A stretch of 64,000 bases of DNA from NCBI GenBank assembly GCA_021324355.1, contig JAJPJD010000049.1, positions 1 to 64,000 on the forward strand, in the 5' to 3' direction. Source of the DNA: Actinomycetota bacterium (GTDB lineage Bacteria > Actinomycetota > Acidimicrobiia > Acidimicrobiales > RAAP-2). The position numbers and the translations under genes were made by a program. Numbering within the stretch: position 1 is the stretch's first letter; each line of letters opens with the position of its first letter. Shown here one piece after another: positions 1 through 64,000 of this stretch. Below the pieces are notes generated by a model that saw only the letters and a program-made list of their open reading frames with translations, had not been told where the DNA came from and did no database searches.

Positions 1-69
1 ATCGTGGCCCTCGAAGGGCGACCGACGCCGGCCGTCACCCCGACCCTCATCGAGTCACAGGAACCGTGA
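1..69 (+). CDS. C-terminal tail of an unidentified protein (partial)
   Basis: The first reading frame is open from the window edge to a TGA at 67-69 and encodes 22 residues ending ESQEP. It lies just ahead of the thioesterase gene on the same strand, with 28 bases between them. The tail is too short to identify, and a chance open frame cannot be excluded. Confidence 0.35.
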   Translation: MVALEGRPTPAVTPTLIESQEP

Positions 70-97
70 CAGCCCCTGCACCAGAGAGGGTGGACCA

Positions 98-514
98 GTG
101 ACCGACGACGACGTCCGAGCGCTCAACGAGTTCGGGCGGGACAAGGTCCCCGGCCTGTTCGGCATCGAGATCACGAGCATTGAGCCCGACGGTGCCGAAG
201 GGAGCCTGACCGTGACCGATCGGCTGATCGCCGGCACCGGCTACCTGTTCGCACCGGTCGTGGTCGGGCTGGCCGACATCCTGTGCGCGTTCGGCATGCG
301 GTTCCACATCCCGGCTGGCGCCAGCTTCACCACGGTCGAGCTCAAGACCAATTTCCTGTCCAGCGCCCGAACCGGCGAGGTGGTGAGTGGGCTGGCACGG
401 CCCGCCCATGTCGGTCGGACCACCGTGGTGTGGGACGCGGTGGTCACCAACCAGACCACCGGCCGCACCATGGCGTTGTTCCGCAACACCCAGCTGGTCA
501 TCCAGCCGAGCTGA
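98..514 (+). CDS. PaaI-family hotdog thioesterase
   Basis: A 138-residue single-domain hotdog-fold protein of the size usual for PaaI/YbgC-type acyl-CoA thioesterases, which hydrolyse acyl-CoA to free acid and CoA in the cytoplasm. The central helix region (about residues 45-70) is followed by the strand FTTVELKTNFLSSARTGEV, typical of PaaI enzymes, then VWDAVVTNQTTGRTMALF. The GTG start at 98 is preceded by a purine-rich GAGAGGG. The true substrate cannot be read from sequence; nearby acyl-CoA genes make an acyl-CoA likely. The family call is firm, the specificity is not. Confidence 0.82.
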   Translation: MTDDDVRALNEFGRDKVPGLFGIEITSIEPDGAEGSLTVTDRLIAGTGYLFAPVVVGLADILCAFGMRFHIPAGASFTTVELKTNFLSSARTGEVVSGLARPAHVGRTTVVWDAVVTNQTTGRTMALFRNTQLVIQPS

Positions 515-535
515 GCGACCCCGGGCGGCGGCTCG

Positions 536-1402
536 ATGCGCCGATGGCACGATGGGGCAGTGCCTGCCGGCGAGCGCTCGTCCCCGCGGGAGCGCTTCGT
601 GACCCTCTACGGCCGCCGCCCGGTGCTCGAGGCCCTCAGCGACCCGACGCTCGTGGTCGAGCAGGTCTTCGTCGACCGGGAGGCGGGGGCCGAGCTTCGC
701 CGCCAGGTCACCGAGGCGGCCCGAGCCCGCTCGGTGCCGGTCCGGGTGGTCTCTCGCTCGGTGGTCACCAGGGTGAGCCGCAACGGCCGGCAGCACCAGG
801 GCGTGGCCGCCGACGTGGCTGCTCCCCGGATGCGCTCGATTGCCGGGTGGCTGGCGTCGGTTGGCGAGCGTGCCCCGGCGGCCTGCGTGGTGCTGGACGG
901 CGTCACCACGCCGGCCAACGTGGGCATGATCGTCCGGGCCGCGGCCGGAAGCGGACTCGACGGGATCGTGGTCCCCACGGTGGGCGTGGCTGACATCGGC
1001 CCTTTGGTGATCAAGGCGTCCGCCGGCACCGCGCTGCGGGCCCCCCTGGTCCGGGTGCGGACCGCGCTCGAGGCGGTCACCCTGCTCGGGGAAGCCGGGT
1101 TCGACCTCGTCGCACTGGAACCGGGGCGAGGCGACGTGCTCTGGCGTGCCGCCCTCGGGTCGCGCATCGCGCTCATCGTCGGGGGGGAGGCCGGCGGGAT
1201 CTCCGAGGAGGTTCGCCAGCTCGCGCCATCGGCGGTGCACATCCCCATGGCAGCCGGGGTCGAGTCCCTCAACGTCGCCTCGGCGGCCAGCGTCGCGTGC
1301 TTCGAGCTGGCTCGTCGACGTTTCGAGGGTGGCCACCGCGCGCCGGAGCCGTCGGCCGGCCCTTGCAGTCCGGGACCGGGCGCTGGCAGGCTGCCACCTT
1401 GA
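536..1402 (+). CDS. TrmH/SpoU-family RNA 2'-O-methyltransferase
   Basis: A 288-residue SPOUT-class methyltransferase that transfers a methyl group from S-adenosylmethionine to a ribose 2'-OH of rRNA or tRNA. An N-terminal substrate-binding domain opens with VTLYGRRPVLEAL. The three SpoU motifs follow: ANVGMIVRAAAGSG (motif 1), ALIVGGEAGGISEEV (motif 2) and IPMAAGVESLNVASAASVA (motif 3), which form the trefoil knot. The ATG at 536 gives extra N-terminal residues; a GTG at 599, directly before TLYGRRP, is an alternative start. The stop overlaps the next gene's start (TTGA). The target nucleotide is not predictable; 23S rRNA is the usual one. Confidence 0.88.
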   Translation: MRRWHDGAVPAGERSSPRERFVTLYGRRPVLEALSDPTLVVEQVFVDREAGAELRRQVTEAARARSVPVRVVSRSVVTRVSRNGRQHQGVAADVAAPRMRSIAGWLASVGERAPAACVVLDGVTTPANVGMIVRAAAGSGLDGIVVPTVGVADIGPLVIKASAGTALRAPLVRVRTALEAVTLLGEAGFDLVALEPGRGDVLWRAALGSRIALIVGGEAGGISEEVRQLAPSAVHIPMAAGVESLNVASAASVACFELARRRFEGGHRAPEPSAGPCSPGPGAGRLPP

Positions 1403-1980
1403 CCCAGCGCACGGCGACGGTCCGGCTCCACTTGGTCCGTCACGGTCGGGCAGCGGCAGGATGGACCGAGGACCTCGATCCCGACCTCGACGAGGTTGGG
1501 CGGGCCCAGGCCCGAGCGATGGCCGACCAGCTGGCCGGCCAAGGTCCCCTCCCAGTGGTGTCCAGCCCGCTGCGGCGGGCCCGCAGCACCGCGGCCGCCC
1601 TCGAGGAGGTGTGGGGGGTGCAAGCCTCGATCGAGCCGAGGGTGGGAGAGATCCCCTCGCCAACCGGTCCCGAAGGTGGCCTGGCGGCTCGGGGCGCCTG
1701 GCTCCGCCGGGTGCTGCTCGGACGGTGGGACGATCCGGAGCTCGACCCCCGGGTCGAGCAGTGGCGCCGAGCGCTCCTCGATGCCCTGGTCGGCATCGAG
1801 GAAGAGACCGTGATCACCACCCACTTCGTGGCCATCAACGCGGTGGTTGGGGTGGCCACCGGGGATCAGCGGGTGACCTGTTTCCGGCCCGATTACTGCT
1901 CGCGCACGGTGGTCGAGGTGACCGGGGGGGCGATCCGGCTGGTCACCCTGGGCCCGGAGGCGCCGACCGAGGTCCGCTGA
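1399..1980 (+). CDS. Histidine phosphatase family protein (SixA/phosphoglycerate mutase-like)
   Basis: A 193-residue protein beginning with the histidine phosphatase signature LVRHGRAAAGW, whose His is the phospho-acceptor. The RAR segment at SSPLRRARSTA, a conserved Glu region and the second catalytic His in VITTHFVAINAV are also present. I chose the TTG at 1399 because it places RHG near residue 13 and overlaps the upstream methyltransferase stop as TTGA, implying translational coupling. An upstream in-frame start would add over 30 residues inside the methyltransferase gene. It is a phosphomonoesterase of unknown substrate. Confidence 0.82.
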   Translation: MTQRTATVRLHLVRHGRAAAGWTEDLDPDLDEVGRAQARAMADQLAGQGPLPVVSSPLRRARSTAAALEEVWGVQASIEPRVGEIPSPTGPEGGLAARGAWLRRVLLGRWDDPELDPRVEQWRRALLDALVGIEEETVITTHFVAINAVVGVATGDQRVTCFRPDYCSRTVVEVTGGAIRLVTLGPEAPTEVR

Positions 1981-2029
1981 TCGCACCGATAAGCGGACCC
2001 CGGTACGCTGCCCGGCGGACGGAGGTGGC

Positions 2030-2578
2030 GTGTTCGATCTCGACGAGCTGGTGGCTCGGTGCATCGAGGCGGTGTCGGGGACCGAGCCGCTCCAGGGGGT
2101 TCGGGCCGTCCTCGACGAGGCGATCGCGGGCCAGGGGCTCCGGGTCCAGCCCCGCGAGCAGCCCGGTGGCGACTGGCTCCGGATCGTGTATCGCTCGCCC
2201 GAGCTCACCGTCATCGATGCCATCTGGCCGCCGTTCATGAAACTGTTCCCCCACGACCATCAGATGTGGGCGGCGATCGGCGTCTACCGCGGCCAGGAGG
2301 ACAACACCTTCTACCGCCGCCGCGCCGAGACCATCGCGCCGGCCGGTGGGCGCTCCCTTCGGGAGCGGGACGTGCTGCTCATGGGCACCGACGCGATCCA
2401 CGCGGTCGAGAACCCGTCGTCGAACTACACCCGCGCCGTCCACGTCTACGGCGGGGACTTCGTGGCGACCCCCCGTCGCCAGTGGGACCCCGAGACGCTG
2501 GCCGAGTCCCCCTACGACCTGAGGGCGGTGCAGGCCGCCTTCGCCCAGGCCGAGCAGGCGTCCCGACGGCCCGGCTGA
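2030..2578 (+). CDS. Cupin-fold metalloprotein, cysteine-dioxygenase-like
   Basis: A 182-residue protein resembling the predicted double-stranded beta-helix metal enzymes related to cysteine dioxygenase. The metal-binding cupin motif appears as PHDHQMWAAIGVYRG (about residues 75-90), and the second motif His as DAIHAVENP (about 123-131). The start is the GTG at 2030. The substrate is unknown; small thiols or carboxylates are typical for the fold. It converges on the acyl-CoA dehydrogenase gene, with a strong hairpin between them. Confidence 0.7.
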   Translation: MFDLDELVARCIEAVSGTEPLQGVRAVLDEAIAGQGLRVQPREQPGGDWLRIVYRSPELTVIDAIWPPFMKLFPHDHQMWAAIGVYRGQEDNTFYRRRAETIAPAGGRSLRERDVLLMGTDAIHAVENPSSNYTRAVHVYGGDFVATPRRQWDPETLAESPYDLRAVQAAFAQAEQASRRPG

Positions 2579-2618
2579 CCGCCGCTCTGCGGGGCCAGCG
2601 GGTGGCCGGGCGGTGTCG

Positions 2619-2651
2619 GGGCCCATCCACCCGATCCGGATGGATGGGCCC
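2619..2651. terminator. Bidirectional terminator hairpin
   Basis: An 11-bp perfect inverted repeat (GGGCCCATCCA at 2619-2629 pairing with TGGATGGGCCC at 2641-2651) with an 11-base loop. It lies between the stops of two convergent genes (2578 and 2657). There is no strong T-run, as is common in actinobacteria. Stem strength and position favour a shared terminator. Confidence 0.65.
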
Positions 2652-2656
2652 GCGAC

Positions 2657-4813
2657 TCACTTGAGCAGCGGGTCCCGGGGGAGTCCCAAGATGCGCTCGG
2701 CGATCTGGTTCCGTTTGATCTCCGAGGTCCCACCGGCGATCGACATCGACCGATGGGAGAGCACCAGGGCGGCGGCCGGTGCGCCCGGGCCCTCCACGAA
2801 GGCGGTGTCCGGTCCACTGAGCGCAGCCAGCATTGCTGCCATCTCGTGCCCGTTCTCCGAGAGGACCAGCTTGGTCAGGTTGCCCTCGGGCCCTGGGCCC
2901 GATCCAGCCACCGCCCGATGGGCACTGCGGACGTTGAGGGCATCCATCGCCTGGGTGCTGGCCACGTAGCGGCCGATACGGCCTGCTCCACCCGGCAGGC
3001 GTTCGGGGTGGGCATCGTAGAGGGCGATCAGCCGGTCGATCGGCATCGCCGATCCGTAGCCGCCGCTGCCGATGCTCACGCTCTCGTTGCCCAGGGTCGC
3101 CCTGGCCACCGTCCACCCCCGGTCGACCGGCCCGACCACGTCGTCGTCGGGCACGAAGACGTTGGTGAAGAACACCTCGTTGAAGGCCGAGTTCCCGGTT
3201 GCCTGCTTGAGGGGGCGGACCTCGACCCCCTCGCCCTTCATGTCGATGACCATCATCGTGATGCCCTCGTGCTTGGGGGCATCGGGGTTGGTTCGCACGG
3301 TGGCCAGCCCGTACGCGGCGACCTGGGCGCCGCTGGTCCAGACCTTCTGTCCATTGACCAGCCAGCCCCCCTCGACCCGGGTGCCCCGAGTCTGGATCCC
3401 GGCCGCGTCCGAGCCGGCATTGGGCTCGCTGAACAGCTGGCACCAGATGAGCTCCTGGTTGAGCGCCGGGCGCACCCAGCGCGTGACCTGGTCCTCGGTT
3501 GCATACTGGATCAGGGTCAGGATGACCCAGCCGGTGATGCCGTAGGCGGGTCGACGGACCCCGGCCGCGTCGAACTCCTGCTCGATGACCAACTGCTCGA
3601 CCGCGCCGGCATTGCGTCCCCAGGGCTTGGGCCAGTGCGGCATCGCGTAGCCCTCCTCGATCATGGCCGCTCGCTGGGCGGTCTCGTCGAGCCCTTTGAT
3701 CTGGTCGAGGAACTGGCGAACGGTCGCTCGATACTCCTCGGCCTCGGGCGGCAGGTCGATGCTTCGGCCACGACGAAGGCCCCGCCGGGCCAGGTCGGTC
3801 ACCGCCGCCGCCGCAGCCTCGGCGCCGATCACGGCCTCGATCGCGCTCGCCCGGCGCAGGTAGAGGTGGGCGTCGTGCTCCCAGGTGAAACCGATCCCGC
3901 CGTGGACCTGGATGTTGAGCTGGGCGTTGTGGTCGGCCGCGGGCAGGGCCAGCGCGGCGGCCATCGCCGCGGTGTAACTGAACTGCTCACCCCCACTGGC
4001 GGCCGCCCGGGCCGCGTCCCAGACCAGCGAGGTCGCGAGCTCGGCTGCGACCGCCATGTTGGCGCAGTGGTGCTTGACCGCCTGGAAGGTCGCGATGGGC
4101 CGCCCGAACTGCTCTCGCACCTTCGCGTAGTCGCTCGCCATCTCGGTGCACTGGTTGGCCACCCCCACCGCCTCGGCCGCGAACAGGAGCCGGGCGATGT
4201 CGATGAGCGCCTGACGCCGGCCGGGGAGGACCGTCGCTGGGGCGCCGTCGAGGCTGATCCGGGCCGCCCGGCGGGTGGGATCGAGGTTCGAAGGAACGCG
4301 CACCTCGACCCCGCCCCCGGAGCGCTCGATGACTGCCGCGTCGTCCCCGGCCACCACCACCAGCACGTCGGCCAGACCGCCGCCAATGACGACCCCGGCC
4401 GACCCGTAGGCCCGCCCGTCGCGAACCTCGACCTCGCCATCGGTGGCCACTGCCGCGGTCAGTGATCCGTCGGCCAGGCCGGGCAGCAGGCGGGCTTGGA
4501 GGTCTGCGGTGCCCGCCGCCACCAAGAACGCGCTCGCGGCCACGGTTGGCACGAACGGCCCCGGGGCGACCGCCCGGCCGAGTTGCTCGACCACCACGAC
4601 CAGCTCGGGCAGACCGAAGCCGGACCCTCCGAACTCCTCAGGCACGTGGAGGCCGAGCCATCCCAGGTTGGCCAGCTCGTCCCAGAACTTTGGCCGCTCT
4701 TCGGTCTCGGCTTCCAGCAGCGACCGAGCCGCTCCGCGGGCGTCGTGGCGGGTCAGGAAGTCGGACGCGGTCTTGGCCAGCGTCCGGTGCTCTTCGGTGA
4801 TGGCGATGGACAT
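2657..4813 (-). CDS. Two-domain (fused) acyl-CoA dehydrogenase, FadE34-like
   Basis: A 718-residue protein about twice the usual acyl-CoA dehydrogenase length, containing two complete domains. Domain 1 (about 1-345) has VPEEFGGSGFGLPE, VREQFGRPIATFQAVKH and VHGGIGFTWEHDAHLYLRR. Domain 2 (about 360-718) has FSEPNAGSDAAG, VWTSGAQVAAYG and a C-terminal GGTSEIKRNQIAERILGLP. Actinobacterial FadE34-type proteins have this fused layout and oxidise CoA esters with bulky (sterol side-chain-like) acyl groups at alpha-beta using FAD. That substrate is a family inference. The start is the ATG at 4813 with GGGAGG upstream; the gene diverges from the DUF35/thiolase operon. Confidence 0.9.
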   Translation of the reverse strand: MSIAITEEHRTLAKTASDFLTRHDARGAARSLLEAETEERPKFWDELANLGWLGLHVPEEFGGSGFGLPELVVVVEQLGRAVAPGPFVPTVAASAFLVAAGTADLQARLLPGLADGSLTAAVATDGEVEVRDGRAYGSAGVVIGGGLADVLVVVAGDDAAVIERSGGGVEVRVPSNLDPTRRAARISLDGAPATVLPGRRQALIDIARLLFAAEAVGVANQCTEMASDYAKVREQFGRPIATFQAVKHHCANMAVAAELATSLVWDAARAAASGGEQFSYTAAMAAALALPAADHNAQLNIQVHGGIGFTWEHDAHLYLRRASAIEAVIGAEAAAAAVTDLARRGLRRGRSIDLPPEAEEYRATVRQFLDQIKGLDETAQRAAMIEEGYAMPHWPKPWGRNAGAVEQLVIEQEFDAAGVRRPAYGITGWVILTLIQYATEDQVTRWVRPALNQELIWCQLFSEPNAGSDAAGIQTRGTRVEGGWLVNGQKVWTSGAQVAAYGLATVRTNPDAPKHEGITMMVIDMKGEGVEVRPLKQATGNSAFNEVFFTNVFVPDDDVVGPVDRGWTVARATLGNESVSIGSGGYGSAMPIDRLIALYDAHPERLPGGAGRIGRYVASTQAMDALNVRSAHRAVAGSGPGPEGNLTKLVLSENGHEMAAMLAALSGPDTAFVEGPGAPAAALVLSHRSMSIAGGTSEIKRNQIAERILGLPRDPLLK

Positions 4814-5039
4814 GAGCGCTCACGACCTCCCTCTGGCTCGGAACCCGAGCGTCCGAACGTGACAGCGGGCCAGGGGGAGCAGATCGACGCGCCCCCCGAG
4901 CGACTGCGTAGGGGAGCCTAGAGGAACCCATTCGGGTTGGCGTTGGGCAGCGACCGGCGGTCGGCTCGCCGAGCCACCGGAGTGCGGGCGGGCCCGGGCT
5001 CAGGCACAATGGGCCGGCGGAGATGATCCGAGGAGGAGC

Positions 5040-5453
5040 GTGGCCAAGCAGATCCCCTTCGTCGACTACCTGCGGCTGGGGCCGCCGCCCCACTTGGTGG
5101 CGCACGAGTGCGACACCTGCTCGGCCCGGTTCTTCGACCGGCGGAACGCCTGCGCGGCCTGCGGCGGGGTTGGCTTCCACGACGTCGAGGTGGACCCCAC
5201 CGGTGAGGTGCGGGCGTTCACCATCGTCTCGATGGCAGCGCCGGGCATCCCGGTCCCTTACGTTGCCGCGCTGGTCGACTGTGGTGGCACCAGCGTTCGG
5301 GCCAACGTGATCAACGTCCCGGCCGACCCCGAGCACGTCTCGGTTGGGATGAAGGTTCGCTTGGCAACCACGGTCATCGGGGTCGACACGGAGGGTACCG
5401 AGGCGGTCGGCTTCGGGTTCGAACCACTGGAAGGGGTGGCGCATGGCAGCTGA
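5040..5453 (+). CDS. DUF35 zinc-ribbon/OB-fold protein
   Basis: A 137-residue protein with an N-terminal rubredoxin-like zinc ribbon (Cys24, Cys27, Cys38, Cys41) and a C-terminal OB-fold, the layout of DUF35/ChsH2-type partners of thiolases and MaoC hydratases that bind acyl-CoA. GAGGAGGAGC stands immediately before the GTG start. Its 3' end overlaps the thiolase gene by 11 bases, so the two are translationally coupled and probably form one complex acting on a CoA ester. Confidence 0.88.
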   Translation: MAKQIPFVDYLRLGPPPHLVAHECDTCSARFFDRRNACAACGGVGFHDVEVDPTGEVRAFTIVSMAAPGIPVPYVAALVDCGGTSVRANVINVPADPEHVSVGMKVRLATTVIGVDTEGTEAVGFGFEPLEGVAHGS

Positions 5454-6645
5454 GGACATCTGGGTTCTCGGGATCCACATGACCAAATTCGGGAAGCACC
5501 CCGACAAAGACACCGTGGACCTGGCCTCCGAAGCGGTCTTGGGGGCGTTGGCCGACGGCGGTGTGACGATGCGGGACGTCGGCGTCATGGCAGCCGGGAA
5601 CCTGATGGGAGGGGCGGCGGCGATTGGCCAGCAGATCCAAAAGCAGGTCGGCCAGACCGGTATCCCCGTCTACAACGTCGCCAACGCCTGCGCGACCGGT
5701 GCGACCGCGCTGCGGACCGTGATCATGGCGCTCAAGGCCGGAGAGGCCGACGTCGGTCTGGCGGTGGGGGTGGAGAAGCTGGCCGGCGCAGGGCTGCTGG
5801 TGGGTGGCTCCCGGGCCCCCGACGCCGAGACCTGGACCAGGCGGGGCCGCTACGGCCAGGTCGCAGCAATCGATGGCCGCATCGGGACCGAGACCATGCC
5901 CGGCGTGTTCGCGCAGATCGGCATGGAGTACGCCCACCGCTACGGCGGGGTCGACTTCGAGCTGTTCGCGCGGATCGCGGAGAAGAACCACGCCCACTCG
6001 ACCCTCAACCCGCTCGCCAGCTACCAGAAGCGGTTCACCTTGGAAGAGATCATGAACGACGTCATGATCGCCTACCCGAACACCCGGCCGATGTGCTCGG
6101 CCAACTGCGACGGGGCGGCGGCGGCAGTGGTGGTAACCGATGCCAAACGCAAGACCCTGTCGCTCGAACAGCAGCGTCGCTGCGTCAAGGTCAGCGCGTC
6201 GGTCCTCACCACCGATCCCTGGGAAGAGGGGTGCCAGGTGCTCCCCAACGTGAACACCCTCACCCGCAATGCAGCCAGGCAGGCTTATGAGACCGCCGGG
6301 GTGGGGCCCGAAGACCTCGACCTGGTGGAGCTGCACGACTGCTTCGCCACGGCAGAACTAGTGCACTACGACAACCTCATGCTGTGCGAGGAGGGTGGGG
6401 CCGCCGACTTCTTCCGCTCCGGAGCGACCTGGCGTGACGGCACGCTCCCGGTCAACGTGTCCGGAGGACTCGAGTCCAAGGGCCACCCGATCGCAGCCAC
6501 CGGGATCGCCAACATCTGGGAGATCTGCCACCACCTTCGGGGTGAGGCCAAGGACCGCCAGATCGAGGGGGCCAAGGTCGGGTTGGCCCATGTGATCGGG
6601 CTGGGCTCGGCCTGCGCGGTGCACATCCTGGAGGCTGCTGCCTGA
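5443..6645 (+). CDS. Thiolase, SCP-x/lipid-transfer-type acetyl-CoA acetyltransferase
   Basis: A 400-residue thiolase of the SCP-x/Ltp subgroup, which cleaves or condenses 3-ketoacyl-CoA. The nucleophilic Cys lies in NACATGATAL (near residue 86). Other landmarks are HDCFATAELVHYDNL, the GHP motif in LESKGHPIAATG and the second Cys in GLGSACAVHIL. The partner DUF35 gene overlaps upstream. With the fused dehydrogenase, the small protein and the acyl-CoA ligase around it, a beta-oxidation-like side-chain degradation module is likely, substrate unknown. Confidence 0.9.
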   Translation: MAAEDIWVLGIHMTKFGKHPDKDTVDLASEAVLGALADGGVTMRDVGVMAAGNLMGGAAAIGQQIQKQVGQTGIPVYNVANACATGATALRTVIMALKAGEADVGLAVGVEKLAGAGLLVGGSRAPDAETWTRRGRYGQVAAIDGRIGTETMPGVFAQIGMEYAHRYGGVDFELFARIAEKNHAHSTLNPLASYQKRFTLEEIMNDVMIAYPNTRPMCSANCDGAAAAVVVTDAKRKTLSLEQQRRCVKVSASVLTTDPWEEGCQVLPNVNTLTRNAARQAYETAGVGPEDLDLVELHDCFATAELVHYDNLMLCEEGGAADFFRSGATWRDGTLPVNVSGGLESKGHPIAATGIANIWEICHHLRGEAKDRQIEGAKVGLAHVIGLGSACAVHILEAAA

Positions 6646-6771
6646 GGTTGCCTTGGCCCACGACCAGCGTGGTGCTCGGCACCGCCGGCCATCGCTGGGC
6701 GCACGACCACCGTCGGTGCCGTCTGGTCCGCTGGACTCGACGGCGCGCAGCGGCGAGGGGCCCCCTGGGCT

Positions 6772-6803
6772 GAGAAAGATAAAGAAGATAAAAAAAAGGA
6801 ACA
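6772..6803 (+). other. A-rich leader tract
   Basis: A purine run with eight consecutive A residues (6790-6797) inside otherwise GC-rich DNA. It ends about 18 bases before the start of the 102-residue protein gene. It may aid ribosome loading or melt as a promoter element; no clean -35/-10 pair was found. Confidence 0.4.
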
Positions 6804-6821
6804 GAGACGAGGGCCCGTGCA

Positions 6822-7130
6822 ATGGCAGAGCTGAAACCTGGAGCCAGGCTCCGTTCGGTGACCTGTACGACCGAAGTGGTGGTCGTCCGGGCCACCGGTG
6901 AGGTCGACCTGCGCTGCGGGGGCCAACCGATGGTGGAGATGGCCGAGACCAGTGGTCCCTCGGGCGAGCCGGCGCCCGGCTTCGACGGGGGGACCCAGCT
7001 CGGCAAGCGCTACGCCAGCCAGGAGGCCGGCCTGGAAGTGCTATGCACCAAGGCCGGCGCCGGATCGCTGTCGGTGGGCGAGGCCCTCTTGGACGTCCAG
7101 GGGACCAAGCCCCTGCCGGCTTCGGACTAG
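6822..7130 (+). CDS. Conserved small protein of unknown function, beside an acyl-CoA ligase
   Basis: A 102-residue soluble protein with no recognised domain, signal peptide or membrane segment. Two Cys lie in short conserved-looking motifs, LRCGGQPM and LEVLCTKAG, and the C-terminus ends in PLPASD. A GACGAGG purine stretch precedes the ATG. It sits 21 bases before the acyl-CoA ligase gene and after the thiolase, suggesting a role with CoA-ester enzymes. The coding call rests on context and codon bias; no function is assigned. Confidence 0.68.
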   Translation: MAELKPGARLRSVTCTTEVVVVRATGEVDLRCGGQPMVEMAETSGPSGEPAPGFDGGTQLGKRYASQEAGLEVLCTKAGAGSLSVGEALLDVQGTKPLPASD

Positions 7131-7151
7131 GAGGCGGCCGTCCACCTCGGC

Positions 7152-8645
7152 ATGGTCCTGGAGATGGCGGCCGACGGCCTCGCCGAGCGCGCCGCGCTCG
7201 GCCCGCTCGAGCACGCCATGACCTTTGCCGAGCTTGGGCATCGGGCTCGGCGTGCCGGGTCGGTCCTGGCTGAGCTGCCTGGCGACCGGGTGGTCCTGAT
7301 CGACGAGAACTCACCGGCCGTCCCGATCGGCCTGTTCGGCGCGGCGATCGCGGCCAAACCGTACGTGCCGGTGAGCTACCGGCTGGCCGACGACCGCCTG
7401 CGGGCGATCGTGGCCCGAGTGGCCCCGGCGATCGTCATCGCGGGGGCGGGCGCGGCGGATCGGGTCTCGGGTATCGACGGCCTGTGGGTCCTCGACCGCC
7501 AGGAGCTGTTGGCGCGAGTCGACGACCCCTCGGTTCCCGAGCGCGACGGTTGGGGCTGCGATCCCGACGCGCCGGCGGTGCTCCTGTTCACCAGCGGCAC
7601 GACCGGGGACCCCAAGGCGGCGGTGCTGCGTCACCGCAACCTGGCCGCCTATGTGGTCTCCACGGTGGAGTTCGGCGCGGCCCACCAGGACGAGTGCGCC
7701 ATCGTGAGCGTCCCGCCGTACCACGTGGCCGCGATCGCCGCCGTCCTGTCCAACACCTACGGTGGCCGGCGGGTGGTCCAGCTCGAGGCATTCGACCCCG
7801 AGCGCTGGGTACGGCTGGTTCGAGCCGAGGCGGTCACCCACGCGATGGTGGTCCCGACCATGCTCGGTCGCATCCTCGACGTCATCGAGGGCGACGGGCT
7901 CGGCCTGCCGTCGCTGCGGTCCCTGTCCTACGGGGGTGGCCCGATGCCCCAGAGCGTGGTGGAGCGGGCATTGCAGGTGCTCGGCCACGTCGACCTCGTG
8001 AACGCCTACGGCTTGACCGAGACCTCGAGCACCATCGCGCTGCTCGGTCCTGACGACCATCGGGTCGCAGCCGCGAGCGACGAGCCGGCGGTTCGGCGCC
8101 GGCTGGGCTCGGTCGGGCGGGCGGTGCCAGGAGTCGAGGTCTCGATCCGAGACCCGAGCGGCCGGCCGCTGCCGCCGGGCACCGAAGGGGAGATCTGGGT
8201 GCGAGGTGAGCAGGTTTCGGGCGAGTACGTCGGAGCGGTGACGACCGACCGTGACGGCTGGTTCCACACCAACGACGCCGGCTTCCTCGACGACGACGGG
8301 TACTTGTTCGTGCGGGGGCGGCTCGACGACGTCATCGTCCGGGGTGGAGAGAACCTCTCACCAGGCGAGATCGAAGCGGTCCTCTTGGACCACGAGGCGG
8401 TTGAGGCGGCAGCGGTGGTGGGCATCCCGGACCCCGAGTGGGGCGAGAAGGTGGTTGCCGCAGTGGTGCTCGTCCCGGGTGCCTCGGTATCGGAAGAGGA
8501 GCTCCGGCAGTTCGTGCTGGCCCAGCTCCGTTCGGCCCGGACCCCCGAGCGGATCACGTTCCTCGACGAGCTGCCATTCAACGAGAACGGCAAGCTGCTT
8601 CGGCGGGTGCTTCGGGACCAGCTCGCTGCGGAGTTCGCTGGTTGA
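7152..8645 (+). CDS. AMP-forming acyl-CoA ligase (ANL superfamily)
   Basis: A 497-residue adenylate-forming enzyme that activates a carboxylic acid with ATP and joins it to CoA. It carries the P-loop-like LLFTSGTTGDPKAAV (about 144-158), the A5 motif NAYGLTETSS (about 275-284), the ATP-binding YLFVRGRLDDVIVRGGENL hinge and the C-terminal catalytic Lys in FNENGKLLRRVL. It is somewhat shorter than typical fatty acyl-CoA ligases because the N-terminus is compact. It is the last gene of the DUF35-thiolase operon direction. Acid specificity is unknown. Confidence 0.9.
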   Translation: MVLEMAADGLAERAALGPLEHAMTFAELGHRARRAGSVLAELPGDRVVLIDENSPAVPIGLFGAAIAAKPYVPVSYRLADDRLRAIVARVAPAIVIAGAGAADRVSGIDGLWVLDRQELLARVDDPSVPERDGWGCDPDAPAVLLFTSGTTGDPKAAVLRHRNLAAYVVSTVEFGAAHQDECAIVSVPPYHVAAIAAVLSNTYGGRRVVQLEAFDPERWVRLVRAEAVTHAMVVPTMLGRILDVIEGDGLGLPSLRSLSYGGGPMPQSVVERALQVLGHVDLVNAYGLTETSSTIALLGPDDHRVAAASDEPAVRRRLGSVGRAVPGVEVSIRDPSGRPLPPGTEGEIWVRGEQVSGEYVGAVTTDRDGWFHTNDAGFLDDDGYLFVRGRLDDVIVRGGENLSPGEIEAVLLDHEAVEAAAVVGIPDPEWGEKVVAAVVLVPGASVSEEELRQFVLAQLRSARTPERITFLDELPFNENGKLLRRVLRDQLAAEFAG

Positions 8646-8873
8646 GGACCAGCTGGCCGGTCACCTCCGAGGCCGACGAGCTCGACGAGCGTTCAGGAAC
8701 CTCGGTCGGTTCGCGCCTCGAAGAGGAATGGGTGGGTCTCATGGACTGCGTACCGAGTTCTCTTCGAAGCGCGCCCCTGCGGCAGGGATGTCGATGAACC
8801 GGGCCGCAGCATCCTCGGGGCAACTCTGAACCGAAGGATCCGGCAGCAGGGCTACGGTGCAACGAGCGAATCG

Positions 8874-9999
8874 GTGCGCCGTTCATTGTGTGACGGCCGG
8901 TTGCCGACCAGCACGGATGGCAACGTACAGATCGAGGCCACCACCCCAACCGAGAGCGAGGGCAACCTGTTCCATTACACAAGCCGACAACGCTGGTCGG
9001 AGGGGCAAGTTGCCGGAACCTACCTTCCCCTGCCATCAGATTGTGGGTGCATCCCGCTGGCGTTCGGGCACCCAGGTGGCACCCGCCGCCACCCGGTGGG
9101 CCAAGGGGGCGCGCGATCTGGTCCTGCTGGTGATCGACCCCGATGCGCTCGCTGGCAGCATCCGGATTGCAGCAGGGCGTCCACAGCTGGTCGGCCCGTT
9201 GCCCTGCGAGGCGGTGCGCCTCGTGGTCGACTTCGCGCCACAGGCCGACGGCACCTTCATGGTGCCGGAGGAAGCCCGGCTGGCCGAGCTCGAACTGGGG
9301 GCCCCTCGCAGCGCGTCAGAGGCACTGGATCGGGCTCGCCAGGTGATGGAGGGCTTCGGCAGCCCGTGGTGGCTCGGCGGGGGTTGGGCGACCGACGCAC
9401 CCACCGGGGTCGTGAGCCGCGCCCATCTCGACCTCGACATCGTCATCCTCCGCCCAGACCTGCCCGTGCTCCATCGTCACCTGGCCGGCTGGGAGCTGCG
9501 GACCATGCAGGCCGGCACACTGCAGACCTGGGAGGGCGACCAGGAATCGGTCGGCCACCAGGTGTGGGCTCGACCCGACGACGGGCGGCGGCTCAGCCGC
9601 TGGCAGGACTTCGCAGCCGACCCCGGTTTTGTCGAACTGCTTGTCGAATGGGTCTCCGAGGGAGCCTGGACCTACCGCCGCGACCCGAGGGTCCGTGCTC
9701 CGCTGGCTCGGCTCGGTCGGCCAGGGGGGTTCCTCAATCCCGAGGTCGCGTTGTTGTACAAGGCGCCGGCCGCTCTGGACGATCGCTCGGTCACCTCCGG
9801 CAAAGCCCGGATGGACTTCGATCACGTGGTCGGTCACCTCGATCGAGATCAGCGCGCCTGGCTGGTTGACGCCCTGGAACGCTCGAGCCCTGGGCATCCG
9901 TGGATCGGGCGGCTCTCGGACTCGGCCTCAGATTCCGATTCGTGGTTCGAGCACCAGCAGTCTTGCGATCGAACACCGAGGCCGCACACGGCCGTCTGA
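8874..9999 (+). pseudogene. Frameshifted DUF952 - aminoglycoside-nucleotidyltransferase-like fusion
   Basis: Two frames must be joined to read this gene. In the first, a DUF952-like N-terminus runs LFHYTSRQRWSEGQVAGTY up to GCIPLAFGH. The family then continues one frame over as QVAPAATRWAKGARDLVLL and VIDPDAL, through VGPLPCEAV. One extra C in the run 9071-9073 explains the break. The same frame continues into an ANT(2'')-type nucleotidyltransferase-like domain with WWLGGGWATDAPTG, LDLDIVILRPDLP, WTYRRDPRVRAPL and NPEVALLYKAPA, ending at 9999. The start is uncertain (GTG 8874 or a TTG near 8907). A sequencing error would make this an intact fusion. Confidence 0.6.
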
Positions 10000-10102
10000 C
10001 CTACGGCCATGGCGACCGATCGCTTGCTGCGCCGGAGCCTTCGGCGAGACACCAAGGGCGCAAGCGGAATGCACCGGCCTTCGAGGAGCACCAGCCAGTC
10101 GT

Positions 10103-10158
10103 CGGGTGCTGCGAATCGGGTGCTGTGAATCGGGTGCTGTGAATCGGGTGCTGTGAAT
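10103..10158. repeat. Tandem repeat, 4 copies of 14 bp
   Basis: Four head-to-tail copies of CGGGTGCTGTGAAT; the first has C for T at position 10. The array is intergenic, 104 bases after the DUF952/nucleotidyltransferase stop. A slippage-prone minisatellite is the simplest explanation; no function is evident. Confidence 0.9.
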
Positions 10159-10442
10159 CGATGGCGATGATCGGCACCGCAGTCCTGAGCTGACCGCGGT
10201 TGGCGGGATCGTGATCCCGCGCTGCATACGGCACGTGGGCCAGCTCCGGTGGTGAAGACGGCCGAGGCGCTTCCACAACCCTGGTCACGCTTCGCCGACC
10301 GGCAGTGCGTCGAGGACGAACGGCCACGATCCGCTAGAGCAAGGATCTTCGGTCGCTCGAGTCGACCGGACCAGCGTTCTCGTGGCCGGTCGTGCGATGC
10401 GGCTCCTTCGCCGCGTCGCCTGGGTCACGCTGTCAACGGGTC

Positions 10443-10555
10443 GGAATGTTCGCGATCATTCCGTCGTCGTCTTCACGACATCCAAGCGTTGTGTCTCGAC
10501 ACGTCAATGATGGCGCGATCGTTGCGCCATTCGATGTGCACAGCAGTGCACATCG
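10443..10555. promoter_or_regulatory. Cluster of three inverted repeats upstream of the NlpC/P60 gene
   Basis: Three perfect inverted repeats lie within 113 bases. GGAATG/CATTCC occupies 10443-10462 (8-base loop). ATGGCGC/GCGCCAT occupies 10510-10530 (7-base loop). CGATGTGCAC/GTGCACATCG occupies 10532-10555 (10-bp stem, AGCA loop). They end 40 bases before the likely ATG. They could be operator sites or 5' leader structure; I saw no match to the c-di-AMP riboswitch often found ahead of cell-wall hydrolase genes. Confidence 0.5.
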
Positions 10556-10594
10556 TGACGAGGGTCGTTGACCGCGCCGCGCCACGCCGTCAGA

Positions 10595-11794
10595 ATGGTC
10601 GGCATTGTGACTGACGTCGATCTGGCGCGAATGCGCCGAGGGACGCAGTCTCGGCAGAACGAGTGTCGGGCCCTGCGAGTACCTCGGTCTCTGCGCGCCG
10701 GCGCGCTGGCGGTGCTGCTTGCGCTGGTGCCGTCGTTGATCGCGGTCAGCGGGGCCGGTGCCGACCAGATCAGCACGCTGCAGGCCAAGGCGAACCAGAT
10801 CGAGCAGGAGATCACCACCGACACCCAGCAGATCGGCATCCTCGGTCAGCGCTACGACTTGGCGATGAGCGAGGTGCAGCAGCTGCAGGGCGAGATCACG
10901 GCCACCAAGAACCAGATCGCGGCCGACCAGCGCCGGGTGTCGATCGACAAGACCCGCCTGCGGCAGGTGGCGATCGACTCGTACATCAGCGAGGGCACGA
11001 TCGGCCAGGCCAACCCCTTGTTCGCGGGGGATCAGCGCACCTATACGGAGCGCCTGGAGTATGGGAAGGTCGCGACCGGAAACCTGGACGTGGTGGTGGC
11101 GCAGCTGCACAGTGCCGAGGCCTCGCTGAACTCGGCCGAGGCCAACCTGGTCAGCCAGCAGTCCCAGGCCCAGGCCGAGGCGAACGCGGCCACCCAAGCC
11201 AGGCTGGCGGCACAGAACCAGCAGGCCCAGCTGAATGCGGCGCTGAGCCAGGTGAAGGGCCAGATCGGGACCCTGGTGGCTGAGGAGCAGGCGGCGGCGG
11301 CCGCGGCCGAGGCGGCGCGGACCCAGGCAGTGCTGGCCGCGGCTCGCAGCTCCCAGAGCTCGGCCTCGGTCTCGGGCGGCTCGGCCCCGCAGCCGAGCGT
11401 CCCACCCCCGCCCCCCTCGGGTGGGGCGGCGACCGCAGTCGCGGCCGCTGAGAGCCAGCTCGGCGTCCCCTACGTCTGGGGCGGCACCGACCCTCGAGGG
11501 ACACCTGGGGATCCGAGCGGTGGCTTCGACTGCTCGGGCCTGGTGATGTGGGCCTGGGCCCAGGCCGGCGTCGACCTGCCGCACTACTCGGGAGCCCAGT
11601 TCGACGACACCACTCCGGTCCCGGTCGCCGACATGCAGCCGGGCGACATCCTCTTCTACGGCCCTGGGGGCGACGAGCACGAGGCGATGTACGTGGGCAA
11701 CGGTGAGATGATCGAGGCCCCCTACACCGGCGCAGTCGTCCACATCACCCCGATCCGGCTCGGGGACGGCTTCGCCGGCGTGCACCGGGTCTAG
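10595..11794 (+). CDS. Secreted NlpC/P60 peptidoglycan hydrolase with coiled-coil domain
   Basis: About 399 residues: an N-terminal signal/anchor (LRAGALAVLLALVPSLIAV) ending in SGAGA-D, a long coiled coil rich in Gln/Ala (about residues 60-230), an Ala- and then Pro/Ser-rich linker, and a C-terminal NlpC/P60 domain. The catalytic Cys is in GGFDCSGLVMWAW, and the His is likely in GDEHEAMYVGNGEMIEAP. RipA/PcsB-type proteins with this order cleave peptide stems at the septum. ATG 10595 was chosen; TTG 10568, GTG 10607 and ATG 10631 are in-frame alternatives, none with a clear ribosome site. Confidence 0.88.
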   Translation: MVGIVTDVDLARMRRGTQSRQNECRALRVPRSLRAGALAVLLALVPSLIAVSGAGADQISTLQAKANQIEQEITTDTQQIGILGQRYDLAMSEVQQLQGEITATKNQIAADQRRVSIDKTRLRQVAIDSYISEGTIGQANPLFAGDQRTYTERLEYGKVATGNLDVVVAQLHSAEASLNSAEANLVSQQSQAQAEANAATQARLAAQNQQAQLNAALSQVKGQIGTLVAEEQAAAAAAEAARTQAVLAAARSSQSSASVSGGSAPQPSVPPPPPSGGAATAVAAAESQLGVPYVWGGTDPRGTPGDPSGGFDCSGLVMWAWAQAGVDLPHYSGAQFDDTTPVPVADMQPGDILFYGPGGDEHEAMYVGNGEMIEAPYTGAVVHITPIRLGDGFAGVHRV

Positions 11795-11850
11795 GACTGG
11801 CCGCTGGCTGCACCGGGCTCCCGAGCCCACGGGCTGCCAAATGCCATGCT

Positions 11851-13023
11851 GTGTCGGTGGCCGAGCACCCTGGGCACGAGTCCCGTCGGACCCGGCTCTT
11901 CGAGGCCGCGGCGGCTCGAGGCATCCCGCTCGGCACCGTGCTCACCACCGTCGGGGTGGTGGTGCTCGTCTACCTGGCCGGGCGCCTCGTCTACAAGCTG
12001 CGGGAGATCCTGCTGCTCATGGTGGTGGCCGGGTTCATCGCCCTGCTGCTCAACCCGGCGGTCGTCGGCCTCCGGCGCCTCGGGCTGCAGCGGCGTGGGT
12101 CGGCGGTGGCCGTGGTCACGGTGGTCTTCCTGGTCGTGTTCGCCGCCTTGGCATTCGCGTTCGGCTACCCGTTGGTGAACGGGCTGACCCATCTCGCGAC
12201 GAACCTCCCCCGCTACGTCAGCCAGGTCGAGCACGGCCGGGGCTGGCTGGGCCACCTGTTCGTCCGCTACCACGTGAAGCACTGGGTGCAGACCAACCTC
12301 GCCCCCAAGCTGGCCGACGCGGCCCGAAACCTCTCGAAGCCAGCGTTGTCGCTCGGTCGGGGTGCGGTCTCGCTGCTGGTCGCGCTGGTCACCATCTTCG
12401 TGCTGGTGCTGCTGTTGTTGCTCGAGGGGCACAAGCTCCGTCGAGGCCTCCTCGGGATGATGGAACCGGCGCGGGCGCAGCAGGTCAGCCGGATCGCAGC
12501 CGAGGTGAGCCGGTCGGTGACCGGGTACATGCTCGGGAACTTCTGCACCTCGGTCATCGCCGGGGTGGTGGTGTTCGTGACCCTGACCGTGCTGGGGGTG
12601 CCGTTCGCCCTCCTGTGGGGCCTGTGGGTCGCGCTGCTGGACTTTCTGCCGATGATCGGTGGGGCGGTCGCCGGCATCCCCACGGTCCTGTTCGCCGTGG
12701 CCCACTCGCTCACCGCCGGCATCGTCACCTTGGTGGTGTTCCTGGCCTACACCCAGGTCGAGAACCACGTCCTCAACCCGATCGTGATGAGCCGGACGGT
12801 TCGGATCAGCCCCCTGCTCGTCCTGGTGGCCATCTTGGTCGGGGCGAGCCTGGGCGACCTGGTCGGAGGGTTCTTCGGGGGGTTCGTCGGCACGCTGCTG
12901 GCCATCCCGTTGGCCGGAGCGGTCCAGGTCGTGGTGCGCGAGCTGTGGCAGGCCACCGCGCCGGCGGAGGCCAGCGGTGCGGTGAAAGTGGCCCCGCCAC
13001 CCGAGGTCGAGCGGGCTCGGTGA
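11851..13023 (+). CDS. AI-2E family transporter (PerM/YdiK-like membrane protein)
   Basis: A 390-residue polytopic membrane protein with two N-terminal helices, an extracytoplasmic segment (about 115-165), then five to six helices. The family-typical C-terminal half contains LWVALLDFLPMIGG and AYTQVENHVLNPIVMSRTV. Family members are called autoinducer-2 exporters or act as general permeases or ion antiporters; the substrate here is unknown. It starts at GTG 11851, with a GTG at 11857 as alternative. Its TGA overlaps the nucleoside phosphorylase start (GTGA). Confidence 0.88.
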   Translation: MSVAEHPGHESRRTRLFEAAAARGIPLGTVLTTVGVVVLVYLAGRLVYKLREILLLMVVAGFIALLLNPAVVGLRRLGLQRRGSAVAVVTVVFLVVFAALAFAFGYPLVNGLTHLATNLPRYVSQVEHGRGWLGHLFVRYHVKHWVQTNLAPKLADAARNLSKPALSLGRGAVSLLVALVTIFVLVLLLLLEGHKLRRGLLGMMEPARAQQVSRIAAEVSRSVTGYMLGNFCTSVIAGVVVFVTLTVLGVPFALLWGLWVALLDFLPMIGGAVAGIPTVLFAVAHSLTAGIVTLVVFLAYTQVENHVLNPIVMSRTVRISPLLVLVAILVGASLGDLVGGFFGGFVGTLLAIPLAGAVQVVVRELWQATAPAEASGAVKVAPPPEVERAR

Positions 13024-13802
13024 GGCGGTTCGGCCGGCGGCGGCCGGCGGTGCCGCTGCTCGAGTTCGATCCGGCCGCCACCGCGCTCATCGAGCCCGGC
13101 CACCTGGCCCGGCCCCTCGAGGGCGTGCCCGACGCCCTGGTCGTCTGCTTCTTCGCCGAGGTGGTCGACGAGGTCTGCGGTGGGGGCCGGGCCGAGGTGG
13201 TCACGGATCTGGGGATGGAGGCCCCCCGCCCCTTGTACCGGCTCGAGGCCGGCAGCGGCCGGGCGGCGGCGGTGCTCCACCCCGGCGTGGGCGCGCCCTG
13301 GACGGTCGCGCTGGTCGAAGAGGCGATCGCCCTGGGCTGCAGGCGGGTCGTGGCCTGCGGCGGAGCCGGGGCCCTGGTGCCCGAACTGGCCCTCGGCCAC
13401 GTGGTGGTGCCCGAGGCGGCGGTGCGCGACGAGGGCACCTCCTACCACTACCTGCCCCCCTCCCGGGAGGTGGAGGCCGACCGGGGCTCGTTGGCGGTGG
13501 CGGTGGCGGTGCTCGAGCGCCAGGGGGTGCCCCACACGGTCGGCAAGACCTGGACCACCGACGCGGTCTTCCGCGAGACGCCCGAGCGGATCGCCCGCCG
13601 ACGGGCCGAGGGTTGCATCACCGTGGAGATGGAGGCCGCGGCGCTGTTCGCGCTGGCCCGCCACCGGGGCATCCGGTTCGCGCAGTACCTCTACGCCGGG
13701 GATGACCTGAGTGGCGAGGCCTGGGACCACCGGTCCTGGCAGCGCGCCTCGGTGCGGCGCCGCTTGTTCGACCTCGCGCTCGAGGCCGCCCTCGCCCTGT
13801 GA
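13020..13802 (+). CDS. Nucleoside phosphorylase (uridine/purine phosphorylase family)
   Basis: A 260-residue PNP/UDP-family enzyme that splits nucleosides with phosphate to base and ribose-1-phosphate. Landmarks are VACGGAGALVPELALGHVVVP, which forms the phosphate/ribose site, and CITVEMEAAALFALAR, the MExxA ribose-binding segment. Next comes RFAQYLYAGDDLSGEAWD, whose Asp is in the base-binding loop position. The start is the GTG at 13020, overlapping the upstream stop as GTGA. Whether the base is uracil or a purine cannot be decided by eye. Confidence 0.85.
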   Translation: MRRFGRRRPAVPLLEFDPAATALIEPGHLARPLEGVPDALVVCFFAEVVDEVCGGGRAEVVTDLGMEAPRPLYRLEAGSGRAAAVLHPGVGAPWTVALVEEAIALGCRRVVACGGAGALVPELALGHVVVPEAAVRDEGTSYHYLPPSREVEADRGSLAVAVAVLERQGVPHTVGKTWTTDAVFRETPERIARRRAEGCITVEMEAAALFALARHRGIRFAQYLYAGDDLSGEAWDHRSWQRASVRRRLFDLALEAALAL

Positions 13803-13809
13803 GCGCCGG

Positions 13810-14370
13810 TCAGCCGGCTGGCCGCACCAAGGCGACGTCGAGCTCGATGGTCACCTTCTCGGACACGAGGAGCCCCCCGGTGTCCAAAGCCATGTTCCAG
13901 TTCAGGTTCCAGTCCCGCCGGTTGACCACGGCGGCACCCTCGAACCCCACCCGGAGCATGCCCCAGGGGTCCTTGACCACCCCGGTGAGCTCGAGGTCGA
14001 CCGAGACCGGCCGGGTGATGTCGCGGATGGTGAGGTCACCGGTCAGGCGGAACCGCCCGTCGTCCAGCGCCTCGACCGCGGTGCTGGCAAAGGTCATCGT
14101 GGGGTACCTCTCGACGTCGAAGAAGTCCGCGCTGCGCAGGTGGGCGTCGCGGTCCGGCTGCTGGGAGTCGAGGGAGGCGACGTCGATGGTGACCCGGGCG
14201 CTGGAGCGGGTGGGGTCTTCTCCGTCGAGGTGGATGGTCCCGTCGAACTCCTTGAACAGGCCCCGGACCTTGGTCACCATGGCATGGCGGGCGACGAAGC
14301 CGATGCGGCTGTGTGCTTTGTCGATGGTGTAGTCGCCAGTGAGCGTGGCGAGGTCGGTCGTGGTCGTCAT
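13810..14370 (-). CDS. YceI family lipid-binding protein
   Basis: A 186-residue YceI-domain protein covering nearly its full length, with the family opening GDYTIDKAHSRIGFVARHAMVTKVRG and later DFFDVERYPTMTFASTAVE and FRLTGDLTIRDITRPVSV. YceI lipocalin-like barrels bind isoprenoids or other polyprenyl ligands. No signal peptide is visible, so it is probably cytoplasmic, unlike E. coli YceI. It starts at ATG 14370 with GGAGGAC just upstream and diverges from a MarR gene, with an operator-like palindrome between them. Confidence 0.92.
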   Translation of the reverse strand: MTTTTDLATLTGDYTIDKAHSRIGFVARHAMVTKVRGLFKEFDGTIHLDGEDPTRSSARVTIDVASLDSQQPDRDAHLRSADFFDVERYPTMTFASTAVEALDDGRFRLTGDLTIRDITRPVSVDLELTGVVKDPWGMLRVGFEGAAVVNRRDWNLNWNMALDTGGLLVSEKVTIELDVALVRPAG

Positions 14371-14388
14371 CGAGTCCTCCTAAAATAG

Positions 14389-14408
14389 ATGCTTGCAGAA
14401 GCAAGTAT
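14389..14408. promoter_or_regulatory. Putative MarR operator between yceI and marR
   Basis: ATGCTTGC (14389-14396) and GCAAGTAT (14401-14408) form an 8-bp inverted repeat with one mismatch and a 4-base centre. It lies in an AT-rich spot 19 bases before the yceI start and 46 before the MarR ATG. Dyads of this size in divergent MarR promoters are commonly autoregulatory sites. Confidence 0.6.
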
Positions 14409-14453
14409 ATACCCCACGGCCGGGCGGTGATCGATGCGAGCGGAGAGGTGCCG

Positions 14454-14921
14454 ATGATCGAGCGCAACGAGACCATCCCGCTCGACCCGGCCGAGGAACG
14501 GGCCTGGCGGGCCTTCATCCGAGCCTCGGTGGTGGTGCCCCGGGTGCTCGAGGCCGAGATGCACGCCGCCCACGGCGTGACCATGACCGAGTACTTCGTG
14601 CTGGTGAACCTGTCGGAGGCCGAGGAGCGCAGCCTGCGGATGAGCGAGCTGGCCGCCCGAGGGGCGATGTCGCTGAGCGCGATCAGCCGGGTGGTCGGCG
14701 GGCTGGCCCGGCGAGGACTGGTCGAACGGGTCCGCTGTCCCTCCGATGGCCGTGGGCAGCTGGCGGTGCTGACCGAGGAAGGCCTGGCCCGCCTGGAGGA
14801 GGTCTACCCGACCCACCTGGCCGGGGTCCGGCGCCACGTCATGCGCCATCTCGAGGGGCTCGACCTCGACCGGTTCGCCTCGGCCCTGGACCGGGTGGCC
14901 GAGGAGGGTCCGAGCGGCTGA
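14454..14921 (+). CDS. MarR family transcriptional regulator
   Basis: A 155-residue winged-helix regulator. The MarR core includes MTEYFVLVNLSEAEERSLRM, the recognition helix SLSAISRVVGGLARRGLVER and the wing CPSDGRGQLAVLTEEG. ATG 14454 was chosen over GTG 14427 because GGAGAGG lies five bases upstream. It probably represses yceI and itself through the palindrome at 14389-14408. Its 3' end overlaps the convergent Nudix gene by 83 bases. The inducing ligand is unknown. Confidence 0.9.
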   Translation: MIERNETIPLDPAEERAWRAFIRASVVVPRVLEAEMHAAHGVTMTEYFVLVNLSEAEERSLRMSELAARGAMSLSAISRVVGGLARRGLVERVRCPSDGRGQLAVLTEEGLARLEEVYPTHLAGVRRHVMRHLEGLDLDRFASALDRVAEEGPSG

Positions 14922-15399
14922 GCCCGGGGGCCGGCTCGAGCCCGAGGTGCGCGGCCAGGCGCTCGACCAGCGGGACCTGGGCTGGGATCAGCAGCTCGGC
15001 CGCCACGTCGGGGCTGACCCAGGCCGCCCGGTCGACCTCGGGGAAGCGGGCGGTGCGGCCCGAACGGGGCGGCCACTCCATCGCAACGGTGGCACTGCGG
15101 AGCGCGGCCGGGTCGAGCTCGCCTGGGGCCGCGAACGCGTGGACCTGTTTGCCCCCGGCCTGGGTGACCTCGCCCAAGTCGATCCAGCCGCCCGCGGGAG
15201 GCCGGTGGCCGAGCTCCTCGTGGAACTCCCGGGCCGCGGTCACGACGTCGTCGTCCCCCGGCTCCACCTCCCCCTTGGGGATGGACCACGCCCCGCGGTC
15301 CCGGCGGGCCCACAGCGGGCCGCCGGGGTGGACGATGAGGACCTCCAGCCCTCCGGCTCCCTTGCGGTAGAGGAGGAGTCCCGCGCTGCGCCTCGCCAC
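14839..15399 (-). CDS. Nudix hydrolase
   Basis: A 186-residue Nudix protein opening RRSAGLLLYRKG and continuing with WSIPKGEVEPGDDDVV and the Nudix core REFHEELGHR. The first Glu of the classical box is an Asp in this reading. Such enzymes with an SIPKGE motif often hydrolyse nucleoside diphosphates linked to another group. The C-terminal 28 residues are Pro/Arg-rich and lie antisense to the end of the MarR gene, so the true fold ends near residue 155. It diverges from rpiA. Confidence 0.85.
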   Translation of the reverse strand: MARRSAGLLLYRKGAGGLEVLIVHPGGPLWARRDRGAWSIPKGEVEPGDDDVVTAAREFHEELGHRPPAGGWIDLGEVTQAGGKQVHAFAAPGELDPAALRSATVAMEWPPRSGRTARFPEVDRAAWVSPDVAAELLIPAQVPLVERLAAHLGLEPAPGLSRSDPPRPPGPGPRRTGRGRAPRDGA

Positions 15400-15491
15400 C
15401 GGCCCACCCTGCCACGGAGGCAGCGCCCGGGGTGACCACCGGGCTTCGGTAGGATCGGCGGCGGCGCTCGGCGCGCCGGGGAGGCGGACTG

Positions 15492-16196
15492 GTGGGCTCC
15501 TTCGAGGTGGCGTTGGACGACGACCAGCTCTGGGGGCCCGGCGTCACCAATGAAGCGGCGAAACGGGCCGCCGCGGCCCAGATGGCGGCCCGGTTGCGGC
15601 CCGGGGACGTGGTCGGGGTGGGCTCCGGGACCACCAGCCACCTCACCGTGGTGGCCCTGGCGGAGCGGGCCCGGGCCGAGGGCTTCTCGTGGACCGCGGT
15701 GCCCACGTCGCTCGAGGTCGCGCTGACCTGCGGGACCCTCGGGGTGGCGGTGGGCTCGCTGGCCACCCTCCGCCCGGACTGGTCCTTCGACGGCGCCGAC
15801 GAGGTCGACCCGGAGGCGAACCTGCTCAAGGGGCGGGGCGGGGCGCTGCTGCGGGAGAAGCTGGTCATGGCGGCCTCGCCGGAGCGCTACGTGGTGGTGG
15901 ACCGCTCGAAGCTGGTCGAGCGGCTGGGGTCCCGGTTCCCGGTCCCGCTCGAGGTCGTCCCCGAGGCGGTGCGCCTGGTTCGGGACCAGCTGGCCCAGCT
16001 CGGGGTCACCGAGGTGGCGCTGCGACGGGCCGAGGGCAAGGACGGACCCCTCATCACCGAGCGTGGCAACCTCCTGCTCGATGCTCGCCTCCCAGAGGTC
16101 ACGGCGCGCAGCGAGGCCGAACTGAAGGCGATCCCCGGGGTGGTCGAGTCGGGCCTGTTCATGGGGTTCCAGCCCCGGGTGGTCGTCGCTGGATGA
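15492..16196 (+). CDS. rpiA: Ribose-5-phosphate isomerase A
   Basis: A 234-residue RpiA interconverting ribose-5-phosphate and ribulose-5-phosphate in the non-oxidative pentose phosphate pathway. Signature segments are VVGVGSGTTSHLTV (phosphate-binding loop), WSFDGADEVDPE (catalytic Asp) and LLKGRGGALLREKLVM (Lys/Arg). Length matches the family. It starts at GTG 15492 with GGGGAGG upstream, and its stop overlaps the MFS gene start as ATGA, so the two are cotranscribed. Confidence 0.93.
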   Translation: MGSFEVALDDDQLWGPGVTNEAAKRAAAAQMAARLRPGDVVGVGSGTTSHLTVVALAERARAEGFSWTAVPTSLEVALTCGTLGVAVGSLATLRPDWSFDGADEVDPEANLLKGRGGALLREKLVMAASPERYVVVDRSKLVERLGSRFPVPLEVVPEAVRLVRDQLAQLGVTEVALRRAEGKDGPLITERGNLLLDARLPEVTARSEAELKAIPGVVESGLFMGFQPRVVVAG

Positions 16197-17476
16197 CCGG
16201 CCGCCCGCGGGCGGCCCCGGGCCCCGGCGCCCCGGCGCGGCCGCCGTCGGTCCTGCTCTCCTGGCGGGCGCCGGCCGTCCTGGCCGTCGCGGCGGTGGCG
16301 GTGGCGGCCGGGTTCGGCCAGTTCGGAGCGGTGGCGGCGCTCGGGGAGGTGGCCAAGACCTTTGGCCACCCCACGACGGGGACCAGCCTGGCCGCCCGGG
16401 CTGGCCTGTCGGGCAGCACGATCGGGATCGGGCTTGCCGTCATCCGACTGGCGTCGGTTGGGGGGCTCCCGTTGGCTGGGCTGGCCGACCGCTGGGGTCG
16501 CCGCCGAACCGTCCTCGCCTACTGCGCCGCCGGGCTGGCGATCACCGCGGCCGCGGCCGCCAGCCCCGGCTACTGGTGGTTCGTGGCCATCTTCGCCCTG
16601 GGCCGACCGATGCTGTCGGCCACCAATGCCCTCGCCCAGGTGAGCGCCGGCGAGCTGACCGGGTCGGCCGACCGGGCCAGGGCGGTGGCCCTGGTGGCGG
16701 CCGGGTACGCGGTCGGCGCCGGGGCGACTGCCCTCGTCTACAACCTGGGCCGGGGGGCGATCGGGTTCCGAGGGGTCTTCGCGCTGGCACTGGTTCCCCT
16801 GTTGGCCCTGCCCGCCATTGCCCGCGTGGTCGGCGAGCCGGAGCGGTTCGCCAGCTCCGGGCGGGCCGAGCGAGGCGAGCCGGTGCTCGGACCGGTCGGT
16901 CGGCCGTTCCGCCGCCGCCTCGCTTTGGTGTGCGCGCTCGCGTTCGCAGTGTCGGTGATCACCGGACCGGCCAACAGCTTCGTCTTCGTCTACGCCCAAG
17001 ACGTTCGCCACGTCTCGGGGGTCCTCACCGCCGCCATGGTGGTCATCGCCGGCCCCACTGGCCTCGCCGGGTTGCTGCTGGGCCGATGGCTGGCCGACCG
17101 CATCGGCCGGCGCCCCACCGTCGCGGTTGCGCTGGCCGCCATCGCCGGCTTCGGGATCCTGCTGTACTCGGGCAGCGTCGGGGCGCTGTTCGCCGGCTAC
17201 GCGCTGGGCGCGCTGGGCGGCGGGGTCATCGCTCCGCCCCTGGGCTCGCTGTTGAACGAGGTCTTCCCGACTTCGGTGCGGGCCTCGGTGTCGGGATGGT
17301 TCACCGCCAGCGGCGTGATCGGGGCCGTGGTTGGCCTGGTGGTCTTCGGCGCGGTGGCCAACCGCTACCTGGGCCTCGCCCCGGTGGTCACCTTCCTCCC
17401 CGCCCTCCCGGTGGCCGCGCTGGTCTTCGCCCTGCCCGAATCTCGGGGCCTCGAGCCCGAGCAGCTCGCGCCGTGA
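16193..17476 (+). CDS. MFS transporter
   Basis: A 427-residue carrier with about 12 hydrophobic segments and the MFS loop motif after TM2, LAGLADRWGRRRTVLAY, repeated in the second half as LGRWLADRIGRRPTVAVAL. It starts at ATG 16193, overlapping the rpiA stop. The N-terminal 20 residues are Pro/Ala-rich. Coupling to rpiA suggests a sugar or related substrate, but that is only context. Confidence 0.88.
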   Translation: MTGRPRAAPGPGAPARPPSVLLSWRAPAVLAVAAVAVAAGFGQFGAVAALGEVAKTFGHPTTGTSLAARAGLSGSTIGIGLAVIRLASVGGLPLAGLADRWGRRRTVLAYCAAGLAITAAAAASPGYWWFVAIFALGRPMLSATNALAQVSAGELTGSADRARAVALVAAGYAVGAGATALVYNLGRGAIGFRGVFALALVPLLALPAIARVVGEPERFASSGRAERGEPVLGPVGRPFRRRLALVCALAFAVSVITGPANSFVFVYAQDVRHVSGVLTAAMVVIAGPTGLAGLLLGRWLADRIGRRPTVAVALAAIAGFGILLYSGSVGALFAGYALGALGGGVIAPPLGSLLNEVFPTSVRASVSGWFTASGVIGAVVGLVVFGAVANRYLGLAPVVTFLPALPVAALVFALPESRGLEPEQLAP

Positions 17477-17483
17477 GGACCTC

Positions 17484-17684
17484 TCAGCGGGCGAAGAAGT
17501 GCCAGCCGAGCCACATCCAGCCGAGGAGGACGGCCACGTAGCCGACCGAGGTGGCCTGGAGCCGTCGGATCAGCCATGACGCCTTTGCCACCGGCCGGTT
17601 GGGCAGGTGGGAGGCGACCACCAGCCCGGCTCCCACCAGCGCCAGCGCGGCCCACAGCGCGTCGGACACGAGGCGGGCAGTCAT
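17484..17684 (-). CDS. Small membrane protein, DUF6186-like
   Basis: A 66-residue protein with two predicted membrane helices and the C-terminal ending GWMWLGWHFFAR, which recalls the actinobacterial DUF6186 family (from memory, not searched). It starts at ATG 17684, overlapping the upstream membrane gene stop by four bases. The stop faces the MFS gene end eight bases away. Function unknown. Confidence 0.7.
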   Translation of the reverse strand: MTARLVSDALWAALALVGAGLVVASHLPNRPVAKASWLIRRLQATSVGYVAVLLGWMWLGWHFFAR

Positions 17685-18079
17685 CGGCGGACCAGCGCGG
17701 CCCCGAGCCACAGCCAGCCGAAGAAGCACGCCCCCTTCACTGGCTGAGCCCGGGTCGCGGCGTCGTAGAAAGAGCTCACGGTGGGATGGTCGACCCGGGG
17801 GCCGAGGAACAGGCAGGTGAGCTCCCAGGCCACCACCACCGCCCCGAAGGCGACCCACGGCCACCAGCGCCGGGCGCTCGGCAGCGCGGCCGGCGCTCGA
17901 CGCCAGCCGCGCACCGCCGCCGCACCCACCAGGGCCAGGCCTAGCGCGGTGACCAGATCGGCCGGGGCGGTGAACGGCCGGGTGAGCGCCGCCCAGGCCG
18001 AGAGGCCGGCCGCGCCCAGCGCGGCGGCACCGCCCCGAAGCCGGGCGCTCAGGGCTCCTCCAGGGCGAGGCGGGCCCAC
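17681..18079 (-). CDS. Membrane protein of unknown function
   Basis: About 132 residues with three hydrophobic helices (around LGAAGLSAWAAL, DLVTALGLALVGAAAV and WVAFGAVVVAWELTCLFLGP), then FYDAATRAQPVKGACFFGW and a final helix. The start is unclear: GTG 18079 overlaps the endonuclease gene by 31 bases, and a CTG at 18052 would give a tight CTGA overlap. It is coupled to the DUF6186-like gene downstream and probably forms a pair with it. Confidence 0.62.
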   Translation of the reverse strand: MGPPRPGGALSARLRGGAAALGAAGLSAWAALTRPFTAPADLVTALGLALVGAAAVRGWRRAPAALPSARRWWPWVAFGAVVVAWELTCLFLGPRVDHPTVSSFYDAATRAQPVKGACFFGWLWLGAALVRR

Positions 18080-18876
18080 ACCGGGCGGTGGTCCGATCCC
18101 GAGCGTGGCCAGACCGCAGCCTCCCGCACGGCGAGCCCGCGGACCAAGAGATGGTCGAGTTGGCTGTGGGGGCGCCAGGCGGGCCAGGTCTTGCCCTTGA
18201 CCGCACGGCGCCACTGGCCCAAGAAGGCGTGGATCGGTGGACCCCACAAGTTCATGTCACCGGCGAAGAGGGCCGGCCGGTCGCCGAACACCCCGTCGAG
18301 CAGCTGCGCCACCGCTCGGAAGTGCAGGGCTGAGCCGTGGGAGAGATGCGACATGTGGGTGCCGGCGACCCCCACCCGGTGCGGGCCCAGCGCCACGGTG
18401 AGCGCCATCACCGCCCGGGTGGCGCGGTCCCTGCGGAGCTGGGGGAGGGGGATGACCCGGTGATCCAGGACCGGCAGCCGGCTCAACACCGCGATCCCCC
18501 AGCTCCCCGGCTCGGCCTGCTGGTAGCGGGCGGACTGGACCACCTGCGGGGGGAACGGGCGGACGCTCTCCAGGTACAAGGCGTGACTGGCGGTCCGCCA
18601 GTCGAGCGGCCGCATCCAGGCCTCGGTGGCCGAGGGGTCGGGGGCGGCCCGGCGGCCACGGGCCAGGGTCACCTCGAGGACTCGGTAGCCGAGGGACTCG
18701 CCGATCTCCTCGCCCATCGACCGGCCGCCGTCGGGGTGCCAGACCTCCTGGAGGACCAGGACGTCGGCGTCGAGGTCCCGGCACACCGCCAGGACGTCGT
18801 GACGGCGACCCCAGCCGTCGATCCCGGCATGGACGTTGAAGCTCGCCGCCACGAACTCGGTCGGGGGAGGGGGCAC
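18049..18876 (-). CDS. Endonuclease/exonuclease/phosphatase family protein
   Basis: A 275-residue EEP-fold hydrolase. In order: AASFNVHAGIDGWGR (first metal/Asn site), DVLVLQEVWHP (catalytic Glu), GVAGTHMSHLSHG (His), ALFAGDMNLWG (Asp-x-Asn) and the C-terminal SQLDHLLV plus GSDHRPVWARL with the catalytic Asp-His. The family includes Mg-dependent nucleases, phosphatases and sphingomyelinases. No secretion signal is present, so it is likely cytoplasmic. Substrate unknown. Confidence 0.88.
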   Translation of the reverse strand: MPPPPTEFVAASFNVHAGIDGWGRRHDVLAVCRDLDADVLVLQEVWHPDGGRSMGEEIGESLGYRVLEVTLARGRRAAPDPSATEAWMRPLDWRTASHALYLESVRPFPPQVVQSARYQQAEPGSWGIAVLSRLPVLDHRVIPLPQLRRDRATRAVMALTVALGPHRVGVAGTHMSHLSHGSALHFRAVAQLLDGVFGDRPALFAGDMNLWGPPIHAFLGQWRRAVKGKTWPAWRPHSQLDHLLVRGLAVREAAVWPRSGSDHRPVWARLALEEP

Positions 18877-19122
18877 GGGGCGAAGCTAACGGCCCAGGCC
18901 GGCTCGGGCTGGTCACCGAGGTGGCCGGGCTCCAGCCGCGGGTGGATCCGAGGTGCTGTGCACTGTCCGCACCTTCCGGTGGAGGGTCCCGGCGACCTCC
19001 CGGTGGATCACCTCCGGGCGACCACGCAGGCCGCACCGGGATCGACCGTCGGACACCCTCGTGACTGAGCACCGAGCTCGCACCCGCCAACCGCCAGTCG
19101 CCGGTGTGGTAGGGATGCGACC

Positions 19123-19659
19123 GTGGAACGGTCGGACCTGGTGGCGCTGGTCAGGGCACACCAGGTGGCCGACGACCTCGAGCGCGCCGCCAGGTCTCGG
19201 TTCCTCTTCGAGCTGGACCGTCTCGAGCGGCCCTGGGACGAGAAGGCTGATCCGGTCCACGTGACCGCCTCCGCGGTGGTCGTGGGATCGCGAGGTACCC
19301 TGCTGCACCGGCACCGCGTGCTCGGTCGCTGGCTGCAGCCCGGCGGCCACCTAGAGGCCGGGGAGTGGCCTCACGATGCAGCCCGCCGGGAGGTGGCCGA
19401 GGAGACCGGTCTGGAGACCGTGGACCCCGCGGGCAGCCCGTTCCTGCTCCGGATCGATGTGCACCGGGCGGGGGCCGCCCTTGGTCACACCCACCTCGAC
19501 CTGTGCTACCTGCTGGCAGCGCCCGACCTCGACCCGGTGCCGGGCCCCGGGGAGAGCCCCGAGGTCCGGTGGTGGGACTGGGAGTCGGCCGAGGCGCTTG
19601 CCGATCGCTCGTTGCGGCGCGCTCTGCGAGCGGCGCGTTCGCGGAGTGTGGCCCGATGA
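19123..19659 (+). CDS. Nudix hydrolase
   Basis: A 178-residue Nudix protein with HVTASAVVVGSRGTLLHRH, the box GGHLEAGEWPHDAARREV followed by AEETGLETVD (a full GX5EX7REUXEEXGU match), and LGHTHLDLCYLL. It resembles a group of actinobacterial Nudix proteins with an N-terminal helical extension. It starts at GTG 19123. Its stop overlaps the zinc-ribbon gene start as ATGA, forming a three-gene operon with the phosphatase after it. Confidence 0.88.
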   Translation: MERSDLVALVRAHQVADDLERAARSRFLFELDRLERPWDEKADPVHVTASAVVVGSRGTLLHRHRVLGRWLQPGGHLEAGEWPHDAARREVAEETGLETVDPAGSPFLLRIDVHRAGAALGHTHLDLCYLLAAPDLDPVPGPGESPEVRWWDWESAEALADRSLRRALRAARSRSVAR

Positions 19660-20408
19660 GCGGCGCTGCACCGGCCGACGACCCCTTCGCGGTCCTGCTG
19701 GCTGTCCAGGACCTCGATACCGCCATCGCCCAGCACCAGCATCGTAAGGCCGCGCTGGCCGAGCGCCGGGAGCTCGAGCAGGTGCGTGCCCGAGCGGCCG
19801 AGCTGCAGGCGGCCGCAGTCCGGCTCGACGCCCAGCGGGCGGAGCTCGCCGCCCGGCTCTCCCACCTCGAGCAGCAGGCCGAGGCGGTGGCGAGCCGCCG
19901 CCGGGCACTGGAAGGCCGCCTCTACGGTGCCCGCGGTGCTGCCGGGCGCGACCTCCAGGCCATCGAGGCCGAGGTCGACCAGCTGGCCAGACGACTGGAT
20001 GAGCTGGAGGACGAGGAGTTGGCGGTGCTGACCGAGCAAGAGCCGCTGGACGCCGAGGCAGCTCGTCAACGTGGCGAGCTCGGCGAGCTGGCCGCTCGGG
20101 CTGAGCAGCTGAGCGCCCAGGTGGCCGAGATCGATGCCGTTCTCGACCGCGAGCTAGCCGAACTGACGCGCCGACGCCAGGCCGAGGCGGCTCGGCTGTC
20201 CGAGCCGCTGGCCCGCCGCTACGAGGAGATCCGAGCTCGCCTCGGTGGGACCGGGGCCGCCCGCCTGGTTGGGGACCACTGCGACGGCTGCCACCTCACC
20301 CTGCCCTCGATGGAGGTGGAGCGGATCCGCCGGCTGCCCCCCGACACCGTGGTCACCTGCGAGCAGTGCGGCCGCATTTTGGTCCGCAGCTGGCCCGGAG
20401 GGTCCTGA
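19656..20408 (+). CDS. Coiled-coil protein with C4 zinc ribbon (DUF164/CdsZ-like)
   Basis: A 250-residue protein. Residues about 10-190 form a long antiparallel coiled coil rich in Glu, Ala, Arg and Leu. The C-terminus is a four-Cys zinc ribbon, CDGCHLTLP followed by CEQCGRILV. Members of this family sit beside ribonuclease H- or phosphatase-type genes in actinobacteria and are thought to bind nucleic acid or partner proteins; the role is not settled. The ATG at 19656 overlaps the Nudix stop. Confidence 0.85.
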   Translation: MSGAAPADDPFAVLLAVQDLDTAIAQHQHRKAALAERRELEQVRARAAELQAAAVRLDAQRAELAARLSHLEQQAEAVASRRRALEGRLYGARGAAGRDLQAIEAEVDQLARRLDELEDEELAVLTEQEPLDAEAARQRGELGELAARAEQLSAQVAEIDAVLDRELAELTRRRQAEAARLSEPLARRYEEIRARLGGTGAARLVGDHCDGCHLTLPSMEVERIRRLPPDTVVTCEQCGRILVRSWPGGS

Positions 20409-20414
20409 CCCGGC

Positions 20415-21014
20415 GTGCTGGTCCTCCTCCGCCACGGTCAGTCCAGCGCGAATGCGGCTGGGTTGCTGACGGGCCGGGGCGACGTCCCCCTGACCGAGAC
20501 CGGCCGGCGCCAGGCAGCGGCGCTGGCGCCGCTGCTCGGCCCGGTGACCCGGCTGATCTCGAGCCCGCTCGCCCGGGCCCGAGACACTGCCGAGCTCCTC
20601 GGCCTGGGGATCGCTCCCGAGATCGACGAGCGCTGGGTGGAGATCGACTACGGCCGGCTGGAAGGCCGCCCGCTCGGTGAGCTGGGGGAAGCGGAGTGGC
20701 GGCGGTGGCGAGCGGACCTTTCGTTTCGGGCCGGTGGGGGCGAGACCTTGGCCGAAGTGGGTGTCCGGGTGCGGGCAGCCCTGGAGGAGCTGTTCGGCGA
20801 GGACGGGGCGGGGGCACGGGACTCCGCTGGCGACGTCGTGGTGGTCAGCCATGTGTCGCCCATCAAGGCCGCGGTGGCGTGGGCGTTGGGTGCGAGCGAC
20901 GACCTGGCGTGGCGGCTCCAGCTCTCGACGGGCTCGCTGACCAGGATCGGCTGGGGAGCGGCCGGACCTGTTCTGCACACCTACAACGCGCTGCCGGTTC
21001 CACCGGCTGGGTGA
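20415..21014 (+). CDS. Histidine phosphatase family protein (phosphoglycerate mutase-like)
   Basis: A 199-residue enzyme with the N-terminal LVLLRHGQSSANAAGLLTG (phospho-His), SSPLARARDTAELLG, the catalytic Glu in VEIDYGRLEGRP and the second His in VVVSHVSPIKAAVAWAL. It lacks the long insertions of true glycolytic mutases and looks like the broad-specificity or glucosyl-3-phosphoglycerate phosphatase type. It starts at GTG 20415, six bases after the zinc-ribbon gene. Confidence 0.87.
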   Translation: MLVLLRHGQSSANAAGLLTGRGDVPLTETGRRQAAALAPLLGPVTRLISSPLARARDTAELLGLGIAPEIDERWVEIDYGRLEGRPLGELGEAEWRRWRADLSFRAGGGETLAEVGVRVRAALEELFGEDGAGARDSAGDVVVVSHVSPIKAAVAWALGASDDLAWRLQLSTGSLTRIGWGAAGPVLHTYNALPVPPAG

Positions 21015-21129
21015 CCTCGGGTTCTCGAGATGTTCCCAGGGGGACCTGGGGTCGCGGCCTTCGCCACGGCCTCGACATGCACATATCGATGACAAAGAAT
21101 CGTCGAGCCGGACGAGGACCGTCGCAGTG

Positions 21130-22812
21130 TCATCGCGCTCCCGGCCGCAACGACACCAGCCGGCCGGCGGACAGCTCGGCGACCGTGTCGAACATCTCCG
21201 TTCCGCCGAGGTGGTGGGAGATCACGAGCACCGTGCGTTCCGCGGCTGCTGCGAGCACGTCGGTGAGGAGCCGGTCGGCACTTGGGGGATCCAGCCCGCC
21301 ACCGGGCTCGTCCAGGAGGAGCACCGGCCGGTCCGCAAGCAACGCCCGAGCCAGCGCGATCCGTTGGCGCTGGCCGCCTGACAGGCGTGACCCGTGCTCG
21401 CCGACCGGGGTGTCGAGGCCGAGGGGGAGCTCAGCCACCCAGTCGTCGAGCTGTGCGGCGCCGAGGGCAGTGTCGATGTCGGCGTCGGTCGCGTCTGGTC
21501 GGGCGAGTCGGAGGTTGTCGGCGATGGTCCCGGCGAACAGATGCCCGTCCTCGACGACGGTGGCGAACTGCGCGCGCACCGAGCGCTGGGCCAGCTGATC
21601 GACCGGAGTTCCGCCGAGCTCGATGCAGCCGGACTCGAGCGGCCAGAAGCGCAGTAGCGCGTGGAGCACGCTCGTTTTGCCTGATCCACTTGGGCCAACC
21701 AGGGCGGTGCGCGATCCGGGGGCGAGGACCAGGCTCACGCCGTCCAACGCCGGGCGGTGCTCGGGGCGGTAGCGGAGGCGGACCTCGTCCAGGGTAACCT
21801 CGGTGGCTCCCGAAGGAGCGCTCCGGGGATGCTCAGGGTCGCGGACCGGGGGTTCTTGGTCGGCGAGCTGGAGCAGGCGGCGGCCCGAGGCCTGGAGCTC
21901 GGACAACCCCGCAACGGCGGCAGCAAGCGGCGGCACCACTTCAAATGCCCCCAGGGAGACCAGTGGAAGGACCGCCAGCATGATCGGCTCCAGGTGGCGG
22001 TCGGCGACCGCGTGGACTCCCAGTGCGAGGACCCCTGCCGTGGCCACGCCGGCACACAGCCCGACCAAGGCCCCGGCGGCCCCGAGCGCTCGACTCCGGC
22101 GGCGCGCCGCGCGGGCCAGACGCGCCGCGCGCTGCTCGATCCGCTCCAGCTGGTCGGCGCTCCGCCCGAACGCCACCAGCTCGGCCGCCCCGTGGACCAG
22201 GTCGACCAGGTCGGCCGACAGGGCGCCGGCAGCGGCCCGGTCCTCCTCGCTTTGCCGGCCCGACCACGCGACCGCGGGCGCGCCGAGCATGGCGACGAGC
22301 AGACACACCCCGAGGAGGGCGGCCGCGCCGGGGACCAGCACGCCCTCGACCACGACCGCTGCCACGCCGGCCACCACCGCTGCGACCAGGGGGCCGAGGC
22401 CCCGCAAGTAGAGGTCCTGGAGGCTGTCGACGTCGGCGATCAGGCGCCGCGCCAGGTCCCCCGACCGCCACCGTTGGAGCGGTGCCGGCAGCAGTGGTTC
22501 GAGCCGGTCGAACAGCCAGACCCGCCACCGGGTCAGGGCGCGCAACCCGGCGTCGTGGGCGACCAGGCGCTCGGCGTAGCGGAGGGGTGCCCGCAAGAAG
22601 GCCACGACTTCCACCGCCGCCAGCAGGCCGGCGATCGCTCCCAGCCCGGGCCGGGTGGCGGCCTTGTCCACCAGCGCACCCGAGCCAGCCATGAGGCCGA
22701 CGGATGCGGCCGAGGCGGCAACCGCGAGGACGATCGCGCCGGTCAGCCGACCCCACGGTGGGGGGCTGACGGCGACCAGCCGCCGCAGCGTACGGCCCGT
22801 CCGGGTGCTCAC
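21130..22812 (-). CDS. cydC: ABC transporter permease/ATPase CydC
   Basis: A 560-residue fused ABC half-transporter. Six membrane helices (about 20-310) are followed by a nucleotide-binding domain with Walker A LVGPSGSGKTSVLHAL, signature LSGGQRQRIALARALL, Walker B PVLLLDEPGGGLD and the H-loop VISHHLGG. CydDC exports glutathione/cysteine or acts as a heme-linked transporter needed for cytochrome bd assembly. It starts at GTG 22812, overlapping the cydD stop as GTGA. No cydAB genes are in this window. Confidence 0.88.
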   Translation of the reverse strand: MSTRTGRTLRRLVAVSPPPWGRLTGAIVLAVAASAASVGLMAGSGALVDKAATRPGLGAIAGLLAAVEVVAFLRAPLRYAERLVAHDAGLRALTRWRVWLFDRLEPLLPAPLQRWRSGDLARRLIADVDSLQDLYLRGLGPLVAAVVAGVAAVVVEGVLVPGAAALLGVCLLVAMLGAPAVAWSGRQSEEDRAAAGALSADLVDLVHGAAELVAFGRSADQLERIEQRAARLARAARRRSRALGAAGALVGLCAGVATAGVLALGVHAVADRHLEPIMLAVLPLVSLGAFEVVPPLAAAVAGLSELQASGRRLLQLADQEPPVRDPEHPRSAPSGATEVTLDEVRLRYRPEHRPALDGVSLVLAPGSRTALVGPSGSGKTSVLHALLRFWPLESGCIELGGTPVDQLAQRSVRAQFATVVEDGHLFAGTIADNLRLARPDATDADIDTALGAAQLDDWVAELPLGLDTPVGEHGSRLSGGQRQRIALARALLADRPVLLLDEPGGGLDPPSADRLLTDVLAAAAERTVLVISHHLGGTEMFDTVAELSAGRLVSLRPGAR

Positions 22813-24506
22813 GGGCTGGTCACCGCCAGCGCCGAGGCTCCGAGGTCCACCACTTCGTCGAGGTCGGGGACCAGGTCCAGGTGGTGGGCGGCCACGATCA
22901 CGGTCCGCCCCTCGAGCCAGCCAGCCAGGGACTGGGTCAGGGCACGGCGATCGGCCGGGTCAAGGGGGCCGCCGGGCTCGTCGAGCAGGACGATGGGCCC
23001 GTCGTGGAGGATTGCCCGAGCGATCGCCACCCGGTGCCGCTCTCCTGAGCTGAGGGTGGTGCCGCGCTCGCCTACCTCGGTGTCGAGCCCTCGAGGCAGG
23101 CGGGACACCAGCTCGTCGAGACCGGCTGCGACGAGCGCTCGGGCGACCGCCTCCTCATCGGCATCGGGGTCGCCCAGCCGGATGTTCTCGCCCAAGGTGG
23201 TGGCGAACAAGTGGGGGCGCTGGGGGACCCACGAGAAGAGGCGGTGGCGCTGCTCCGCCTCGACGGTGGCCAGGTCTACCTCCCCCAGGAGGACCCGTCC
23301 GCTGGTCAGTGGCACCAGCCCGGCCACTGCGCCCAACGCGCTCGACTTGCCCGAGCCCGAGGGTCCGACGAGCCCCACCCGCTGTCCCGGTTCCACCCGC
23401 AGGGTGAGGGGGGCGAGCGCTGGGGTCGAGCGGTCCGGGTACGACACGGTAACGGCGTCGAGGAAGAGGGCCGCGCGGCGGGGATCCGGGAGCGTGCCGA
23501 CCCCCGTCGGCTTCGGCACCGCGTCCACCGCCAGGACGGCCGCGACCCGCCGGCCGGCGGTGCGACCCTCGGCCGATGCGTGGAACTCGGCTGCGGCCCG
23601 TCGGAGCGGCAGGAAGACCTCGGGGGAGACCAACAGCACCGCCAGCGCGACCGAGAGGGTCAGCCGGCCGTCCAGCAGGCGGAGACCGAGGACCATCGCC
23701 ACCAGGCCGGTGCCCAGCCCAGCCAGCAGCTCCAAGGAGAGCGAGGACAGCAGGGCCACCCGCAGCGTGCGCACGGTGGCTCGCCGCAGGCTGTCGGTCG
23801 CCTCGGCCACCTCCCGGCGCCCGTAGTCGACCCGCCCGAAGGCCCGGAGCGTCGGCAGGCCCTGGATCAGCTCGAGCAGTCGGGCCGAGAGCGACGAGAG
23901 GCGACGCCACTGCCGCGCCGTGGCGTCGGCTGCCCGCCGGCCGAACACGACCATGGTCGGAGGCACTGCCGCGACCATCCCGATGAGGATGAGGAGCGAG
24001 ATCCAGTCGGTCGTCCCGACCCAGGCCAGCACGCCCAGTGGAGCCAACGCCCCCACGACCAGCTGCGGCAGGTAGCGGCCGTAGTACAGGCCGACGGCGT
24101 CGACCCCGGTGGTCGCCGACAGGGCAAGCTCCCCCGCCCGCTCGCCGGCCAGCCAGCTCGGCCCGAGGGCCAGCATCCGCCGGACCAGTTCCCGGCGGAG
24201 GGCCGTGCTGAGCGCAGTGGTGCTGCGCTGGGCGAGCCACTCGGCGGCCCACCCCAGGAACCCTCGGCCGGCGATGGCCGCCCCCAGGCCGGCGAGCTGA
24301 GGCTCGATCTGGTTGAGGGTGGCCCCGGCGCGCAGGACCCGCTGGATGACGGTGGCCACCAGGACCGCCTGGACGACGACGGTCGCGCTCTGTGCCACCC
24401 CGAGCAGCACCGAGCCGGCGAGGTGACGGGCCGGCGGGGCGGCACCCAGCCGCCGAGCGAGCGGGTCGGCCACGTGCCCACGCCACCAGGCCGAGGGGGC
24501 GGTCAC
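22809..24506 (-). CDS. cydD: ABC transporter permease/ATPase CydD
   Basis: A 565-residue partner of CydC. An N-terminal membrane domain includes LELIQGLPTLRAFGR, which is characteristic of CydD. The ATPase domain has Walker A LVGPSGSGKSSALGAV, a variant signature LSSGERHRVAIARAIL (Ser for Gly) and Walker B PIVLLDEPGGPLD. GTG 24506 was chosen because it lies between the aminotransferase stop and the first hydrophobic segment; the open frame upstream runs into the aminotransferase gene. Confidence 0.87.
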   Translation of the reverse strand: MTAPSAWWRGHVADPLARRLGAAPPARHLAGSVLLGVAQSATVVVQAVLVATVIQRVLRAGATLNQIEPQLAGLGAAIAGRGFLGWAAEWLAQRSTTALSTALRRELVRRMLALGPSWLAGERAGELALSATTGVDAVGLYYGRYLPQLVVGALAPLGVLAWVGTTDWISLLILIGMVAAVPPTMVVFGRRAADATARQWRRLSSLSARLLELIQGLPTLRAFGRVDYGRREVAEATDSLRRATVRTLRVALLSSLSLELLAGLGTGLVAMVLGLRLLDGRLTLSVALAVLLVSPEVFLPLRRAAAEFHASAEGRTAGRRVAAVLAVDAVPKPTGVGTLPDPRRAALFLDAVTVSYPDRSTPALAPLTLRVEPGQRVGLVGPSGSGKSSALGAVAGLVPLTSGRVLLGEVDLATVEAEQRHRLFSWVPQRPHLFATTLGENIRLGDPDADEEAVARALVAAGLDELVSRLPRGLDTEVGERGTTLSSGERHRVAIARAILHDGPIVLLDEPGGPLDPADRRALTQSLAGWLEGRTVIVAAHHLDLVPDLDEVVDLGASALAVTSP

Positions 24507-24552
24507 AGCCGAGACGTTACCGAGGGCGGCCAGCGGCGCCCGGTCGGCCCGG

Positions 24553-25722
24553 TCACAGCGCCCGTGCCATCCGGTCGACCGCCTCGTCGAGGAGGTCGGC
24601 GCCGGTGGCGAAGTTGAGCCGCACGTAGCCGTCGCCCTGGGTCCCAAAGCTCGGTCCGGGTTCGAGGGCAACCCGGCCGCGGTCCAAGAAGCGCTGATAG
24701 GGAACGAGGCCGGGCCCGATCGCCCGGCAGTCGAGCCAGGCGAGGTAGGTGGCTTCGGGAGGATGCCAGGTGATGGCCGGGAGCCGGCTGGCGAGCAGGG
24801 CGCCCAGTTGGACCCGGCGCTGGGCCAAGGTCACGAGCAGGCGGTCGAGCCACGGGTCTCCGGCTTCGAGCGCGGCCACGGTGGCGAGGACCCCCAGGTG
24901 GCTGGTTCGGGGGCGCACGTAGCCGGCGAAACGCTCGACGACCGAGGCCATGGCCGCCGATCCGGTGACCACCAGCGCGCATTTGAGACCAGCCAAGTTC
25001 CAGGCCTTGGTGGCTGAGAGCACGCTGATCGTGCACGACGCGGCCCCAGGAACGGTGAGCATCGGCGTGAAGCTGGACCCCGGCAGGGCCAGCGGCCCGT
25101 GGATCTCGTCGCTGACCACGGTCACCCCGAACCGGGTGGCCAGTCTCACCACCTCGGCCAGCTCGGCTGGCTGGTGGGCTCGACCGACCGGATTGTGGGG
25201 ATTGCACAGCAGGTAGGCGGCCGGCCCGGTGGCGAACGCCTCGGCCAGCCCGGCGAGGTCGAGTCTGAACCCGCTGCCGTCGTTGGCCAGCGGCACCTCG
25301 AGGACCCGACCACCGGCCGTCGGGACCCACTCGAAGAACGGCGGGTACACCGGGGTGTTCACCACCACCGTGGATCCCGGGGCGACGATGGTCCGCAGCG
25401 CCTCGACCACCCCCATGCCGACGTCGGGGGCGGCGACGACCGCTGCCGGGTCGATCTCCCATCCCCAGCGGCGCCCGGCGAACCCGGCCAGCGCCCCGCC
25501 CAGCCCCTCGCCGGTCGCATACCCGGTGTCCGAACGCTCGACCGCATAGGAGAGGACCGCGGCTATTGGCGGCGCCAGCGGGAAGTCCAGTTCGGCCACC
25601 GTGAGCGGGAGGACGTCGGGCGGGTGCGCCCGCCACTTGGCGCTGCGGCGGCGACGGAGCGCCTCGAGCGGCTCGGCCTCAAGAGCCTCCACAGCCGAGC
25701 GGGCCGGCGTCCCTTGGGTCAC
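24553..25722 (-). CDS. MalY/PatB-type aminotransferase (cystathionine beta-lyase-like)
   Basis: A 389-residue fold-type I PLP enzyme. Features in order are KWRAHPPDVLPLTVAELDF, typical of MalY/PatB, LLCNPHNPVGRAH, VVSDEIHGPLALPG and the PLP-binding Lys in LSATKAWNLAGLK. MalY/PatB enzymes remove sulfur from cystathionine or cysteine conjugates by beta-elimination. The ATG at 25722 is used. It is followed 46 bases later by cydDC in the same direction, so shared transcription and a link to cysteine export are possible. Confidence 0.87.
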   Translation of the reverse strand: MTQGTPARSAVEALEAEPLEALRRRRSAKWRAHPPDVLPLTVAELDFPLAPPIAAVLSYAVERSDTGYATGEGLGGALAGFAGRRWGWEIDPAAVVAAPDVGMGVVEALRTIVAPGSTVVVNTPVYPPFFEWVPTAGGRVLEVPLANDGSGFRLDLAGLAEAFATGPAAYLLCNPHNPVGRAHQPAELAEVVRLATRFGVTVVSDEIHGPLALPGSSFTPMLTVPGAASCTISVLSATKAWNLAGLKCALVVTGSAAMASVVERFAGYVRPRTSHLGVLATVAALEAGDPWLDRLLVTLAQRRVQLGALLASRLPAITWHPPEATYLAWLDCRAIGPGLVPYQRFLDRGRVALEPGPSFGTQGDGYVRLNFATGADLLDEAVDRMARAL

Positions 25723-25743
25723 GGACCAAGGTTCGCACAGCCG

Positions 25744-27324
25744 TCACCAACCCTGGACCGACGGGGGCTGAGGGGCCTGCGTCCCCTCGGCCGGGCTGCG
25801 CCGCGCTGGGACCTGCGGCTCGAGGTGGGCGCCCACCGACACCAACCCGGCGGTCGCCACGTCGGCCGGGTTGGTCCGAGCCGCCCGGAACAAGAACAGC
25901 GCGCTGGCGCTCAAGGGAAGGAGCATGATGACGAAGGTCCAGCGGAGCCCGGAGTAGGGATGGCTGCCGCTCAAAGCGTCGGAGACCGCCCCGAACAACA
26001 GGGGCGCCAGTGCCTGCGCGGCGGTGCGGACGAAGGTCCGGATGCCCTCGGCTCGGCCCCAGAGGAACGCCGGCATGATGTCGAGCCTGGCCGCGTCAAT
26101 TGGCGGGTTCTGGGCCGACAGGGCGGCACCAGCCACCACGATGTAGGGCAGGGCGGTGAAGGTGCTGTGGGTCACCAGCGCCGGGATGAACAACAGGACG
26201 ACGGCGACCGCGGCGACTGCGGCCACGAGGATCCGGCCGTTCAGCTGGCCTCGGCGCAGCAGCCGGTCGCCCAGCGGCCCGGCCACCAGGACCCCGGCGA
26301 CCGCGCCACCGCCGACCACCAGCATGAGCAGGTTCGCCAGGACCTGGCCGACGTGGTACTGCTGGCGAGTGAACTCCACCCCGAAGGTTTGGACGCCGGC
26401 GAGGAAGTAGTAGCCGCAGGCGCCCGAGATGATGAGGGCGACGTTGGTGCGGACCCGCAGGACGTAGCGGGTTGCGGCCCGCAAGCCCATCGAGCTGCTC
26501 GGTGCCTCGGCCAGCAGCCTCCGGTCGGGCCGGATGCCTCGGTGCAGGGCGAGCCGTTGGGCATCGGTGATGCCTTCCTCGGGCGGTCCGGGGGGTGCAG
26601 GGTCTCTGAGGGGCTCGTGCCCGGCGACGTCGACCGGCAGCGCCCCCTGCCCTCCCCGCACCGGCTCCGGCAGGTGCCAGACCAGGTAGGCCAGGTAGAA
26701 GGCCGGGATGGCCAGGATCACGAACGCAGCGCGCCACGACAGCGCGGCGATGTCACCGGTGATCGCGAAGCCGGCCCCGGCGCCGGCCAACTCGCCGGTG
26801 AGGACGAAGCTGTAGATGCGCCCTCGCTCGCCACCGGGGAAGTAGTCGCCGACCAGTGAGGCGGTGACCGGCCCGGCGGCCGCGGTCACCACGCCCAGGG
26901 CCAGTCGGCTGACGAGCAGCTGGCCGAACGAGCCGGCCGTCGCGCTCCACAGCATCGCGGCGCCCCACAGCACGATCGCGGCGGCCAGGGTCCAGGTTCG
27001 ACGGACCCGGTCGGCCAGCATCCCGAACGGCACCGAGGCCACCGCCCCGGCGAGCGAGCTCACCGCGACCAACAGGCCGATGTCGGTGTTGTCGATGTGC
27101 AGGCCCTGCCGGAGCTCCACCGCCGAGGCCCCCACGGTGGCTGCATCGGCGCTGCTCAAGGCCAAGACCGCGGCCAGCACCACCACCACCTTGGTGCGGG
27201 TGGCCCCGCCCAGGACCACGGTCAGGCGGGAGCGGGCCGCGCTGGCACCCCGCCGGGCCGCCCGGCCAGCAGCTCCGGCTGCTCCGCGCACCGGGGCAGC
27301 ACGACCGTGGTGGCGCAGGTTCAT
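25744..27324 (-). CDS. MFS transporter
   Basis: A 526-residue carrier with 12 predicted helices and a roughly 70-residue central cytoplasmic loop rich in Pro and charged residues. The MFS motif between TM2 and TM3 reads GMLADRVRRTWTLAAA, and VSRLALGVVTAAAGPV corresponds to TM4. The N-terminus is an Arg/Ala-rich tail of about 45 residues. It resembles spinster/phthalate-type carriers. The substrate is unknown. Confidence 0.83.
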   Translation of the reverse strand: MNLRHHGRAAPVRGAAGAAGRAARRGASAARSRLTVVLGGATRTKVVVVLAAVLALSSADAATVGASAVELRQGLHIDNTDIGLLVAVSSLAGAVASVPFGMLADRVRRTWTLAAAIVLWGAAMLWSATAGSFGQLLVSRLALGVVTAAAGPVTASLVGDYFPGGERGRIYSFVLTGELAGAGAGFAITGDIAALSWRAAFVILAIPAFYLAYLVWHLPEPVRGGQGALPVDVAGHEPLRDPAPPGPPEEGITDAQRLALHRGIRPDRRLLAEAPSSSMGLRAATRYVLRVRTNVALIISGACGYYFLAGVQTFGVEFTRQQYHVGQVLANLLMLVVGGGAVAGVLVAGPLGDRLLRRGQLNGRILVAAVAAVAVVLLFIPALVTHSTFTALPYIVVAGAALSAQNPPIDAARLDIMPAFLWGRAEGIRTFVRTAAQALAPLLFGAVSDALSGSHPYSGLRWTFVIMLLPLSASALFLFRAARTNPADVATAGLVSVGAHLEPQVPARRSPAEGTQAPQPPSVQGW

Positions 27325-27576
27325 CGGGCGACGGTGGTCGATCGCCCGAGCCTACGAGATCCCCTGGCCGGCCGGGCCGGCGCCAGCGGTGCGTCGGACC
27401 GTTGGGTCAGCGCCAGCCCGTTGGGCCCTGGTTTTCGCGCTGCGGAGCGCCTCACTATGGTGGCCGGCGGTCCGGCACACCGCCGGTCGCAGGCAGCGCG
27501 AGCAGACGGTTGGGTCCGGCCGACGAGTTGGGTCGGCGAGTACGAAGCCAAGCAGGACAGGACGAAGGAGGCGCGG

Positions 27577-28353
27577 GTGAGTGGTGGACGTTTGGCCGGC
27601 AAGGTGGCCATCATCACCGGGGCCAGCCGTGGGCTCGGTCAGTACTGTGCCGTCGGGTACGGGCGGGAAGGCGCGAAGGTGGTGGTGGCCGCTCGAACCG
27701 AGCAGGTCCGCGACCCCAACTTGCCCGGCACCATCTACGAGACAGCCAAGCTGGTCGAAGAGGCCGGGGGCGAGGCCATGCCGGTGGTGTGCAACGTGGG
27801 GGATCCGGCCTCCATCGCGGCCATGGTCGAGCAGGTGCTCGCTCGCTTCGGCCAGATCGACATCCTGATGAACAACGCGGCGGTCCAGCCACCGGGCCGG
27901 ATCTCCGAGATCGAGCCCCGCCATTGGGAGCTCGAGTTCCGGATCAACGTGCATGGGCCGTTTCACTGCTCGCGGGCCGTGCTCCCCTCGATGATCGCAG
28001 CCAAGTCAGGCAACATCATCAACATCTCCTCGGTCGCGGCCCGGGGAGGGTCCCACTACGGGGCCACCAAGCGGGCGCTCGAGGCCTTCACGATCGGTCT
28101 GGCCGCCGAGCAGAAGGACAACGGGATCGCGGTCAACGCCTTGAAGCCGGTCGGCGCCATCGCCACCCCCGGCCTCCGCTACCGGGGGGCGGGCACCGCG
28201 CCGGTGGAGATCCGGGCCGACCTGCCGACTCCCGACAATTACGTGGAGGCCGCCATCTTGTTGGCGATGCAGACCCCGGCGTCGTTCACCGGCCAGGTCG
28301 TGAACGACGCCGAGGCGGTAGCAGCGCTCGGCGCCAAGGGTGCAGAGGCCTGA
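27577..28353 (+). CDS. SDR family oxidoreductase
   Basis: A 258-residue short-chain dehydrogenase. It has the cofactor loop ITGASRGLGQYCAVGYG, MNNAAVQPPGRIS (NNAG variant), catalytic Ser in NIISSVAAR-like context (INISSVAARGG) and YGATK supplying Tyr and Lys. The acidic/basic pattern VVVAARTEQVRD hints at NADP but is not decisive. GTG 27577 was chosen because GAAGGAGG lies upstream and the fold begins six residues later. The 3' end overlaps a convergent membrane protein gene by 115 bases. Confidence 0.9.
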   Translation: MSGGRLAGKVAIITGASRGLGQYCAVGYGREGAKVVVAARTEQVRDPNLPGTIYETAKLVEEAGGEAMPVVCNVGDPASIAAMVEQVLARFGQIDILMNNAAVQPPGRISEIEPRHWELEFRINVHGPFHCSRAVLPSMIAAKSGNIINISSVAARGGSHYGATKRALEAFTIGLAAEQKDNGIAVNALKPVGAIATPGLRYRGAGTAPVEIRADLPTPDNYVEAAILLAMQTPASFTGQVVNDAEAVAALGAKGAEA

Positions 28354-29387
28354 GCGCACAGGTTGGCAGGGGCTGGCCACGCCGCCCCACCTCCCACCCG
28401 GCGGACCTGCCGGCCGGGGAGCCGACGGAAGCGGCAGGTCAGGGGCCAGCCGGCCAGGGCCAGCAGGACCACCAGCGGCGCGGTGCCGACATCGGAGGCC
28501 CCGGGAGCAAGCGCCCCGCCCAGTTGCTGGCCCACCACCCACACGACGCTTGACACCACGATGGCCGCCGCGAGCGGGGCCCGCCGGTCCCGGGCCCTGG
28601 CCACAGCAGCGGCCGCCAGTGCCACCTCGACGGCCCAGAGGCCGATCAGCGTCCACGCGGGCCGGCTCAGCGCCAGGTGGGCTGCCGGCCTGGTGACCGC
28701 CTGCAGCCATCCTGGCTGTCCGAGCGACGCCTCCTCGACGTTTGCCCGGAGGACCTGGCCGGGCGGGTACACCCAGGGGAGCTGGAGCACCGCGCCGCCC
28801 GCCCAGTAGGTGACCCAGATGGCAGTCCACCAGCGACGGTCCACGTCGGCCCGACCGCCGCTCGGCCAGGCCAAGGCGCCCAGGGCGGCGTAGAGGACGG
28901 CCGGGCCGGGAGCTCCGAAGGGGAGCAGGGCGAACCCGGTGGGCAGCATGCCGAGGCCCTCCCCGGCCAGCCAGACCACCGCGCACCACCCCCATGCGGC
29001 CACCAGGGCCGGCCGGATCCAGCGGTCGGCCACCAGGGCCAGGCCGATCGCGCCCTGCAGCATCACGATCGCGAGGTTCCACCAGGGCCAGTGCGATCGG
29101 AACGGCGAGACCAGATCGAGCACGACCCGGCGCTCCCATCCCGGCGCGCCCATGATCGACTGGAGGAGCTCGGTGCGGGGGTACCCACGTCCGAAGTTCG
29201 ATGGCTCGGCCTGCACCAGGGCATCCAGCAGCCACAGGACCCCGAGCACCCGGCGGAGGGTCCGCCGACCGAGCAGCCGGGAAGCCGGCCACCCAGCGCG
29301 TGCTGCGGTGGCCGGCTCCGCCGGTGCAGCCGGCCGGGCGGCGCCGACGTTCCTGGTCGCAGGCCGCACTGGCGCGGCGGTGCTCAT
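28239..29387 (-). CDS. Polytopic membrane protein of unknown function in the tat operon
   Basis: A 382-residue protein with an Ala/Pro-rich N-terminus (about 1-35) and eight to nine hydrophobic helices, for example RRVLGVLWLLDALVQAEP and WNLAIVMLQGAIGLALVAD. The last 38 residues are antisense to the SDR gene and may be a non-conserved tail. I do not recognise the family. Its ATG overlaps the tatC stop as ATGA, so it is the last gene of the Tat operon and may be an accessory or quinone/redox membrane partner. Confidence 0.75.
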   Translation of the reverse strand: MSTAAPVRPATRNVGAARPAAPAEPATAARAGWPASRLLGRRTLRRVLGVLWLLDALVQAEPSNFGRGYPRTELLQSIMGAPGWERRVVLDLVSPFRSHWPWWNLAIVMLQGAIGLALVADRWIRPALVAAWGWCAVVWLAGEGLGMLPTGFALLPFGAPGPAVLYAALGALAWPSGGRADVDRRWWTAIWVTYWAGGAVLQLPWVYPPGQVLRANVEEASLGQPGWLQAVTRPAAHLALSRPAWTLIGLWAVEVALAAAAVARARDRRAPLAAAIVVSSVVWVVGQQLGGALAPGASDVGTAPLVVLLALAGWPLTCRFRRLPGRQVRRVGGGAAWPAPANLCAQASAPLAPSAATASASFTTWPVNDAGVCIANKMAAST

Positions 29388-30148
29388 GCCCGCCGGCGCA
29401 CCAACAGCCGGCCGATCAGGATCGACCCTTCGTAGAAGATCACCAGGGGGACGGCCAGGGCAACCATGGACAGCGGGTCTGAGCTCGGTGTCACCACGGC
29501 AGCCAGCGCGACCAAGGCGACGATCGCGTAGCGCCGCCACGATGCCAGCCGTCGGGGTGTGAGCACCCCGGCCGCCTGGAGCGAGACCAAGACGACCGGC
29601 AGCTCGAAGGTCAAGCCGAAGGCCGCCATCATGAGCAGGAGCAGCCCGATGTAGCTGCTTGGTGAGTAGATCTGGCGCAGTGAGGGCCCGCCGATGTGGT
29701 CGAGCCAGGCCATGGCGTGGGGGAAGATCGTGTAGGCGACCGCGCCGCCCCCGATGAACAGCACCAGCGAGGCGCCAACGAAGGTGAGGGTGAGCCTGCG
29801 CTCCCTGGCCCGGAGCCCAGGGGCCACGAACCGCCAGAACTGGAACAACAGGAGCGGGGAGGCCAGGACCGCGCCGCCGTAGGCGGCCACCTCGACCCGG
29901 ATGGACAGGCCGTCCAGTGGGCCGGTCACATACAGGGTGCAGGCCCGACCGGGCCCGACCGCGGCGCAGTAGGGGTGGACCAGCAGCGCGAGGACCCGGT
30001 CGAACAAGACAAAGACGACGACTGCGCCGATCGACACGCCGGCGATCGAGATGAGCAGCCGGCGCCGCAGCTCGGCCAGGTGCTCGGCCACCGTCATCCG
30101 CGCCGGGCCTCGGGCGCCGGTCACGCGGATGGGCAGACGCAGCGCCAC
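29384..30148 (-). CDS. tatC: Twin-arginine translocase subunit TatC
   Basis: A 254-residue TatC with six membrane helices and the family N-terminal motif MTVAEHLAELRRRLLIS (about 18-34), which contains the Glu that helps bind the twin-arginine signal. TatC with TatB recognises folded Tat substrates and recruits TatA. It lies six bases after tatB and overlaps the next membrane gene. In most actinobacteria tatA and tatC sit near proteasome genes; here it sits with exported ferritin-like proteins. Confidence 0.93.
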   Translation of the reverse strand: MALRLPIRVTGARGPARMTVAEHLAELRRRLLISIAGVSIGAVVVFVLFDRVLALLVHPYCAAVGPGRACTLYVTGPLDGLSIRVEVAAYGGAVLASPLLLFQFWRFVAPGLRARERRLTLTFVGASLVLFIGGGAVAYTIFPHAMAWLDHIGGPSLRQIYSPSSYIGLLLLMMAAFGLTFELPVVLVSLQAAGVLTPRRLASWRRYAIVALVALAAVVTPSSDPLSMVALAVPLVIFYEGSILIGRLLVRRRA

Positions 30149-30154
30149 GGCTCC

Positions 30155-30622
30155 TCAGCCCCGGGTGGTGTCGAGTCGGCCTGCTTCGCCGCCCAGGTCC
30201 GCTGCGTCGTCGGCGACCGGCTCGATCGGGGCGGCCGCCCGCACCAGCTGGGGCGCAGTGATCCCCAGGTCGATGCTGCCGGGAGGGAGGTCGACCTCGG
30301 TGCTGTCGGCCGCGCCGTGCGGCCAGGGGCGGGCGGCGTCGGCCTCGAGGCCGGCGGCCCGCAACAGCGCCTGCCGGGCGGCATCCGGACCGCCGAGCTG
30401 GCGGGTCGTGCCGACCAGCTGGCGGGCCTGGCGCAGCTCGTCGGCCAGCGGCAGGTCGCCGGCAAGGTGGCGGGCCTCGTCCTCGAGCGACGCCCGCAGG
30501 CGCTGCAGGTCCTTGAGGAGACCCCCGGCCCGTCGGGCCAGGCCGGGGAGCTTGTCCGGGCCGAGCACGACCACGGCGACCACGGCGACCAAGGCCAGCT
30601 TCAAAGGATCGAGCGTAAGCAC
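30155..30622 (-). CDS. tatB: Tat translocase TatB-type subunit
   Basis: A 155-residue protein with one N-terminal membrane helix (about 8-22), the hinge LGPDKLPGLARRAGG, an amphipathic helix and a long charged tail. This length is typical of TatB rather than the shorter TatA. It starts at GTG 30622, ten bases after the cupredoxin stop, and directly precedes tatC. Assignment to TatB rather than a TatA paralogue rests on length and pairing. Confidence 0.85.
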   Translation of the reverse strand: MLTLDPLKLALVAVVAVVVLGPDKLPGLARRAGGLLKDLQRLRASLEDEARHLAGDLPLADELRQARQLVGTTRQLGGPDAARQALLRAAGLEADAARPWPHGAADSTEVDLPPGSIDLGITAPQLVRAAAPIEPVADDAADLGGEAGRLDTTRG

Positions 30623-30632
30623 GGGGCCACCG

Positions 30633-31088
30633 CTAGCGGACCGTCACGGTCCCGGTCATGAACTGGTGAATGAGGCAGCGGTAGGGGTAGGTGCCGGGCT
30701 TCTCCGGCGCGGTCACGGTCCGGGTCCTCCCAGGCTCGATGTTCCCGGTGTTGAACGCCCCACCGTCGGCGGTGAAGGTGTGGGTCACCGAGTCCCGGTT
30801 GACGACCGTGATGGTGGCGCCGGGTCGGACGGTGAAGTTGGCCGGCTGGAACGCGAAGTTCTGGATGGTCACCAGCTGGTGGACGGCCGGCCGGGTTGCG
30901 GTCGTGCTGGCGGGCGAGCCGGAGGAGCCGCCGCTGCAGGCGCTGAGGACGGCCGCCCCGGCGAGCAACCCACCGACCAGGCGAGCGACCAGCCACAGGG
31001 TGGGTCGACCACGCACCGGCCGGGCCACGGCGTGCTGCTCGGCTGCCAGTTGGTCGAGCGCCGGCGATCGTTGTGCTCGGGCAGACAT
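30633..31088 (-). CDS. Cupredoxin (blue copper) lipoprotein
   Basis: A 151-residue protein. After a 30-residue basic N-terminus comes a signal helix ending in the lipobox LSAC (Cys51), a Ser/Thr linker and a plastocyanin-like domain. The copper ligands are all visible: His103 in VTHTF, then Cys138, His141 and Met144 in YRCLIHQFM. It should be an extracytoplasmic electron carrier or copper protein tethered to the membrane. AAGGGGACGTG precedes the ATG. It lies between ferritin-like genes and tatB in one operon. Confidence 0.87.
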   Translation of the reverse strand: MSARAQRSPALDQLAAEQHAVARPVRGRPTLWLVARLVGGLLAGAAVLSACSGGSSGSPASTTATRPAVHQLVTIQNFAFQPANFTVRPGATITVVNRDSVTHTFTADGGAFNTGNIEPGRTRTVTAPEKPGTYPYRCLIHQFMTGTVTVR

Positions 31089-31171
31089 CACGTCCCCTTC
31101 TGTGGTCGTTGGCCGTCGTGCCTGCCGGCTCGGCGGCCGGGGGGTCGACCGTCGAGCCGGCAGGCGAGGGT

Positions 31172-31996
31172 TCAAGAGACGGCCGAGCTGGTCGGGTTGA
31201 AGGCCAGCGGGGTGCCCGAGGAGTCTTGGACCCCGGGGTACTGGCCCAGCACGAAGTACAGGATCGCAGCGTGCTGCATCTCGACCGGCTGGATGGTGGC
31301 CGCCGTCGCGATGGCCTTCTTGCTGTGGAGCTTGGTCGACTGGACCTGGTAGGTCTGTGCCGCCACGTTCTCCAGCTCGAGGGCCAACTGGGCCAGACCG
31401 GTGATGTCGGTCACCTTGGCGAACGCCTGCTGCACCTTGGGGGTGAGCGCCGGCTCCGTCACCGTGACGGCCTTCTTCTTGGACGCGGTGAGCACTGCGT
31501 TCCACGCCGCCGCGTGGTCCATGTGCTGGGACTTTGCGGTCTGGGCGAAGGTCACCACCGCTGGCGGCACCGAGCCGAGCTTGCCGGCGGTGGCTGCTCC
31601 GATGCCGGCGTTGTAGGCGAAGACCGCCAGGTTCTCCAGGCTGGCCGCGAGGGCGGCCACCGCGAGGTCCCCGGAGAGGCCGGCGATCCCGCCCTGGGCA
31701 TTGGGGGGGTTCGAGGCTGCCGATGCGCTCGCGACCTTGGAAGCCGCCGCGGCCAGGCCGGGATTGCTGGTCGCTGCGACCAGGGCCGCTCCACCGGCCA
31801 GCACCCCGGCAGCGCCGAGGAGGAAGGTCCGGCGTTCGGTGGTGCGGGGAGCGTCGGCGCGCAGATCCTCCGCCCACTCGTCCAGCGCGGCGTGCAGTGC
31901 TGGCATGCCCACGTCATGGTGGAGCTCGTCCAGCTCGGTGGTCATCCGGGCGATCTCCGCCTCCGATGCCGCCATCTCGCGCTTGCGGAATCTCAT
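31172..31996 (-). CDS. Tat-exported ferritin-like domain protein (1)
   Basis: A 274-residue protein. A 50-residue charged N-terminus precedes a Tat-type signal, ERRTFLLGAAGVLAGGAAL (Arg55-Arg56), followed by a ferritin_2-like four-helix domain. Probable metal ligands are Glu121 (SLENLAVFAY), His158/His161 (QHMDHAAAW), Glu207/Glu209 (ELENVAAQTY) and Glu239-x2-His242 (EMQHAAIL). Such proteins are linked to desiccation or oxidative stress but are poorly characterised. The ATG at 31996 overlaps the upstream paralogue's stop. Confidence 0.85.
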   Translation of the reverse strand: MRFRKREMAASEAEIARMTTELDELHHDVGMPALHAALDEWAEDLRADAPRTTERRTFLLGAAGVLAGGAALVAATSNPGLAAAASKVASASAASNPPNAQGGIAGLSGDLAVAALAASLENLAVFAYNAGIGAATAGKLGSVPPAVVTFAQTAKSQHMDHAAAWNAVLTASKKKAVTVTEPALTPKVQQAFAKVTDITGLAQLALELENVAAQTYQVQSTKLHSKKAIATAATIQPVEMQHAAILYFVLGQYPGVQDSSGTPLAFNPTSSAVS

Positions 31997-32868
31997 CGAA
32001 CTGCTCCTTGTGCCTTCGGGGCTGCGTTGTTGGTCGGGTAGAAGGAGTGCGGGAACCCCACGCTGCCGGCGGCAGCGGGGAGCGAGGCCACATCGCTCGT
32101 GGACAGGGTGATCAGCTGCGGAGCGTTTGCCTGCAGCAAGGCTTGCACCGCCAACAGCACGGCAACGTGCTGCGCCTCGACACCCATGATGCTGGCCGTC
32201 ACCCGCTTGGCATTGGCGTTCTTGAGCGATGACATGTCGTTGACGTAGGTCTCGGCGGCGATGTTCTCGAGCTCGAGCGCAAGACTCACCACGCCGAGCA
32301 TCCCCACCGACGGTGTGGCGCCGGAGAGGCCGGAGACCGCCTTGTTGACTACCGGGACGAACGCCGGGTCGGGCTTGGTCTGCTTTTTGCCTCCGAGTCT
32401 GCGGACGGCGGCGTTGAAGGCGGCCAGGTGCTGCGCGTGCTGCGACTTGGTCACCTGACAGAACTTCTTGACCACCGGATTGGCCGACGAGCCCCCGATG
32501 TAGGGGAGGGTCAGCGCGGTGCCGTAGGTCGAAACCGCGAGCGTCTCGATCGAGGCCGCGGTCTGCAGCATCTGGATATCGGCAGAGGAGGCGGCGTACG
32601 CGGGTGAAGCGAGCAACGACACCAATGCCGTCCCACCGGCCGCGGCCAGGATCCCCGCGCCGGCGAGGCTCCGCTGGAGCGACCGGCGGTGCTCCTCGGC
32701 AAAGCGGCGATTCTCCTGCTCCTCATCATCCGAGGCGCACTCAGTGGTTCGGTGGCCGCTGAGCTCGACGAGCTCCTCCAACGGCTCCTTGGTGCCTCGG
32801 ATCGCATCGGCCTGGAGATCCTGGGACTCTTCGAAGAGCTCGGCCAGATCTCGAGGGTCTGCACTCAC
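31993..32868 (-). CDS. Exported ferritin-like domain protein (2)
   Basis: A 291-residue paralogue of the next gene. A 58-residue acidic N-terminus precedes HRRSLQRSLAGAGILAAAGG (Arg61-Arg62) and a cleavage-like AYA at 90-92. Ligand candidates are Glu108 (SIETLAVSTY), His144/His147, Glu199/Glu201 (ELENIAAETY) and Glu231-x2-His234 (VEAQHVAVL). The twin Arg is less canonical than in its paralogue. It is the first gene of the minus-strand Tat operon; GTG 32868 has AAGGAGG upstream. It diverges from the ECF sigma gene. Confidence 0.84.
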   Translation of the reverse strand: MSADPRDLAELFEESQDLQADAIRGTKEPLEELVELSGHRTTECASDDEEQENRRFAEEHRRSLQRSLAGAGILAAAGGTALVSLLASPAYAASSADIQMLQTAASIETLAVSTYGTALTLPYIGGSSANPVVKKFCQVTKSQHAQHLAAFNAAVRRLGGKKQTKPDPAFVPVVNKAVSGLSGATPSVGMLGVVSLALELENIAAETYVNDMSSLKNANAKRVTASIMGVEAQHVAVLLAVQALLQANAPQLITLSTSDVASLPAAAGSVGFPHSFYPTNNAAPKAQGAVR

Positions 32869-33086
32869 GGTCGCCTCCTTGCGCTCGGGGCTTCATGTCG
32901 TCGAGCGGTTCTTCGGAGCGGTGGCTCGACCGGATGTCGTCACCTCTGACCGGCGGCAGAACAGTGACTTCGACGGGCGATGCGGACCAGGAGCGGCCCC
33001 CGGGAACTAATCTCGCCAATAGGCATCCAACGCGGTCGGCACGACGAAGACCGGTTGCACCGCTCGACCGCACCTCGGAGCGACCG

Positions 33087-33653
33087 ATGGAAGACCTCGA
33101 AGAGCTTGGCGACGCCCAGGTGGTCGTCCTCGTCGGCCGCTACGACGAGAGGGCCTTTGCCGAGATCTACCGCCGGCACGGCCGCTCCGTCTACGGGCTC
33201 GCCCGACGCATCCTCGGTGACGCCACCGAGGCCGAGGACCTGACGCAAGAGGTGTTCCTACGGCTGTGGCAGAACCCGGCCGGGTTCGATCCAGCCCGGG
33301 GGACGCTTCGGACCTACCTGCTCACCCAGGCGCACGGTCGCGCTGTCGACACCATCCGCTCCAAGACGGCGAGGGCCAGGCGCGAGGAGCGGGACGCCCG
33401 GTCCACCGCGACCGCCTCCTACGACCTCGAGCGCGAGGTGTGGGACCTGGCGATGGCCGAGCACGTGGCCGGGGCCATGGAGGCATTGCCACCCGAAGAG
33501 CGGGCTGCGATCGATCTGGCGTACTTCGGCGGCCACACCTACCGCGAGGTCGCCAAGCTGCTCTCAGCCCCCGAGGGGACCGTGAAGAGCCGCATCCGCA
33601 ACGGCCTGCATCGGATGAGGTCCATGCTGGTGGAGGGAGGAGTGCCCCGATGA
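33087..33653 (+). CDS. ECF RNA polymerase sigma factor (SigK-like)
   Basis: A 188-residue sigma-70 family factor. Region 2 contains AFAEIYRRHGRSVYGLARRI and AEDLTQEVFLRLWQNPAGF. Region 4 contains LPPEERAAIDLAYFGGHTY and the helix-turn-helix APEGTVKSRIRNGLHRMR. ATG 33087 with GGAG upstream was chosen; upstream in-frame starts add a disordered Arg-rich segment. Its stop overlaps the anti-sigma start as ATGA. The natural prediction is that it drives its own promoter and the divergent ferritin/Tat operon. Confidence 0.9.
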   Translation: MEDLEELGDAQVVVLVGRYDERAFAEIYRRHGRSVYGLARRILGDATEAEDLTQEVFLRLWQNPAGFDPARGTLRTYLLTQAHGRAVDTIRSKTARARREERDARSTATASYDLEREVWDLAMAEHVAGAMEALPPEERAAIDLAYFGGHTYREVAKLLSAPEGTVKSRIRNGLHRMRSMLVEGGVPR

Positions 33654-34504
33654 CCGCGGCCGGCGAGCACCATCGCCTGGTTTCCGAACTGCTGGGGGCG
33701 TTCGCGCTCGACGCCGTGGACGGCGACGAGGCTCGGATGGTGGAGCAGCACCTGGAGGAGTGTCCTCGGTGCCGCTCCGAGGTGGACCAGCTTCGTGAGG
33801 TGGCGGCGGCGATCGGCAATGCGTCCGAGCGCCCGCCCGATTCGTTGTGGGAGCGGATCGCATCGCAGCTCGGGGACGTGGCCGCCCAGCGAGCCCGTCC
33901 GGCGCCGGTGATCGACGGACCGCCCTCTGCTGGGATCGGGGCTGGCGCGTCGGGCCTTCAGGGGCCGACCGGCTTCCGCCCGAACCGCAGCGTGCGGCGG
34001 ACCAACGCACGCAGGGCGGCCCGTCGGCCGTGGGCGGTCGCCGGGATCGGCGCCGCCGCGGCCTGCGCGGCCTTGGCTGCCATCTTCGGTGTCGGCTGGT
34101 CACACGCCAACGAGCGAGCCGGCCAACTGCAAGCGACACTGGCGGAGCGGGGTGCCGCCGCCGCCGTGCAGGCTGCCCTGGTCAGTCCGGGGCATCGCGT
34201 CGTCGTTCTGCAGTCGAGCACCGGCGCCCGGCTCGCCGAGCTGGTGGTGCAGGCCAACGGCGTGGGCTACGTGGTGAGCTCGCACATGGGAGCACTGCCG
34301 GGGGACGAGACCTACCAACTGTGGGCGGAGATCGCCAATCAGCCCATTTCTCTCGGCCTGCTCGGGTCGAGGCCCGGGATGGGCGACGCGTTCTCCCTCG
34401 GCCCGTCGATCAGCGATGCCCGTGCCCTGATGGTGACGGTCGAGCCGGCGGGCGGCGTGGTCACACCCGATCGCACGCCGGTCGCGACCGGGACGCTGAG
34501 CTGA
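33650..34504 (+). CDS. Anti-sigma factor, RskA family
   Basis: A 284-residue membrane protein. The cytoplasmic N-terminus carries the zinc-associated anti-sigma motif HLEECPRC (His/Cys/Cys, about 34-41), followed by a linker, one membrane helix (WAVAGIGAAAACAALAAIFG, about 125-145) and an extracytoplasmic RskA domain with PGDETYQLWAEI and LGSRPGMGDAFSLG. It should hold the upstream sigma factor inactive until a signal outside the membrane triggers release. GGAGGGAGG lies upstream of the ATG. Confidence 0.9.
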   Translation: MTAAGEHHRLVSELLGAFALDAVDGDEARMVEQHLEECPRCRSEVDQLREVAAAIGNASERPPDSLWERIASQLGDVAAQRARPAPVIDGPPSAGIGAGASGLQGPTGFRPNRSVRRTNARRAARRPWAVAGIGAAAACAALAAIFGVGWSHANERAGQLQATLAERGAAAAVQAALVSPGHRVVVLQSSTGARLAELVVQANGVGYVVSSHMGALPGDETYQLWAEIANQPISLGLLGSRPGMGDAFSLGPSISDARALMVTVEPAGGVVTPDRTPVATGTLS

Positions 34505-34625
34505 CCCTGGCCGGCTCCGGCCTGGTTGGGTCCCGCATTCCCCCGGCGGCCCGGCGCGGTCAGCCGCTCGACTGCGCCGAGCTTGTCGCGGCCGAGGGGC
34601 GCGACGACGCCAGTGGTCCGGTCGC

Positions 34626-35027
34626 CTACGAGGGTCGCCGGTCGGACCAGGCCCGGAGGCCGGCTCGCACGGCAACGGTCGCGGCGAGGACGATCACCCC
34701 GGCCTCGGCCGCGATGGCGACCCACCCGGCCGCCGAGACGCTGGGCTCTTTGAACGCAAAGATCCCGTGGGGGAGGGCCAGGCTCAGGACGTAGCCGCCC
34801 AGCACCCCGGCACAGAACATCCCGGCCGCAACGAGGGCGGCCGCCGCCGGCCGCACGGCGACCAAGGCCGCCAGGGCCGCTGCGACGACCACGGTGACAA
34901 GGAACAGCCACCCGATGGTGGGGATGAAGCGGTAGCCGCTCGCAAGGTAGAGGTCAAGGTGTACCGCACCGACCGCCAACAGCAGCGCGCTGGTTGCCCA
35001 GGCGGCGGCTCGCTGCGTCCAGGGCAT
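34626..35027 (-). CDS. Small four-helix membrane protein of unknown function
   Basis: A 133-residue protein that is almost wholly hydrophobic, with four predicted helices, beginning with AAAWATSALLLAVGAVHLDL. The pattern VGAVHLDLYLASGYRFIPTIG recalls actinobacterial membrane proteins of unknown role. It lies six bases after tatA in the same direction and may share its transcript. It faces the anti-sigma gene. No function can be assigned. Confidence 0.72.
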   Translation of the reverse strand: MPWTQRAAAWATSALLLAVGAVHLDLYLASGYRFIPTIGWLFLVTVVVAAALAALVAVRPAAAALVAAGMFCAGVLGGYVLSLALPHGIFAFKEPSVSAAGWVAIAAEAGVIVLAATVAVRAGLRAWSDRRPS

Positions 35028-35033
35028 GGACCG

Positions 35034-35231
35034 CTACGCCGCCGGGGGCTTGCCGGCTCGGTCGGCCGTGAGCTCGTGGGTCGGACCGGGCTCGTCCAGT
35101 CCCGCCTTGAACTCCCGCTTGGCCGATCCGAGGGACCGGGCGAGTCGGGGGATCTGCGAGCTGCCGAACAGGACGGCCAGCACCACGACCAGCACGATGA
35201 CGCCGTCGATACCGAAGATCTCTGCCAGCAT
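35034..35231 (-). CDS. tatA: Tat translocase pore subunit TatA
   Basis: A 65-residue protein with an N-terminal helix (VIVLVVVLAVLFGSSQIPRL), the conserved FG hinge, an amphipathic helix ARSLGSAKREFKAGL and a short polar tail, the standard TatA architecture. TatA oligomers form the translocation channel. It begins at ATG 35231 with AAAGGAA upstream. It is about 3.8 kb from tatBC, but within the same locus flanking the sigma/anti-sigma pair, and completes a local TatABC set. Confidence 0.9.
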   Translation of the reverse strand: MLAEIFGIDGVIVLVVVLAVLFGSSQIPRLARSLGSAKREFKAGLDEPGPTHELTADRAGKPPAA

Positions 35232-35296
35232 GTCGTTCCTTTCCTTTCCTTGGTTCAGTTGGTCCGGCCGAAGCCGGAGGATCGCCCGCTGGGCGC

Positions 35297-36091
35297 TCAG
35301 GTGGCCCGCTCCACGGCGCGCTGGACTGCCCGCTCGAGGAGCCGCAGGCCGCCGAGGCCGGGGATCCGATCGATCTGGCGGTCGACACGCTGCGCGGCGG
35401 CCAGGCCGGCGTCGTCGCCGAAGAGGTAGCGGGCCAGGAAGCGGACTTCGGCTTTGGGCATGACGCCGGCGCCGACTGGCCGCCAGAACCACTGGAGGGC
35501 TCGCCGGGTGACCCGCCGGGCGGCCGGGTCCGACTCCAGGCGCCGCCTTGCCTGGGACGCGTAGAAGTCGATGTGGCGGCCCTCTTGCTTCATGATCCGT
35601 TTGAGCAGGTCGGTGAGCACCGGGTTCTCGGCCCGGGCGGCCAGGCGGGCGTAGCCAGCCTGGGTGGTCAGCTCGTTGATGGCGCCCCAGGTCATGTGGA
35701 CGGTGACCAGGTGCCGGGTAACAGCCGAGGTGAAGAGGTACAGCAGCGGCCGGAAACGATCGGTTCGGGGCAGCTGCCGTCGAAGGGTCGCCACTCGTTC
35801 CGGCCCGGCCGGCTCGTGGTGGGCTTCGAGGACCTGGGCGATGGCGTCGCCGTGCCAGTGCTCCTCGTAGCACCAGGTCGCCAGGAAGGCGGTGACGTCC
35901 GGGTCGGTGTGGGCCCTGGTCACGAGCAGGTCCCGGAGGTAGCACATGGTGTGGCTCTCGATGTCGTGCATGTAGCGCAGGCAGCGCAGCGCCCCAGGGT
36001 CGAGGGGGTGGTCCGCGAAGGTCGCGAACTCGATGCCGTCGAGGTCCAGCCGTGCGGAGCGACGAACCAGGGTGTCTGTCGCAGTCGTCAC
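35297..36091 (-). CDS. Ferritin-like diiron four-helix-bundle protein
   Basis: A 264-residue protein showing the full E...ExxH...E...ExxH pattern of carboxylate-bridged diiron enzymes: Glu45, Glu77-x2-His80, Glu140 and Glu170-x2-His173. It resembles acyl-ACP desaturase or AurF-type oxygenases in layout, but the substrate cannot be deduced. GTG 36091 was chosen because upstream in-frame starts would run through the divergent ArsR operator. It is just upstream of tatA on the same strand (65 bases). No signal peptide is visible. Confidence 0.78.
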   Translation of the reverse strand: MTTATDTLVRRSARLDLDGIEFATFADHPLDPGALRCLRYMHDIESHTMCYLRDLLVTRAHTDPDVTAFLATWCYEEHWHGDAIAQVLEAHHEPAGPERVATLRRQLPRTDRFRPLLYLFTSAVTRHLVTVHMTWGAINELTTQAGYARLAARAENPVLTDLLKRIMKQEGRHIDFYASQARRRLESDPAARRVTRRALQWFWRPVGAGVMPKAEVRFLARYLFGDDAGLAAAQRVDRQIDRIPGLGGLRLLERAVQRAVERAT

Positions 36092-36235
36092 AGCTGTTCT
36101 TCGGAGCCTGGGTCGGGCCCGGATGTCCTCGCGCCCGCCGTGGTGGTCATCGTTCGACGGCGCGGGCTCGGGTCCGCAGGGTCCGCCCAGCAGGTGCCTG
36201 GCCGGGTCAGAAGAGCGGGGCATTCTCACAAAAAT

Positions 36236-36283
36236 GTGCAACCATAGCTTGCACTTTTGGCAGGACCTGCTACCATTGGTTGC
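36236..36283. promoter_or_regulatory. Putative ArsR operator region
   Basis: GTGCAA/TTGCAC forms a perfect inverted repeat at 36236-36254. GCAACCA (36238-36244) is repeated inverted as TGGTTGC at 36277-36283. This AT-richer patch lies 26-70 bases ahead of the SRPBCC-SRPBCC-ArsR operon and between it and the divergent diiron gene. It is a probable binding site of the operon's ArsR-type repressor. Confidence 0.55.
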
Positions 36284-36308
36284 GTATTCGCGACCAGGGA
36301 GAGCTGAC

Positions 36309-36755
36309 ATGCCCGACATCCGGCACCATGTGGGGATCGATGCCCCGACCGGCCAGGTCTACGCCGCGGTGGCCACCCTGGACGGTCTGGCGAGCTGGTG
36401 GACCCGTGACGTCCGCGGAGACGACCGGCCGGGAGGCCGGTTGGCGTTCGGCTTCGGCCGGCCAGAGCCGTCCGCGGTCATGGAGGTGATCGAGCGCCAG
36501 CCAGAGCTGCTCGTGCGGTGGCGATGCGTGGAAGGTCCTCAGGAGTGGGTCGGGACGTCCATCAGCTTCGAGCTGCGGGAGGGCGATAAGGAGACCGGCC
36601 TGCTCTTCACGCATGCCGGCTGGAGCGAGCCCGGAACGTTCCTGCACCACTGCAGTACCAAATGGGCCCTCTTCCTGCTCGGGCTGAAGCACGGTCTCGA
36701 AGGAGGCACTGCCACCCCGTGGCCCAATGACCCGGCCATCAGCACCTGGGGGTGA
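36309..36755 (+). CDS. SRPBCC (START/AHSA1-like) domain protein
   Basis: A 148-residue SRPBCC protein with the typical opening HHVGIDAPTGQVYAAVATLD, GLASWWTRDVRGDDRPGG and a late helix around FLHHCSTKWALFLLGLKHGL. The fold makes a hydrophobic cavity for lipid-like ligands. GGGAGAG precedes the ATG. It is the first gene of a three-gene operon ending with an ArsR regulator, a common actinobacterial pairing; ligand and role are unknown. Confidence 0.86.
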   Translation: MPDIRHHVGIDAPTGQVYAAVATLDGLASWWTRDVRGDDRPGGRLAFGFGRPEPSAVMEVIERQPELLVRWRCVEGPQEWVGTSISFELREGDKETGLLFTHAGWSEPGTFLHHCSTKWALFLLGLKHGLEGGTATPWPNDPAISTWG

Positions 36756-36759
36756 GGCG

Positions 36760-37269
36760 ATGGACGTACCAAGTCCGATCCAGCACGAGGTGGTCATCGA
36801 GGCGCCGATCTCGCTGGTGTGGCGCATCGTCACCGAAGAACATCAGATCGCCAAGTGGTTTGCCGACCGGGTCGAGCTCGATGCCCGACCCGGTGGCCAT
36901 GGCCGGTTCGTGTTCACGAACGCGGACGGGGACATTGCTCAGATCGCCCCGATCGTCGTCGAAGCCATCGATCCACCCCGCCTCTTCTCCTTTCGATGGT
37001 GTCATCCAGAGGACGAGGACCCCCATGTGGGCAACTCCCTCCTCGTGGAGTTCACCTTGGTCGCCGAATCGGCGGAGCGAACTCGCTTGCGGGTCGTCGA
37101 GCACGGACTGGACTCGTTGCGCTGGTCGAGGAGCGAGAAGGACCGCTACCGGCAGGAGCATCGAGCGGGCTGGAGCCAGTTCGTCGGTCGGCTGGCCCAG
37201 GTGGCGCGTGCCATGCAAGCTCCGCCGGCCGATGATCCGGGTCAGACGATTGAGCGGATCAAGCCATGA
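36760..37269 (+). CDS. SRPBCC (AHSA1-like) domain protein
   Basis: A 169-residue second SRPBCC protein: QHEVVIEAPISLVWRIVTE, ADRVELDARPGGHGRFVF and AIDPPRLFSFRWCHPEDEDP match activator-of-Hsp90-like SRPBCC proteins. ATG 36760 was chosen, five bases after the preceding stop; an earlier in-frame ATG lies inside that gene. The stop overlaps the ArsR gene by four bases. Not closely similar to its neighbour by eye beyond the fold. Confidence 0.87.
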   Translation: MDVPSPIQHEVVIEAPISLVWRIVTEEHQIAKWFADRVELDARPGGHGRFVFTNADGDIAQIAPIVVEAIDPPRLFSFRWCHPEDEDPHVGNSLLVEFTLVAESAERTRLRVVEHGLDSLRWSRSEKDRYRQEHRAGWSQFVGRLAQVARAMQAPPADDPGQTIERIKP

Positions 37270-37649
37270 CCTCGTCGATCGATGACGAGCTCTGGTCGGC
37301 GATTGCCGACCCTTCTCGCCGACGCGTGCTCGATCTCCTCATCCACCATGGCGAGGCAACCGCCAGCTCGCTGGCCGCGAAGGTCCCCTTTTCCCGTCAA
37401 GCGGTCAGCAAGCACCTCTTAGTGCTCGAGGGGGTCGGGCTGGTTCGCCGTCGCAAGCAGGGGCGGGAAGTCCGCTACCGAGTCATCCCCGATCAGCTTG
37501 GCGCCGTGACGGAGATCATGGACAGGTTGTCGAACGAATGGAGCCAAAGGCTTGCGACCATCAAGCGCCTCGCAGAGGAAGGACGTGGGGACGCATCCAA
37601 TGCTGGAGCGGTCAACGACCCGAACACTGGCCGAGCCATTGCTCGCTGA
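37266..37649 (+). CDS. ArsR family transcriptional regulator
   Basis: A 127-residue winged-helix repressor of the SRPBCC-associated (non-metal) ArsR group: WSAIADPSRRRVLDLLIHHG, the recognition helix VPFSRQAVSKHLLVLEGVGL and the wing RRRKQGREVRYRVIP. It has no Cys, so a metal-thiolate site is unlikely. Overlap with the upstream gene (ATGA) indicates cotranscription. It probably represses its own operon through the dyad at 36236-36283. Confidence 0.9.
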   Translation: MTSSIDDELWSAIADPSRRRVLDLLIHHGEATASSLAAKVPFSRQAVSKHLLVLEGVGLVRRRKQGREVRYRVIPDQLGAVTEIMDRLSNEWSQRLATIKRLAEEGRGDASNAGAVNDPNTGRAIAR

Positions 37650-37898
37650 CTCGGAGCTGAGCCGGCCGGGCCACACGGTCGACCCAGATCCGAGTTCTCT
37701 GGAGACCGCGATGACGACCGTGAGCCATGGAACCCTCGAGCTCGGCTTGACGACCACGTCGATTGGACTCGCCTTTCCTCTCATGTCGTCGACTCCCGTT
37801 GGCAACACAGAGGAGGGGGTGAAAGGTCTTGGCGAGTGGCGTCAGCTACCGCTGCGGCGCCCGGTGCCCCTGGCAGTGCCGGAGAACGGGAACGGAGA

Positions 37899-38272
<374 letters not shown>

Positions 38273-38328
38273 TCCAGTCTGCCAGCCTCACCGGCCGGGG
38301 GCGCGGTCGTGGGAAGCCGCCGGGGCGG

Positions 38329-39348
38329 TCACACCGGTGATGCTCCAGGGGGCTCGGACCCCCGACGCAGCCGGAGGGCGGGGGACTCGAGGACCCTCGG
38401 GTTGACCGTGGTCGCCGGCGGGGTGCCGGCGAGAGCGGCGATCACGTTGGCCGCCGCCTTGTGCTGGAGCTCGGCGATCGCCTCCTGCGAGTAGAACGCG
38501 GCGTGCGGGGTGACGATCACACCCGGCGTGGTCAGGATCGGGTGATCGGGCCGAGGTGGCTCTTCGTCCAACACGTCGAGCCCCAGGCCGCCCAAGCGCC
38601 CCTCGGCCAGGGCGTGTTGGGCTGCCTCGAGGTCGAGCAGGCCGCCGCGGGCGGTATTGACCAGGATCGTCCCTGGTCGTACCAGCGAGAGCTGGTCGGC
38701 ACCGATCAGGTGGCGGGTCTGGGTGGTGAGCGGGGCGTGGAGGGAGACCAGGTCGGCCCGTTCCAGCAGCTCCTCGAGGGTGCCGGTCGCCAGCACCCCG
38801 CCGTGGTCGCCGCGCTCGAGGCTGGGCGCGAACGCCAGGACCTTGAGGCCGAACGCTCGTGCCTTCTCGGCAACCAGTCGGGCGATGCGCCCGAACCCCA
38901 CCAGGCCGAGCGTCCGACCCTGCAACCGCCGTGGCGCTCCGAAGGCCTGGTTGTCCCACTGGCCGGCCCTGGTCTGCCCGGCGAAGTCGACGATCCGGCG
39001 GGCGAGGGCGAGCAGCAGGGCCAGCGTGTGGTCCGAGACCTCCTCGACGCAGTAGTCGGGGACGTTGCTCACGACGATCCCCAGCTCGGTGGCCCGTTCG
39101 ACGTCGATGTTGTCGACGCCAACCCCGTAACGCGCAACCGTGACGCAGCGGGTGGCCGCGTCGAGGACCCGAGCCGTGACCGGCCGCCAGTTGGTCAAAA
39201 TGGCATCGGCCCCCGCCGCCAGCTCGACCAGCTCGTCCTCGTAGCCGCCGCGAGCGACAACGAGCTCGGCGCCGGCCGCGCCCAGCGCGGCCCGCTCGAC
39301 CTCCACGCTCGGCCACGCGTAGTCGGTCACCAGCACCGTGTACGCCAA
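38329..39348 (-). CDS. D-isomer-specific 2-hydroxyacid dehydrogenase (CtBP-like)
   Basis: A 339-residue NAD-dependent dehydrogenase of the phosphoglycerate dehydrogenase/C-terminal-binding-protein type. It has VARYGVGVDNIDVERA (catalytic Arg region), the dinucleotide loop LGLVGFGRIARLVAEKARAF, NTARGGLLDLEA, LDVLDEEPP (catalytic Glu) and TPHAAFYSQEA (catalytic His). TTG 39348 was chosen because GGGAGG lies upstream and the first strand YTVLVTDYAWP follows at once. It reduces or oxidises a 2-keto/2-hydroxy acid not specified by sequence. It lies just upstream of rnpB. Confidence 0.87.
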   Translation of the reverse strand: MAYTVLVTDYAWPSVEVERAALGAAGAELVVARGGYEDELVELAAGADAILTNWRPVTARVLDAATRCVTVARYGVGVDNIDVERATELGIVVSNVPDYCVEEVSDHTLALLLALARRIVDFAGQTRAGQWDNQAFGAPRRLQGRTLGLVGFGRIARLVAEKARAFGLKVLAFAPSLERGDHGGVLATGTLEELLERADLVSLHAPLTTQTRHLIGADQLSLVRPGTILVNTARGGLLDLEAAQHALAEGRLGGLGLDVLDEEPPRPDHPILTTPGVIVTPHAAFYSQEAIAELQHKAAANVIAALAGTPPATTVNPRVLESPALRLRRGSEPPGASPV

Positions 39349-39497
39349 GGCTCCCTGGACCTCCCCGCGGCTCGCCGGCGCCGCGACCGAGGCAATGTAG
39401 TGGTGGGGCGAGGGAGGCGTCGGAACCGCCAGGACGGGGTACACCCAGGGCGGTGGGCCCGCGGGGCCGGTGCACGAGAGCGTCGAGGAGCGTGTGG

Positions 39498-39920
39498 ATG
39501 GGACGGACACGGATCGCCAACCAGCCGATCCGGCTGGCTGCCGGGGCGTTCCTGCTGCACTCGGGGGTCGAGAAGCTCTCGGCCGACGAGGAGCGGGCGG
39601 GCCGGCTGCACGAGCTGGCCACCGGGGCCTTCCCCGTCTTCGACCAGCTCGGTCCGAGCCCGTTCGTGCGGATGCTGGCTGCCGCCGAGATCGCCATCGG
39701 CACGGCCCTGGTGCTCCCCTTCGTGTCGGATCGCTTGGCCGGAGCGGCACTGGCCCCGTTCGCCGGTGGCCTGGTGTACCTGTACAGCCGGACTGACGCC
39801 ATGCACCGGCCCGGGAGCCTGCGGCCCAGTGCGCAGGGGGTCGGGATGGCCAAGGACATCTGGCTTCTCGGGATCGGTCTGACCCTGCTCGGGTCGGGCC
39901 GGAAGAAGAAGGCGCGGTGA
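39498..39920 (+). CDS. DoxX-family membrane protein
   Basis: A 140-residue protein with four hydrophobic helices: the first, RLAAGAFLLHSGVEKLSADE, is followed by MLAAAEIAIGTALVLPFV, LAPFAGGLVYLYSR and IWLLGIGLTLLGSG, with a basic C-terminus. This matches DoxX/DoxD-like membrane proteins, often linked to redox or sulfur metabolism. ATG 39498 has GAGGAG upstream. No partner gene is evident beside it. Confidence 0.75.
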   Translation: MGRTRIANQPIRLAAGAFLLHSGVEKLSADEERAGRLHELATGAFPVFDQLGPSPFVRMLAAAEIAIGTALVLPFVSDRLAGAALAPFAGGLVYLYSRTDAMHRPGSLRPSAQGVGMAKDIWLLGIGLTLLGSGRKKKAR

Positions 39921-40023
39921 CCCAGAACCAGCGCTAGGTGCTCGGCGCGTGCCGTAGATTCTCCAAGGTGACCTCGACCGAGCGCGACGCCCGGCGACGC
40001 ACCGGGCCCTGGCGGCCGGCCCG

Positions 40024-41445
40024 ATGAGCCAGCCCGGGATCCGGACGCCGGCCCCCCCGCCGCCTGGCACCGACCATCCGGTGCTCTCGATCGCCCAGCT
40101 CTACGGCAGGGTCGAGCGGGCCCTGCGGGAGGAGTTCCCGGTCTCCCAGCCGCTGTGGGTGCGGGGCGAGGTCCACACCATCTCGGACCGGACCGGCCAC
40201 TGCTACCTCGACCTGGTCGACCCCGACTCGGCCGGCGAGCGCCGGGCACCGGTGCTCAAGGTGCGGTGCTGGCAGACCGAGTGGAGACGGCTGCGGGCGA
40301 AGCTGGCCCGCTCGGGGCTCGAGCTCAGGCCGGGGACGGTCGTGCACCTGCTGGGCCACGTCCAGTTCTACCGGCCCCGAGCCGAGGTCACCTTCGTGAT
40401 GACCGACCTCGACGTGACCGCGTTGCTGGGCCGGATGGCCGCTGAGCGGGCAGCCCTGATCGAGGCGCTCAAACGGGAGGGCCTGTTCGACGCCAACCGG
40501 GCGCTGGTGGTCCCCCCGGTCGTGCTCCGGGTCGGGTTGGTGGCCAGCCCCGGCACCGAGGGCTGCCGGGACTTCCTCAGCCAGCTGACCGGTTCGGGGT
40601 ACGGCTTTGCGGTCGCCCTGTCCAGGGCCTCGGTCCAGGGCGCAGAGGCGCCTGGCTCGATCGCCCGGGCCATCCGCAGGGCTGCTGCGGCCGCCCCCGA
40701 TCTGGTGGTGGTGGTCCGAGGTGGCGGATCCAAGGCCGACCTGGTCGCCTTCGACACGCCGCTGGTGGCCCGGGCCATCGCCCGCTGCCAGGTCGCGGTG
40801 TGGACCGGGATCGGCCACAGCGGGGACGAGTCGGTGGCCGACCTGGTGGCCAACCGATCGTTCGTCACCCCGACTGAGTGTGGGCACGAGCTGGTGGCTC
40901 GGGTCGACGGGTTCTGGCAAAAGGAGGTGGCCGAGCCGGCGGCCGCAATCGGCCGGCGAGCGCGGCGAAGGGTCGAGGCGGCGGACCGGCACCTCACCAC
41001 CGCCCGAGGCCGGCTCACCGGCTCCGCCCGCCACGCGCTGCGGTTGCACCGCCAGCACCTGGAGAACGAGGCCCACCACCTCTCGTTGGCCGCGCCGGCG
41101 GCCCTGGGCGACGCCACCGACCGGTTGCGGGCAACGAGCGGCCACCTGGTTCGGGCGCTCGAGCGGCGGTTGGCCGACGCCGGGTCGCAGCTCGAGGGGT
41201 GGCGGCGTCTCCTCGGTGCCTTCGACCCCGAGCGGCAGCTCGAGCGGGGCTACACCCTCACCACCGACGAGACCGGTCGGGTGTTGCGCTCGGGGGCGGG
41301 GCTGCGGCCCGGCGACGTGCTGGTGACCCGGTTCTCGGACGCGACCGCTCGGTCAGTGGTGGCCGAGGGGGTGCTCGGTGGGCGCTGTGTCGATGCCCCC
41401 GGACGAGACGCTGAGCTATGCCGAGGCCAGCCGGGAGCTGGATGA
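40024..41445 (+). CDS. xseA: Exonuclease VII large subunit
   Basis: A 473-residue XseA. The N-terminal OB-fold (about 18-120) begins LSIAQLYGRVERALREEF and includes PLWVRGEVHTIS. The catalytic domain has GLVASPGTEGCRDFLSQL, VVVVRGGGSKADLVAFD and TGIGHSGDESVADLVAN. A coiled-coil region and the C-terminal ERGYTLTTDETGRVL follow. With XseB it degrades single-stranded DNA to oligonucleotides. The last 68 bases overlap the xseB reading frame. Confidence 0.93.
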   Translation: MSQPGIRTPAPPPPGTDHPVLSIAQLYGRVERALREEFPVSQPLWVRGEVHTISDRTGHCYLDLVDPDSAGERRAPVLKVRCWQTEWRRLRAKLARSGLELRPGTVVHLLGHVQFYRPRAEVTFVMTDLDVTALLGRMAAERAALIEALKREGLFDANRALVVPPVVLRVGLVASPGTEGCRDFLSQLTGSGYGFAVALSRASVQGAEAPGSIARAIRRAAAAAPDLVVVVRGGGSKADLVAFDTPLVARAIARCQVAVWTGIGHSGDESVADLVANRSFVTPTECGHELVARVDGFWQKEVAEPAAAIGRRARRRVEAADRHLTTARGRLTGSARHALRLHRQHLENEAHHLSLAAPAALGDATDRLRATSGHLVRALERRLADAGSQLEGWRRLLGAFDPERQLERGYTLTTDETGRVLRSGAGLRPGDVLVTRFSDATARSVVAEGVLGGRCVDAPGRDAELCRGQPGAG

Positions 41446-41668
41446 GATCGTGGCCGCGTTCGAAGACGGCGACCTCGACGTCGACCAGCTGGTGGAGCGG
41501 CTCGAGCGCGCTACGGCCATCGTGGACGAGCTCGACCGACGGCTCCGGCGGACCCGCGCCCAGGTCGAAGAGCTGGTCCCACGGCTCGAGGCAGCCGGGT
41601 CCGGCCGAGAGGAGCCGGGTGACGAAGGGGACGAGACTCCCGACGAACCGCAGCGACTCATCCCATGA
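41378..41668 (+). CDS. xseB: Exonuclease VII small subunit
   Basis: A 96-residue XseB with the family core LSYAEASRELDEIVAAFEDG and DLDVDQLVERLERATAIVDE, a helical hairpin that binds XseA, followed by an acidic tail. GTG 41378 has GAGGGGG six bases upstream; ATG 41393 is an alternative. It overlaps the xseA end out of frame and its own stop overlaps the next gene as ATGA. Confidence 0.92.
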   Translation: MGAVSMPPDETLSYAEASRELDEIVAAFEDGDLDVDQLVERLERATAIVDELDRRLRRTRAQVEELVPRLEAAGSGREEPGDEGDETPDEPQRLIP

Positions 41669-42393
41669 CCAGCGTGCACGCCTCCGACCGCCTGTACTTC
41701 CGCCAGCTGCTGTCGGGCCAGGACTTCGCCACCGCTGACCCGCTGGCCCGGCAGATGGTCAACTTCTGCTACCTCATCGGAGACCGCGAGCGCGGCGAGG
41801 CCCTCCTGGTCGATGCCGCCTACTCGGTGGACGACCTCCTGGCGATACTGGAGGCCGACGGGATGCGGCCGGCTGGCGTGCTGGCGACCCACTACCACCC
41901 GGACCACGTGGGTGGCTCGATGGGCGGCATGCGCATCGAGGGGGCGGCCGCGCTGTTAGAGCGCGTCGACGTGCCGATCCATGTCCAACGGGACGAGGTC
42001 CCGTGGGTCAAGCGGGCCACCGGGCTCCAGGACGCCGACTTGGTCGCCCACGACAGCGGCGACGTGGTCCGGGTCGGTGACATCGAGGTCCGGCTGCTGC
42101 ACACCCCCGGGCACACCCCTGGGAGCCAGTGCTTCTTGGTCGAGGGGCGCCTCGTGTCAGGGGACACCTTGTTCCTCGAGGGGTGCGGGCGGACCGACCT
42201 GCCGGGCAGCGACCCGGTGGCCATGTACGAGACCCTCACCACCCGGTTGGCCCACGTGCCCGGGGACACGATCCTGTTTCCCGGCCACCGCTACTCGCCC
42301 GAGCCGTCGGCCCCCTTGGACCGGGTTCGCCGGGAGAACTACGTCTTTGCTCCCCGCTCAGCCGAGGCATGGCTGGCCATGTTCGGGCGGTGA
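41665..42393 (+). CDS. Metallo-beta-lactamase-fold hydrolase (glyoxalase II/persulfide-dioxygenase-like)
   Basis: A 242-residue MBL-fold protein with the metal motif THYHPDHVGG (Tyr in place of the first variable position), a later LHTPGHTPGSQCFLV, SGDTLFLEGCGRTD and the terminal FPGHRYSPEP. The SGDTLF and GCGRTD segments resemble glyoxalase II and persulfide dioxygenase enzymes, so a thioester or persulfide substrate is plausible. Coupled by 4-base overlaps both to xseB and to the following reductase. Confidence 0.87.
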   Translation: MTSVHASDRLYFRQLLSGQDFATADPLARQMVNFCYLIGDRERGEALLVDAAYSVDDLLAILEADGMRPAGVLATHYHPDHVGGSMGGMRIEGAAALLERVDVPIHVQRDEVPWVKRATGLQDADLVAHDSGDVVRVGDIEVRLLHTPGHTPGSQCFLVEGRLVSGDTLFLEGCGRTDLPGSDPVAMYETLTTRLAHVPGDTILFPGHRYSPEPSAPLDRVRRENYVFAPRSAEAWLAMFGR

Positions 42394-43613
42394 GCCCCGG
42401 GCGCGGTGCCCCCCTCGACCCCGACGGGACCGTCGCGGTCGTCGGGGGGTGCCTGGCCGGGCTCCGAGCGGCCGAAGGCCTGCGGCGGGGCGGGTTTCGG
42501 GGGCGCCTGGTGGTGGTGGGAGCCGAGGCCCACCCGCCCTACGACCGTCCGCCGCTCTCCAAGCAGGTCCTGACCGGGGCGTGGGAGCCGGGCCGGGCGA
42601 CGCTCAAGGACGAGGCCGGGCTGGCCGAGCTCGGGATCGAGGCACGCCTGGGGCGAGCGGCAGTCTCCTTCGATGCCGACGTTCGGCGCCTCGAGCTCGA
42701 CGACGGCACGACGTTGATCGCCGACGGGGTGGTGTTGGCCACCGGCGCAATCCCGCGACGGCCGTTTGCCGAGGAAGGCGTGCTGGCCCTGCGGACCCTC
42801 GAGGACTGCGCGGCGATCCGGGAGGCGCTGGCGCGAGCTGGCCTCGAGGGGCACCTGGTGGTGATCGGGGCCGGCTTCATCGGTTCGGAGGTGGCGGCCG
42901 CCGCCGCTGGTCTCGGGCTCCGGGTCACGGTGGTCGAGGCCCTCCCGGTCCCGCTGGCCCCAGCGGTGGGAGAGGTGGTCGGTGCCGCCCTCGGTCGGCT
43001 GCACGAGCACCACGGGGTGGCGCTGCGCACCGGCGTGGGCGTCACGGCCGTGCGGAGGGACGGCTCGACCGTGCTCGAGCTGGCCGACGGATCCACCCTC
43101 AAGGCCGACGTGGTGGTGGCCGGGGTGGGGGTGGTGCCACAGACGGGCTGGCTGGAGGGGTCCGGGCTGACCCTTGGCAATGGGGTGGTTTGCGACCAGG
43201 CGCTGTTCGCGGCCGACGGCGTGGTCGGGGCCGGCGATGTGGCCTGCTTCCCGTTCCGGGGCGAGCAGGTCCGGATCGAGCACTGGCAGATGGCTGCCGA
43301 CATGGGGGCAGCGGCGGCGGAGGCACTGCTCGCCGGCCGGGCCGCTGCGCCGCGTTTCAACCCGGTGCCCTACTTCTGGTCCGACCAGTACCAGGAGAAG
43401 GTCCAGATGCTCGGCCGCCCGGGTCCCGGCGACGAGGTGGTGGTCGTCGACGGAAACCTCGACGGTCGGTTCGTTGCCCTCTACCGCGACGGCAGCCGAC
43501 TGGGCGCAGCCTTGGCGCTGAGCCGCCCCCGCCAGCTCATGGCGTTCCGGCCCCTCCTCCAGCGAGAGGCCAGCTTCGACGATGCCCTGGAGGTCGCCGC
43601 CTCGTTCGGCTAG
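42390..43613 (+). CDS. FAD-dependent ferredoxin reductase-like oxidoreductase
   Basis: A 407-residue flavoprotein of the BphA4/rhodocoxin reductase type. FAD motif: VAVVGGCLAGLRAAEGLRR; then PPYDRPPLSKQVLTG, the NAD(P) loop VVIGAGFIGSEVAAAAAG, VVAGVGVVPQTGWL, the FAD-ribityl ADGVVGAGDVACFP and the reductase domain VPYFWSDQYQEKVQMLG. It transfers electrons from NAD(P)H to a ferredoxin or P450 system, yet no partner lies nearby. GTG 42390 overlaps the MBL gene stop. Confidence 0.9.
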   Translation: MSPGRGAPLDPDGTVAVVGGCLAGLRAAEGLRRGGFRGRLVVVGAEAHPPYDRPPLSKQVLTGAWEPGRATLKDEAGLAELGIEARLGRAAVSFDADVRRLELDDGTTLIADGVVLATGAIPRRPFAEEGVLALRTLEDCAAIREALARAGLEGHLVVIGAGFIGSEVAAAAAGLGLRVTVVEALPVPLAPAVGEVVGAALGRLHEHHGVALRTGVGVTAVRRDGSTVLELADGSTLKADVVVAGVGVVPQTGWLEGSGLTLGNGVVCDQALFAADGVVGAGDVACFPFRGEQVRIEHWQMAADMGAAAAEALLAGRAAAPRFNPVPYFWSDQYQEKVQMLGRPGPGDEVVVVDGNLDGRFVALYRDGSRLGAALALSRPRQLMAFRPLLQREASFDDALEVAASFG

Positions 43614-43628
43614 GGATAGCCGATCCGC

Positions 43629-43648
43629 ATATTCTGTTGTTAGAATAT
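43629..43648. promoter_or_regulatory. Operator-like palindrome upstream of merA
   Basis: A perfect 7-bp inverted repeat, ATATTCT (43629-43635) and AGAATAT (43642-43648), with a 6-base centre. It is 41 bases before the merA ATG and 15 after the preceding stop, in a sharply AT-rich spot. A metal-responsive repressor site is likely. It does not look like the long-spaced classical MerR promoter. Confidence 0.62.
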
Positions 43649-43689
43649 GTTGAGCGAGCGGCGGCGGGACCAGGAACGGGAGTGGATCG

Positions 43690-45342
43690 ATGAGCGAACA
43701 GAGGCGAGCGGCAGTGCTCGAGGTCGAAGGCATGACCAGTGACGACTGCGCCCGCCACGTCGGCGAGGCGCTGGCGAGCGTGGGTGCCGGCTCGGTGTCG
43801 GTGTCCTGGCGGTCGGGCCGAGCGCGCTTCGAGTGGCCCGAGCAGATCGCAGAGGACCAGCTCCGGGCGGCGGTCGAGGCCGCCGGATATCGAGCAGGGA
43901 CGCTCGAGGTAGTCCAACCGAAGCCGGCCCCGACCCCTGCGGGCCGCGACCCGTTGGACCTGGTCGTGCTGGGCGGCGGATCGGCTGCCTTCGCTGCCGC
44001 CATCCGAGCCACCGATGCCGGCTACCGGGTTGCCCTGGTGGAGCAGCGCGCGCTCGGCGGGACCTGTGTGAACGTCGGTTGTGTCCCCTCCAAGGCGTTG
44101 TTGCGTGCCGGCGAGCTGGCCTGGGCGGCCGGGCACCATCCCTTTGCCGGCCTCGGGACCACCTCGGGCCCGGTGGACCTCTCGGCGATGGTGGCCCAGA
44201 AGGATGAGCTGGTCGCGGCATTGCGTCAGGCCAAGTACGCGGATCTGGTCGCGCAGTACGGCTTCTCGGTGATCCCTGGGCACGGTCACTTCGTTGGCCC
44301 AGGGGAGCTGGAAGTCGCCGGGCAGCGAATTGAGGCTCGCTCCTACCTGATCGCGACCGGGGCGTCGCCGACAGTGCCGCCCATCCCTGGCCTGGCCGAG
44401 GCCGGCTACCTCACCTCGACGAGCGCGCTCGAGCTGACCGAGGTACCCCGGCGTCTCCTGGTGATCGGTGCCAACGCCATCGGCCTCGAGCTGGGGCAGC
44501 TCTTCGTGCACCTGGGGTCCGAGGTGACCTTCGTCGACGTGGCGTCTCGAATCGCACCGTTCGAAGAGCCCGAAGTCTCGAGCGCGCTGGCGTCGGTCCT
44601 CGTCTCGCAGGGTGCGACCATCTACACCGGCTCCCAGGTGCTCTCGGTGCGCGGTGCCGCCGGCGTCGTGGAAGCCAGGGTCGACGTCGGCGGCCACTGC
44701 CACACCCTCCGTGCTGACCGGGTGCTGGTCGCCACCGGCCGACGCCCCAACACCGAGGGCCTGGGCCTCGAAGCCGCTGGGGTCGAGCTCGACGCCCGAG
44801 GTGCGGTCGTGGTCGACGACGAACTGCGCACCAGCAATCCGCGGATCTTCGCTGCTGGTGACGTGACCGGGGCACCCCAGTTCGTCTACGTCTCCGCCTA
44901 CGAGGGAGCGCTCGCCGTCGACAACGCGCTTGTGGGCGCTGGTCGGCGGACCGACTTCACCGGCTTGCCCCGGGTGATCTTCACAGCTCCCCAGGTGGCA
45001 GGGGCCGGGCTCACCGAGGCCCAGGCAGCCGGGGCCGGGCTCGCAGTCGAGACGTCGGTGCTCCCGCTGGCCGCGGTTCCCCGGGCGCTCGTCAACCGGG
45101 ACAGCCGTGGGCTCGTGAAGCTGGTCGCCGAGGCATCGACCGGACGTCTGGTCGGGGCGTCGGTGATGGCCGACGGCGCCGGCGACGTGATCCAGGCCGC
45201 GGTGCTGGCGATCCGCCACGGCATCACGACCAGCGAGCTGGCATCGACCTTCCATCCCTACCTGACCATGGCAGAGGGCCTGAAGCTGGCCGCCCAGACA
45301 TTCACCCGGGACGTGGACAAGCTCTCGTGCTGCGCGGCGTAA
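43690..45342 (+). CDS. merA: Mercuric reductase
   Basis: A 550-residue MerA that reduces Hg(II) to Hg(0) with NADPH. Residues 1-75 form a heavy-metal-associated (NmerA) domain, but GMTSDDC replaces GMTCxxC, so only Cys20 of the pair remains. The core has the redox disulfide GGTCVNVGCVPSKALL (Cys126/Cys131), RVLVATGRRPNTEGLGL and AAGDVTG. The C-terminus has PYLTMAEGLKLAAQTF and the Hg-relay pair Cys547-Cys548 in KLSCCAA. The ATG at 43690 is used. A palindrome lies upstream. Confidence 0.92.
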   Translation: MSEQRRAAVLEVEGMTSDDCARHVGEALASVGAGSVSVSWRSGRARFEWPEQIAEDQLRAAVEAAGYRAGTLEVVQPKPAPTPAGRDPLDLVVLGGGSAAFAAAIRATDAGYRVALVEQRALGGTCVNVGCVPSKALLRAGELAWAAGHHPFAGLGTTSGPVDLSAMVAQKDELVAALRQAKYADLVAQYGFSVIPGHGHFVGPGELEVAGQRIEARSYLIATGASPTVPPIPGLAEAGYLTSTSALELTEVPRRLLVIGANAIGLELGQLFVHLGSEVTFVDVASRIAPFEEPEVSSALASVLVSQGATIYTGSQVLSVRGAAGVVEARVDVGGHCHTLRADRVLVATGRRPNTEGLGLEAAGVELDARGAVVVDDELRTSNPRIFAAGDVTGAPQFVYVSAYEGALAVDNALVGAGRRTDFTGLPRVIFTAPQVAGAGLTEAQAAGAGLAVETSVLPLAAVPRALVNRDSRGLVKLVAEASTGRLVGASVMADGAGDVIQAAVLAIRHGITTSELASTFHPYLTMAEGLKLAAQTFTRDVDKLSCCAA

Positions 45343-45468
45343 GGGTCGCGTTCTTGAGGTGGCCATCCCTGGTCGGCCCGGTGATCCGTCGCTGGCCCGT
45401 TCCCGCCGGCGGCACCGGAGCGCGACCCTCGACTGACCTGCGAAGTCGAGCTCTCCGGTCGACCTATT

Positions 45469-45482
45469 CTACGAACTCGTAG
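45469..45482. promoter_or_regulatory. Operator-like palindrome before the BlaI-type regulator
   Basis: CTACGA and TCGTAG form a perfect 6-bp inverted repeat with a 2-base centre. It ends 14 bases before the BlaI-family GTG start, and its right arm runs into the ribosome site TAGGAGG. Short TAC-type dyads are the usual BlaI/CopY binding element, so autoregulation is likely. Confidence 0.58.
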
Positions 45483-45496
45483 GAGGTGGCTGGCCG

Positions 45497-45877
45497 GTGC
45501 CGAGGCGGGTCGTGGCTGGACGTCGGGTTGGAGACCTCGAGAGCGAGATCCTCGAGGTGCTGTGGTCGGCCCGCACCTGGCTCTCGGGCCGTGAGGTCTG
45601 GGGGCGCCTCGGCTCGGAGGCTCGGGCGTACACGACGGTCATGACGGTGCTCGGTCGTCTGGTCGACAAAGGGCTCGTCGAGCGGGTCGAAGACGGAAAG
45701 AGCCACCGCTACCGAGCGGCGGGCGATCCCGACGAGCTCACGGCCCAGGCCATCCGGTCGCTCTTGTCGGCCACCGCGCATCCGCGGGTCGCGTTGGCGC
45801 ACTTCGTGGACACCCTCGACGACCCCGAGCTCATGGCCGAGCTGGCAGCCGCGCTGAAGCGGTTGCGCCGGCGATGA
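45497..45877 (+). CDS. BlaI/MecI/CopY family transcriptional repressor
   Basis: A 126-residue winged-helix protein: GDLESEILEVLWSARTWLSG, the recognition helix AYTTVMTVLGRLVDKGLVER and the dimerisation tail LLSATAHPRVALAHFVDTLD. BlaI-type repressors are inactivated when a partner M56 membrane protease responds to a signal. Here the M56 gene follows with an ATGA overlap. The GTG at 45497 has TAGGAGGT upstream. No beta-lactamase gene is nearby. Confidence 0.9.
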   Translation: MPRRVVAGRRVGDLESEILEVLWSARTWLSGREVWGRLGSEARAYTTVMTVLGRLVDKGLVERVEDGKSHRYRAAGDPDELTAQAIRSLLSATAHPRVALAHFVDTLDDPELMAELAAALKRLRRR

Positions 45878-46863
45878 GCGGCGTGCTGGCCGGGCTGGGC
45901 TTCTTCGGGGTGCTGGTCGGCTTCTCGGCCCTGATTGGCCGGCGCGCCGGCGTGTCGCCCCGGGTTGCCGCCGGCGCCCACCTGGTGAGTCTGATGGGGT
46001 GGGCCACCGTGCCGCTGCTCTGGCTGGCCTGTCTGGGCACCGGGGCCGGCTCCTTGGTCGGTGGCGCTGGTGGTGGCGGTTGCCTGTTGGGGTTGGATCG
46101 GGGGACGTGGCAGTTGTTGGGCCTGGTGCCCTCGGCCGCGCTCGGGGTGGTGCTCCTGTGGCACGGGGTGCGCCATGCGGTGGTCGCACAGCGCGCCGCG
46201 CGCTGGGGCGTGGCCCTTGCCCGATCGGTTCGCCGGCCGACCAGCGCCGGCGAGGTCTGGGTGGTCCCGGCCGATGAGCCGATCGCAGTGGCCACTGGGA
46301 TCATGCGCTGCCGGGCGGTGGTGTCTCGGGGGCTTCTTGCCCCGCTGAGCGAACGCGAGCAGGAGGCGGTGTGCGAGCACGAGGCCGCCCACGTGCGTCT
46401 GGGGCACCCTCGGCTGTTGGTGGTCGGCGGCGCGGTTGCTGCCGCCTACCGGTGGCTCCCCCCGGTCCGCTGGGCCTGGGACGGGTTGTGCCGGGAGCTG
46501 GAAGCCGCCGCCGACGACGAGGCGGCCAAGGTGGTTGGACGCCGGGCCGTGCTGTCGGCGCTCCTCCAGGTGGCGCTGGTGCAAGGAGGCCAGCACCCCG
46601 GCCGGCCTTGGGGGGACTTCGCCGCGACCGAGCACCTGCGGTGGCGCATCGCTCGCCTCGAGCACCCGAGCTCGGGGCAGGCCTGGCCGACCAGGCTGGT
46701 CGGGTCGGCGGCCGTCGCGACCGGATCCGCCATGGCCCTGGTCGCCTGTGCGGTTGCCGGTCGGCCGCTCACGGTGCTCGGCCTGTCGGCGTGCCTGGGG
46801 CTGGTTGCCGTGGTCGGACTGCGACCGACCTGGGCCTGGGGCCGGCGGAGCACGCCGGGCTGA
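45874..46863 (+). CDS. M56 family membrane metallopeptidase (BlaR1-like protease half)
   Basis: A 329-residue membrane protease. Three N-terminal helices precede a gluzincin domain with HEAAH (169-173) and the third ligand region ELEAAADDEA (208-217), and two C-terminal helices follow. It lacks the penicillin-binding sensor domain of BlaR1, ending at residue 329. It is coupled to the BlaI-type repressor. The signal it senses is unknown; membrane or metal stress fits the neighbouring genes. Confidence 0.88.
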   Translation: MSGVLAGLGFFGVLVGFSALIGRRAGVSPRVAAGAHLVSLMGWATVPLLWLACLGTGAGSLVGGAGGGGCLLGLDRGTWQLLGLVPSAALGVVLLWHGVRHAVVAQRAARWGVALARSVRRPTSAGEVWVVPADEPIAVATGIMRCRAVVSRGLLAPLSEREQEAVCEHEAAHVRLGHPRLLVVGGAVAAAYRWLPPVRWAWDGLCRELEAAADDEAAKVVGRRAVLSALLQVALVQGGQHPGRPWGDFAATEHLRWRIARLEHPSSGQAWPTRLVGSAAVATGSAMALVACAVAGRPLTVLGLSACLGLVAVVGLRPTWAWGRRSTPG

Positions 46864-46899
46864 GCCGCCCGCCAGCGAGGCGGCCGAGCCGGGCGGGGA

Positions 46900-48249
46900 T
46901 CAACGATCCCAGGGTTCGAGCGCGGCCAGGTACGCCTCGGCATAGGTGGGGAACTGGGCCACCTGGTCGACCAGGACCTCGATCGGGATCTCGGCTCGGA
47001 TGGCCAGGGCAGCCTGGTGGATCCACTCGCCGGCCAAGGGGGCGACCGCCCACGCGCCCAGAAGCACCCGCCGACCGACGTCCACGACCACGCCCAGCGT
47101 CCCACCTGGCTCCTTCTGGTAGGTCCAGGGCCGGGCGATGGCATCGGCCAGCTCGACCTCGTGGGTCGCCACCTCGATCCCGGCTGCCGCCGCGGCATCG
47201 GGGCGCACCCCGACCGCCGCGACCTCGGGGTCGCAGAACACGACGCGAGGTATTCCCTCGTAGCGGGCGACCCGCGCTGTCCCGCACAGGTTGGCTGCCA
47301 CCACCCGGCCTTGGTACATGGCGACGTGGGTGAACAGCGCCACCCCGGTCACGTCGCCAATCGCCCACAGGCGATCGCCCGCCCGGCAGTGCTGGTCGAC
47401 GACGGCCGCACCGCGCTCGTCCAGCTGGCCACCGGCGCGCTCGACCCCGAGGCCTGCGGTCCTGGGCCGGCGGCCCGACGCCAGCAGGATCACGTCGGTC
47501 TCGACGCCGGGCCCGCTCGAGAGCTCGAGCACGCTCGCCGAACCGGCTCGCAAGACCCGGGTCGCCTCCACGCCGGTTCGGACGTCGATGCCGTCGGCTT
47601 CGAGCGCCCGGCGGGCGAGCTCGCCCACCCGGTGGTGCTCGCGGGGGATGAGCTGCTCGGAGCGCTCGAGGATGGTGACCCTCGCGCCCATGCGGGCGAG
47701 GAACTGACCGAGCTCGACGCCGACCGCGCTGCCCCCGATCACCGCCACTCGTTCGGGGATCTCCCGCAAGGTCGTCGCGTCTCGATTGGTCCACACCTCG
47801 GCCCCGCCAAGTCCTTCGATCGGGGGGCGGATCGGCTCGGAGCCGGTCGCGATGACCACGTCGTCAGCCTCGAGGACCTCGTCGCCGACGACCACCCGGC
47901 CCGGTCCATCCAGGCGGGCCGTTCCCTTCACCACGGTCGCGCCCCGCCCTCGGTACCCGTCGACCTGGGTGGCGTCGTCGAGGTGGCGGACCATGTAGTC
48001 CCGGTAGTCGCGCAGCGCCGGCCACTCGACGGTCGGCACCGCCATGCCGGCGACCCGCCCGGTGGCGCCCTGGACCTCGGTCGCCCGCAGGAGGGTCTTG
48101 GAGGGGATGCACGCCCAGTACGCGCACTCGCCGCCGATCAGTTCGTGCTCGACGACCGCGATGTGCCGGCCGGCCTCGAGCAGCTTCCCGGCGGCGACCT
48201 CGCCTCCGGGCCCGAGCCCGACCACGACGACGTCGAACCGTTCGCTCAT
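46900..48249 (-). CDS. Pyridine nucleotide-disulfide oxidoreductase (MerA/Lpd-like)
   Basis: A 449-residue class I disulfide reductase. It has the FAD loop VVVVGLGPGGEVAAGKLL, a redox pair GGECAYWACIPSKTLLRA (Cys42/Cys47), VIATGSEPIRPP, the NAD(P) loop VAVIGGSAVGVELGQFLARM, LWAIGDVTGVALFTH and a C-terminal dimerisation domain. It lacks both the NmerA domain and the C-terminal Cys pair, so it is not a mercuric reductase. The CAYWAC form is common in actinobacterial reductases of unsettled substrate. It diverges from the Cys-Cys membrane protein operon. Confidence 0.88.
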   Translation of the reverse strand: MSERFDVVVVGLGPGGEVAAGKLLEAGRHIAVVEHELIGGECAYWACIPSKTLLRATEVQGATGRVAGMAVPTVEWPALRDYRDYMVRHLDDATQVDGYRGRGATVVKGTARLDGPGRVVVGDEVLEADDVVIATGSEPIRPPIEGLGGAEVWTNRDATTLREIPERVAVIGGSAVGVELGQFLARMGARVTILERSEQLIPREHHRVGELARRALEADGIDVRTGVEATRVLRAGSASVLELSSGPGVETDVILLASGRRPRTAGLGVERAGGQLDERGAAVVDQHCRAGDRLWAIGDVTGVALFTHVAMYQGRVVAANLCGTARVARYEGIPRVVFCDPEVAAVGVRPDAAAAAGIEVATHEVELADAIARPWTYQKEPGGTLGVVVDVGRRVLLGAWAVAPLAGEWIHQAALAIRAEIPIEVLVDQVAQFPTYAEAYLAALEPWDR

Positions 48250-48454
48250 CGTGGGAGCCTTGCACGTCCGGGCGTCGGGTGCTGGCCGCCGCCCGGCCGG
48301 CAGCGCTCGCCGGGATGGCGGCCGGGCTGGTCCGGGTCCACAGCACGCCCGTCCGGTGGCTCGGGAGCGGCGGCCCGTCGGCCGGGCGTTCGTCCTCGCA
48401 CCGCGCGCGCGGATCGGCCCACCAGCCCGTCTGAGTGATTCGCTCTCACAGATA

Positions 48455-48466
48455 TGTAGTACTACA
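48455..48466. promoter_or_regulatory. Operator-like palindrome in the divergent promoter
   Basis: A perfect 12-bp palindrome TGTAGTACTACA, 47 bases before the ATG of the Cys-Cys membrane protein operon and about 205 bases upstream of the divergent reductase. The TAC/GTA content resembles BlaI/CopY-type sites, so the BlaI-type regulator 3 kb away could act here. Confidence 0.58.
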
Positions 48467-48512
48467 ATCGAGTCGGGCCCAACCGGACCCATGGGAGCCA
48501 GCAGGGGTCACG

Positions 48513-48809
48513 ATGACAGCACCGCCGCAACGACCACCGACCCTCAGCCGGAGCCCTGGCCCGAGGGCGGACAGCGCACCAGCACGCCGGGGTCCTGGTG
48601 CCGCGGTCGCGCTCCTCCTCTTGCCGCTCCTGTGCTGCGGGGGGCCGGCCATCGTTGCCGGTCTGGCAGCGGCCAGCGCCGCCACGCTTGGGCTGGTTGG
48701 CGGGGTGGTCGGCGGCGGACTCCTGGTGGCCGCCGGGCTGCTGTGGCACCGACACCGCCGTCGGGGCGTCGCCTGCTGTGGTCCGGTGAACCGGCCGGGG
48801 AGCCGGTGA
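48513..48809 (+). CDS. Small Cys-Cys membrane protein, mercury-transport-like
   Basis: A 98-residue protein with a basic, Pro-rich N-terminus and two membrane helices. A vicinal Cys pair lies inside the first helix (LLLLPLLCCGGPAIVAGLAA, Cys41-Cys42) and another after the second (GVACCGP, Cys88-Cys89). MerT, MerF and MerE use such pairs to hand Hg(II) across the membrane; overall similarity is loose, so this is a functional analogy. The ATG at 48513 follows AGGGG. It is first in a four-gene overlapping operon. Confidence 0.72.
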   Translation: MTAPPQRPPTLSRSPGPRADSAPARRGPGAAVALLLLPLLCCGGPAIVAGLAAASAATLGLVGGVVGGGLLVAAGLLWHRHRRRGVACCGPVNRPGSR

Positions 48810-49495
48810 TGGCCGAGGTGTCGCGACCGGCGCGCGCGTGGCCCATGTGGCGGGCTCTCGTCGAGGTGCTCGGCACCCCCGCACGCTTCGGCGGGTTCCT
48901 GGCCGCCGCGGCGGCGGTGACCGTGGTGTACGCGGTCCTGCTGCCGTTCCAGTACACGCAGCGCGTCGAGCTCGCCAACCTGCACTACCTGGATGCCTAC
49001 CTGCTCACCTGGGCCATCCTCCTCGGCATGGCCATGGGGCTGGTGCTCAGCGTCCAGGTCTACGCCATGCGCAAGGTCGCCGCCGCTCGGGCCGCTGGTG
49101 GGGTGGTCGGAGGCGTGGCCTTCCTCGGGAGCCTGCTGCCGAGCTTCCTGTGCTGCACCCCGATCATCCCCTCGGTGCTCGCGTTCGCCGGTGCCTCGGG
49201 GGTGGGCCTCTACACGACGACCGGTTCGGTGCAGCACTTCTTCGCGGTGCACCAGACCGAGTTCCTCGCAGCCAGCCTGGCGTTGCTTGCCGCTCTGTGC
49301 TGGTGGGGGTTGCGCAAGATCGGGCGCGCGTCGTGCCTCGCCGACGGCGAGTGCACGACCCAGAGGGCATCGGTGCCCGGGGAGGCCGCCCTCGCCTGCT
49401 GTGACCCGCCCAGCCCTGGTTGTGCGCCGGACCTCAGCGCCGCCGGGCCAGAGGAGGCGGCAGCGGTTGACGCAAGCGGGCGGGGAGTCCGCTGA
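48809..49495 (+). CDS. Cys-rich polytopic membrane protein
   Basis: A 228-residue protein with about five helices. A Cys pair lies in the helix LLPSFLCCTPIIPSVLAFAG (Cys115-Cys116). The C-terminal tail has several more Cys (Cys176, Cys182, Cys197-Cys198, Cys205), suggesting soft-metal binding. It is not recognised as a named family. Start and stop codons overlap both neighbours by one base (TGATG), so all four genes are coupled. A metal or thiol transport role is inferred only from Cys placement and context. Confidence 0.75.
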   Translation: MAEVSRPARAWPMWRALVEVLGTPARFGGFLAAAAAVTVVYAVLLPFQYTQRVELANLHYLDAYLLTWAILLGMAMGLVLSVQVYAMRKVAAARAAGGVVGGVAFLGSLLPSFLCCTPIIPSVLAFAGASGVGLYTTTGSVQHFFAVHQTEFLAASLALLAALCWWGLRKIGRASCLADGECTTQRASVPGEAALACCDPPSPGCAPDLSAAGPEEAAAVDASGRGVR

Positions 49496-50142
49496 TGGGC
49501 AAGGCGTCCACCCGCCAGCGACCGTCCCGCCCGAGTGGTGCCGCTCGACGCCGGGCCGAAGCGCAACGGCGCGCCCGGAAGCGCCTGGCGCTGTGGAGCA
49601 CTGCCGGGGCCGTGGTTGCCCTCGCCGGCGCGGTGGTCGGCCTGCACCTGGCGAACCGCTCGACGTCGCCGACACCCGAGGGGGCCGCGCCACTCCAGGT
49701 CGGCACCAGGGCTCCGAATGCCACGTTCACCACGCTCGACGGCAAGACCGAGACGGTGGCCGCGCTCCACGGGAGGCCTGCCATGCTCTGGCTGGTCACC
49801 ACCTGGTGCTCTTCCTGCCAGGCTGGCACCGCGGCGATGGCACATCACCTCAGCACCCTGGCGTCCGACGGAGTGCGGGTGGTCGAGGTCGAGAACTACG
49901 CCGACCTGGGCCAATCCGGACCGTCCATGGCGGCCTTCGGCAAGGCCCTTGCCGGCAGCGCCTTCTTGAACCCGGATTGGGTGTTCGGCGAGGCCTCGCC
50001 CACCCTCACCCGCACCTACAACCCCAAGGCCTACCTCGACATCTACTACCTGCTCAACGCCAGCGGAAAGATCGCCTACGTGAACAGCTCACCGGGATCG
50101 ACCATGCGCCAGCTGCTGAGCGCGGCCGCCGCCCTCCGATGA
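49495..50142 (+). CDS. Membrane-anchored thioredoxin-like protein (1)
   Basis: A 215-residue TlpA/redoxin-like protein. A 30-residue strongly basic N-terminus is followed by one membrane helix (LALWSTAGAVVALAGAVVGL) and an extracytoplasmic thioredoxin fold with TTWCSSCQAGTAAMAHH (Cys105/Cys108). A late GKIAYVNSSPGSTMRQLL corresponds to the last strand and helix. It is likely a disulfide reductase or metal-relay partner of the Cys-rich membrane proteins in its operon. Confidence 0.85.
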   Translation: MGKASTRQRPSRPSGAARRRAEAQRRARKRLALWSTAGAVVALAGAVVGLHLANRSTSPTPEGAAPLQVGTRAPNATFTTLDGKTETVAALHGRPAMLWLVTTWCSSCQAGTAAMAHHLSTLASDGVRVVEVENYADLGQSGPSMAAFGKALAGSAFLNPDWVFGEASPTLTRTYNPKAYLDIYYLLNASGKIAYVNSSPGSTMRQLLSAAAALR

Positions 50143-50786
50143 GCCCTTGGCACCTTCGTGCTGCCGCCAGCCGGCCCGGCGCCCGAGTCCGCTGGGCGGT
50201 TGCCGCAGGCGTCCTGTTGCTGGCCGGCACCCTGGGTCTGGTCGCGCTCACGGGCGCCGGGTCGAGCACCACGGGCGCCTCGGGCGCGGCGCAGGGCCGC
50301 GTGGTCTCCGCGGACACCTACACCACCGCCACCGGCACCACGGCGTCGCTCGCGTCGCGGCGCGCCACGCCGACCATGGTGTGGTTCGTGGCCGGTGGCT
50401 GCGCCAGCTGCGCCGCGAGCATCCCCGCGGTGGCTCATCACCTCGACCAGCTGACCAGTGCCGGACTGCGGGTCCTCACCCTGGGGTTGTTCGGCGACTT
50501 CCCGCCGGGAGTCAAGGGGGTGACCCAACTGATGCGCTTCGGGCGCGCCGCTGCCGGGACGAGCATCGAGCGTCCTGGTTGGCAGTGGGGGATGGCGTCA
50601 CGGTCCCTCAGCCTGGCCTTGGACCCCTCGGGGATCCCCGATCTCTACGTCCTGCTCTCTCCGGCCGGCCGCATCACCTACCGCAATCGGGTGCCGGTCT
50701 CCACCATGCCCCAGCTCCTCACCGCAGCCCGGCGGCTCGGCCACCCGCAGACCGCGGCGCTCGAGCTGCAGCCATGCTGCCCCTAA
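50139..50786 (+). CDS. Membrane-anchored thioredoxin-like protein (2)
   Basis: A 215-residue paralogue of the preceding gene. It has one N-terminal membrane helix (WAVAAGVLLLAGTLGLVAL), then a thioredoxin fold with VAGGCASCAASIPAVAHHL (Cys88/Cys91) and a late GRITYRNRVPVSTMPQLL. It ends in a second Cys pair (QPCCP, Cys213-Cys214), reminiscent of metal-relay tails. The ATG overlaps the upstream stop. Last gene of the operon. Confidence 0.84.
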   Translation: MSPWHLRAAASRPGARVRWAVAAGVLLLAGTLGLVALTGAGSSTTGASGAAQGRVVSADTYTTATGTTASLASRRATPTMVWFVAGGCASCAASIPAVAHHLDQLTSAGLRVLTLGLFGDFPPGVKGVTQLMRFGRAAAGTSIERPGWQWGMASRSLSLALDPSGIPDLYVLLSPAGRITYRNRVPVSTMPQLLTAARRLGHPQTAALELQPCCP

Positions 50787-50800
50787 GGGCCAGATGAGGA

Positions 50801-50820
50801 CACCCGGTCACCGGGTGACC
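50801..50820. terminator. Hairpin after the Cys-Cys/thioredoxin operon
   Basis: CACCCGG and CCGGGTG (50801-50807/50811-50817) can pair with a three-base loop, and GGTCACC/GGTGACC overlaps as an alternative stem to 50820. It lies 15 bases after the last stop of the operon and before a convergent gene. There is no T-run, so termination is only likely. Confidence 0.4.
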
Positions 50821-50984
50821 AACGCCCCCGTGCGCTGAGCGAGCCCCGAATAGCTGCGACCGGCAGCGCACGACGAGCCAGCAGACCGGCGAACCGGCGA
50901 TCGCGCCGGGAAGGTCGGCTCGCCCGACCCGCTCCTCGGCTCCGCTGCGACCCCGACCTCGGCGGAACCGGTCCCGTAGGTCTC

Positions 50985-51281
50985 CTACCACGCCTCCTGC
51001 CTGGTCTGCGTGCTGCGACGGGACCCCGCGAGGACACCCATGGTCGAGACGCACGCCGGGATGACGTAGTCGAGGACGATGCGGACCCACACCACCCAGT
51101 CGAGGCGACCGGATGCAAGGGTCGCACCCTGGTTGATCCCCACCAGCACCGTTCCCACCACCAGGCAAATGCCGGTGACTCGCCGGCGGTTTGGCCGGTG
51201 CCGGCACACCCGCATCGCCTCGGCGAGGTTCGACCAGGTCGGTGGGGGCTCGGCGGCGCTGGAGTGGCAGGGCGCGTTCAC
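50985..51281 (-). CDS. NrtS-like small membrane protein
   Basis: A 98-residue protein whose core, RRRVTGICLVVGTVLVGINQ, followed by VVWVRIVLDYVIPACVSTMG, matches the NrtS family (two helices, conserved INxG and PxCVS). NrtS proteins have been linked to nitrate/nitrite transport. The true start could be the ATG at 51215 instead of the GTG at 51281. It is 46 bases downstream of the ArsR gene on the same strand, so that regulator may control it. Confidence 0.72.
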   Translation of the reverse strand: MNAPCHSSAAEPPPTWSNLAEAMRVCRHRPNRRRVTGICLVVGTVLVGINQGATLASGRLDWVVWVRIVLDYVIPACVSTMGVLAGSRRSTQTRQEAW

Positions 51282-51327
51282 TGCCGTGTGCGCTCCGATC
51301 GCGCCGGTGGCGTCGGCGCCGAGCGGC

Positions 51328-51765
51328 TCATCTGTCCGGGGCGACCCTCGTGCACGCCGCGATGGAGGCGGCGTGGTCGGCCACCACCGACGTGCCCAGC
51401 GCGACCAGCTCGCACACCCGGGGGTCGGTCACCTGGTAGTAGGCGAAACGTCCCACCCGACGCACCTCGAGCAGCCCGCAGTCGACGAGGCAACTGAGGT
51501 GGGCCGACACCCGTCCCTGAGAGAGGCCAGCATGGGCGACGCACTCGGTGCCGGTCCGCTCGCCCTCGGCGCAGAAGGCAAGCAGCGCCAGGCGGGTCGG
51601 GTCGCCGAGCGCTCGGTAGAAGCGGGCGAGGAGCTCGCGCCCGGCCTGGTCAGCTGGCACCGGCGGCACCAGGGCATCCACACCCAGCCGGGGGTCGGCC
51701 CGCGTCGTCCGCCCATCGCGGCCGTGGTCCCGCACCCCCCGCACTGCACTCGGTCGCTGGCTCAC
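51328..51765 (-). CDS. ArsR/SmtB family metal sensor, CmtR-like
   Basis: A 145-residue winged-helix repressor with LLARFYRALGDPTRLALLAF, recognition helix LSQGRVSAHLSCLVDCGLLE and wing RRVGRFAYYQVTDPRV. The Cys92-x3-Cys96 pair in the recognition helix corresponds to the CmtR Cd(II)/Pb(II) site. Cys65, Cys75, Cys118 and Cys138 are extra candidates. Streptomyces mercury operons use a similar ArsR-type regulator. GTG 51765 was chosen because GGAGG lies just upstream; the longer frame passes through repeats and the operator. Confidence 0.88.
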   Translation of the reverse strand: MSQRPSAVRGVRDHGRDGRTTRADPRLGVDALVPPVPADQAGRELLARFYRALGDPTRLALLAFCAEGERTGTECVAHAGLSQGRVSAHLSCLVDCGLLEVRRVGRFAYYQVTDPRVCELVALGTSVVADHAASIAACTRVAPDR

Positions 51766-51782
51766 CAGACCTCCACCGTCGG

Positions 51783-51812
51783 CATCTGCACCATCGACAT
51801 CTGCACCGTCGA
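51783..51812. repeat. Two tandem 15-bp repeats in the ArsR leader
   Basis: Two adjoining copies of CATCTGCACCRTCGA (R is A then G), immediately upstream of the ArsR ribosome site and beside a larger dyad. They may be part of the operator. Confidence 0.75.
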
Positions 51813-51816
51813 TGGT

Positions 51817-51855
51817 GCACCAGAGATATCTGCTTATGCGGATGATACCTGGTGC
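51817..51855. promoter_or_regulatory. Nested dyad upstream of the CmtR-like gene
   Basis: Outer arms GCACCAG (51817-51823) and CTGGTGC (51849-51855) are a perfect 7-bp inverted repeat. Inside them ATCTGC (51828-51833) and GCGGAT (51838-51843) form a second dyad with one mismatch. This AT-richer patch is 52 bases before the ArsR start, a fitting autoregulatory operator. Confidence 0.6.
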
Positions 51856-51919
51856 CTGGCTGTCCGGCATCGGTCGCCGACCGGGTGCCTGCAGGCGTCC
51901 CCCTCGGCGAGGGGCTCGC

Positions 51920-53389
51920 TCAGAAGCTGATCGCGGAGAGCTCGGGGATGGTCCGCAGGGCCCGGCTCCGCGCCTCCAGCCAGCGGGCCCGCCAGGCCTC
52001 CCGCTGCGCGTCGGTGCGGGTCGGCTCGACCGTGCGGCCCGGCCGATAGGCGGTGGCCACCTCGTCTTCGTCCGCCCACACGCCGACCGCCATCCCGGCC
52101 AGGTACCCGGCCCCGAGCGTGGTCGCCTCGAGGGTGGCCGACAGCTCGACCGGCCGGCCGATGGCGTCGGCCAGCGCGCCCACGAAGATCGGGTTGGCCG
52201 ACATCCCTCCGTCGACTCGCAGCGAGGCGATGGGCAGGCCGCTGTCCGCCTCGGCCGCTTCCACCAGGTCGGCCCCCCGCTGAGCGACGCCTTCGAGGAC
52301 CGCCCGGACCAGCGCCGCCCGCCCGGTCCCCCGGGTCAGCCCGAACAGGGCGCCGCGGGCCCCGAAGTCCCACGCCGGGGTGCCCATCCCGAGGAGGGCG
52401 GGGACGAAGATCACCCCCTCGGTGTCGGGGCAGCCGGCCGCGACCTCGGCCGAGCTGGCGGCGTCGGGGAGCACGCCCAGGTCGTCGCGGAGCCACTCGA
52501 TGCAGGTGCCGGCGGTCAGCATCATTGCCTCGACCCCGAAGACGCTGCGGCCGCCCCGCCGCCAGGCGACGATAGGGAAGGTGCCGCCCGGGCTTCGGTC
52601 CAGGGCTTGGGGGGCCCGTGCCCCGGTGCACTGGTCGAGCATCCCCCCGGTGCCGAAGGTGGCCTTGGCCAAGCCCGGCCTGGTGCAGCCCTGCCCGACC
52701 AACGCCGCCTGCTGGTCGCCGGCCAGCGCGCCGATCACCGGCGCGCCGGGGAGGGCCTGGGCCGGGCCGATGGGCCCCGAGGTGTCCACGATGGCCGGCA
52801 GCATCGAGGGCGGGATGGCCAGGGCGTCGAGCACCCGTTGGTCCCAGCGGGACCCGGTGGGGTCGCTGAGCGCGGTCACCGCGGCGTTGGTCGGGTCGGT
52901 CACGTGCAGCCGGCCTTGGCTCAGCACCCAGGCGCACCAGGTGTCGACCGTGCCGAAGCACAGCTCCTCGGCGGCTCGCTCCCGACGGGGGTCGACCTCA
53001 TCCAAGATCGCGGCCAGCTTGGTGGCCGAGGCGTTGGGCGGGAACCGGAAGCCCTCGGCCTGCATCGCCAGGCAGGTGCCGACGGTCCGCAGGTCCTGCC
53101 AGCCGAGGGCCGGACCGACCGGCCGGCCGCTGGCCCGCTCCCACACCAGCGTGGACGCCCGCTGGTTGGCGATGCCGACCGCGTCGATCTGGCCGGCGTG
53201 GCTGGCGAGCGCCGACGCGGTCGACAGGATCGCCTCGGCGATCGCTGGCGGGTCCAGCTCGACCAGGCCCGGCGCCGGCGAGCGGGGGAGGACCGCCTGG
53301 CGGCGGACCGAATGGACCGTGCCGTCGGCCTCGACCAGGGCCGAGCGCACGGCCGAGGTGCCGACGTCGACGACCAACACCGGGCTCAT
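51920..53389 (-). CDS. FGGY-family carbohydrate kinase, glycerol-kinase-like
   Basis: A 489-residue sugar/polyol kinase. The phosphate-binding start LVVDVGTSAVRSALVEADG, GIANQRASTLVWERASG with WQDLRT (as in GlpK), KATFGTGGMLDQCTG and LRVDGGMSANPIFVGALAD are present. It probably phosphorylates glycerol to glycerol-3-phosphate, given glpD two genes upstream; another polyol is possible, since the GTS start differs from the usual QGTTSSR of GlpK. The ATG overlaps the flavoprotein stop as ATGA. Last gene of the operon. Confidence 0.85.
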   Translation of the reverse strand: MSPVLVVDVGTSAVRSALVEADGTVHSVRRQAVLPRSPAPGLVELDPPAIAEAILSTASALASHAGQIDAVGIANQRASTLVWERASGRPVGPALGWQDLRTVGTCLAMQAEGFRFPPNASATKLAAILDEVDPRRERAAEELCFGTVDTWCAWVLSQGRLHVTDPTNAAVTALSDPTGSRWDQRVLDALAIPPSMLPAIVDTSGPIGPAQALPGAPVIGALAGDQQAALVGQGCTRPGLAKATFGTGGMLDQCTGARAPQALDRSPGGTFPIVAWRRGGRSVFGVEAMMLTAGTCIEWLRDDLGVLPDAASSAEVAAGCPDTEGVIFVPALLGMGTPAWDFGARGALFGLTRGTGRAALVRAVLEGVAQRGADLVEAAEADSGLPIASLRVDGGMSANPIFVGALADAIGRPVELSATLEATTLGAGYLAGMAVGVWADEDEVATAYRPGRTVEPTRTDAQREAWRARWLEARSRALRTIPELSAISF

Positions 53390-54903
53390 GGCCAGGGCGG
53401 CGGTCCGAACGGGGAGTCCAGACCGAGCTTGCCGGGGTTGAGGATCCCGTTGGGGTCGACCGCGGCTTTGAGGGCGCGCAGGACCGCGAAGGAGGAGCCG
53501 AGCGAGGCCTCGAGGAAGCGGCCCCGGTTGAGCCCGATCCCGTGGTGGTGGCTGATCGCAGCGCCGTGCTCGACCACCGGGCGCAGGGCGGTCTCCCAGG
53601 CCGCTCGGTAGTAGGCCTCCTGCCAGGATGCCTGGAGCTCGGGGTCTGGGCTTCGGTCGGGCCGGCGGCCGGCGACGGTGAAGTACAGGCAGGCGCCGTC
53701 GGGGTAGGCGTGGGACTGGTGGACCGAGGCGGCCAGCGTCCCCTCGAGGTCCTGCAAGGCGGCCACCACCTGGTCCGCCAGGGTGGCCAGGACCGACCAC
53801 CGCCCGGCGACCTCGATCGTGTCGACCACGATGCCGGCCTGCCACAGCGGGCCCAAGGCCGAGGTGTCGTTGCGCTCCTCCAGCCAGCGGGCCACCAGCG
53901 CGTCGTCGAGGCGGGTCGCGCCCGCGCAGGCCTGGTCGCAGACCGCCGCGCTGGCGTCCACGATCGCCCGGTCGCCCTCGTCGAGGACGATGAGCACGCA
54001 GGTCTCGGCGTCGAAGTGTCGCATCGACTCGGTCCGGTCGTAGAGGCGGAGGACGGCCGGCGTCGCCCCTCGTCGGAGGATCTGTCGGCACGCGTGGAGG
54101 CCCTCGGCGAAGGACCCGAAGCCGAAGGCTCGCCGCACCTCGGCTTGCGGTGCCGGGGCCACCCGGAGCCGGGCCGAGGTGATCACGCCCAGGGTCCCCT
54201 CGCTGCCCACGAAGAGCTGGGAGAGCCCGGGCCCGGTGGCGGCCCGGGGGGCCCGTCCGTCGGTGCGCACCACCGTGCCGTCAGCCAGGACCACCTCCAG
54301 CCCCACCACCAGATCCTCGATCTTGCCGTAGCGGGTGGAGTACTGGCCGGCTCCCCGGCACGCGATCCAACCCCCGACGGTGGAGATGGCAACCGACTGC
54401 GGGCGGTGCCCGACGGTGTACCCCGGCCCGACCGCCGACAGGGCGACGTCCAGGTCCCCGCCGAAGGTCCCGGCGCCGACGTCGGCCACCAAGGAGACCT
54501 CGTCCAAGTCGTGCAGGCCGGCGAGCGCTCGCAGGTCCAGCGAGACGCCGCCGAACACCGGGACCGAGCCGCCGCACACCCCGCTGCCGCCGCCGACCGG
54601 GGTGACCGGGACGCCGGCCTCGTTGCAGGCGGCCAGCACCGCCGAGACCTCGGCGGTGCTCCGGGGGGCCACCACCACCGCCGGGACGGCCGGGAGCGCG
54701 CCGCGGGCCGCCCAGCCGATGGACAGCGGCCACCAGTCCCGCCCGGCCCAGGCCCGCTCGCCCGGGTCGGCCGAGACCGCGATGCCCGCTGCCTGCCATC
54801 GCTCGAGGAGGGCCGGGGGCACCGGGACCCGGGTTCCGCCGAGCCGCTCGGACGGCTGGCCGGCCGGGACGGTGAGCTCGGTTGGCCGGGCGGGCTCGCT
54901 CAT
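53386..54903 (-). CDS. FAD-binding oxidase, alkyl-DHAP-synthase-like
   Basis: A 505-residue VAO-type flavoprotein. The FAD pyrophosphate loop is PVTPVGGGSGVCGGSVP. TVGHRPQSVAISTVGGWIAC follows, then FVGSEGTLGVIT, and near the end ISHHHGIGLNRGRFLE and GILNPGKLGLD. The His-rich SHHHG motif and layout fit alkyldihydroxyacetonephosphate synthase (AGPS), which makes ether-lipid precursors. Related D-lactate/glycolate oxidases remain possible. It is locked between glpD and the kinase by 4-base overlaps. Confidence 0.87.
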   Translation of the reverse strand: MSEPARPTELTVPAGQPSERLGGTRVPVPPALLERWQAAGIAVSADPGERAWAGRDWWPLSIGWAARGALPAVPAVVVAPRSTAEVSAVLAACNEAGVPVTPVGGGSGVCGGSVPVFGGVSLDLRALAGLHDLDEVSLVADVGAGTFGGDLDVALSAVGPGYTVGHRPQSVAISTVGGWIACRGAGQYSTRYGKIEDLVVGLEVVLADGTVVRTDGRAPRAATGPGLSQLFVGSEGTLGVITSARLRVAPAPQAEVRRAFGFGSFAEGLHACRQILRRGATPAVLRLYDRTESMRHFDAETCVLIVLDEGDRAIVDASAAVCDQACAGATRLDDALVARWLEERNDTSALGPLWQAGIVVDTIEVAGRWSVLATLADQVVAALQDLEGTLAASVHQSHAYPDGACLYFTVAGRRPDRSPDPELQASWQEAYYRAAWETALRPVVEHGAAISHHHGIGLNRGRFLEASLGSSFAVLRALKAAVDPNGILNPGKLGLDSPFGPPPWP

Positions 54904-56609
54904 CCGGCCCCGTGCCGCTCGGCCAGGGCGCCGCCTTCCAGGCCGGCCGTGGCCAGCTCGGCCGCCACCGCCCCGACGAAGCGGTCGACCTCGTCCCGCT
55001 GGCGGCTTCGGTCCCAACCCAGCTCGACCCCGACGATCGCGGCCGCCCGTTCGGCGGCTGCGATCGTGGCCCGGGCGTCGAGGATGGCGGCCCGGGTCCG
55101 GCGAGTGAGCACGTCGTCGAGGTGTACCGCCATCTCCTCCCGAGCGGCGTAGGCCAGCTCGGCACCGGTGTAGGGGAGGCCGGCCACCACCGGGTCGAGC
55201 AGGGTCGCATCGTCGGCCGCAACTGCCACCACCGCCCCGGCCAGGGTGCCGTAGCGGGAGGCCAGGTGGGTCGGCACGGCCAGGCCCGGTGGCGGGGTGC
55301 TGGGTGGTCCCGCGCCGGGTGCTCCCTCGAGCCGCAGGTCCCGGGTGACCGAGCGGGGCCGGGGCCACGGACGGCTCCGCAGCGCCGCGTCGACGGTGTC
55401 TTCGGCCATCTTGCGGTAGGTGGTCAGCTTGCCCCCGGTCACGGTGACCAGACCGTCGGGGTCCCGCCAGACCCGGTGCCGCCGGGAGAGGTCCGCGGTG
55501 CGCGCCGACCGGCGGCCGGTGCCCGAGGGAGCCAAGAGCGGCCGCAGCCCGGCCCACACCCCGCGCACGTCCTCCCGGGTGAGCCCGGCCTTGGTGGCCG
55601 CGTTGGCCGCCGTCAGCAGATAGTCCACGTCCTCGGGCCGACAGCGCGGCTCGTCGAGGTCGCCGTCGTAGTCGGTATCGGTGGTGCCGAGGTAGACGAC
55701 GTCACCCTCCGGCCAGGGGACCACGAAGATGGACCGACGGTCGTGGCGGACCGGGATCACCGCCGCGATGTCGGCCGGCAGGCGCGACCGGGGCACGCTC
55801 ACGTGCACCCCTTTGGCCGGCCGGATCGAGCGGCCGGGCGGCCCCTGGCCCAGGGCCCGGACCCGGTCGGTCCAGACGCCGGCCGCGTTCACCACCACAT
55901 CGGCGTGCACCTCGAAGGCCGCTCCGCCCCCGTCGAGGTCGCGTACCAGCGCGCCGCGCACCTGGCCGTCGTCGTCGTGCCGCAGACGCTCCACCGCGGC
56001 GTAGTTGGCCGCCGCGGCGCCGAAGCCGCAGACCGCGGTGCGGATCAGGGTCAGGGTGAGCCGGGCGTCGTCGGCCCGGGCGTCGAAGTACAAAAAGCCC
56101 GACACCAGGCGGTCGGCGTCGAGCAGGGGGAGGTGCTCGAGCGCCTCGGCTCTCGAGACTCTGGCGTGTCGTCTGCCGATGCGGATCCCGCCGGTGAGGT
56201 CGTAGAGCCACAGGGCGGTCGAGTAGGAGCGGGCCACGGTCTTGGACACCACGCCGGCCCGTCCGAACAGCGGGACCAGGAACGGCAGGACCGAGACCAA
56301 GTGGGGGGCGTTCTCGAGCAGGCGCTGGCGTTCGGCCAGGTTCTCGTAGACGAGGCGGAACTCTCGTTGCTGGAGGTAGCGGAGCCCGCCGTGGACCAGC
56401 TTGGAGGACTTCGACGAGGTGCCCGAGGCGAAATCGGCCCGCTCGACCAGGGCGGTCCGCAGCCCCCGGCTGGCGGCGTCGAGCGCGACCCCGGCGCCGG
56501 TGATCCCCCCGCCGATCACGAGGACCTCGAAGCGCTCGGCCCGCAGCCGCGCCAGGTTGGCGTGGCGCGAGAAGGCCGACGAGCGACGCCGATCGTCGGG
56601 CACGGCCAT
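54900..56609 (-). CDS. glpD: Glycerol-3-phosphate dehydrogenase
   Basis: A 569-residue FAD enzyme oxidising glycerol-3-phosphate to dihydroxyacetone phosphate with electrons to quinone. It has the FAD loop VLVIGGGITGAGVALDAASR, ADFASGTSSKSSKLVHGG, LRYLQQREFRLVYENLAERQ, GVWAGLRPLLAP and VTVTGGKLTTYRKMAED, all standard GlpD features, plus the C-terminal alpha domain. ATG 56609 was chosen; the frame stays open far upstream through the Nudix gene in antisense, which is not coding. First gene of the glycerol operon. Confidence 0.92.
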   Translation of the reverse strand: MAVPDDRRRSSAFSRHANLARLRAERFEVLVIGGGITGAGVALDAASRGLRTALVERADFASGTSSKSSKLVHGGLRYLQQREFRLVYENLAERQRLLENAPHLVSVLPFLVPLFGRAGVVSKTVARSYSTALWLYDLTGGIRIGRRHARVSRAEALEHLPLLDADRLVSGFLYFDARADDARLTLTLIRTAVCGFGAAAANYAAVERLRHDDDGQVRGALVRDLDGGGAAFEVHADVVVNAAGVWTDRVRALGQGPPGRSIRPAKGVHVSVPRSRLPADIAAVIPVRHDRRSIFVVPWPEGDVVYLGTTDTDYDGDLDEPRCRPEDVDYLLTAANAATKAGLTREDVRGVWAGLRPLLAPSGTGRRSARTADLSRRHRVWRDPDGLVTVTGGKLTTYRKMAEDTVDAALRSRPWPRPRSVTRDLRLEGAPGAGPPSTPPPGLAVPTHLASRYGTLAGAVVAVAADDATLLDPVVAGLPYTGAELAYAAREEMAVHLDDVLTRRTRAAILDARATIAAAERAAAIVGVELGWDRSRQRDEVDRFVGAVAAELATAGLEGGALAERHGAG

Positions 56610-56656
56610 CGGGTCAGCCTGCCACAGCGCCCCGGGTGTGCCCCGGCGTGGTCCGC

Positions 56657-57169
56657 TCACGGGTCCGACCAGGGCAGCTCCACCGGGCCCGGCCCGAGCG
56701 ACGCCGAGCCCAGCCGGCGGAGCAGGCCGGCGAGCCCGCTCGGGAGCACCGGCGTCGCCAGCCGCTCGAGCTCCTCGGGGGTGAACCACCCCCAGGCCCG
56801 GTGCACCATCTGCTCGAGATCGCTCCAGCCCGAGCGGTCGGGGACGAAGCGGTCGGTGGCCAGCGCGAAGAACCAGTCCTCCGAGTACCACAGCTGCCCG
56901 CGGTAGCGCCAGGTCCCCCGGGTGACCGCGACCGGGGTGCCCAACGACGCCGGCTGGACGGCGAGCCCGGTCTCTTCCCGCAGCTCCCGGGCCGCCGCCT
57001 CGGCCAAGGTCTCCCCAGGCTCCACGCCGCCGCCGGGGGTGGCCCACACCGCGGCGCGGTCCTCGAGCGGGTCGTGCACCAAGAACAGCAGCACTGCCCG
57101 GCTGGCGTCGTGGAGGATCACCCGGGCCGACGGCCGCGGCTGTGGGGTCTCCACCTGGCCCGAGGTCAC
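56657..57169 (-). CDS. Nudix hydrolase
   Basis: A 170-residue Nudix protein with PSARVILHDASRAVLLFLVH and the perfect box GGGVEPGETLAEAAARELRE continuing as ETGL. The late WGWFTPEELERL is typical of mutT/ADP-ribose pyrophosphatase-like members. GTG 57169 was chosen; a TTG at 57211 would lengthen it into the promoter of the divergent Fur gene. It lies 47 bases upstream of glpD on the same strand. Confidence 0.87.
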   Translation of the reverse strand: MTSGQVETPQPRPSARVILHDASRAVLLFLVHDPLEDRAAVWATPGGGVEPGETLAEAAARELREETGLAVQPASLGTPVAVTRGTWRYRGQLWYSEDWFFALATDRFVPDRSGWSDLEQMVHRAWGWFTPEELERLATPVLPSGLAGLLRRLGSASLGPGPVELPWSDP

Positions 57170-57249
57170 CGTCCGACCGTACCGGGGGGTCGGCCGGGGC
57201 GGTTTCAACAACCGTTAGCGAACAACAATCATCGCGATACTCTGGCGAT

Positions 57250-57779
57250 GTGCACACGCCGGAGGAGCTGACCGAGCTGTTCCGGGCGACCGGCCGAAAG
57301 GTGACCGCCCAGCGGCAGTGCATCTTCCGTGCCCTGCAGCGCAACGACACCCACCCCTCGGCCGAGTCGGTGTACGAGTCGGTGCGCGCCGAGCTGCAGA
57401 CCATCTCGCTCAAGACCGTGTACCAGACGCTGCACGAGCTGGCCGAGCTGGGTGAGCTGCACACCCTGGATCTGGGCACCGGAGCGGTGCGCTTCGACCC
57501 CAACGTGGAGGAACCCCACCACCACCTGGTCTGCCGGAGCTGCGGGAAGGTCCGGGACCTCCACGCCACCTACGAGGGGCTCGAGGTCCCGCCCGGGGCG
57601 GCCCAGGACTTCGAGGTCGCGAGCGCCGAGGTGGTGTTCCGGGGCCTGTGCGGGGAGTGCAGGACCGGTGGGCGCCGGCGCCGGGACCAAAGGACCAGCC
57701 CCACCGGGCGAGCGCGCACGACCCAAGAGAGCAAGTACCGACAGGACAACAACCGACAGCACAACAAGAGGAGAGAGCC

Positions 57780-57792
<13 letters not shown>
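57250..57792 (+). CDS. Fur family regulator (PerR-like)
   Basis: A 180-residue metalloregulator. The DNA-binding half has [32 protein letters not shown] and the recognition helix [18 protein letters not shown]. The metal region has [18 protein letters not shown] and a second Cys pair CGEC (structural zinc). Position directly before rubrerythrin favours a peroxide sensor (PerR) over iron-only Fur. About 40 C-terminal basic residues exceed the family core and overlap the rubrerythrin ribosome site and start by 13 bases. Confidence 0.9.
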
Positions 57793-58195
<403 letters not shown>

Positions 58196-58199
<4 letters not shown>

Positions 58200-58831
58200 G
58201 CGAGGCCGGGCCGAGCCCGGTGCGCCCGCTCCAGCTGGAGGACATCGCGGATCTGCGCGCCTACGAGCGGGTCCGCGACCGCTACCGGGCGCAGGTGATC
58301 GAGCTCAAGCGCCGCCGGCGGGTCTCTCTCGGGCCGATCATGTCGGTCGTCTTCGAGAACGCCGAGACCGTCCGGTTCCAGGTCCAAGAGATGGCCCGGG
58401 CCGAGCACATCGTCACCGACGAGGGCGTCCTGGGCGAGCTCGAGGTCTACAACCGGCTCCTGCCCGGTGCCGGTGAGCTGTCGGCCACCTTGTTCATCGA
58501 ACTCACGAGCGAAGGGGAGCTGCGCCACTGGCTCCCTGCGCTGGTCGGGATCGAGCGGGCGGTGGGGATCGAGCTGGTCGATGGCTCGGTGGTCACCAGC
58601 CGGCCCGAGCGGACCCACGCCGAGGCGCTGACCAGGGACGAGGTCACCCCGGCGGTGCACTACCTGCGGCTCCCGTTCAGCCCGGCCGAGGCCGAGCAGC
58701 TCGCCGCCGGTCCGGCCACCTTGGTGGTCACCCACCCGGCGTATGAGGCCCGGACCGAGCTGAGCGAGTCGACCCGGGCCGAGCTGCTCGCCGACCTGCG
58801 GGGCTCGGTCGAGCTGGCCCCGCTCGGCTGA
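58196..58831 (+). CDS. DUF3501 family protein
   Basis: A 211-residue protein matching DUF3501 by its features and position after rubrerythrin: [59 protein letters not shown] and [20 protein letters not shown]. The family co-occurs with rubrerythrin and often an Fe-S oxidoreductase, which is absent here; the biochemical role is unknown. GTG 58196 overlaps the rubrerythrin stop. Confidence 0.88.
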
Positions 58832-58878
58832 CCCGCTCGCCCGGGCCGGCGCCCCCAGGAGTCGGGCCGGGGCCGACC

Positions 58879-58908
58879 TTTACAGTCCCTGGTGACCTAG
58901 GCCATAAT
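58879..58908 (+). promoter_or_regulatory. Promoter of the WhiB-type gene
   Basis: TTTACA (58879-58884) and CATAAT (58903-58908) with an 18-base spacer resemble a housekeeping -35/-10 pair. They lie about 93 bases before the WhiB ATG in otherwise GC-rich DNA, implying an untranslated leader of roughly 85 bases. Confidence 0.55.
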
Positions 58909-59000
58909 TGCCGTTCGGCCGATTTTCCCGACTCCCCCCTCGGGTGGCGGGCCGATCGGCGGAGCCAACCCTGAACCGCCCTGTGACAAGGAACCCCCCG

Positions 59001-59240
59001 ATGAGTGCCACCGCGTGGCGCAAGCGCGCCGCCTGCCGGGGTCTCGACGCAGAGATCTTCTTCCCGGCACCCGACGACGAGGCCGGTGCGGCCGAGGCGA
59101 AGGCCGTTTGTGCGGCCTGCCCGGTCCGCCAGCCATGCCTCGAGCATGCGCTGGCCGCCCGCGAGCGCGAGGGCATCTGGGGCGGCACGACCGAGCGGGA
59201 GCGCCGACGGATCATCCGCCAGCGCCGCAAGTCGGCCTGA
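59001..59240 (+). CDS. WhiB-family iron-sulfur transcription factor
   Basis: A 79-residue WhiB protein with the four cluster-binding Cys in RAACRGLD and AVCAACPVRQPCLEHAL, the glycine-rich turn GIWGGTTERERR and a basic C-terminus RRIIRQRRKSA. WhiB proteins bind a [4Fe-4S] cluster and the housekeeping sigma factor to control development or redox responses. ATG 59001 has AAGGAA upstream; earlier in-frame starts lie in the promoter region. Confidence 0.93.
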   Translation: MSATAWRKRAACRGLDAEIFFPAPDDEAGAAEAKAVCAACPVRQPCLEHALAAREREGIWGGTTERERRRIIRQRRKSA

Positions 59241-59280
59241 CGCCGGCAGCGCGGCGGGCGAGCGGCAGTATCGTTCGCCC

Positions 59281-60456
59281 GTGGATCTCCAGCTGACCCC
59301 AGAACTCGAGGCACTGCGCGACAGCGTGCGCCGGCTGGCCCGCGAGAAGGTCAAGCCCCGGGCCCGCCAGATCGACAAGTCCGGCGAGTACCCGAGCGAC
59401 CTGTTCGCGGCGTTCCGGGATGCCGGGCTCCTCGGGCTGTGCCTGCCCGAGTCGCTCGGGGGCTCGGGAGCCGGGATCCTCGGCCTCACCATCGCCATCG
59501 AGGAGGTGGCCAAGTACTCCAACGCGGCCGCTCTCATGCTCCTGCTCACCCGCCTGCCGACCGGGCCGGTGCTCATCGCCGGCAGCGAGGAACAGAAGCG
59601 CCGCTACCTGCCGGGGATCGCCGACGGCTCGTTGCGGGCGGCCTTCGGGCTGTCGGAGCCCCAGGCGGGCAGCGACGTGATGGGCATGCGGACCCGGGCG
59701 GTCCCCGACCCGGAGCGTCCCGGGGGCTGGATCCTCTCGGGCACCAAGTGCTGGATGTCCGGGGTGGCCGAGGCCGACTGGTACACGGTGTTCGCCAAGA
59801 CCGGCGAGCCGACCAGCCGGGCCCACGACTCGGTGAGCGCGTTCATCGTGGAGCGCTCCTGGGAGGGGGTCTCGGTCGGCCGCCGGGACCACAAGATGGG
59901 GGTCCGAGGGGTCGACACCGGTGAGCTGATCTTGGACCAGGTGCGGGTCCCGGCCGAGAACGTCATTGGCGAGGTCGGGGGGTTCCGGCTGGCCATGCTC
60001 GGTCTCAACTCGATGCGCCCGATCGTGGCCGCCCGGGGCATCGGGCTGGCCGAGGGGGCGCTCATGTACGCCACCGAGTACGTGAAGCAGCGCCAAGCGT
60101 TCGGAAGAACCATCGCCGACTTCCAGGGGATCCAGTGGGAGATCGCCAAGTGCGCGGTCGACATCGAGGCGGCCCGGTTGCTCACGTACCGGGCCGCGGT
60201 GCTGGCCGACGAGGGCAAGTTCACCAAGGAGTACGTGCCCTTGCTGTCGATGGCCAAGTACCACGCCACCGAACTGGCGGTGCGGGCGTCGGGTCTGGCG
60301 GTCCAGCTGCTCGGGGCAGCCGGCTACATGGAGGACCACCCGGCCGAGCAGTGGTACCGGGACGCCAAGCAACTGACCATCGTGGAGGGCACCTCCCAGG
60401 TCCAGCTGGGGCTGATCGCCCGGGGGGTGCTCGACGGCGACCTGTGGTGGGACTGA
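59281..60456 (+). CDS. Acyl-CoA dehydrogenase
   Basis: A 391-residue single-domain acyl-CoA dehydrogenase. In order: LCLPESLGGSGAGILGL, FGLSEPQAGSDVMGMRTRA, GTKCWMSGVAEADWYTVFAK, HKMGVRGVDTGELILDQVRV, QRQAFGRTIADFQGIQWEIA, LLGAAGYMEDHPAEQWYRDA and the terminal TIVEGTSQVQLGLIARGVL, whose Glu is the usual catalytic base position. It oxidises acyl-CoA to enoyl-CoA with FAD. GTG 59281 was chosen; the upstream frame runs through whiB. Followed two bases later by trpD. Confidence 0.92.
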   Translation: MDLQLTPELEALRDSVRRLAREKVKPRARQIDKSGEYPSDLFAAFRDAGLLGLCLPESLGGSGAGILGLTIAIEEVAKYSNAAALMLLLTRLPTGPVLIAGSEEQKRRYLPGIADGSLRAAFGLSEPQAGSDVMGMRTRAVPDPERPGGWILSGTKCWMSGVAEADWYTVFAKTGEPTSRAHDSVSAFIVERSWEGVSVGRRDHKMGVRGVDTGELILDQVRVPAENVIGEVGGFRLAMLGLNSMRPIVAARGIGLAEGALMYATEYVKQRQAFGRTIADFQGIQWEIAKCAVDIEAARLLTYRAAVLADEGKFTKEYVPLLSMAKYHATELAVRASGLAVQLLGAAGYMEDHPAEQWYRDAKQLTIVEGTSQVQLGLIARGVLDGDLWWD

Positions 60457-60457
60457 G

Positions 60458-61528
60458 GTGGGGACCAGCTTCGTCAGCCTGGGCGGGTGGCCCGGGGTGC
60501 TCGGACGCCTGGTGGCCGGTCAGTCCCTCGACGTCGACGAGGCCGAAGCGGCCCTCGGCCAGGTGCTCGAGGGGGAGGCGACCGAGGCCCAGGTGGCAGC
60601 GTTCGCGATCGCGCTCCGGGCCAAAGGGGAGACGGTCGCCGAGATGCACGGGTTCGTTCGGGCCATGCTGGCCCACGCCGAGCCGCTGGCCATCGACGGC
60701 GAACTGCTCGACGTGGTGGGAACCGGCGGCGACCGCCTGGGGAGCATCAACGTCTCGACGCTGGCGGCGCTGATCGCCGCCGGGGCCGGAGCCCGGGTGT
60801 GCAAGCACGGCAACCGGGCCGCCTCGTCCTCGGTAGGGACGGCCGACGTCTTGGAGGCCCTGGGCGTGGTGCCCGACCTGGGACCGGCCGGGGTGGCCGC
60901 CTGCGTGGCCGAGGCCGGGATGGGCTTTTGCTTCGCGCCGCGCTTTCATCCTGGGTTCCGCCACGTCGGCCCGGTCCGCCGGCAGCTCGGAGTGCCCACG
61001 GTGTTCAACTTCCTGGGCCCGCTGGCCAACCCAGCACGGGTCCGCCGCCAGCTGGTGGGGGTGAGCGACCCGGCCATGGCCCCCACGATGGCTGGCGTGC
61101 TGGGTGAGAACGGCAGCACCCGGGCGATGGTGCTGTTCGCCGACGACGGGCTGGACGAGCTGAGCGTGACCTCCCCGTCGACGGTGATCGAGGTGATCGG
61201 GGACGGGACCGCCTACGAGCTGGTGACCTGGCGCCTGGACGCGGCCGAGCTGGGTCTGCGCCGGGCCTCGATGGCCGAGCTGTCGGGCGGGGACGCCGCC
61301 TTCAACGCCGCTGCCATCCAAGCCGTGCTCGACGGCAAGGCCGGGGCCCACCGGGACATCGGGGTCCTCAATGCCGCCGCCGCCCTGGTGGTGGTGGGCC
61401 GGGCCCCTGACCTGGCTGCCGGGCTGGAGCTGGCCTGCGACTCGATCGACTCGGGCCGGGCGGCCGGGGTGCTGGACCGTTTGCGCGCCACGTCCCAGCG
61501 CCTGGCCATGGCCGAGCCCGGTCGCTGA
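60458..61528 (+). CDS. trpD: Anthranilate phosphoribosyltransferase
   Basis: A 356-residue TrpD that joins anthranilate to phosphoribosyl pyrophosphate in tryptophan synthesis. The PRPP-binding stretch is DVVGTGGDRLGSINVSTLA, followed by GARVCKHGNRAASSSVGTAD, then FAPRFHPGFRHVGPVRRQL and VFNFLGPLANPARVRRQLVG. No other trp genes lie in this window, so it is separated from the rest of the pathway. The GTG start is two bases after the acyl-CoA dehydrogenase stop. Confidence 0.92.
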   Translation: MGTSFVSLGGWPGVLGRLVAGQSLDVDEAEAALGQVLEGEATEAQVAAFAIALRAKGETVAEMHGFVRAMLAHAEPLAIDGELLDVVGTGGDRLGSINVSTLAALIAAGAGARVCKHGNRAASSSVGTADVLEALGVVPDLGPAGVAACVAEAGMGFCFAPRFHPGFRHVGPVRRQLGVPTVFNFLGPLANPARVRRQLVGVSDPAMAPTMAGVLGENGSTRAMVLFADDGLDELSVTSPSTVIEVIGDGTAYELVTWRLDAAELGLRRASMAELSGGDAAFNAAAIQAVLDGKAGAHRDIGVLNAAAALVVVGRAPDLAAGLELACDSIDSGRAAGVLDRLRATSQRLAMAEPGR

Positions 61529-61541
61529 GGCGCGGGCCGGC

Positions 61542-62564
61542 TCAGAGGGCCTCGACCCGGGCCCCGGGCCCCGGTCGCACGGTCCAGGCACGGGTCGTAC
61601 CCAGCGAGCCCAGGGGGTGGCGGGACAACGCCACCACGCAGCCGCCGAACCCGGCGCCGGTGAGGCGGGCCCCGAGGACGCCCGGGGTGGCCTCCAGCCG
61701 CTCGACGAGGCGGTCGAGCTCGGGCGTGGACACCTCGAAGTCGCGGCTCAAGGACCGATGGCTCTCGCTCATGAGCCGGCCGGCCGCCGCCAGGTCCCCG
61801 TCGGCCAGCACCCGAGCGAACGCTCGCACCCGCTCGTCCTCGGTGGTCACGTGGCGGGCCCGGCGGCGCAGCACCGGGTCAGCCAGCGACTCGGCCTCGG
61901 CCACCGAGCACGCCCCGAGCGCCCGGCCCAGGGCCGCCGCCGCCGCCTCGCACTGGGCCCGCCGCTCGGCGTAGGCGGTGGCGTCCAGCCGCCGCCGCAC
62001 CCCGGAGTCGACCACGGTCACCACCGCGCCCTCCGGCACCGGCACCGGCTCGGTTCGCAGGCTGGTGAAGTCGATCAGCAGCGCGGTGCCGGCCCGGGAG
62101 GCCATCGCCGCCAGCGGGTCCATGAGGCCCACCGGCACGCCGATGGCCAGCTCGGCTCGTTGGCACAGCCGGGCCACGCCGACCGGGTCGGCCGGCACGC
62201 CCAGGGCCAAGGCCAGGGACACCGAGAAGGCGGCACTGGACGACAGGCCGGCGCCGGCCGGGAGGTCGGAGCGGACCCGGACCCGGCCACCCCGGGCCGG
62301 CCCGACCAGGGCGACCACCGCGGCCGCCAGCGCGGCCCACGGGGCCAGCTGGCCGGCCGGGCCCGTCAGCGGGATGGCTGCCGGTTCTGCTTCGAGGTCG
62401 GACTCGACCAAAAGGACCGGCTGGTCCTCTGGTCGGTACTCGACCTCCACCCCCAGCTGGACCGCCATCGGGAGCGCCAGGCCCCCGTTGTAGTCGGTGT
62501 GGTCGCCGATGAGGTTGACCCGCCCCGGGGCAAAGGCCCGACGTGCATCGCCGGTCGCGTTCAC
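61542..62564 (-). CDS. galK: Galactokinase
   Basis: A 340-residue GHMP kinase phosphorylating galactose. It has the galactokinase signature GRVNLIGDHTDYNGGLALP, the ATP loop LPAGAGLSSSAAFSVSLAL, the catalytic Asp region GLMDPLAAM and ARLTGAGFGGCVVALS near the end. GTG 62564 was chosen because GGGAGG lies upstream and the GRVNLIG motif follows about 12 residues later; a longer form from 62618 is possible. Stands alone, converging on trpD without galT or galE nearby. Confidence 0.9.
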   Translation of the reverse strand: MNATGDARRAFAPGRVNLIGDHTDYNGGLALPMAVQLGVEVEYRPEDQPVLLVESDLEAEPAAIPLTGPAGQLAPWAALAAAVVALVGPARGGRVRVRSDLPAGAGLSSSAAFSVSLALALGVPADPVGVARLCQRAELAIGVPVGLMDPLAAMASRAGTALLIDFTSLRTEPVPVPEGAVVTVVDSGVRRRLDATAYAERRAQCEAAAAALGRALGACSVAEAESLADPVLRRRARHVTTEDERVRAFARVLADGDLAAAGRLMSESHRSLSRDFEVSTPELDRLVERLEATPGVLGARLTGAGFGGCVVALSRHPLGSLGTTRAWTVRPGPGARVEAL

Positions 62565-62629
62565 CCCTCCGAGCCTCCCACAGCCAGGCCGTTTGACCGC
62601 ACCGGCGGGGCCCGACACGATCCAGGCTC

Positions 62630-63769
62630 ATGAGCGGACCGCTGGAGGGCATCCGGGTGGTCGAGCTGGGGGGCATCGGCCCGGTCCCCTATGGCTCGAT
62701 GCTGCTGGCCGACGCCGGGGCCGAGGTGCTCCGGATCGCAAGACCCGACGCGCCCCGGGGGACCGGGACCGTCGGCTCGGACCTGCTGCTGCGCAGCCGG
62801 ACGTCGATCGGGGTCGACCTCAAGTCCCCCGGCGGCGTGGAGCTGGTGCTGGAGCTGGTGGCCCGAGCCGATGCGCTGGTGGAGGGGTTCCGGCCGGGCG
62901 TGGCCGAGCGGATGGGGCTCGGACCCGAGCCCTGCATGGCGCGGAACCCCCGCCTGGTCTACGGACGGATGACCGGCTGGGGACAGGAGGGCCCCTGGTC
63001 AGGAGCAGCCGGCCACGACATCAACTACATCGCGATCGCTGGCGCGCTCTGGCCGATCGGCCGGGAGGGAGACCGCCCGGTCCCGCCCCTCAACCTGGTG
63101 GGGGACTTCGGCGGCGGGGGCATGATGCTGGCGTTCGGGGTGGCAGCCGCGCTGGTGGAGGCGGCCCGCTCCGGGCAGGGTCAGGTTGTCGACGCGGCCA
63201 TGCTGGACGGCGCCGCCTCGCTCACCACCATGCTCCACTCGCACCGAGCTCTCGGTGCCTGGCGGGACGAGCGCGGGGTGAACATCTTGGACACCGGTGC
63301 CCCCTTCTACGAGGTCTACGAGACAGCCGACGGCGGCTACTTCGCCGTGGGGGCGATCGAACCGCAGTTCTACGCCGCGTTGGTGAGAGGGCTCGGCCTG
63401 GATCCGGCCGAGCTGCCGCCCCAGATGGACCGGAGCCAGTGGCGGGCCACCAAGGAGCGCTTCGCCGCCATCTTCAAGTCCAAGACTCGCGACGAGTGGT
63501 CGTCGGTGTTCGAGGGCACCGATGCCTGCGCGACCCCGGTCTTGTCCCCGGCCGAGGCGCCCAGCCACCCACATGTCTCGGCACGCAAGACGTTCGCCGC
63601 ACTGGACGGTCTCACCCAACCGGCACCGGCACCGCGCTTCGCCCGCACGCCGGGTGCGGCCTCGGTCGGCTCGTACGCGACCGGGGACGCGGCTGACGAC
63701 GTGCTCGAATCGTGGGGTCTCGACCGCGCCGCGCTGGCGCGCCTGCGCAGCGAGGGCGCCTTGGTCTGA
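62630..63769 (+). CDS. Alpha-methylacyl-CoA racemase (CaiB/BaiF family)
   Basis: A 379-residue class III CoA-transferase-fold protein. Residues matching the catalytic set of mycobacterial MCR appear with a constant offset of three: His129 (GHDINYIAIAG), Asp159 (LVGDFGGGG) and Glu244 (GAIEPQFYAA). This supports a racemase rather than a CoA transferase. It epimerises the 2-methyl group of branched or sterol-derived acyl-CoA so that acyl-CoA dehydrogenases can act, which fits the fused dehydrogenase elsewhere in the window. Confidence 0.9.
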   Translation: MSGPLEGIRVVELGGIGPVPYGSMLLADAGAEVLRIARPDAPRGTGTVGSDLLLRSRTSIGVDLKSPGGVELVLELVARADALVEGFRPGVAERMGLGPEPCMARNPRLVYGRMTGWGQEGPWSGAAGHDINYIAIAGALWPIGREGDRPVPPLNLVGDFGGGGMMLAFGVAAALVEAARSGQGQVVDAAMLDGAASLTTMLHSHRALGAWRDERGVNILDTGAPFYEVYETADGGYFAVGAIEPQFYAALVRGLGLDPAELPPQMDRSQWRATKERFAAIFKSKTRDEWSSVFEGTDACATPVLSPAEAPSHPHVSARKTFAALDGLTQPAPAPRFARTPGAASVGSYATGDAADDVLESWGLDRAALARLRSEGALV

Positions 63770-63929
63770 GCGCGCCGTGGTCGGGCACCCACCCCTCCTG
63801 AGGCGGCGCGCCCGGTGCTGGGCCGGCGAGGGGTAGGCTCGGCCAACCATCGGATTGGGTCCACGGCACCAGGAGCGGCGTCGTTCCAGGCGTCGCTGGC
63901 GCTCTCCGACGATCTCGGGAAGCGAGCTC

Positions 63930-64000
63930 GTGCTGACGACCACCGTCGACCCAACGATCACCGGATTTCGCGACCTCGCGCTCCAGGTCCGCGCCGCCAA
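63930..64000 (+). CDS. N-terminus of an unidentified protein (partial)
   Basis: A GTG at 63930 opens a frame that runs off the window edge, reading LTTTVDPTITGFRDLALQV then RAA. The composition is gene-like and a GGGAAGCGAG purine stretch precedes it. Too short to identify; the start is provisional. Confidence 0.35.
   Translation, partial: MLTTTVDPTITGFRDLALQVRAA

Follow-up and report, generated by a model that had tools for sequence, protein, structure and literature searches.

Gene content of the locus

The genes considered here (Table 1) lie in a window of 64,000 nucleotides, the whole stretch of DNA that was analysed. Six of them, ferB-ferA-cupredoxin-tatB-tatC-mem, form one minus-strand unit, which is divergent from a pair of genes for an ECF sigma factor and an RskA-type anti-sigma factor; beyond this pair is a further unit, diiron-tatA-4TM. 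All the genes named in the first-pass annotation are where it had placed them, as Pfam matches confirm (TatC, TatA_B_E, Cupredoxin_1/Copper-bind, two to Ferritin_2, Sigma70_r2/r4, and zf-HC2 with RskA_C). Starts were chosen for mem (29387), the cupredoxin (31088), sigma (33087), anti-sigma (33650), tatA (35231) and diiron (GTG, 36091) genes, the last of these coinciding with the end coordinate given in that annotation.

Table 1 Genes and candidate promoter motifs of the locus, with the evidence for each.
Feature	Positions	Strand	Evidence
mem, polytopic membrane protein	28239..29387	-	ORF; 4-base overlap with tatC
tatC2 (second TatC)	29384..30148	-	PF00902 4.4e-60; TIGR00945 above cut-off
tatB2	30155..30622	-	PF02416 3e-7, above cut-off; best NCBIfam match tatB, under its cut-off
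Cupredoxin lipoprotein, type-1 copper ligands H..C..H..M	30633..31088	-	PF13473 1.3e-12
ferA, Ferritin_2 protein with Tat signal (ERRTFLLG)	31172..31996	-	PF13668 5.4e-15
ferB, Ferritin_2 protein, candidate ligands E/HxxH/E/ExxH, degenerate signal	31993..32868	-	PF13668 1.1e-14
SigK-like promoter motif, ferB-ferA-cup-tatB-tatC-mem unit	32912..32936	-	motif search
SigK-like promoter motif, sigma/anti-sigma	33024..33048	+	motif search
ECF sigma factor	33087..33653	+	Sigma70_r2/r4; best NCBIfam match SigK subfamily, under its cut-off
RskA-type anti-sigma factor	33650..34504	+	zf-HC2 + RskA_C
4TM, four-helix membrane protein	34626..35027	-	ORF; window copy without Pfam match
tatA2	35034..35231	-	TIGR01411 8.8e-12, under its cut-off; PF02416 above cut-off
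Diiron protein, distantly acyl-ACP-desaturase-like	35297..36091	-	invariant ligands; GTG start
SigK-like promoter motif, diiron-tatA-4TM unit	36100..36125	-	8 bases to diiron GTG start

The local and the housekeeping Tat genes

That a complete TatABC set is encoded here, as first proposed, is borne out by profile matches in the window. tatC2 belongs to the TatC family by both profiles listed in Table 1; for its TatA and TatB partners the PF02416 matches (30473-30601 and 35100-35213) lie above the cut-off and the TIGR matches under their own cut-offs, and the TatA/E profile match runs from 35034 to 35240 on the minus strand. A search of the genome for another tatABC found a second tatC, tatB and tatA elsewhere, the housekeeping tatB-tatC pair adjoining a DEAD/DSHCT helicase gene and the housekeeping tatA adjoining the cytochrome oxidase genes COX1/COX2. 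The local TatABC is therefore a second translocase, and this part of the proposal that it is a specialised second translocase stands. Across 11 genomes compared, each with a module TatC and another TatC, the helicase adjoins the non-module copy in 10 (the sole miss, L082, being at a contig end), and it adjoins none of the 12 module copies.

The ferritin-like pair and its signals

Both ferritin-like proteins score well above the curated Ferritin_2 cut-off (56.2 bits for ferA and 55.2 bits for ferB, against 24.7). Beyond family level, Foldseek returned only generic ferritin-like matches for either protein (bacterioferritin and Dps among them), all with E above 0.001, while profile searches against solved structures gave no convincing match for ferA and only 2fzf, at 0.0015, for ferB. 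The candidate metal ligands, read from the sequence and the predicted helices, depart from the canonical E, ExxH, E, ExxH diiron pattern in both cases: in ferB the six positions of the set E/HxxH/E/ExxH are invariant in 54/54 sequences, the second helix having HxxH rather than ExxH in every one, and in ferA the residues E, H, E and E/DxxH are conserved in 13/13.

The first-pass annotation had the metalloproteins exported by the local Tat, which looks too broad, as a canonical twin-arginine signal is present only in ferA among the proteins of the locus and the diiron protein is apparently cytosolic. In ferA the residues R55, R56, F58 and L59 (RRxFL) are invariant in 13/13 aligned sequences, and among 75 ferritin pairs an RR-x-hydrophobic motif is present in 73 ferA proteins (61 in the strict form), as against none of the 75 ferB proteins for the strict form and 22 for the loose one; some of the ORFs in this count are over-extended upstream, so that the loose count includes a few false hits and the strict count may lack a few true ones.

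The cupredoxin, diiron and membrane proteins

The signal of the cupredoxin, as read from the sequence, is of lipoprotein type, with an LSAC lipobox and without RR, and the type-1 copper ligand pattern occurs in 54 of the 55 cupredoxin ORFs counted. For the diiron gene Pfam gives only a below-threshold match to FA_desaturase_2, yet all 16 of the aligned sequences keep the ligands E, ExxH, E, ExxH; against solved structures the protein matches DesA2 (PDB 1za0, E 1.6e-5), with a designed helix bundle ranked higher. No signal peptide is visible in its sequence, and it is apparently cytosolic. Neither 4TM nor mem of the window matched a Pfam family. Of 11 aligned mem sequences, two (the window copy not among them) match DoxX_3, with a best E of 0.0029, suggesting that mem is at most very distantly DoxX-like; in an alignment of 14 4TM sequences H23 is invariant, the consensus being GYRHIPTIGPLF.

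The sigma/anti-sigma pair and a shared promoter motif

The sigma factor has ECF regions 2 and 4 and is SigK-like, and its gene adjoins that of the zf-HC2/RskA_C anti-sigma factor; it scores 167.4 bits against the NCBIfam SigK model, for which the cut-off is 226, so membership of the SigK subfamily is not secured. De novo motif discovery yielded CATCC-N15-17-CGAA, which appears to resemble the SigK promoter consensus, and which precedes all three units of the window. Five hits occur in the 64 kb, where 1.45 would be expected, and three of the five are those just upstream of the three units. In 27 non-redundant sigma-divergent regions (thinned from 44) the exact motif is present in 15, whereas 200 random sets gave 0.45 on average and never more than 3, the count being made in the same regions from which the motif was discovered. 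The 12 regions without the exact motif include L143, which has the closest module TatC to that of the window, and that of Ferrithrix (L044).

A motif before all three units would put tatBC, tatA, the cargo and the sigma factor under one switch. The picture in other module loci is mixed: in L158 motif sites precede four units (sigma, diiron, cupredoxin-ferritin and tatABC), the exact motif was not found in the G363 and L148 loci, and only some module loci have a clear site ahead of their tat genes. As to the earlier suggestion that the module has its own sigma/anti-sigma pair, the pair itself is present, and its control of the module gains support from the motif common to the three units.

Recurrence in relatives

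The ferritin pair, often together with the cupredoxin and the sigma/anti-sigma genes, recurs across the class, which judged by the named carriers is Acidimicrobiia. Among cultured carriers, Ferrithrix thermotolerans DSM 19514 has the ferritin, cupredoxin and sigma/anti-sigma genes, and in Aciditerrimonas ferrireducens MV1 a TatA/B-type gene adjoins the pair. A tatC adjoins the pair in other families of the class, so that the arrangement does recur in relatives; in G380, for instance, the order is sig-asig-cup-4TM-ferB-ferA-tatA-tatB-tatC-diiron-mem, all on a single strand. The grouping of tatC with the ferritin genes is not a matter of chance, because the genome has a further tatC, tatB and tatA at other loci and because the pairing recurs in other families. 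The case in which these would be the only tat genes, in an order not conserved, is ruled out by the second tat set and this recurrence. That the window simply holds the housekeeping Tat beside unrelated genes can be regarded as extremely improbable, since the other tat set lies with the helicase and the cytochrome oxidase genes and the neighbourhood recurs in relatives.

Strict dedication of the Tat system to this cargo, in contrast, gains no support: tatC was found beside the pair in just 11 of 80 loci (the best 80 of 112 confirmed loci, some on contigs that end early). The cargo therefore does not need a local tatC, and apparently gets by in many cases with the housekeeping Tat. Seen from the side of the translocase, two near-full-length TatCs occur in 12 of 394 genomes of the class (completeness at least 80, that of the window included). 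Ferritin_2 genes are found in 7 of these 12, compared with 31/198 genomes of a draw made earlier and overlapping with this one. Five of the 12, each from a different family, have their second tatC within 1.6 kb of a ferritin gene; the other seven second TatCs have no demonstrated ferritin neighbour, and five of those genomes have no Ferritin_2 match.

Origin of the module TatCs

On the TatC tree the 12 module TatCs occupy seven places, five of them beside the housekeeping TatC of the same or a related genome, and an AU test rejected a single clade of module TatCs (p 1.8e-7); a single module TatC lineage is ruled out by these two results. Rows L087, L088, L089, L096 and L097 were dropped from the tree, and L132, L120, L136, L116 and L139 also from the later tree that gave the seven places (long branches, fragments or thinning in each case); the truncated module TatCs L153 and L214 were left out, as were L164, L197 and L219, taken to be from the same genomes as G363, G380 and G323. 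The tree suggests that a duplicated Tat was probably recruited to the ferritin locus several times.

An alternative is gene conversion, in which one ancestral module Tat was repeatedly overwritten by housekeeping tatBC, so that the many TatC origins would be only apparent. The order ferA-tatA-tatB-tatC is common to two families (f16 and f61), several module TatCs lie beside rather than inside the housekeeping clade of the host family, as an old conversion would also give, and some 40-residue windows are near-identical in the closest pairs (0.95 in G103 and 0.90 in G426). However, in most of the 11 pairs of module and other TatCs (overall identity 0.52-0.83) the differences are spread along the protein, no identical tracts were seen, and gene order and strand vary between lineages, although they do so within one TatC lineage too; an ancient conversion seems unlikely, if worth keeping in mind.

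Another idea is that the extra Tat serves all cargo alike as a general-purpose dosage copy, in the cluster by chance and with no specialisation. Two Glu and one Asp (at E15-, E103- and D211-like positions, which we take to be functional, signal-binding residues of E. coli TatC) are kept in all the module TatCs, and these three checked positions are identical in both types (12/12 module, 64/64 housekeeping), so that specificity may overlap. The idea likewise accommodates the absence of tatC from most of the clusters found (among the best 80 of 112 loci), and the case of G424, where no TatC besides that of the module was found. Against this, the same locus has been occupied repeatedly from separate TatC lineages, and promoter motifs are common to the units; recurrent placement combined with shared motifs is hard to explain without a functional link, and a mere dosage copy seems unlikely.

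Proposed function

Taken together, the gene content, the shared motif and the recurrence suggest that the locus probably encodes a sigma-controlled, cargo-linked second Tat translocase. An extracytoplasmic signal would release the sigma factor from RskA, and the freed sigma would then activate three units: its own, ferB-ferA-cup-tatBC-mem and diiron-tatA-4TM. Envelope stress, first suggested as the trigger, gains no support from these findings. TatA2B2C2 would export ferA, already folded and metal-loaded in the cytoplasm, with the weakly signalled ferB perhaps hitch-hiking with it, and a private Tat would spare the housekeeping Tat from competition during the burst of cargo. Outside the cell, the two ferritin-like dimetal proteins would have the cupredoxin as their electron partner, and their likeliest role would be oxidation or detoxification of a metal or peroxide; Fe(II) as the substrate is a guess, made because the cluster occurs in acidophilic iron-cycling isolates. 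The Tat part would be an add-on to an older ferritin/cupredoxin/sigma module, gained several times through duplication of the host tat genes.

A bolder version, to be held only tentatively, treats the ferritin/cupredoxin locus as a hot spot at which Acidimicrobiia may independently have captured a duplicated Tat about seven times, placing it under the SigK-type switch of the cargo; this cargo would be a new extracytoplasmic dimetal pair (E/HxxH/E/ExxH) plus a type-1 copper lipoprotein, with ferA carrying ferB through the private Tat. If true, host Tat copied repeatedly beside the same cargo would amount to a natural replicate experiment, allowing one to ask what trait of a cargo needs a private exporter and which changes in TatC and TatB follow. 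More generally, the locus draws attention to a metalloprotein system outside the cytoplasm, uncharacterised so far, in Actinobacteria with acidophilic, iron-cycling isolates among them.

Comparison with known systems

The SigK-like sigma factor adjoining an RskA-type anti-sigma factor is reminiscent of mycobacterial SigK-RskA, and the motif found here appears to resemble the SigK consensus. The mycobacterial SigK-RskA regulon includes mpt70/mpt83, unlike the present locus with its ferritin-like pair, cupredoxin and Tat.

The first-pass annotation did not recognise the unit as one already described, and this holds in part. A cargo-linked second Tat is already known in kind, from Bacillus phoD-tatAdCd, whereas the combination of ferritin-like cargo, ECF control and recurrence was not found described; a literature search using exact term combinations found no description of the unit, which is weak evidence of absence. 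About 5% of species had more than one tatC, some of these loci arising through internal duplication and some being in Actinobacteria, according to the available text of Simone et al. 2013 (PMC3827258), which links none of them to cargo outside Bacilli and describes none in a ferritin or ECF setting.

The question whether Tat becomes specialised for its cargo has been addressed mainly in Bacillus. In the portions available of PMC3068169, B. subtilis TatAyCy with YwbN/EfeB ties Tat to iron chemistry outside the cytoplasm and involves a lipoprotein partner, but TatAyCy is constitutive and mainstream and its cargo a haem peroxidase, where here it would be ferritin-like. The closer parallel is B. 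subtilis phoD, which lies upstream of tatAd-tatCd, all three genes being induced by phosphate starvation (PMC3068169 and PMC6708511, in their available portions). As there, judging from the genes alone, a second Tat is encoded beside its candidate cargo, here ferA with its RR signal; unlike TatAdCd, the present system would be a three-component TatABC, recruited repeatedly, controlled by an ECF sigma of SigK type and serving a ferritin-like cargo.

Organisation and recurrence of the module

The module (see table) is a genuine second Tat system that recurs in relatives, is tied to a sigma factor and has ferritin-like cargo; its tat, ferritin and sigma genes are genetically linked. Only two Ferritin_2 matches exist in the genome concerned, G000, and these are the ferA and ferB genes of the window.

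Layout of the module in the window
Feature	Position	Strand	Remarks
ferB, ferA, cupredoxin lipoprotein, tatB, tatC, mem (polytopic membrane protein)	32868 down to 28239	minus	neighbours overlap or stand no more than 83 bases apart
ECF sigma factor	33087-33653	plus	divergent from ferB unit
RskA-type anti-sigma	33650-34504	plus	divergent from ferB unit
diiron gene	start 36091	minus	third unit, with tatA and 4TM, beyond anti-sigma
tatA	start 35231	minus	third unit
4TM (four-helix membrane protein)	end 34626	minus	third unit

In a class-wide draw, Ferritin_2 occurs in 31 of 198 genomes, 23 of which have two or more matches, in every case with at least two adjacent. When 394 genomes of the class with completeness of 80 or more (G000 included) were surveyed for TatC, two or more matches were seen in 21; closer inspection confirmed a pair of near-full-length copies in 12 of them, and fragments or weak matches in the rest. 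Seven of the 12 contain Ferritin_2 genes, with no Ferritin_2 match in the other five, and in five genomes from five families (G000, G323, G363, G380 and G036) no more than 1.6 kb separates the second tatC from a ferritin gene. G380 carries the full set on one strand, in the order sigma, anti-sigma, cupredoxin, 4TM, ferB, ferA, tatA, tatB, tatC, diiron, mem. The neighbourhood picked out in the first-pass annotation recurs in relatives. In G103, one of the remaining two genomes with Ferritin_2 genes, the second tatABC adjoins sigma, anti-sigma, 4TM and cupredoxin genes at a contig end, and the ferritin pair opens a different contig (L081 and L043 being the two involved); in G354 the second tatC is away from the ferritins.

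A scan of named genomes using a ferB alignment gave 112 relatives, of which the best 80 were kept; 32 of these 80 are titled as Acidimicrobiia taxa (including Ferrithrix thermotolerans, Aciditerrimonas ferrireducens and a Ferrimicrobium MAG), 42 only as Actinomycetes, Actinobacteria or Actinomycetota, and 6 as something else. Among these best 80 of 112 loci a ferritin gene was found in 80, cupredoxin in 54, sigma in 45, anti-sigma in 43, 4TM in 15, diiron in 14, TatA/B in 13, mem in 12 and tatC in 11, all lower bounds as contigs are often short. On these counts the ferritins, cupredoxin and sigma/anti-sigma pair look like the core of the module, and Tat looks like an addition made in a minority of loci.

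Two side observations concern individual records. Cultured Aciditerrimonas ferrireducens MV1, in whose genome one TatC was found, has mem, ferB, ferA, a TatA/B-type gene and 4TM at L178:1807-6337, with no local tatC. Three ferB records titled Candidatus Saccharibacteria or Acidobacteriota (L145, L152 and L160) group with actinobacterial copies, as does the TatC of L152, and are possibly mislabelled bins.

A second translocase and its origins

Contig 42 of the G000 assembly (2.445 Mb, 64 contigs, 96% complete) carries another full TatC and a TatA/B-type gene next to a DEAD/DSHCT helicase, with a gene of the Pup ligase family in the same stretch, and on contig 61 a TatA-type gene adjoins COX1 and COX2 genes; the proposal that the local TatABC is a second translocase is thereby borne out. 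Where module and other TatC copies were compared, the helicase adjoins the other copy in 10 of 11 genomes (the exception, L082, lying at a contig end) and none of 12 module TatCs; at 15 further tatC loci it is present in 8 and absent from 7 (L085, L087, L088, L089, L091, L097 and L244), while G162 has it at both tatC loci, making it a good but imperfect marker of the housekeeping tatC. The one TatC found in G424 is the module copy, perhaps because of an incomplete assembly. The second TatC of G212 (L089:9273-10259) is extremely divergent (branch over 6), and few likely genes surround it; it is possibly of contaminant or organelle-like origin.

Module copies are scattered in all three TatC trees calculated (34, 59 and 76 rows), and in the largest well-supported branches force the 12 into seven places.

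Places of module TatCs in the 76-row tree
Place	Members	Support and neighbours
1	window, G421	100/98
2	G380, G425 (98/91)	inside clade with family f61 copies (100/99)
3	G363, G422, G427, G424 (99/89)	beside family f16 copies (together 100/100)
4	G036, family f31 copies	99/94
5	G103, own other TatC	100/97
6	G426, own other TatC, a family f49 copy	96/94
7	G323	no firm place

A tree that holds all 12 in a single clade is worse by 399.5 log units and was rejected (AU p 1.8e-7). The module label nonetheless clusters more tightly than random labels do (1 of 500 shuffles gave so low a value), as would be expected if a gained copy was then inherited. In a ferB tree (58 rows, quick method) the 13 tat-bearing loci are likewise scattered, with 9 changes, at least 7 of them forced by starred branches, some of the loci scored as lacking tat being short contigs. 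Identity between module TatC and the other TatC of the same genome is 0.52-0.83 (11 pairs), rising in 40-residue windows of the closest pairs to 0.95 (G103) and 0.90 (G426). Repeated ancient conversion of a single old module copy is a less probable reading of these data; repeated recruitment of Tat to the module by duplication fits best.

Cargo signals and metal sites

That twin-arginine cargo lies beside the tat genes holds for ferA; the signal of ferB is degenerate. R55, R56, F58 and L59 are invariant among 13 aligned ferA proteins, and over 75 ferA/ferB pairs (named loci plus window; some ORFs over-extended) an RR-x-hydrophobic-hydrophobic motif is present in 73 ferA, 61 in strict form, with a lipobox following in 44; the corresponding ferB counts are 0 strict and 22 loose. 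From these signals ferA is predicted to be a clear Tat cargo, often a lipoprotein (the window copy is not of this type), and ferB may travel along with ferA, via Tat with a degenerate motif, or via Sec. The export specificity of the module Tat is something that we infer.

E108, H144, H147, E201, E231 and H234 are kept in 54/54 ferB sequences, so that HxxH appears here in place of the first ExxH motif known from ordinary ferritin-like sites; ferA keeps E121, H158, E209 and H242 in 13/13, with E or D at position 239. AlphaFold models of the two ferritins are helical bundles (mean pLDDT 78.7 and 75.4), for which Foldseek returned generic ferritin-like folds only, none at E of 0.001 or less. The apparently cytosolic diiron protein, which resembles mycobacterial DesA2 (E 1.6e-5), keeps E33, E65, H68, E128, E158 and H161 in 16/16, and type-1 copper ligands are kept in the cupredoxin of the window and in 54/55 cupredoxin ORFs from sampled loci. 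The chemistry of the module is to be taken as putative.

Promoter motif

When spaced pairs were enumerated across the regions that separate sigma from the gene divergent to it, the motif CATCC-N15-17-CGAA emerged, which resembles what we take to be the mycobacterial SigK consensus. By a count over the same regions that yielded it, 15 of 27 non-redundant regions carry the motif, where 200 random sets gave 0.45 on average and never more than 3; among the 12 that lack it are those of L143, whose module TatC is closest to that of the window, and of Ferrithrix (L044). The window has 5 sites against 1.45 expected, three of them a short way upstream of the ferB unit, the sigma unit and the diiron unit. 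Elsewhere the motif precedes the sigma, diiron, cupredoxin-ferritin and tatABC units (L158), both divergent units, one with tatC (L041), the diiron gene that begins a run with tat genes (L192) and the sigma gene that begins its run (G380); the loci of G363 and L148 gave no exact site. The inducing signal is likewise putative.

The remaining two window sites, on the plus strand outside the module (8810-8835 and 52385-52408), are either chance occurrences or regulon members. At the G036 locus, where no sigma gene was found, a short gene matching an anti-sigma profile (L041:2691-3095) directly precedes the divergent tatC.

Comparison with known systems

No description of the module was located in the literature searched, preprints and most subscription journals lying outside that search. 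Its closest working analogue is the cargo-linked Tat of B. subtilis, phoD-tatAd-tatCd; a further analogue is Staphylococcus tatAC, which adjoins an iron-dependent peroxidase. For the B. subtilis genes, cargo upstream of its own Tat and joint induction are reported (PMC3068169, PMC6708511), and Simone et al. give two or more tatC for about 5% of species, some Actinobacteria included (PMC3827258). Within the present class, the second TatC of G354 (9155-9943 within L091:3102-15327), without a helicase, is flanked on one side by a phosphate-type ABC uptake set that includes PhoU and on the other by an alkaline phosphatase of the PhoX type (PF05787, 2.4e-28), which begins MGQLDRRRFLALG and has an RR signal; this is another cargo-adjacent second Tat, and recalls phoD-tatAdCd.
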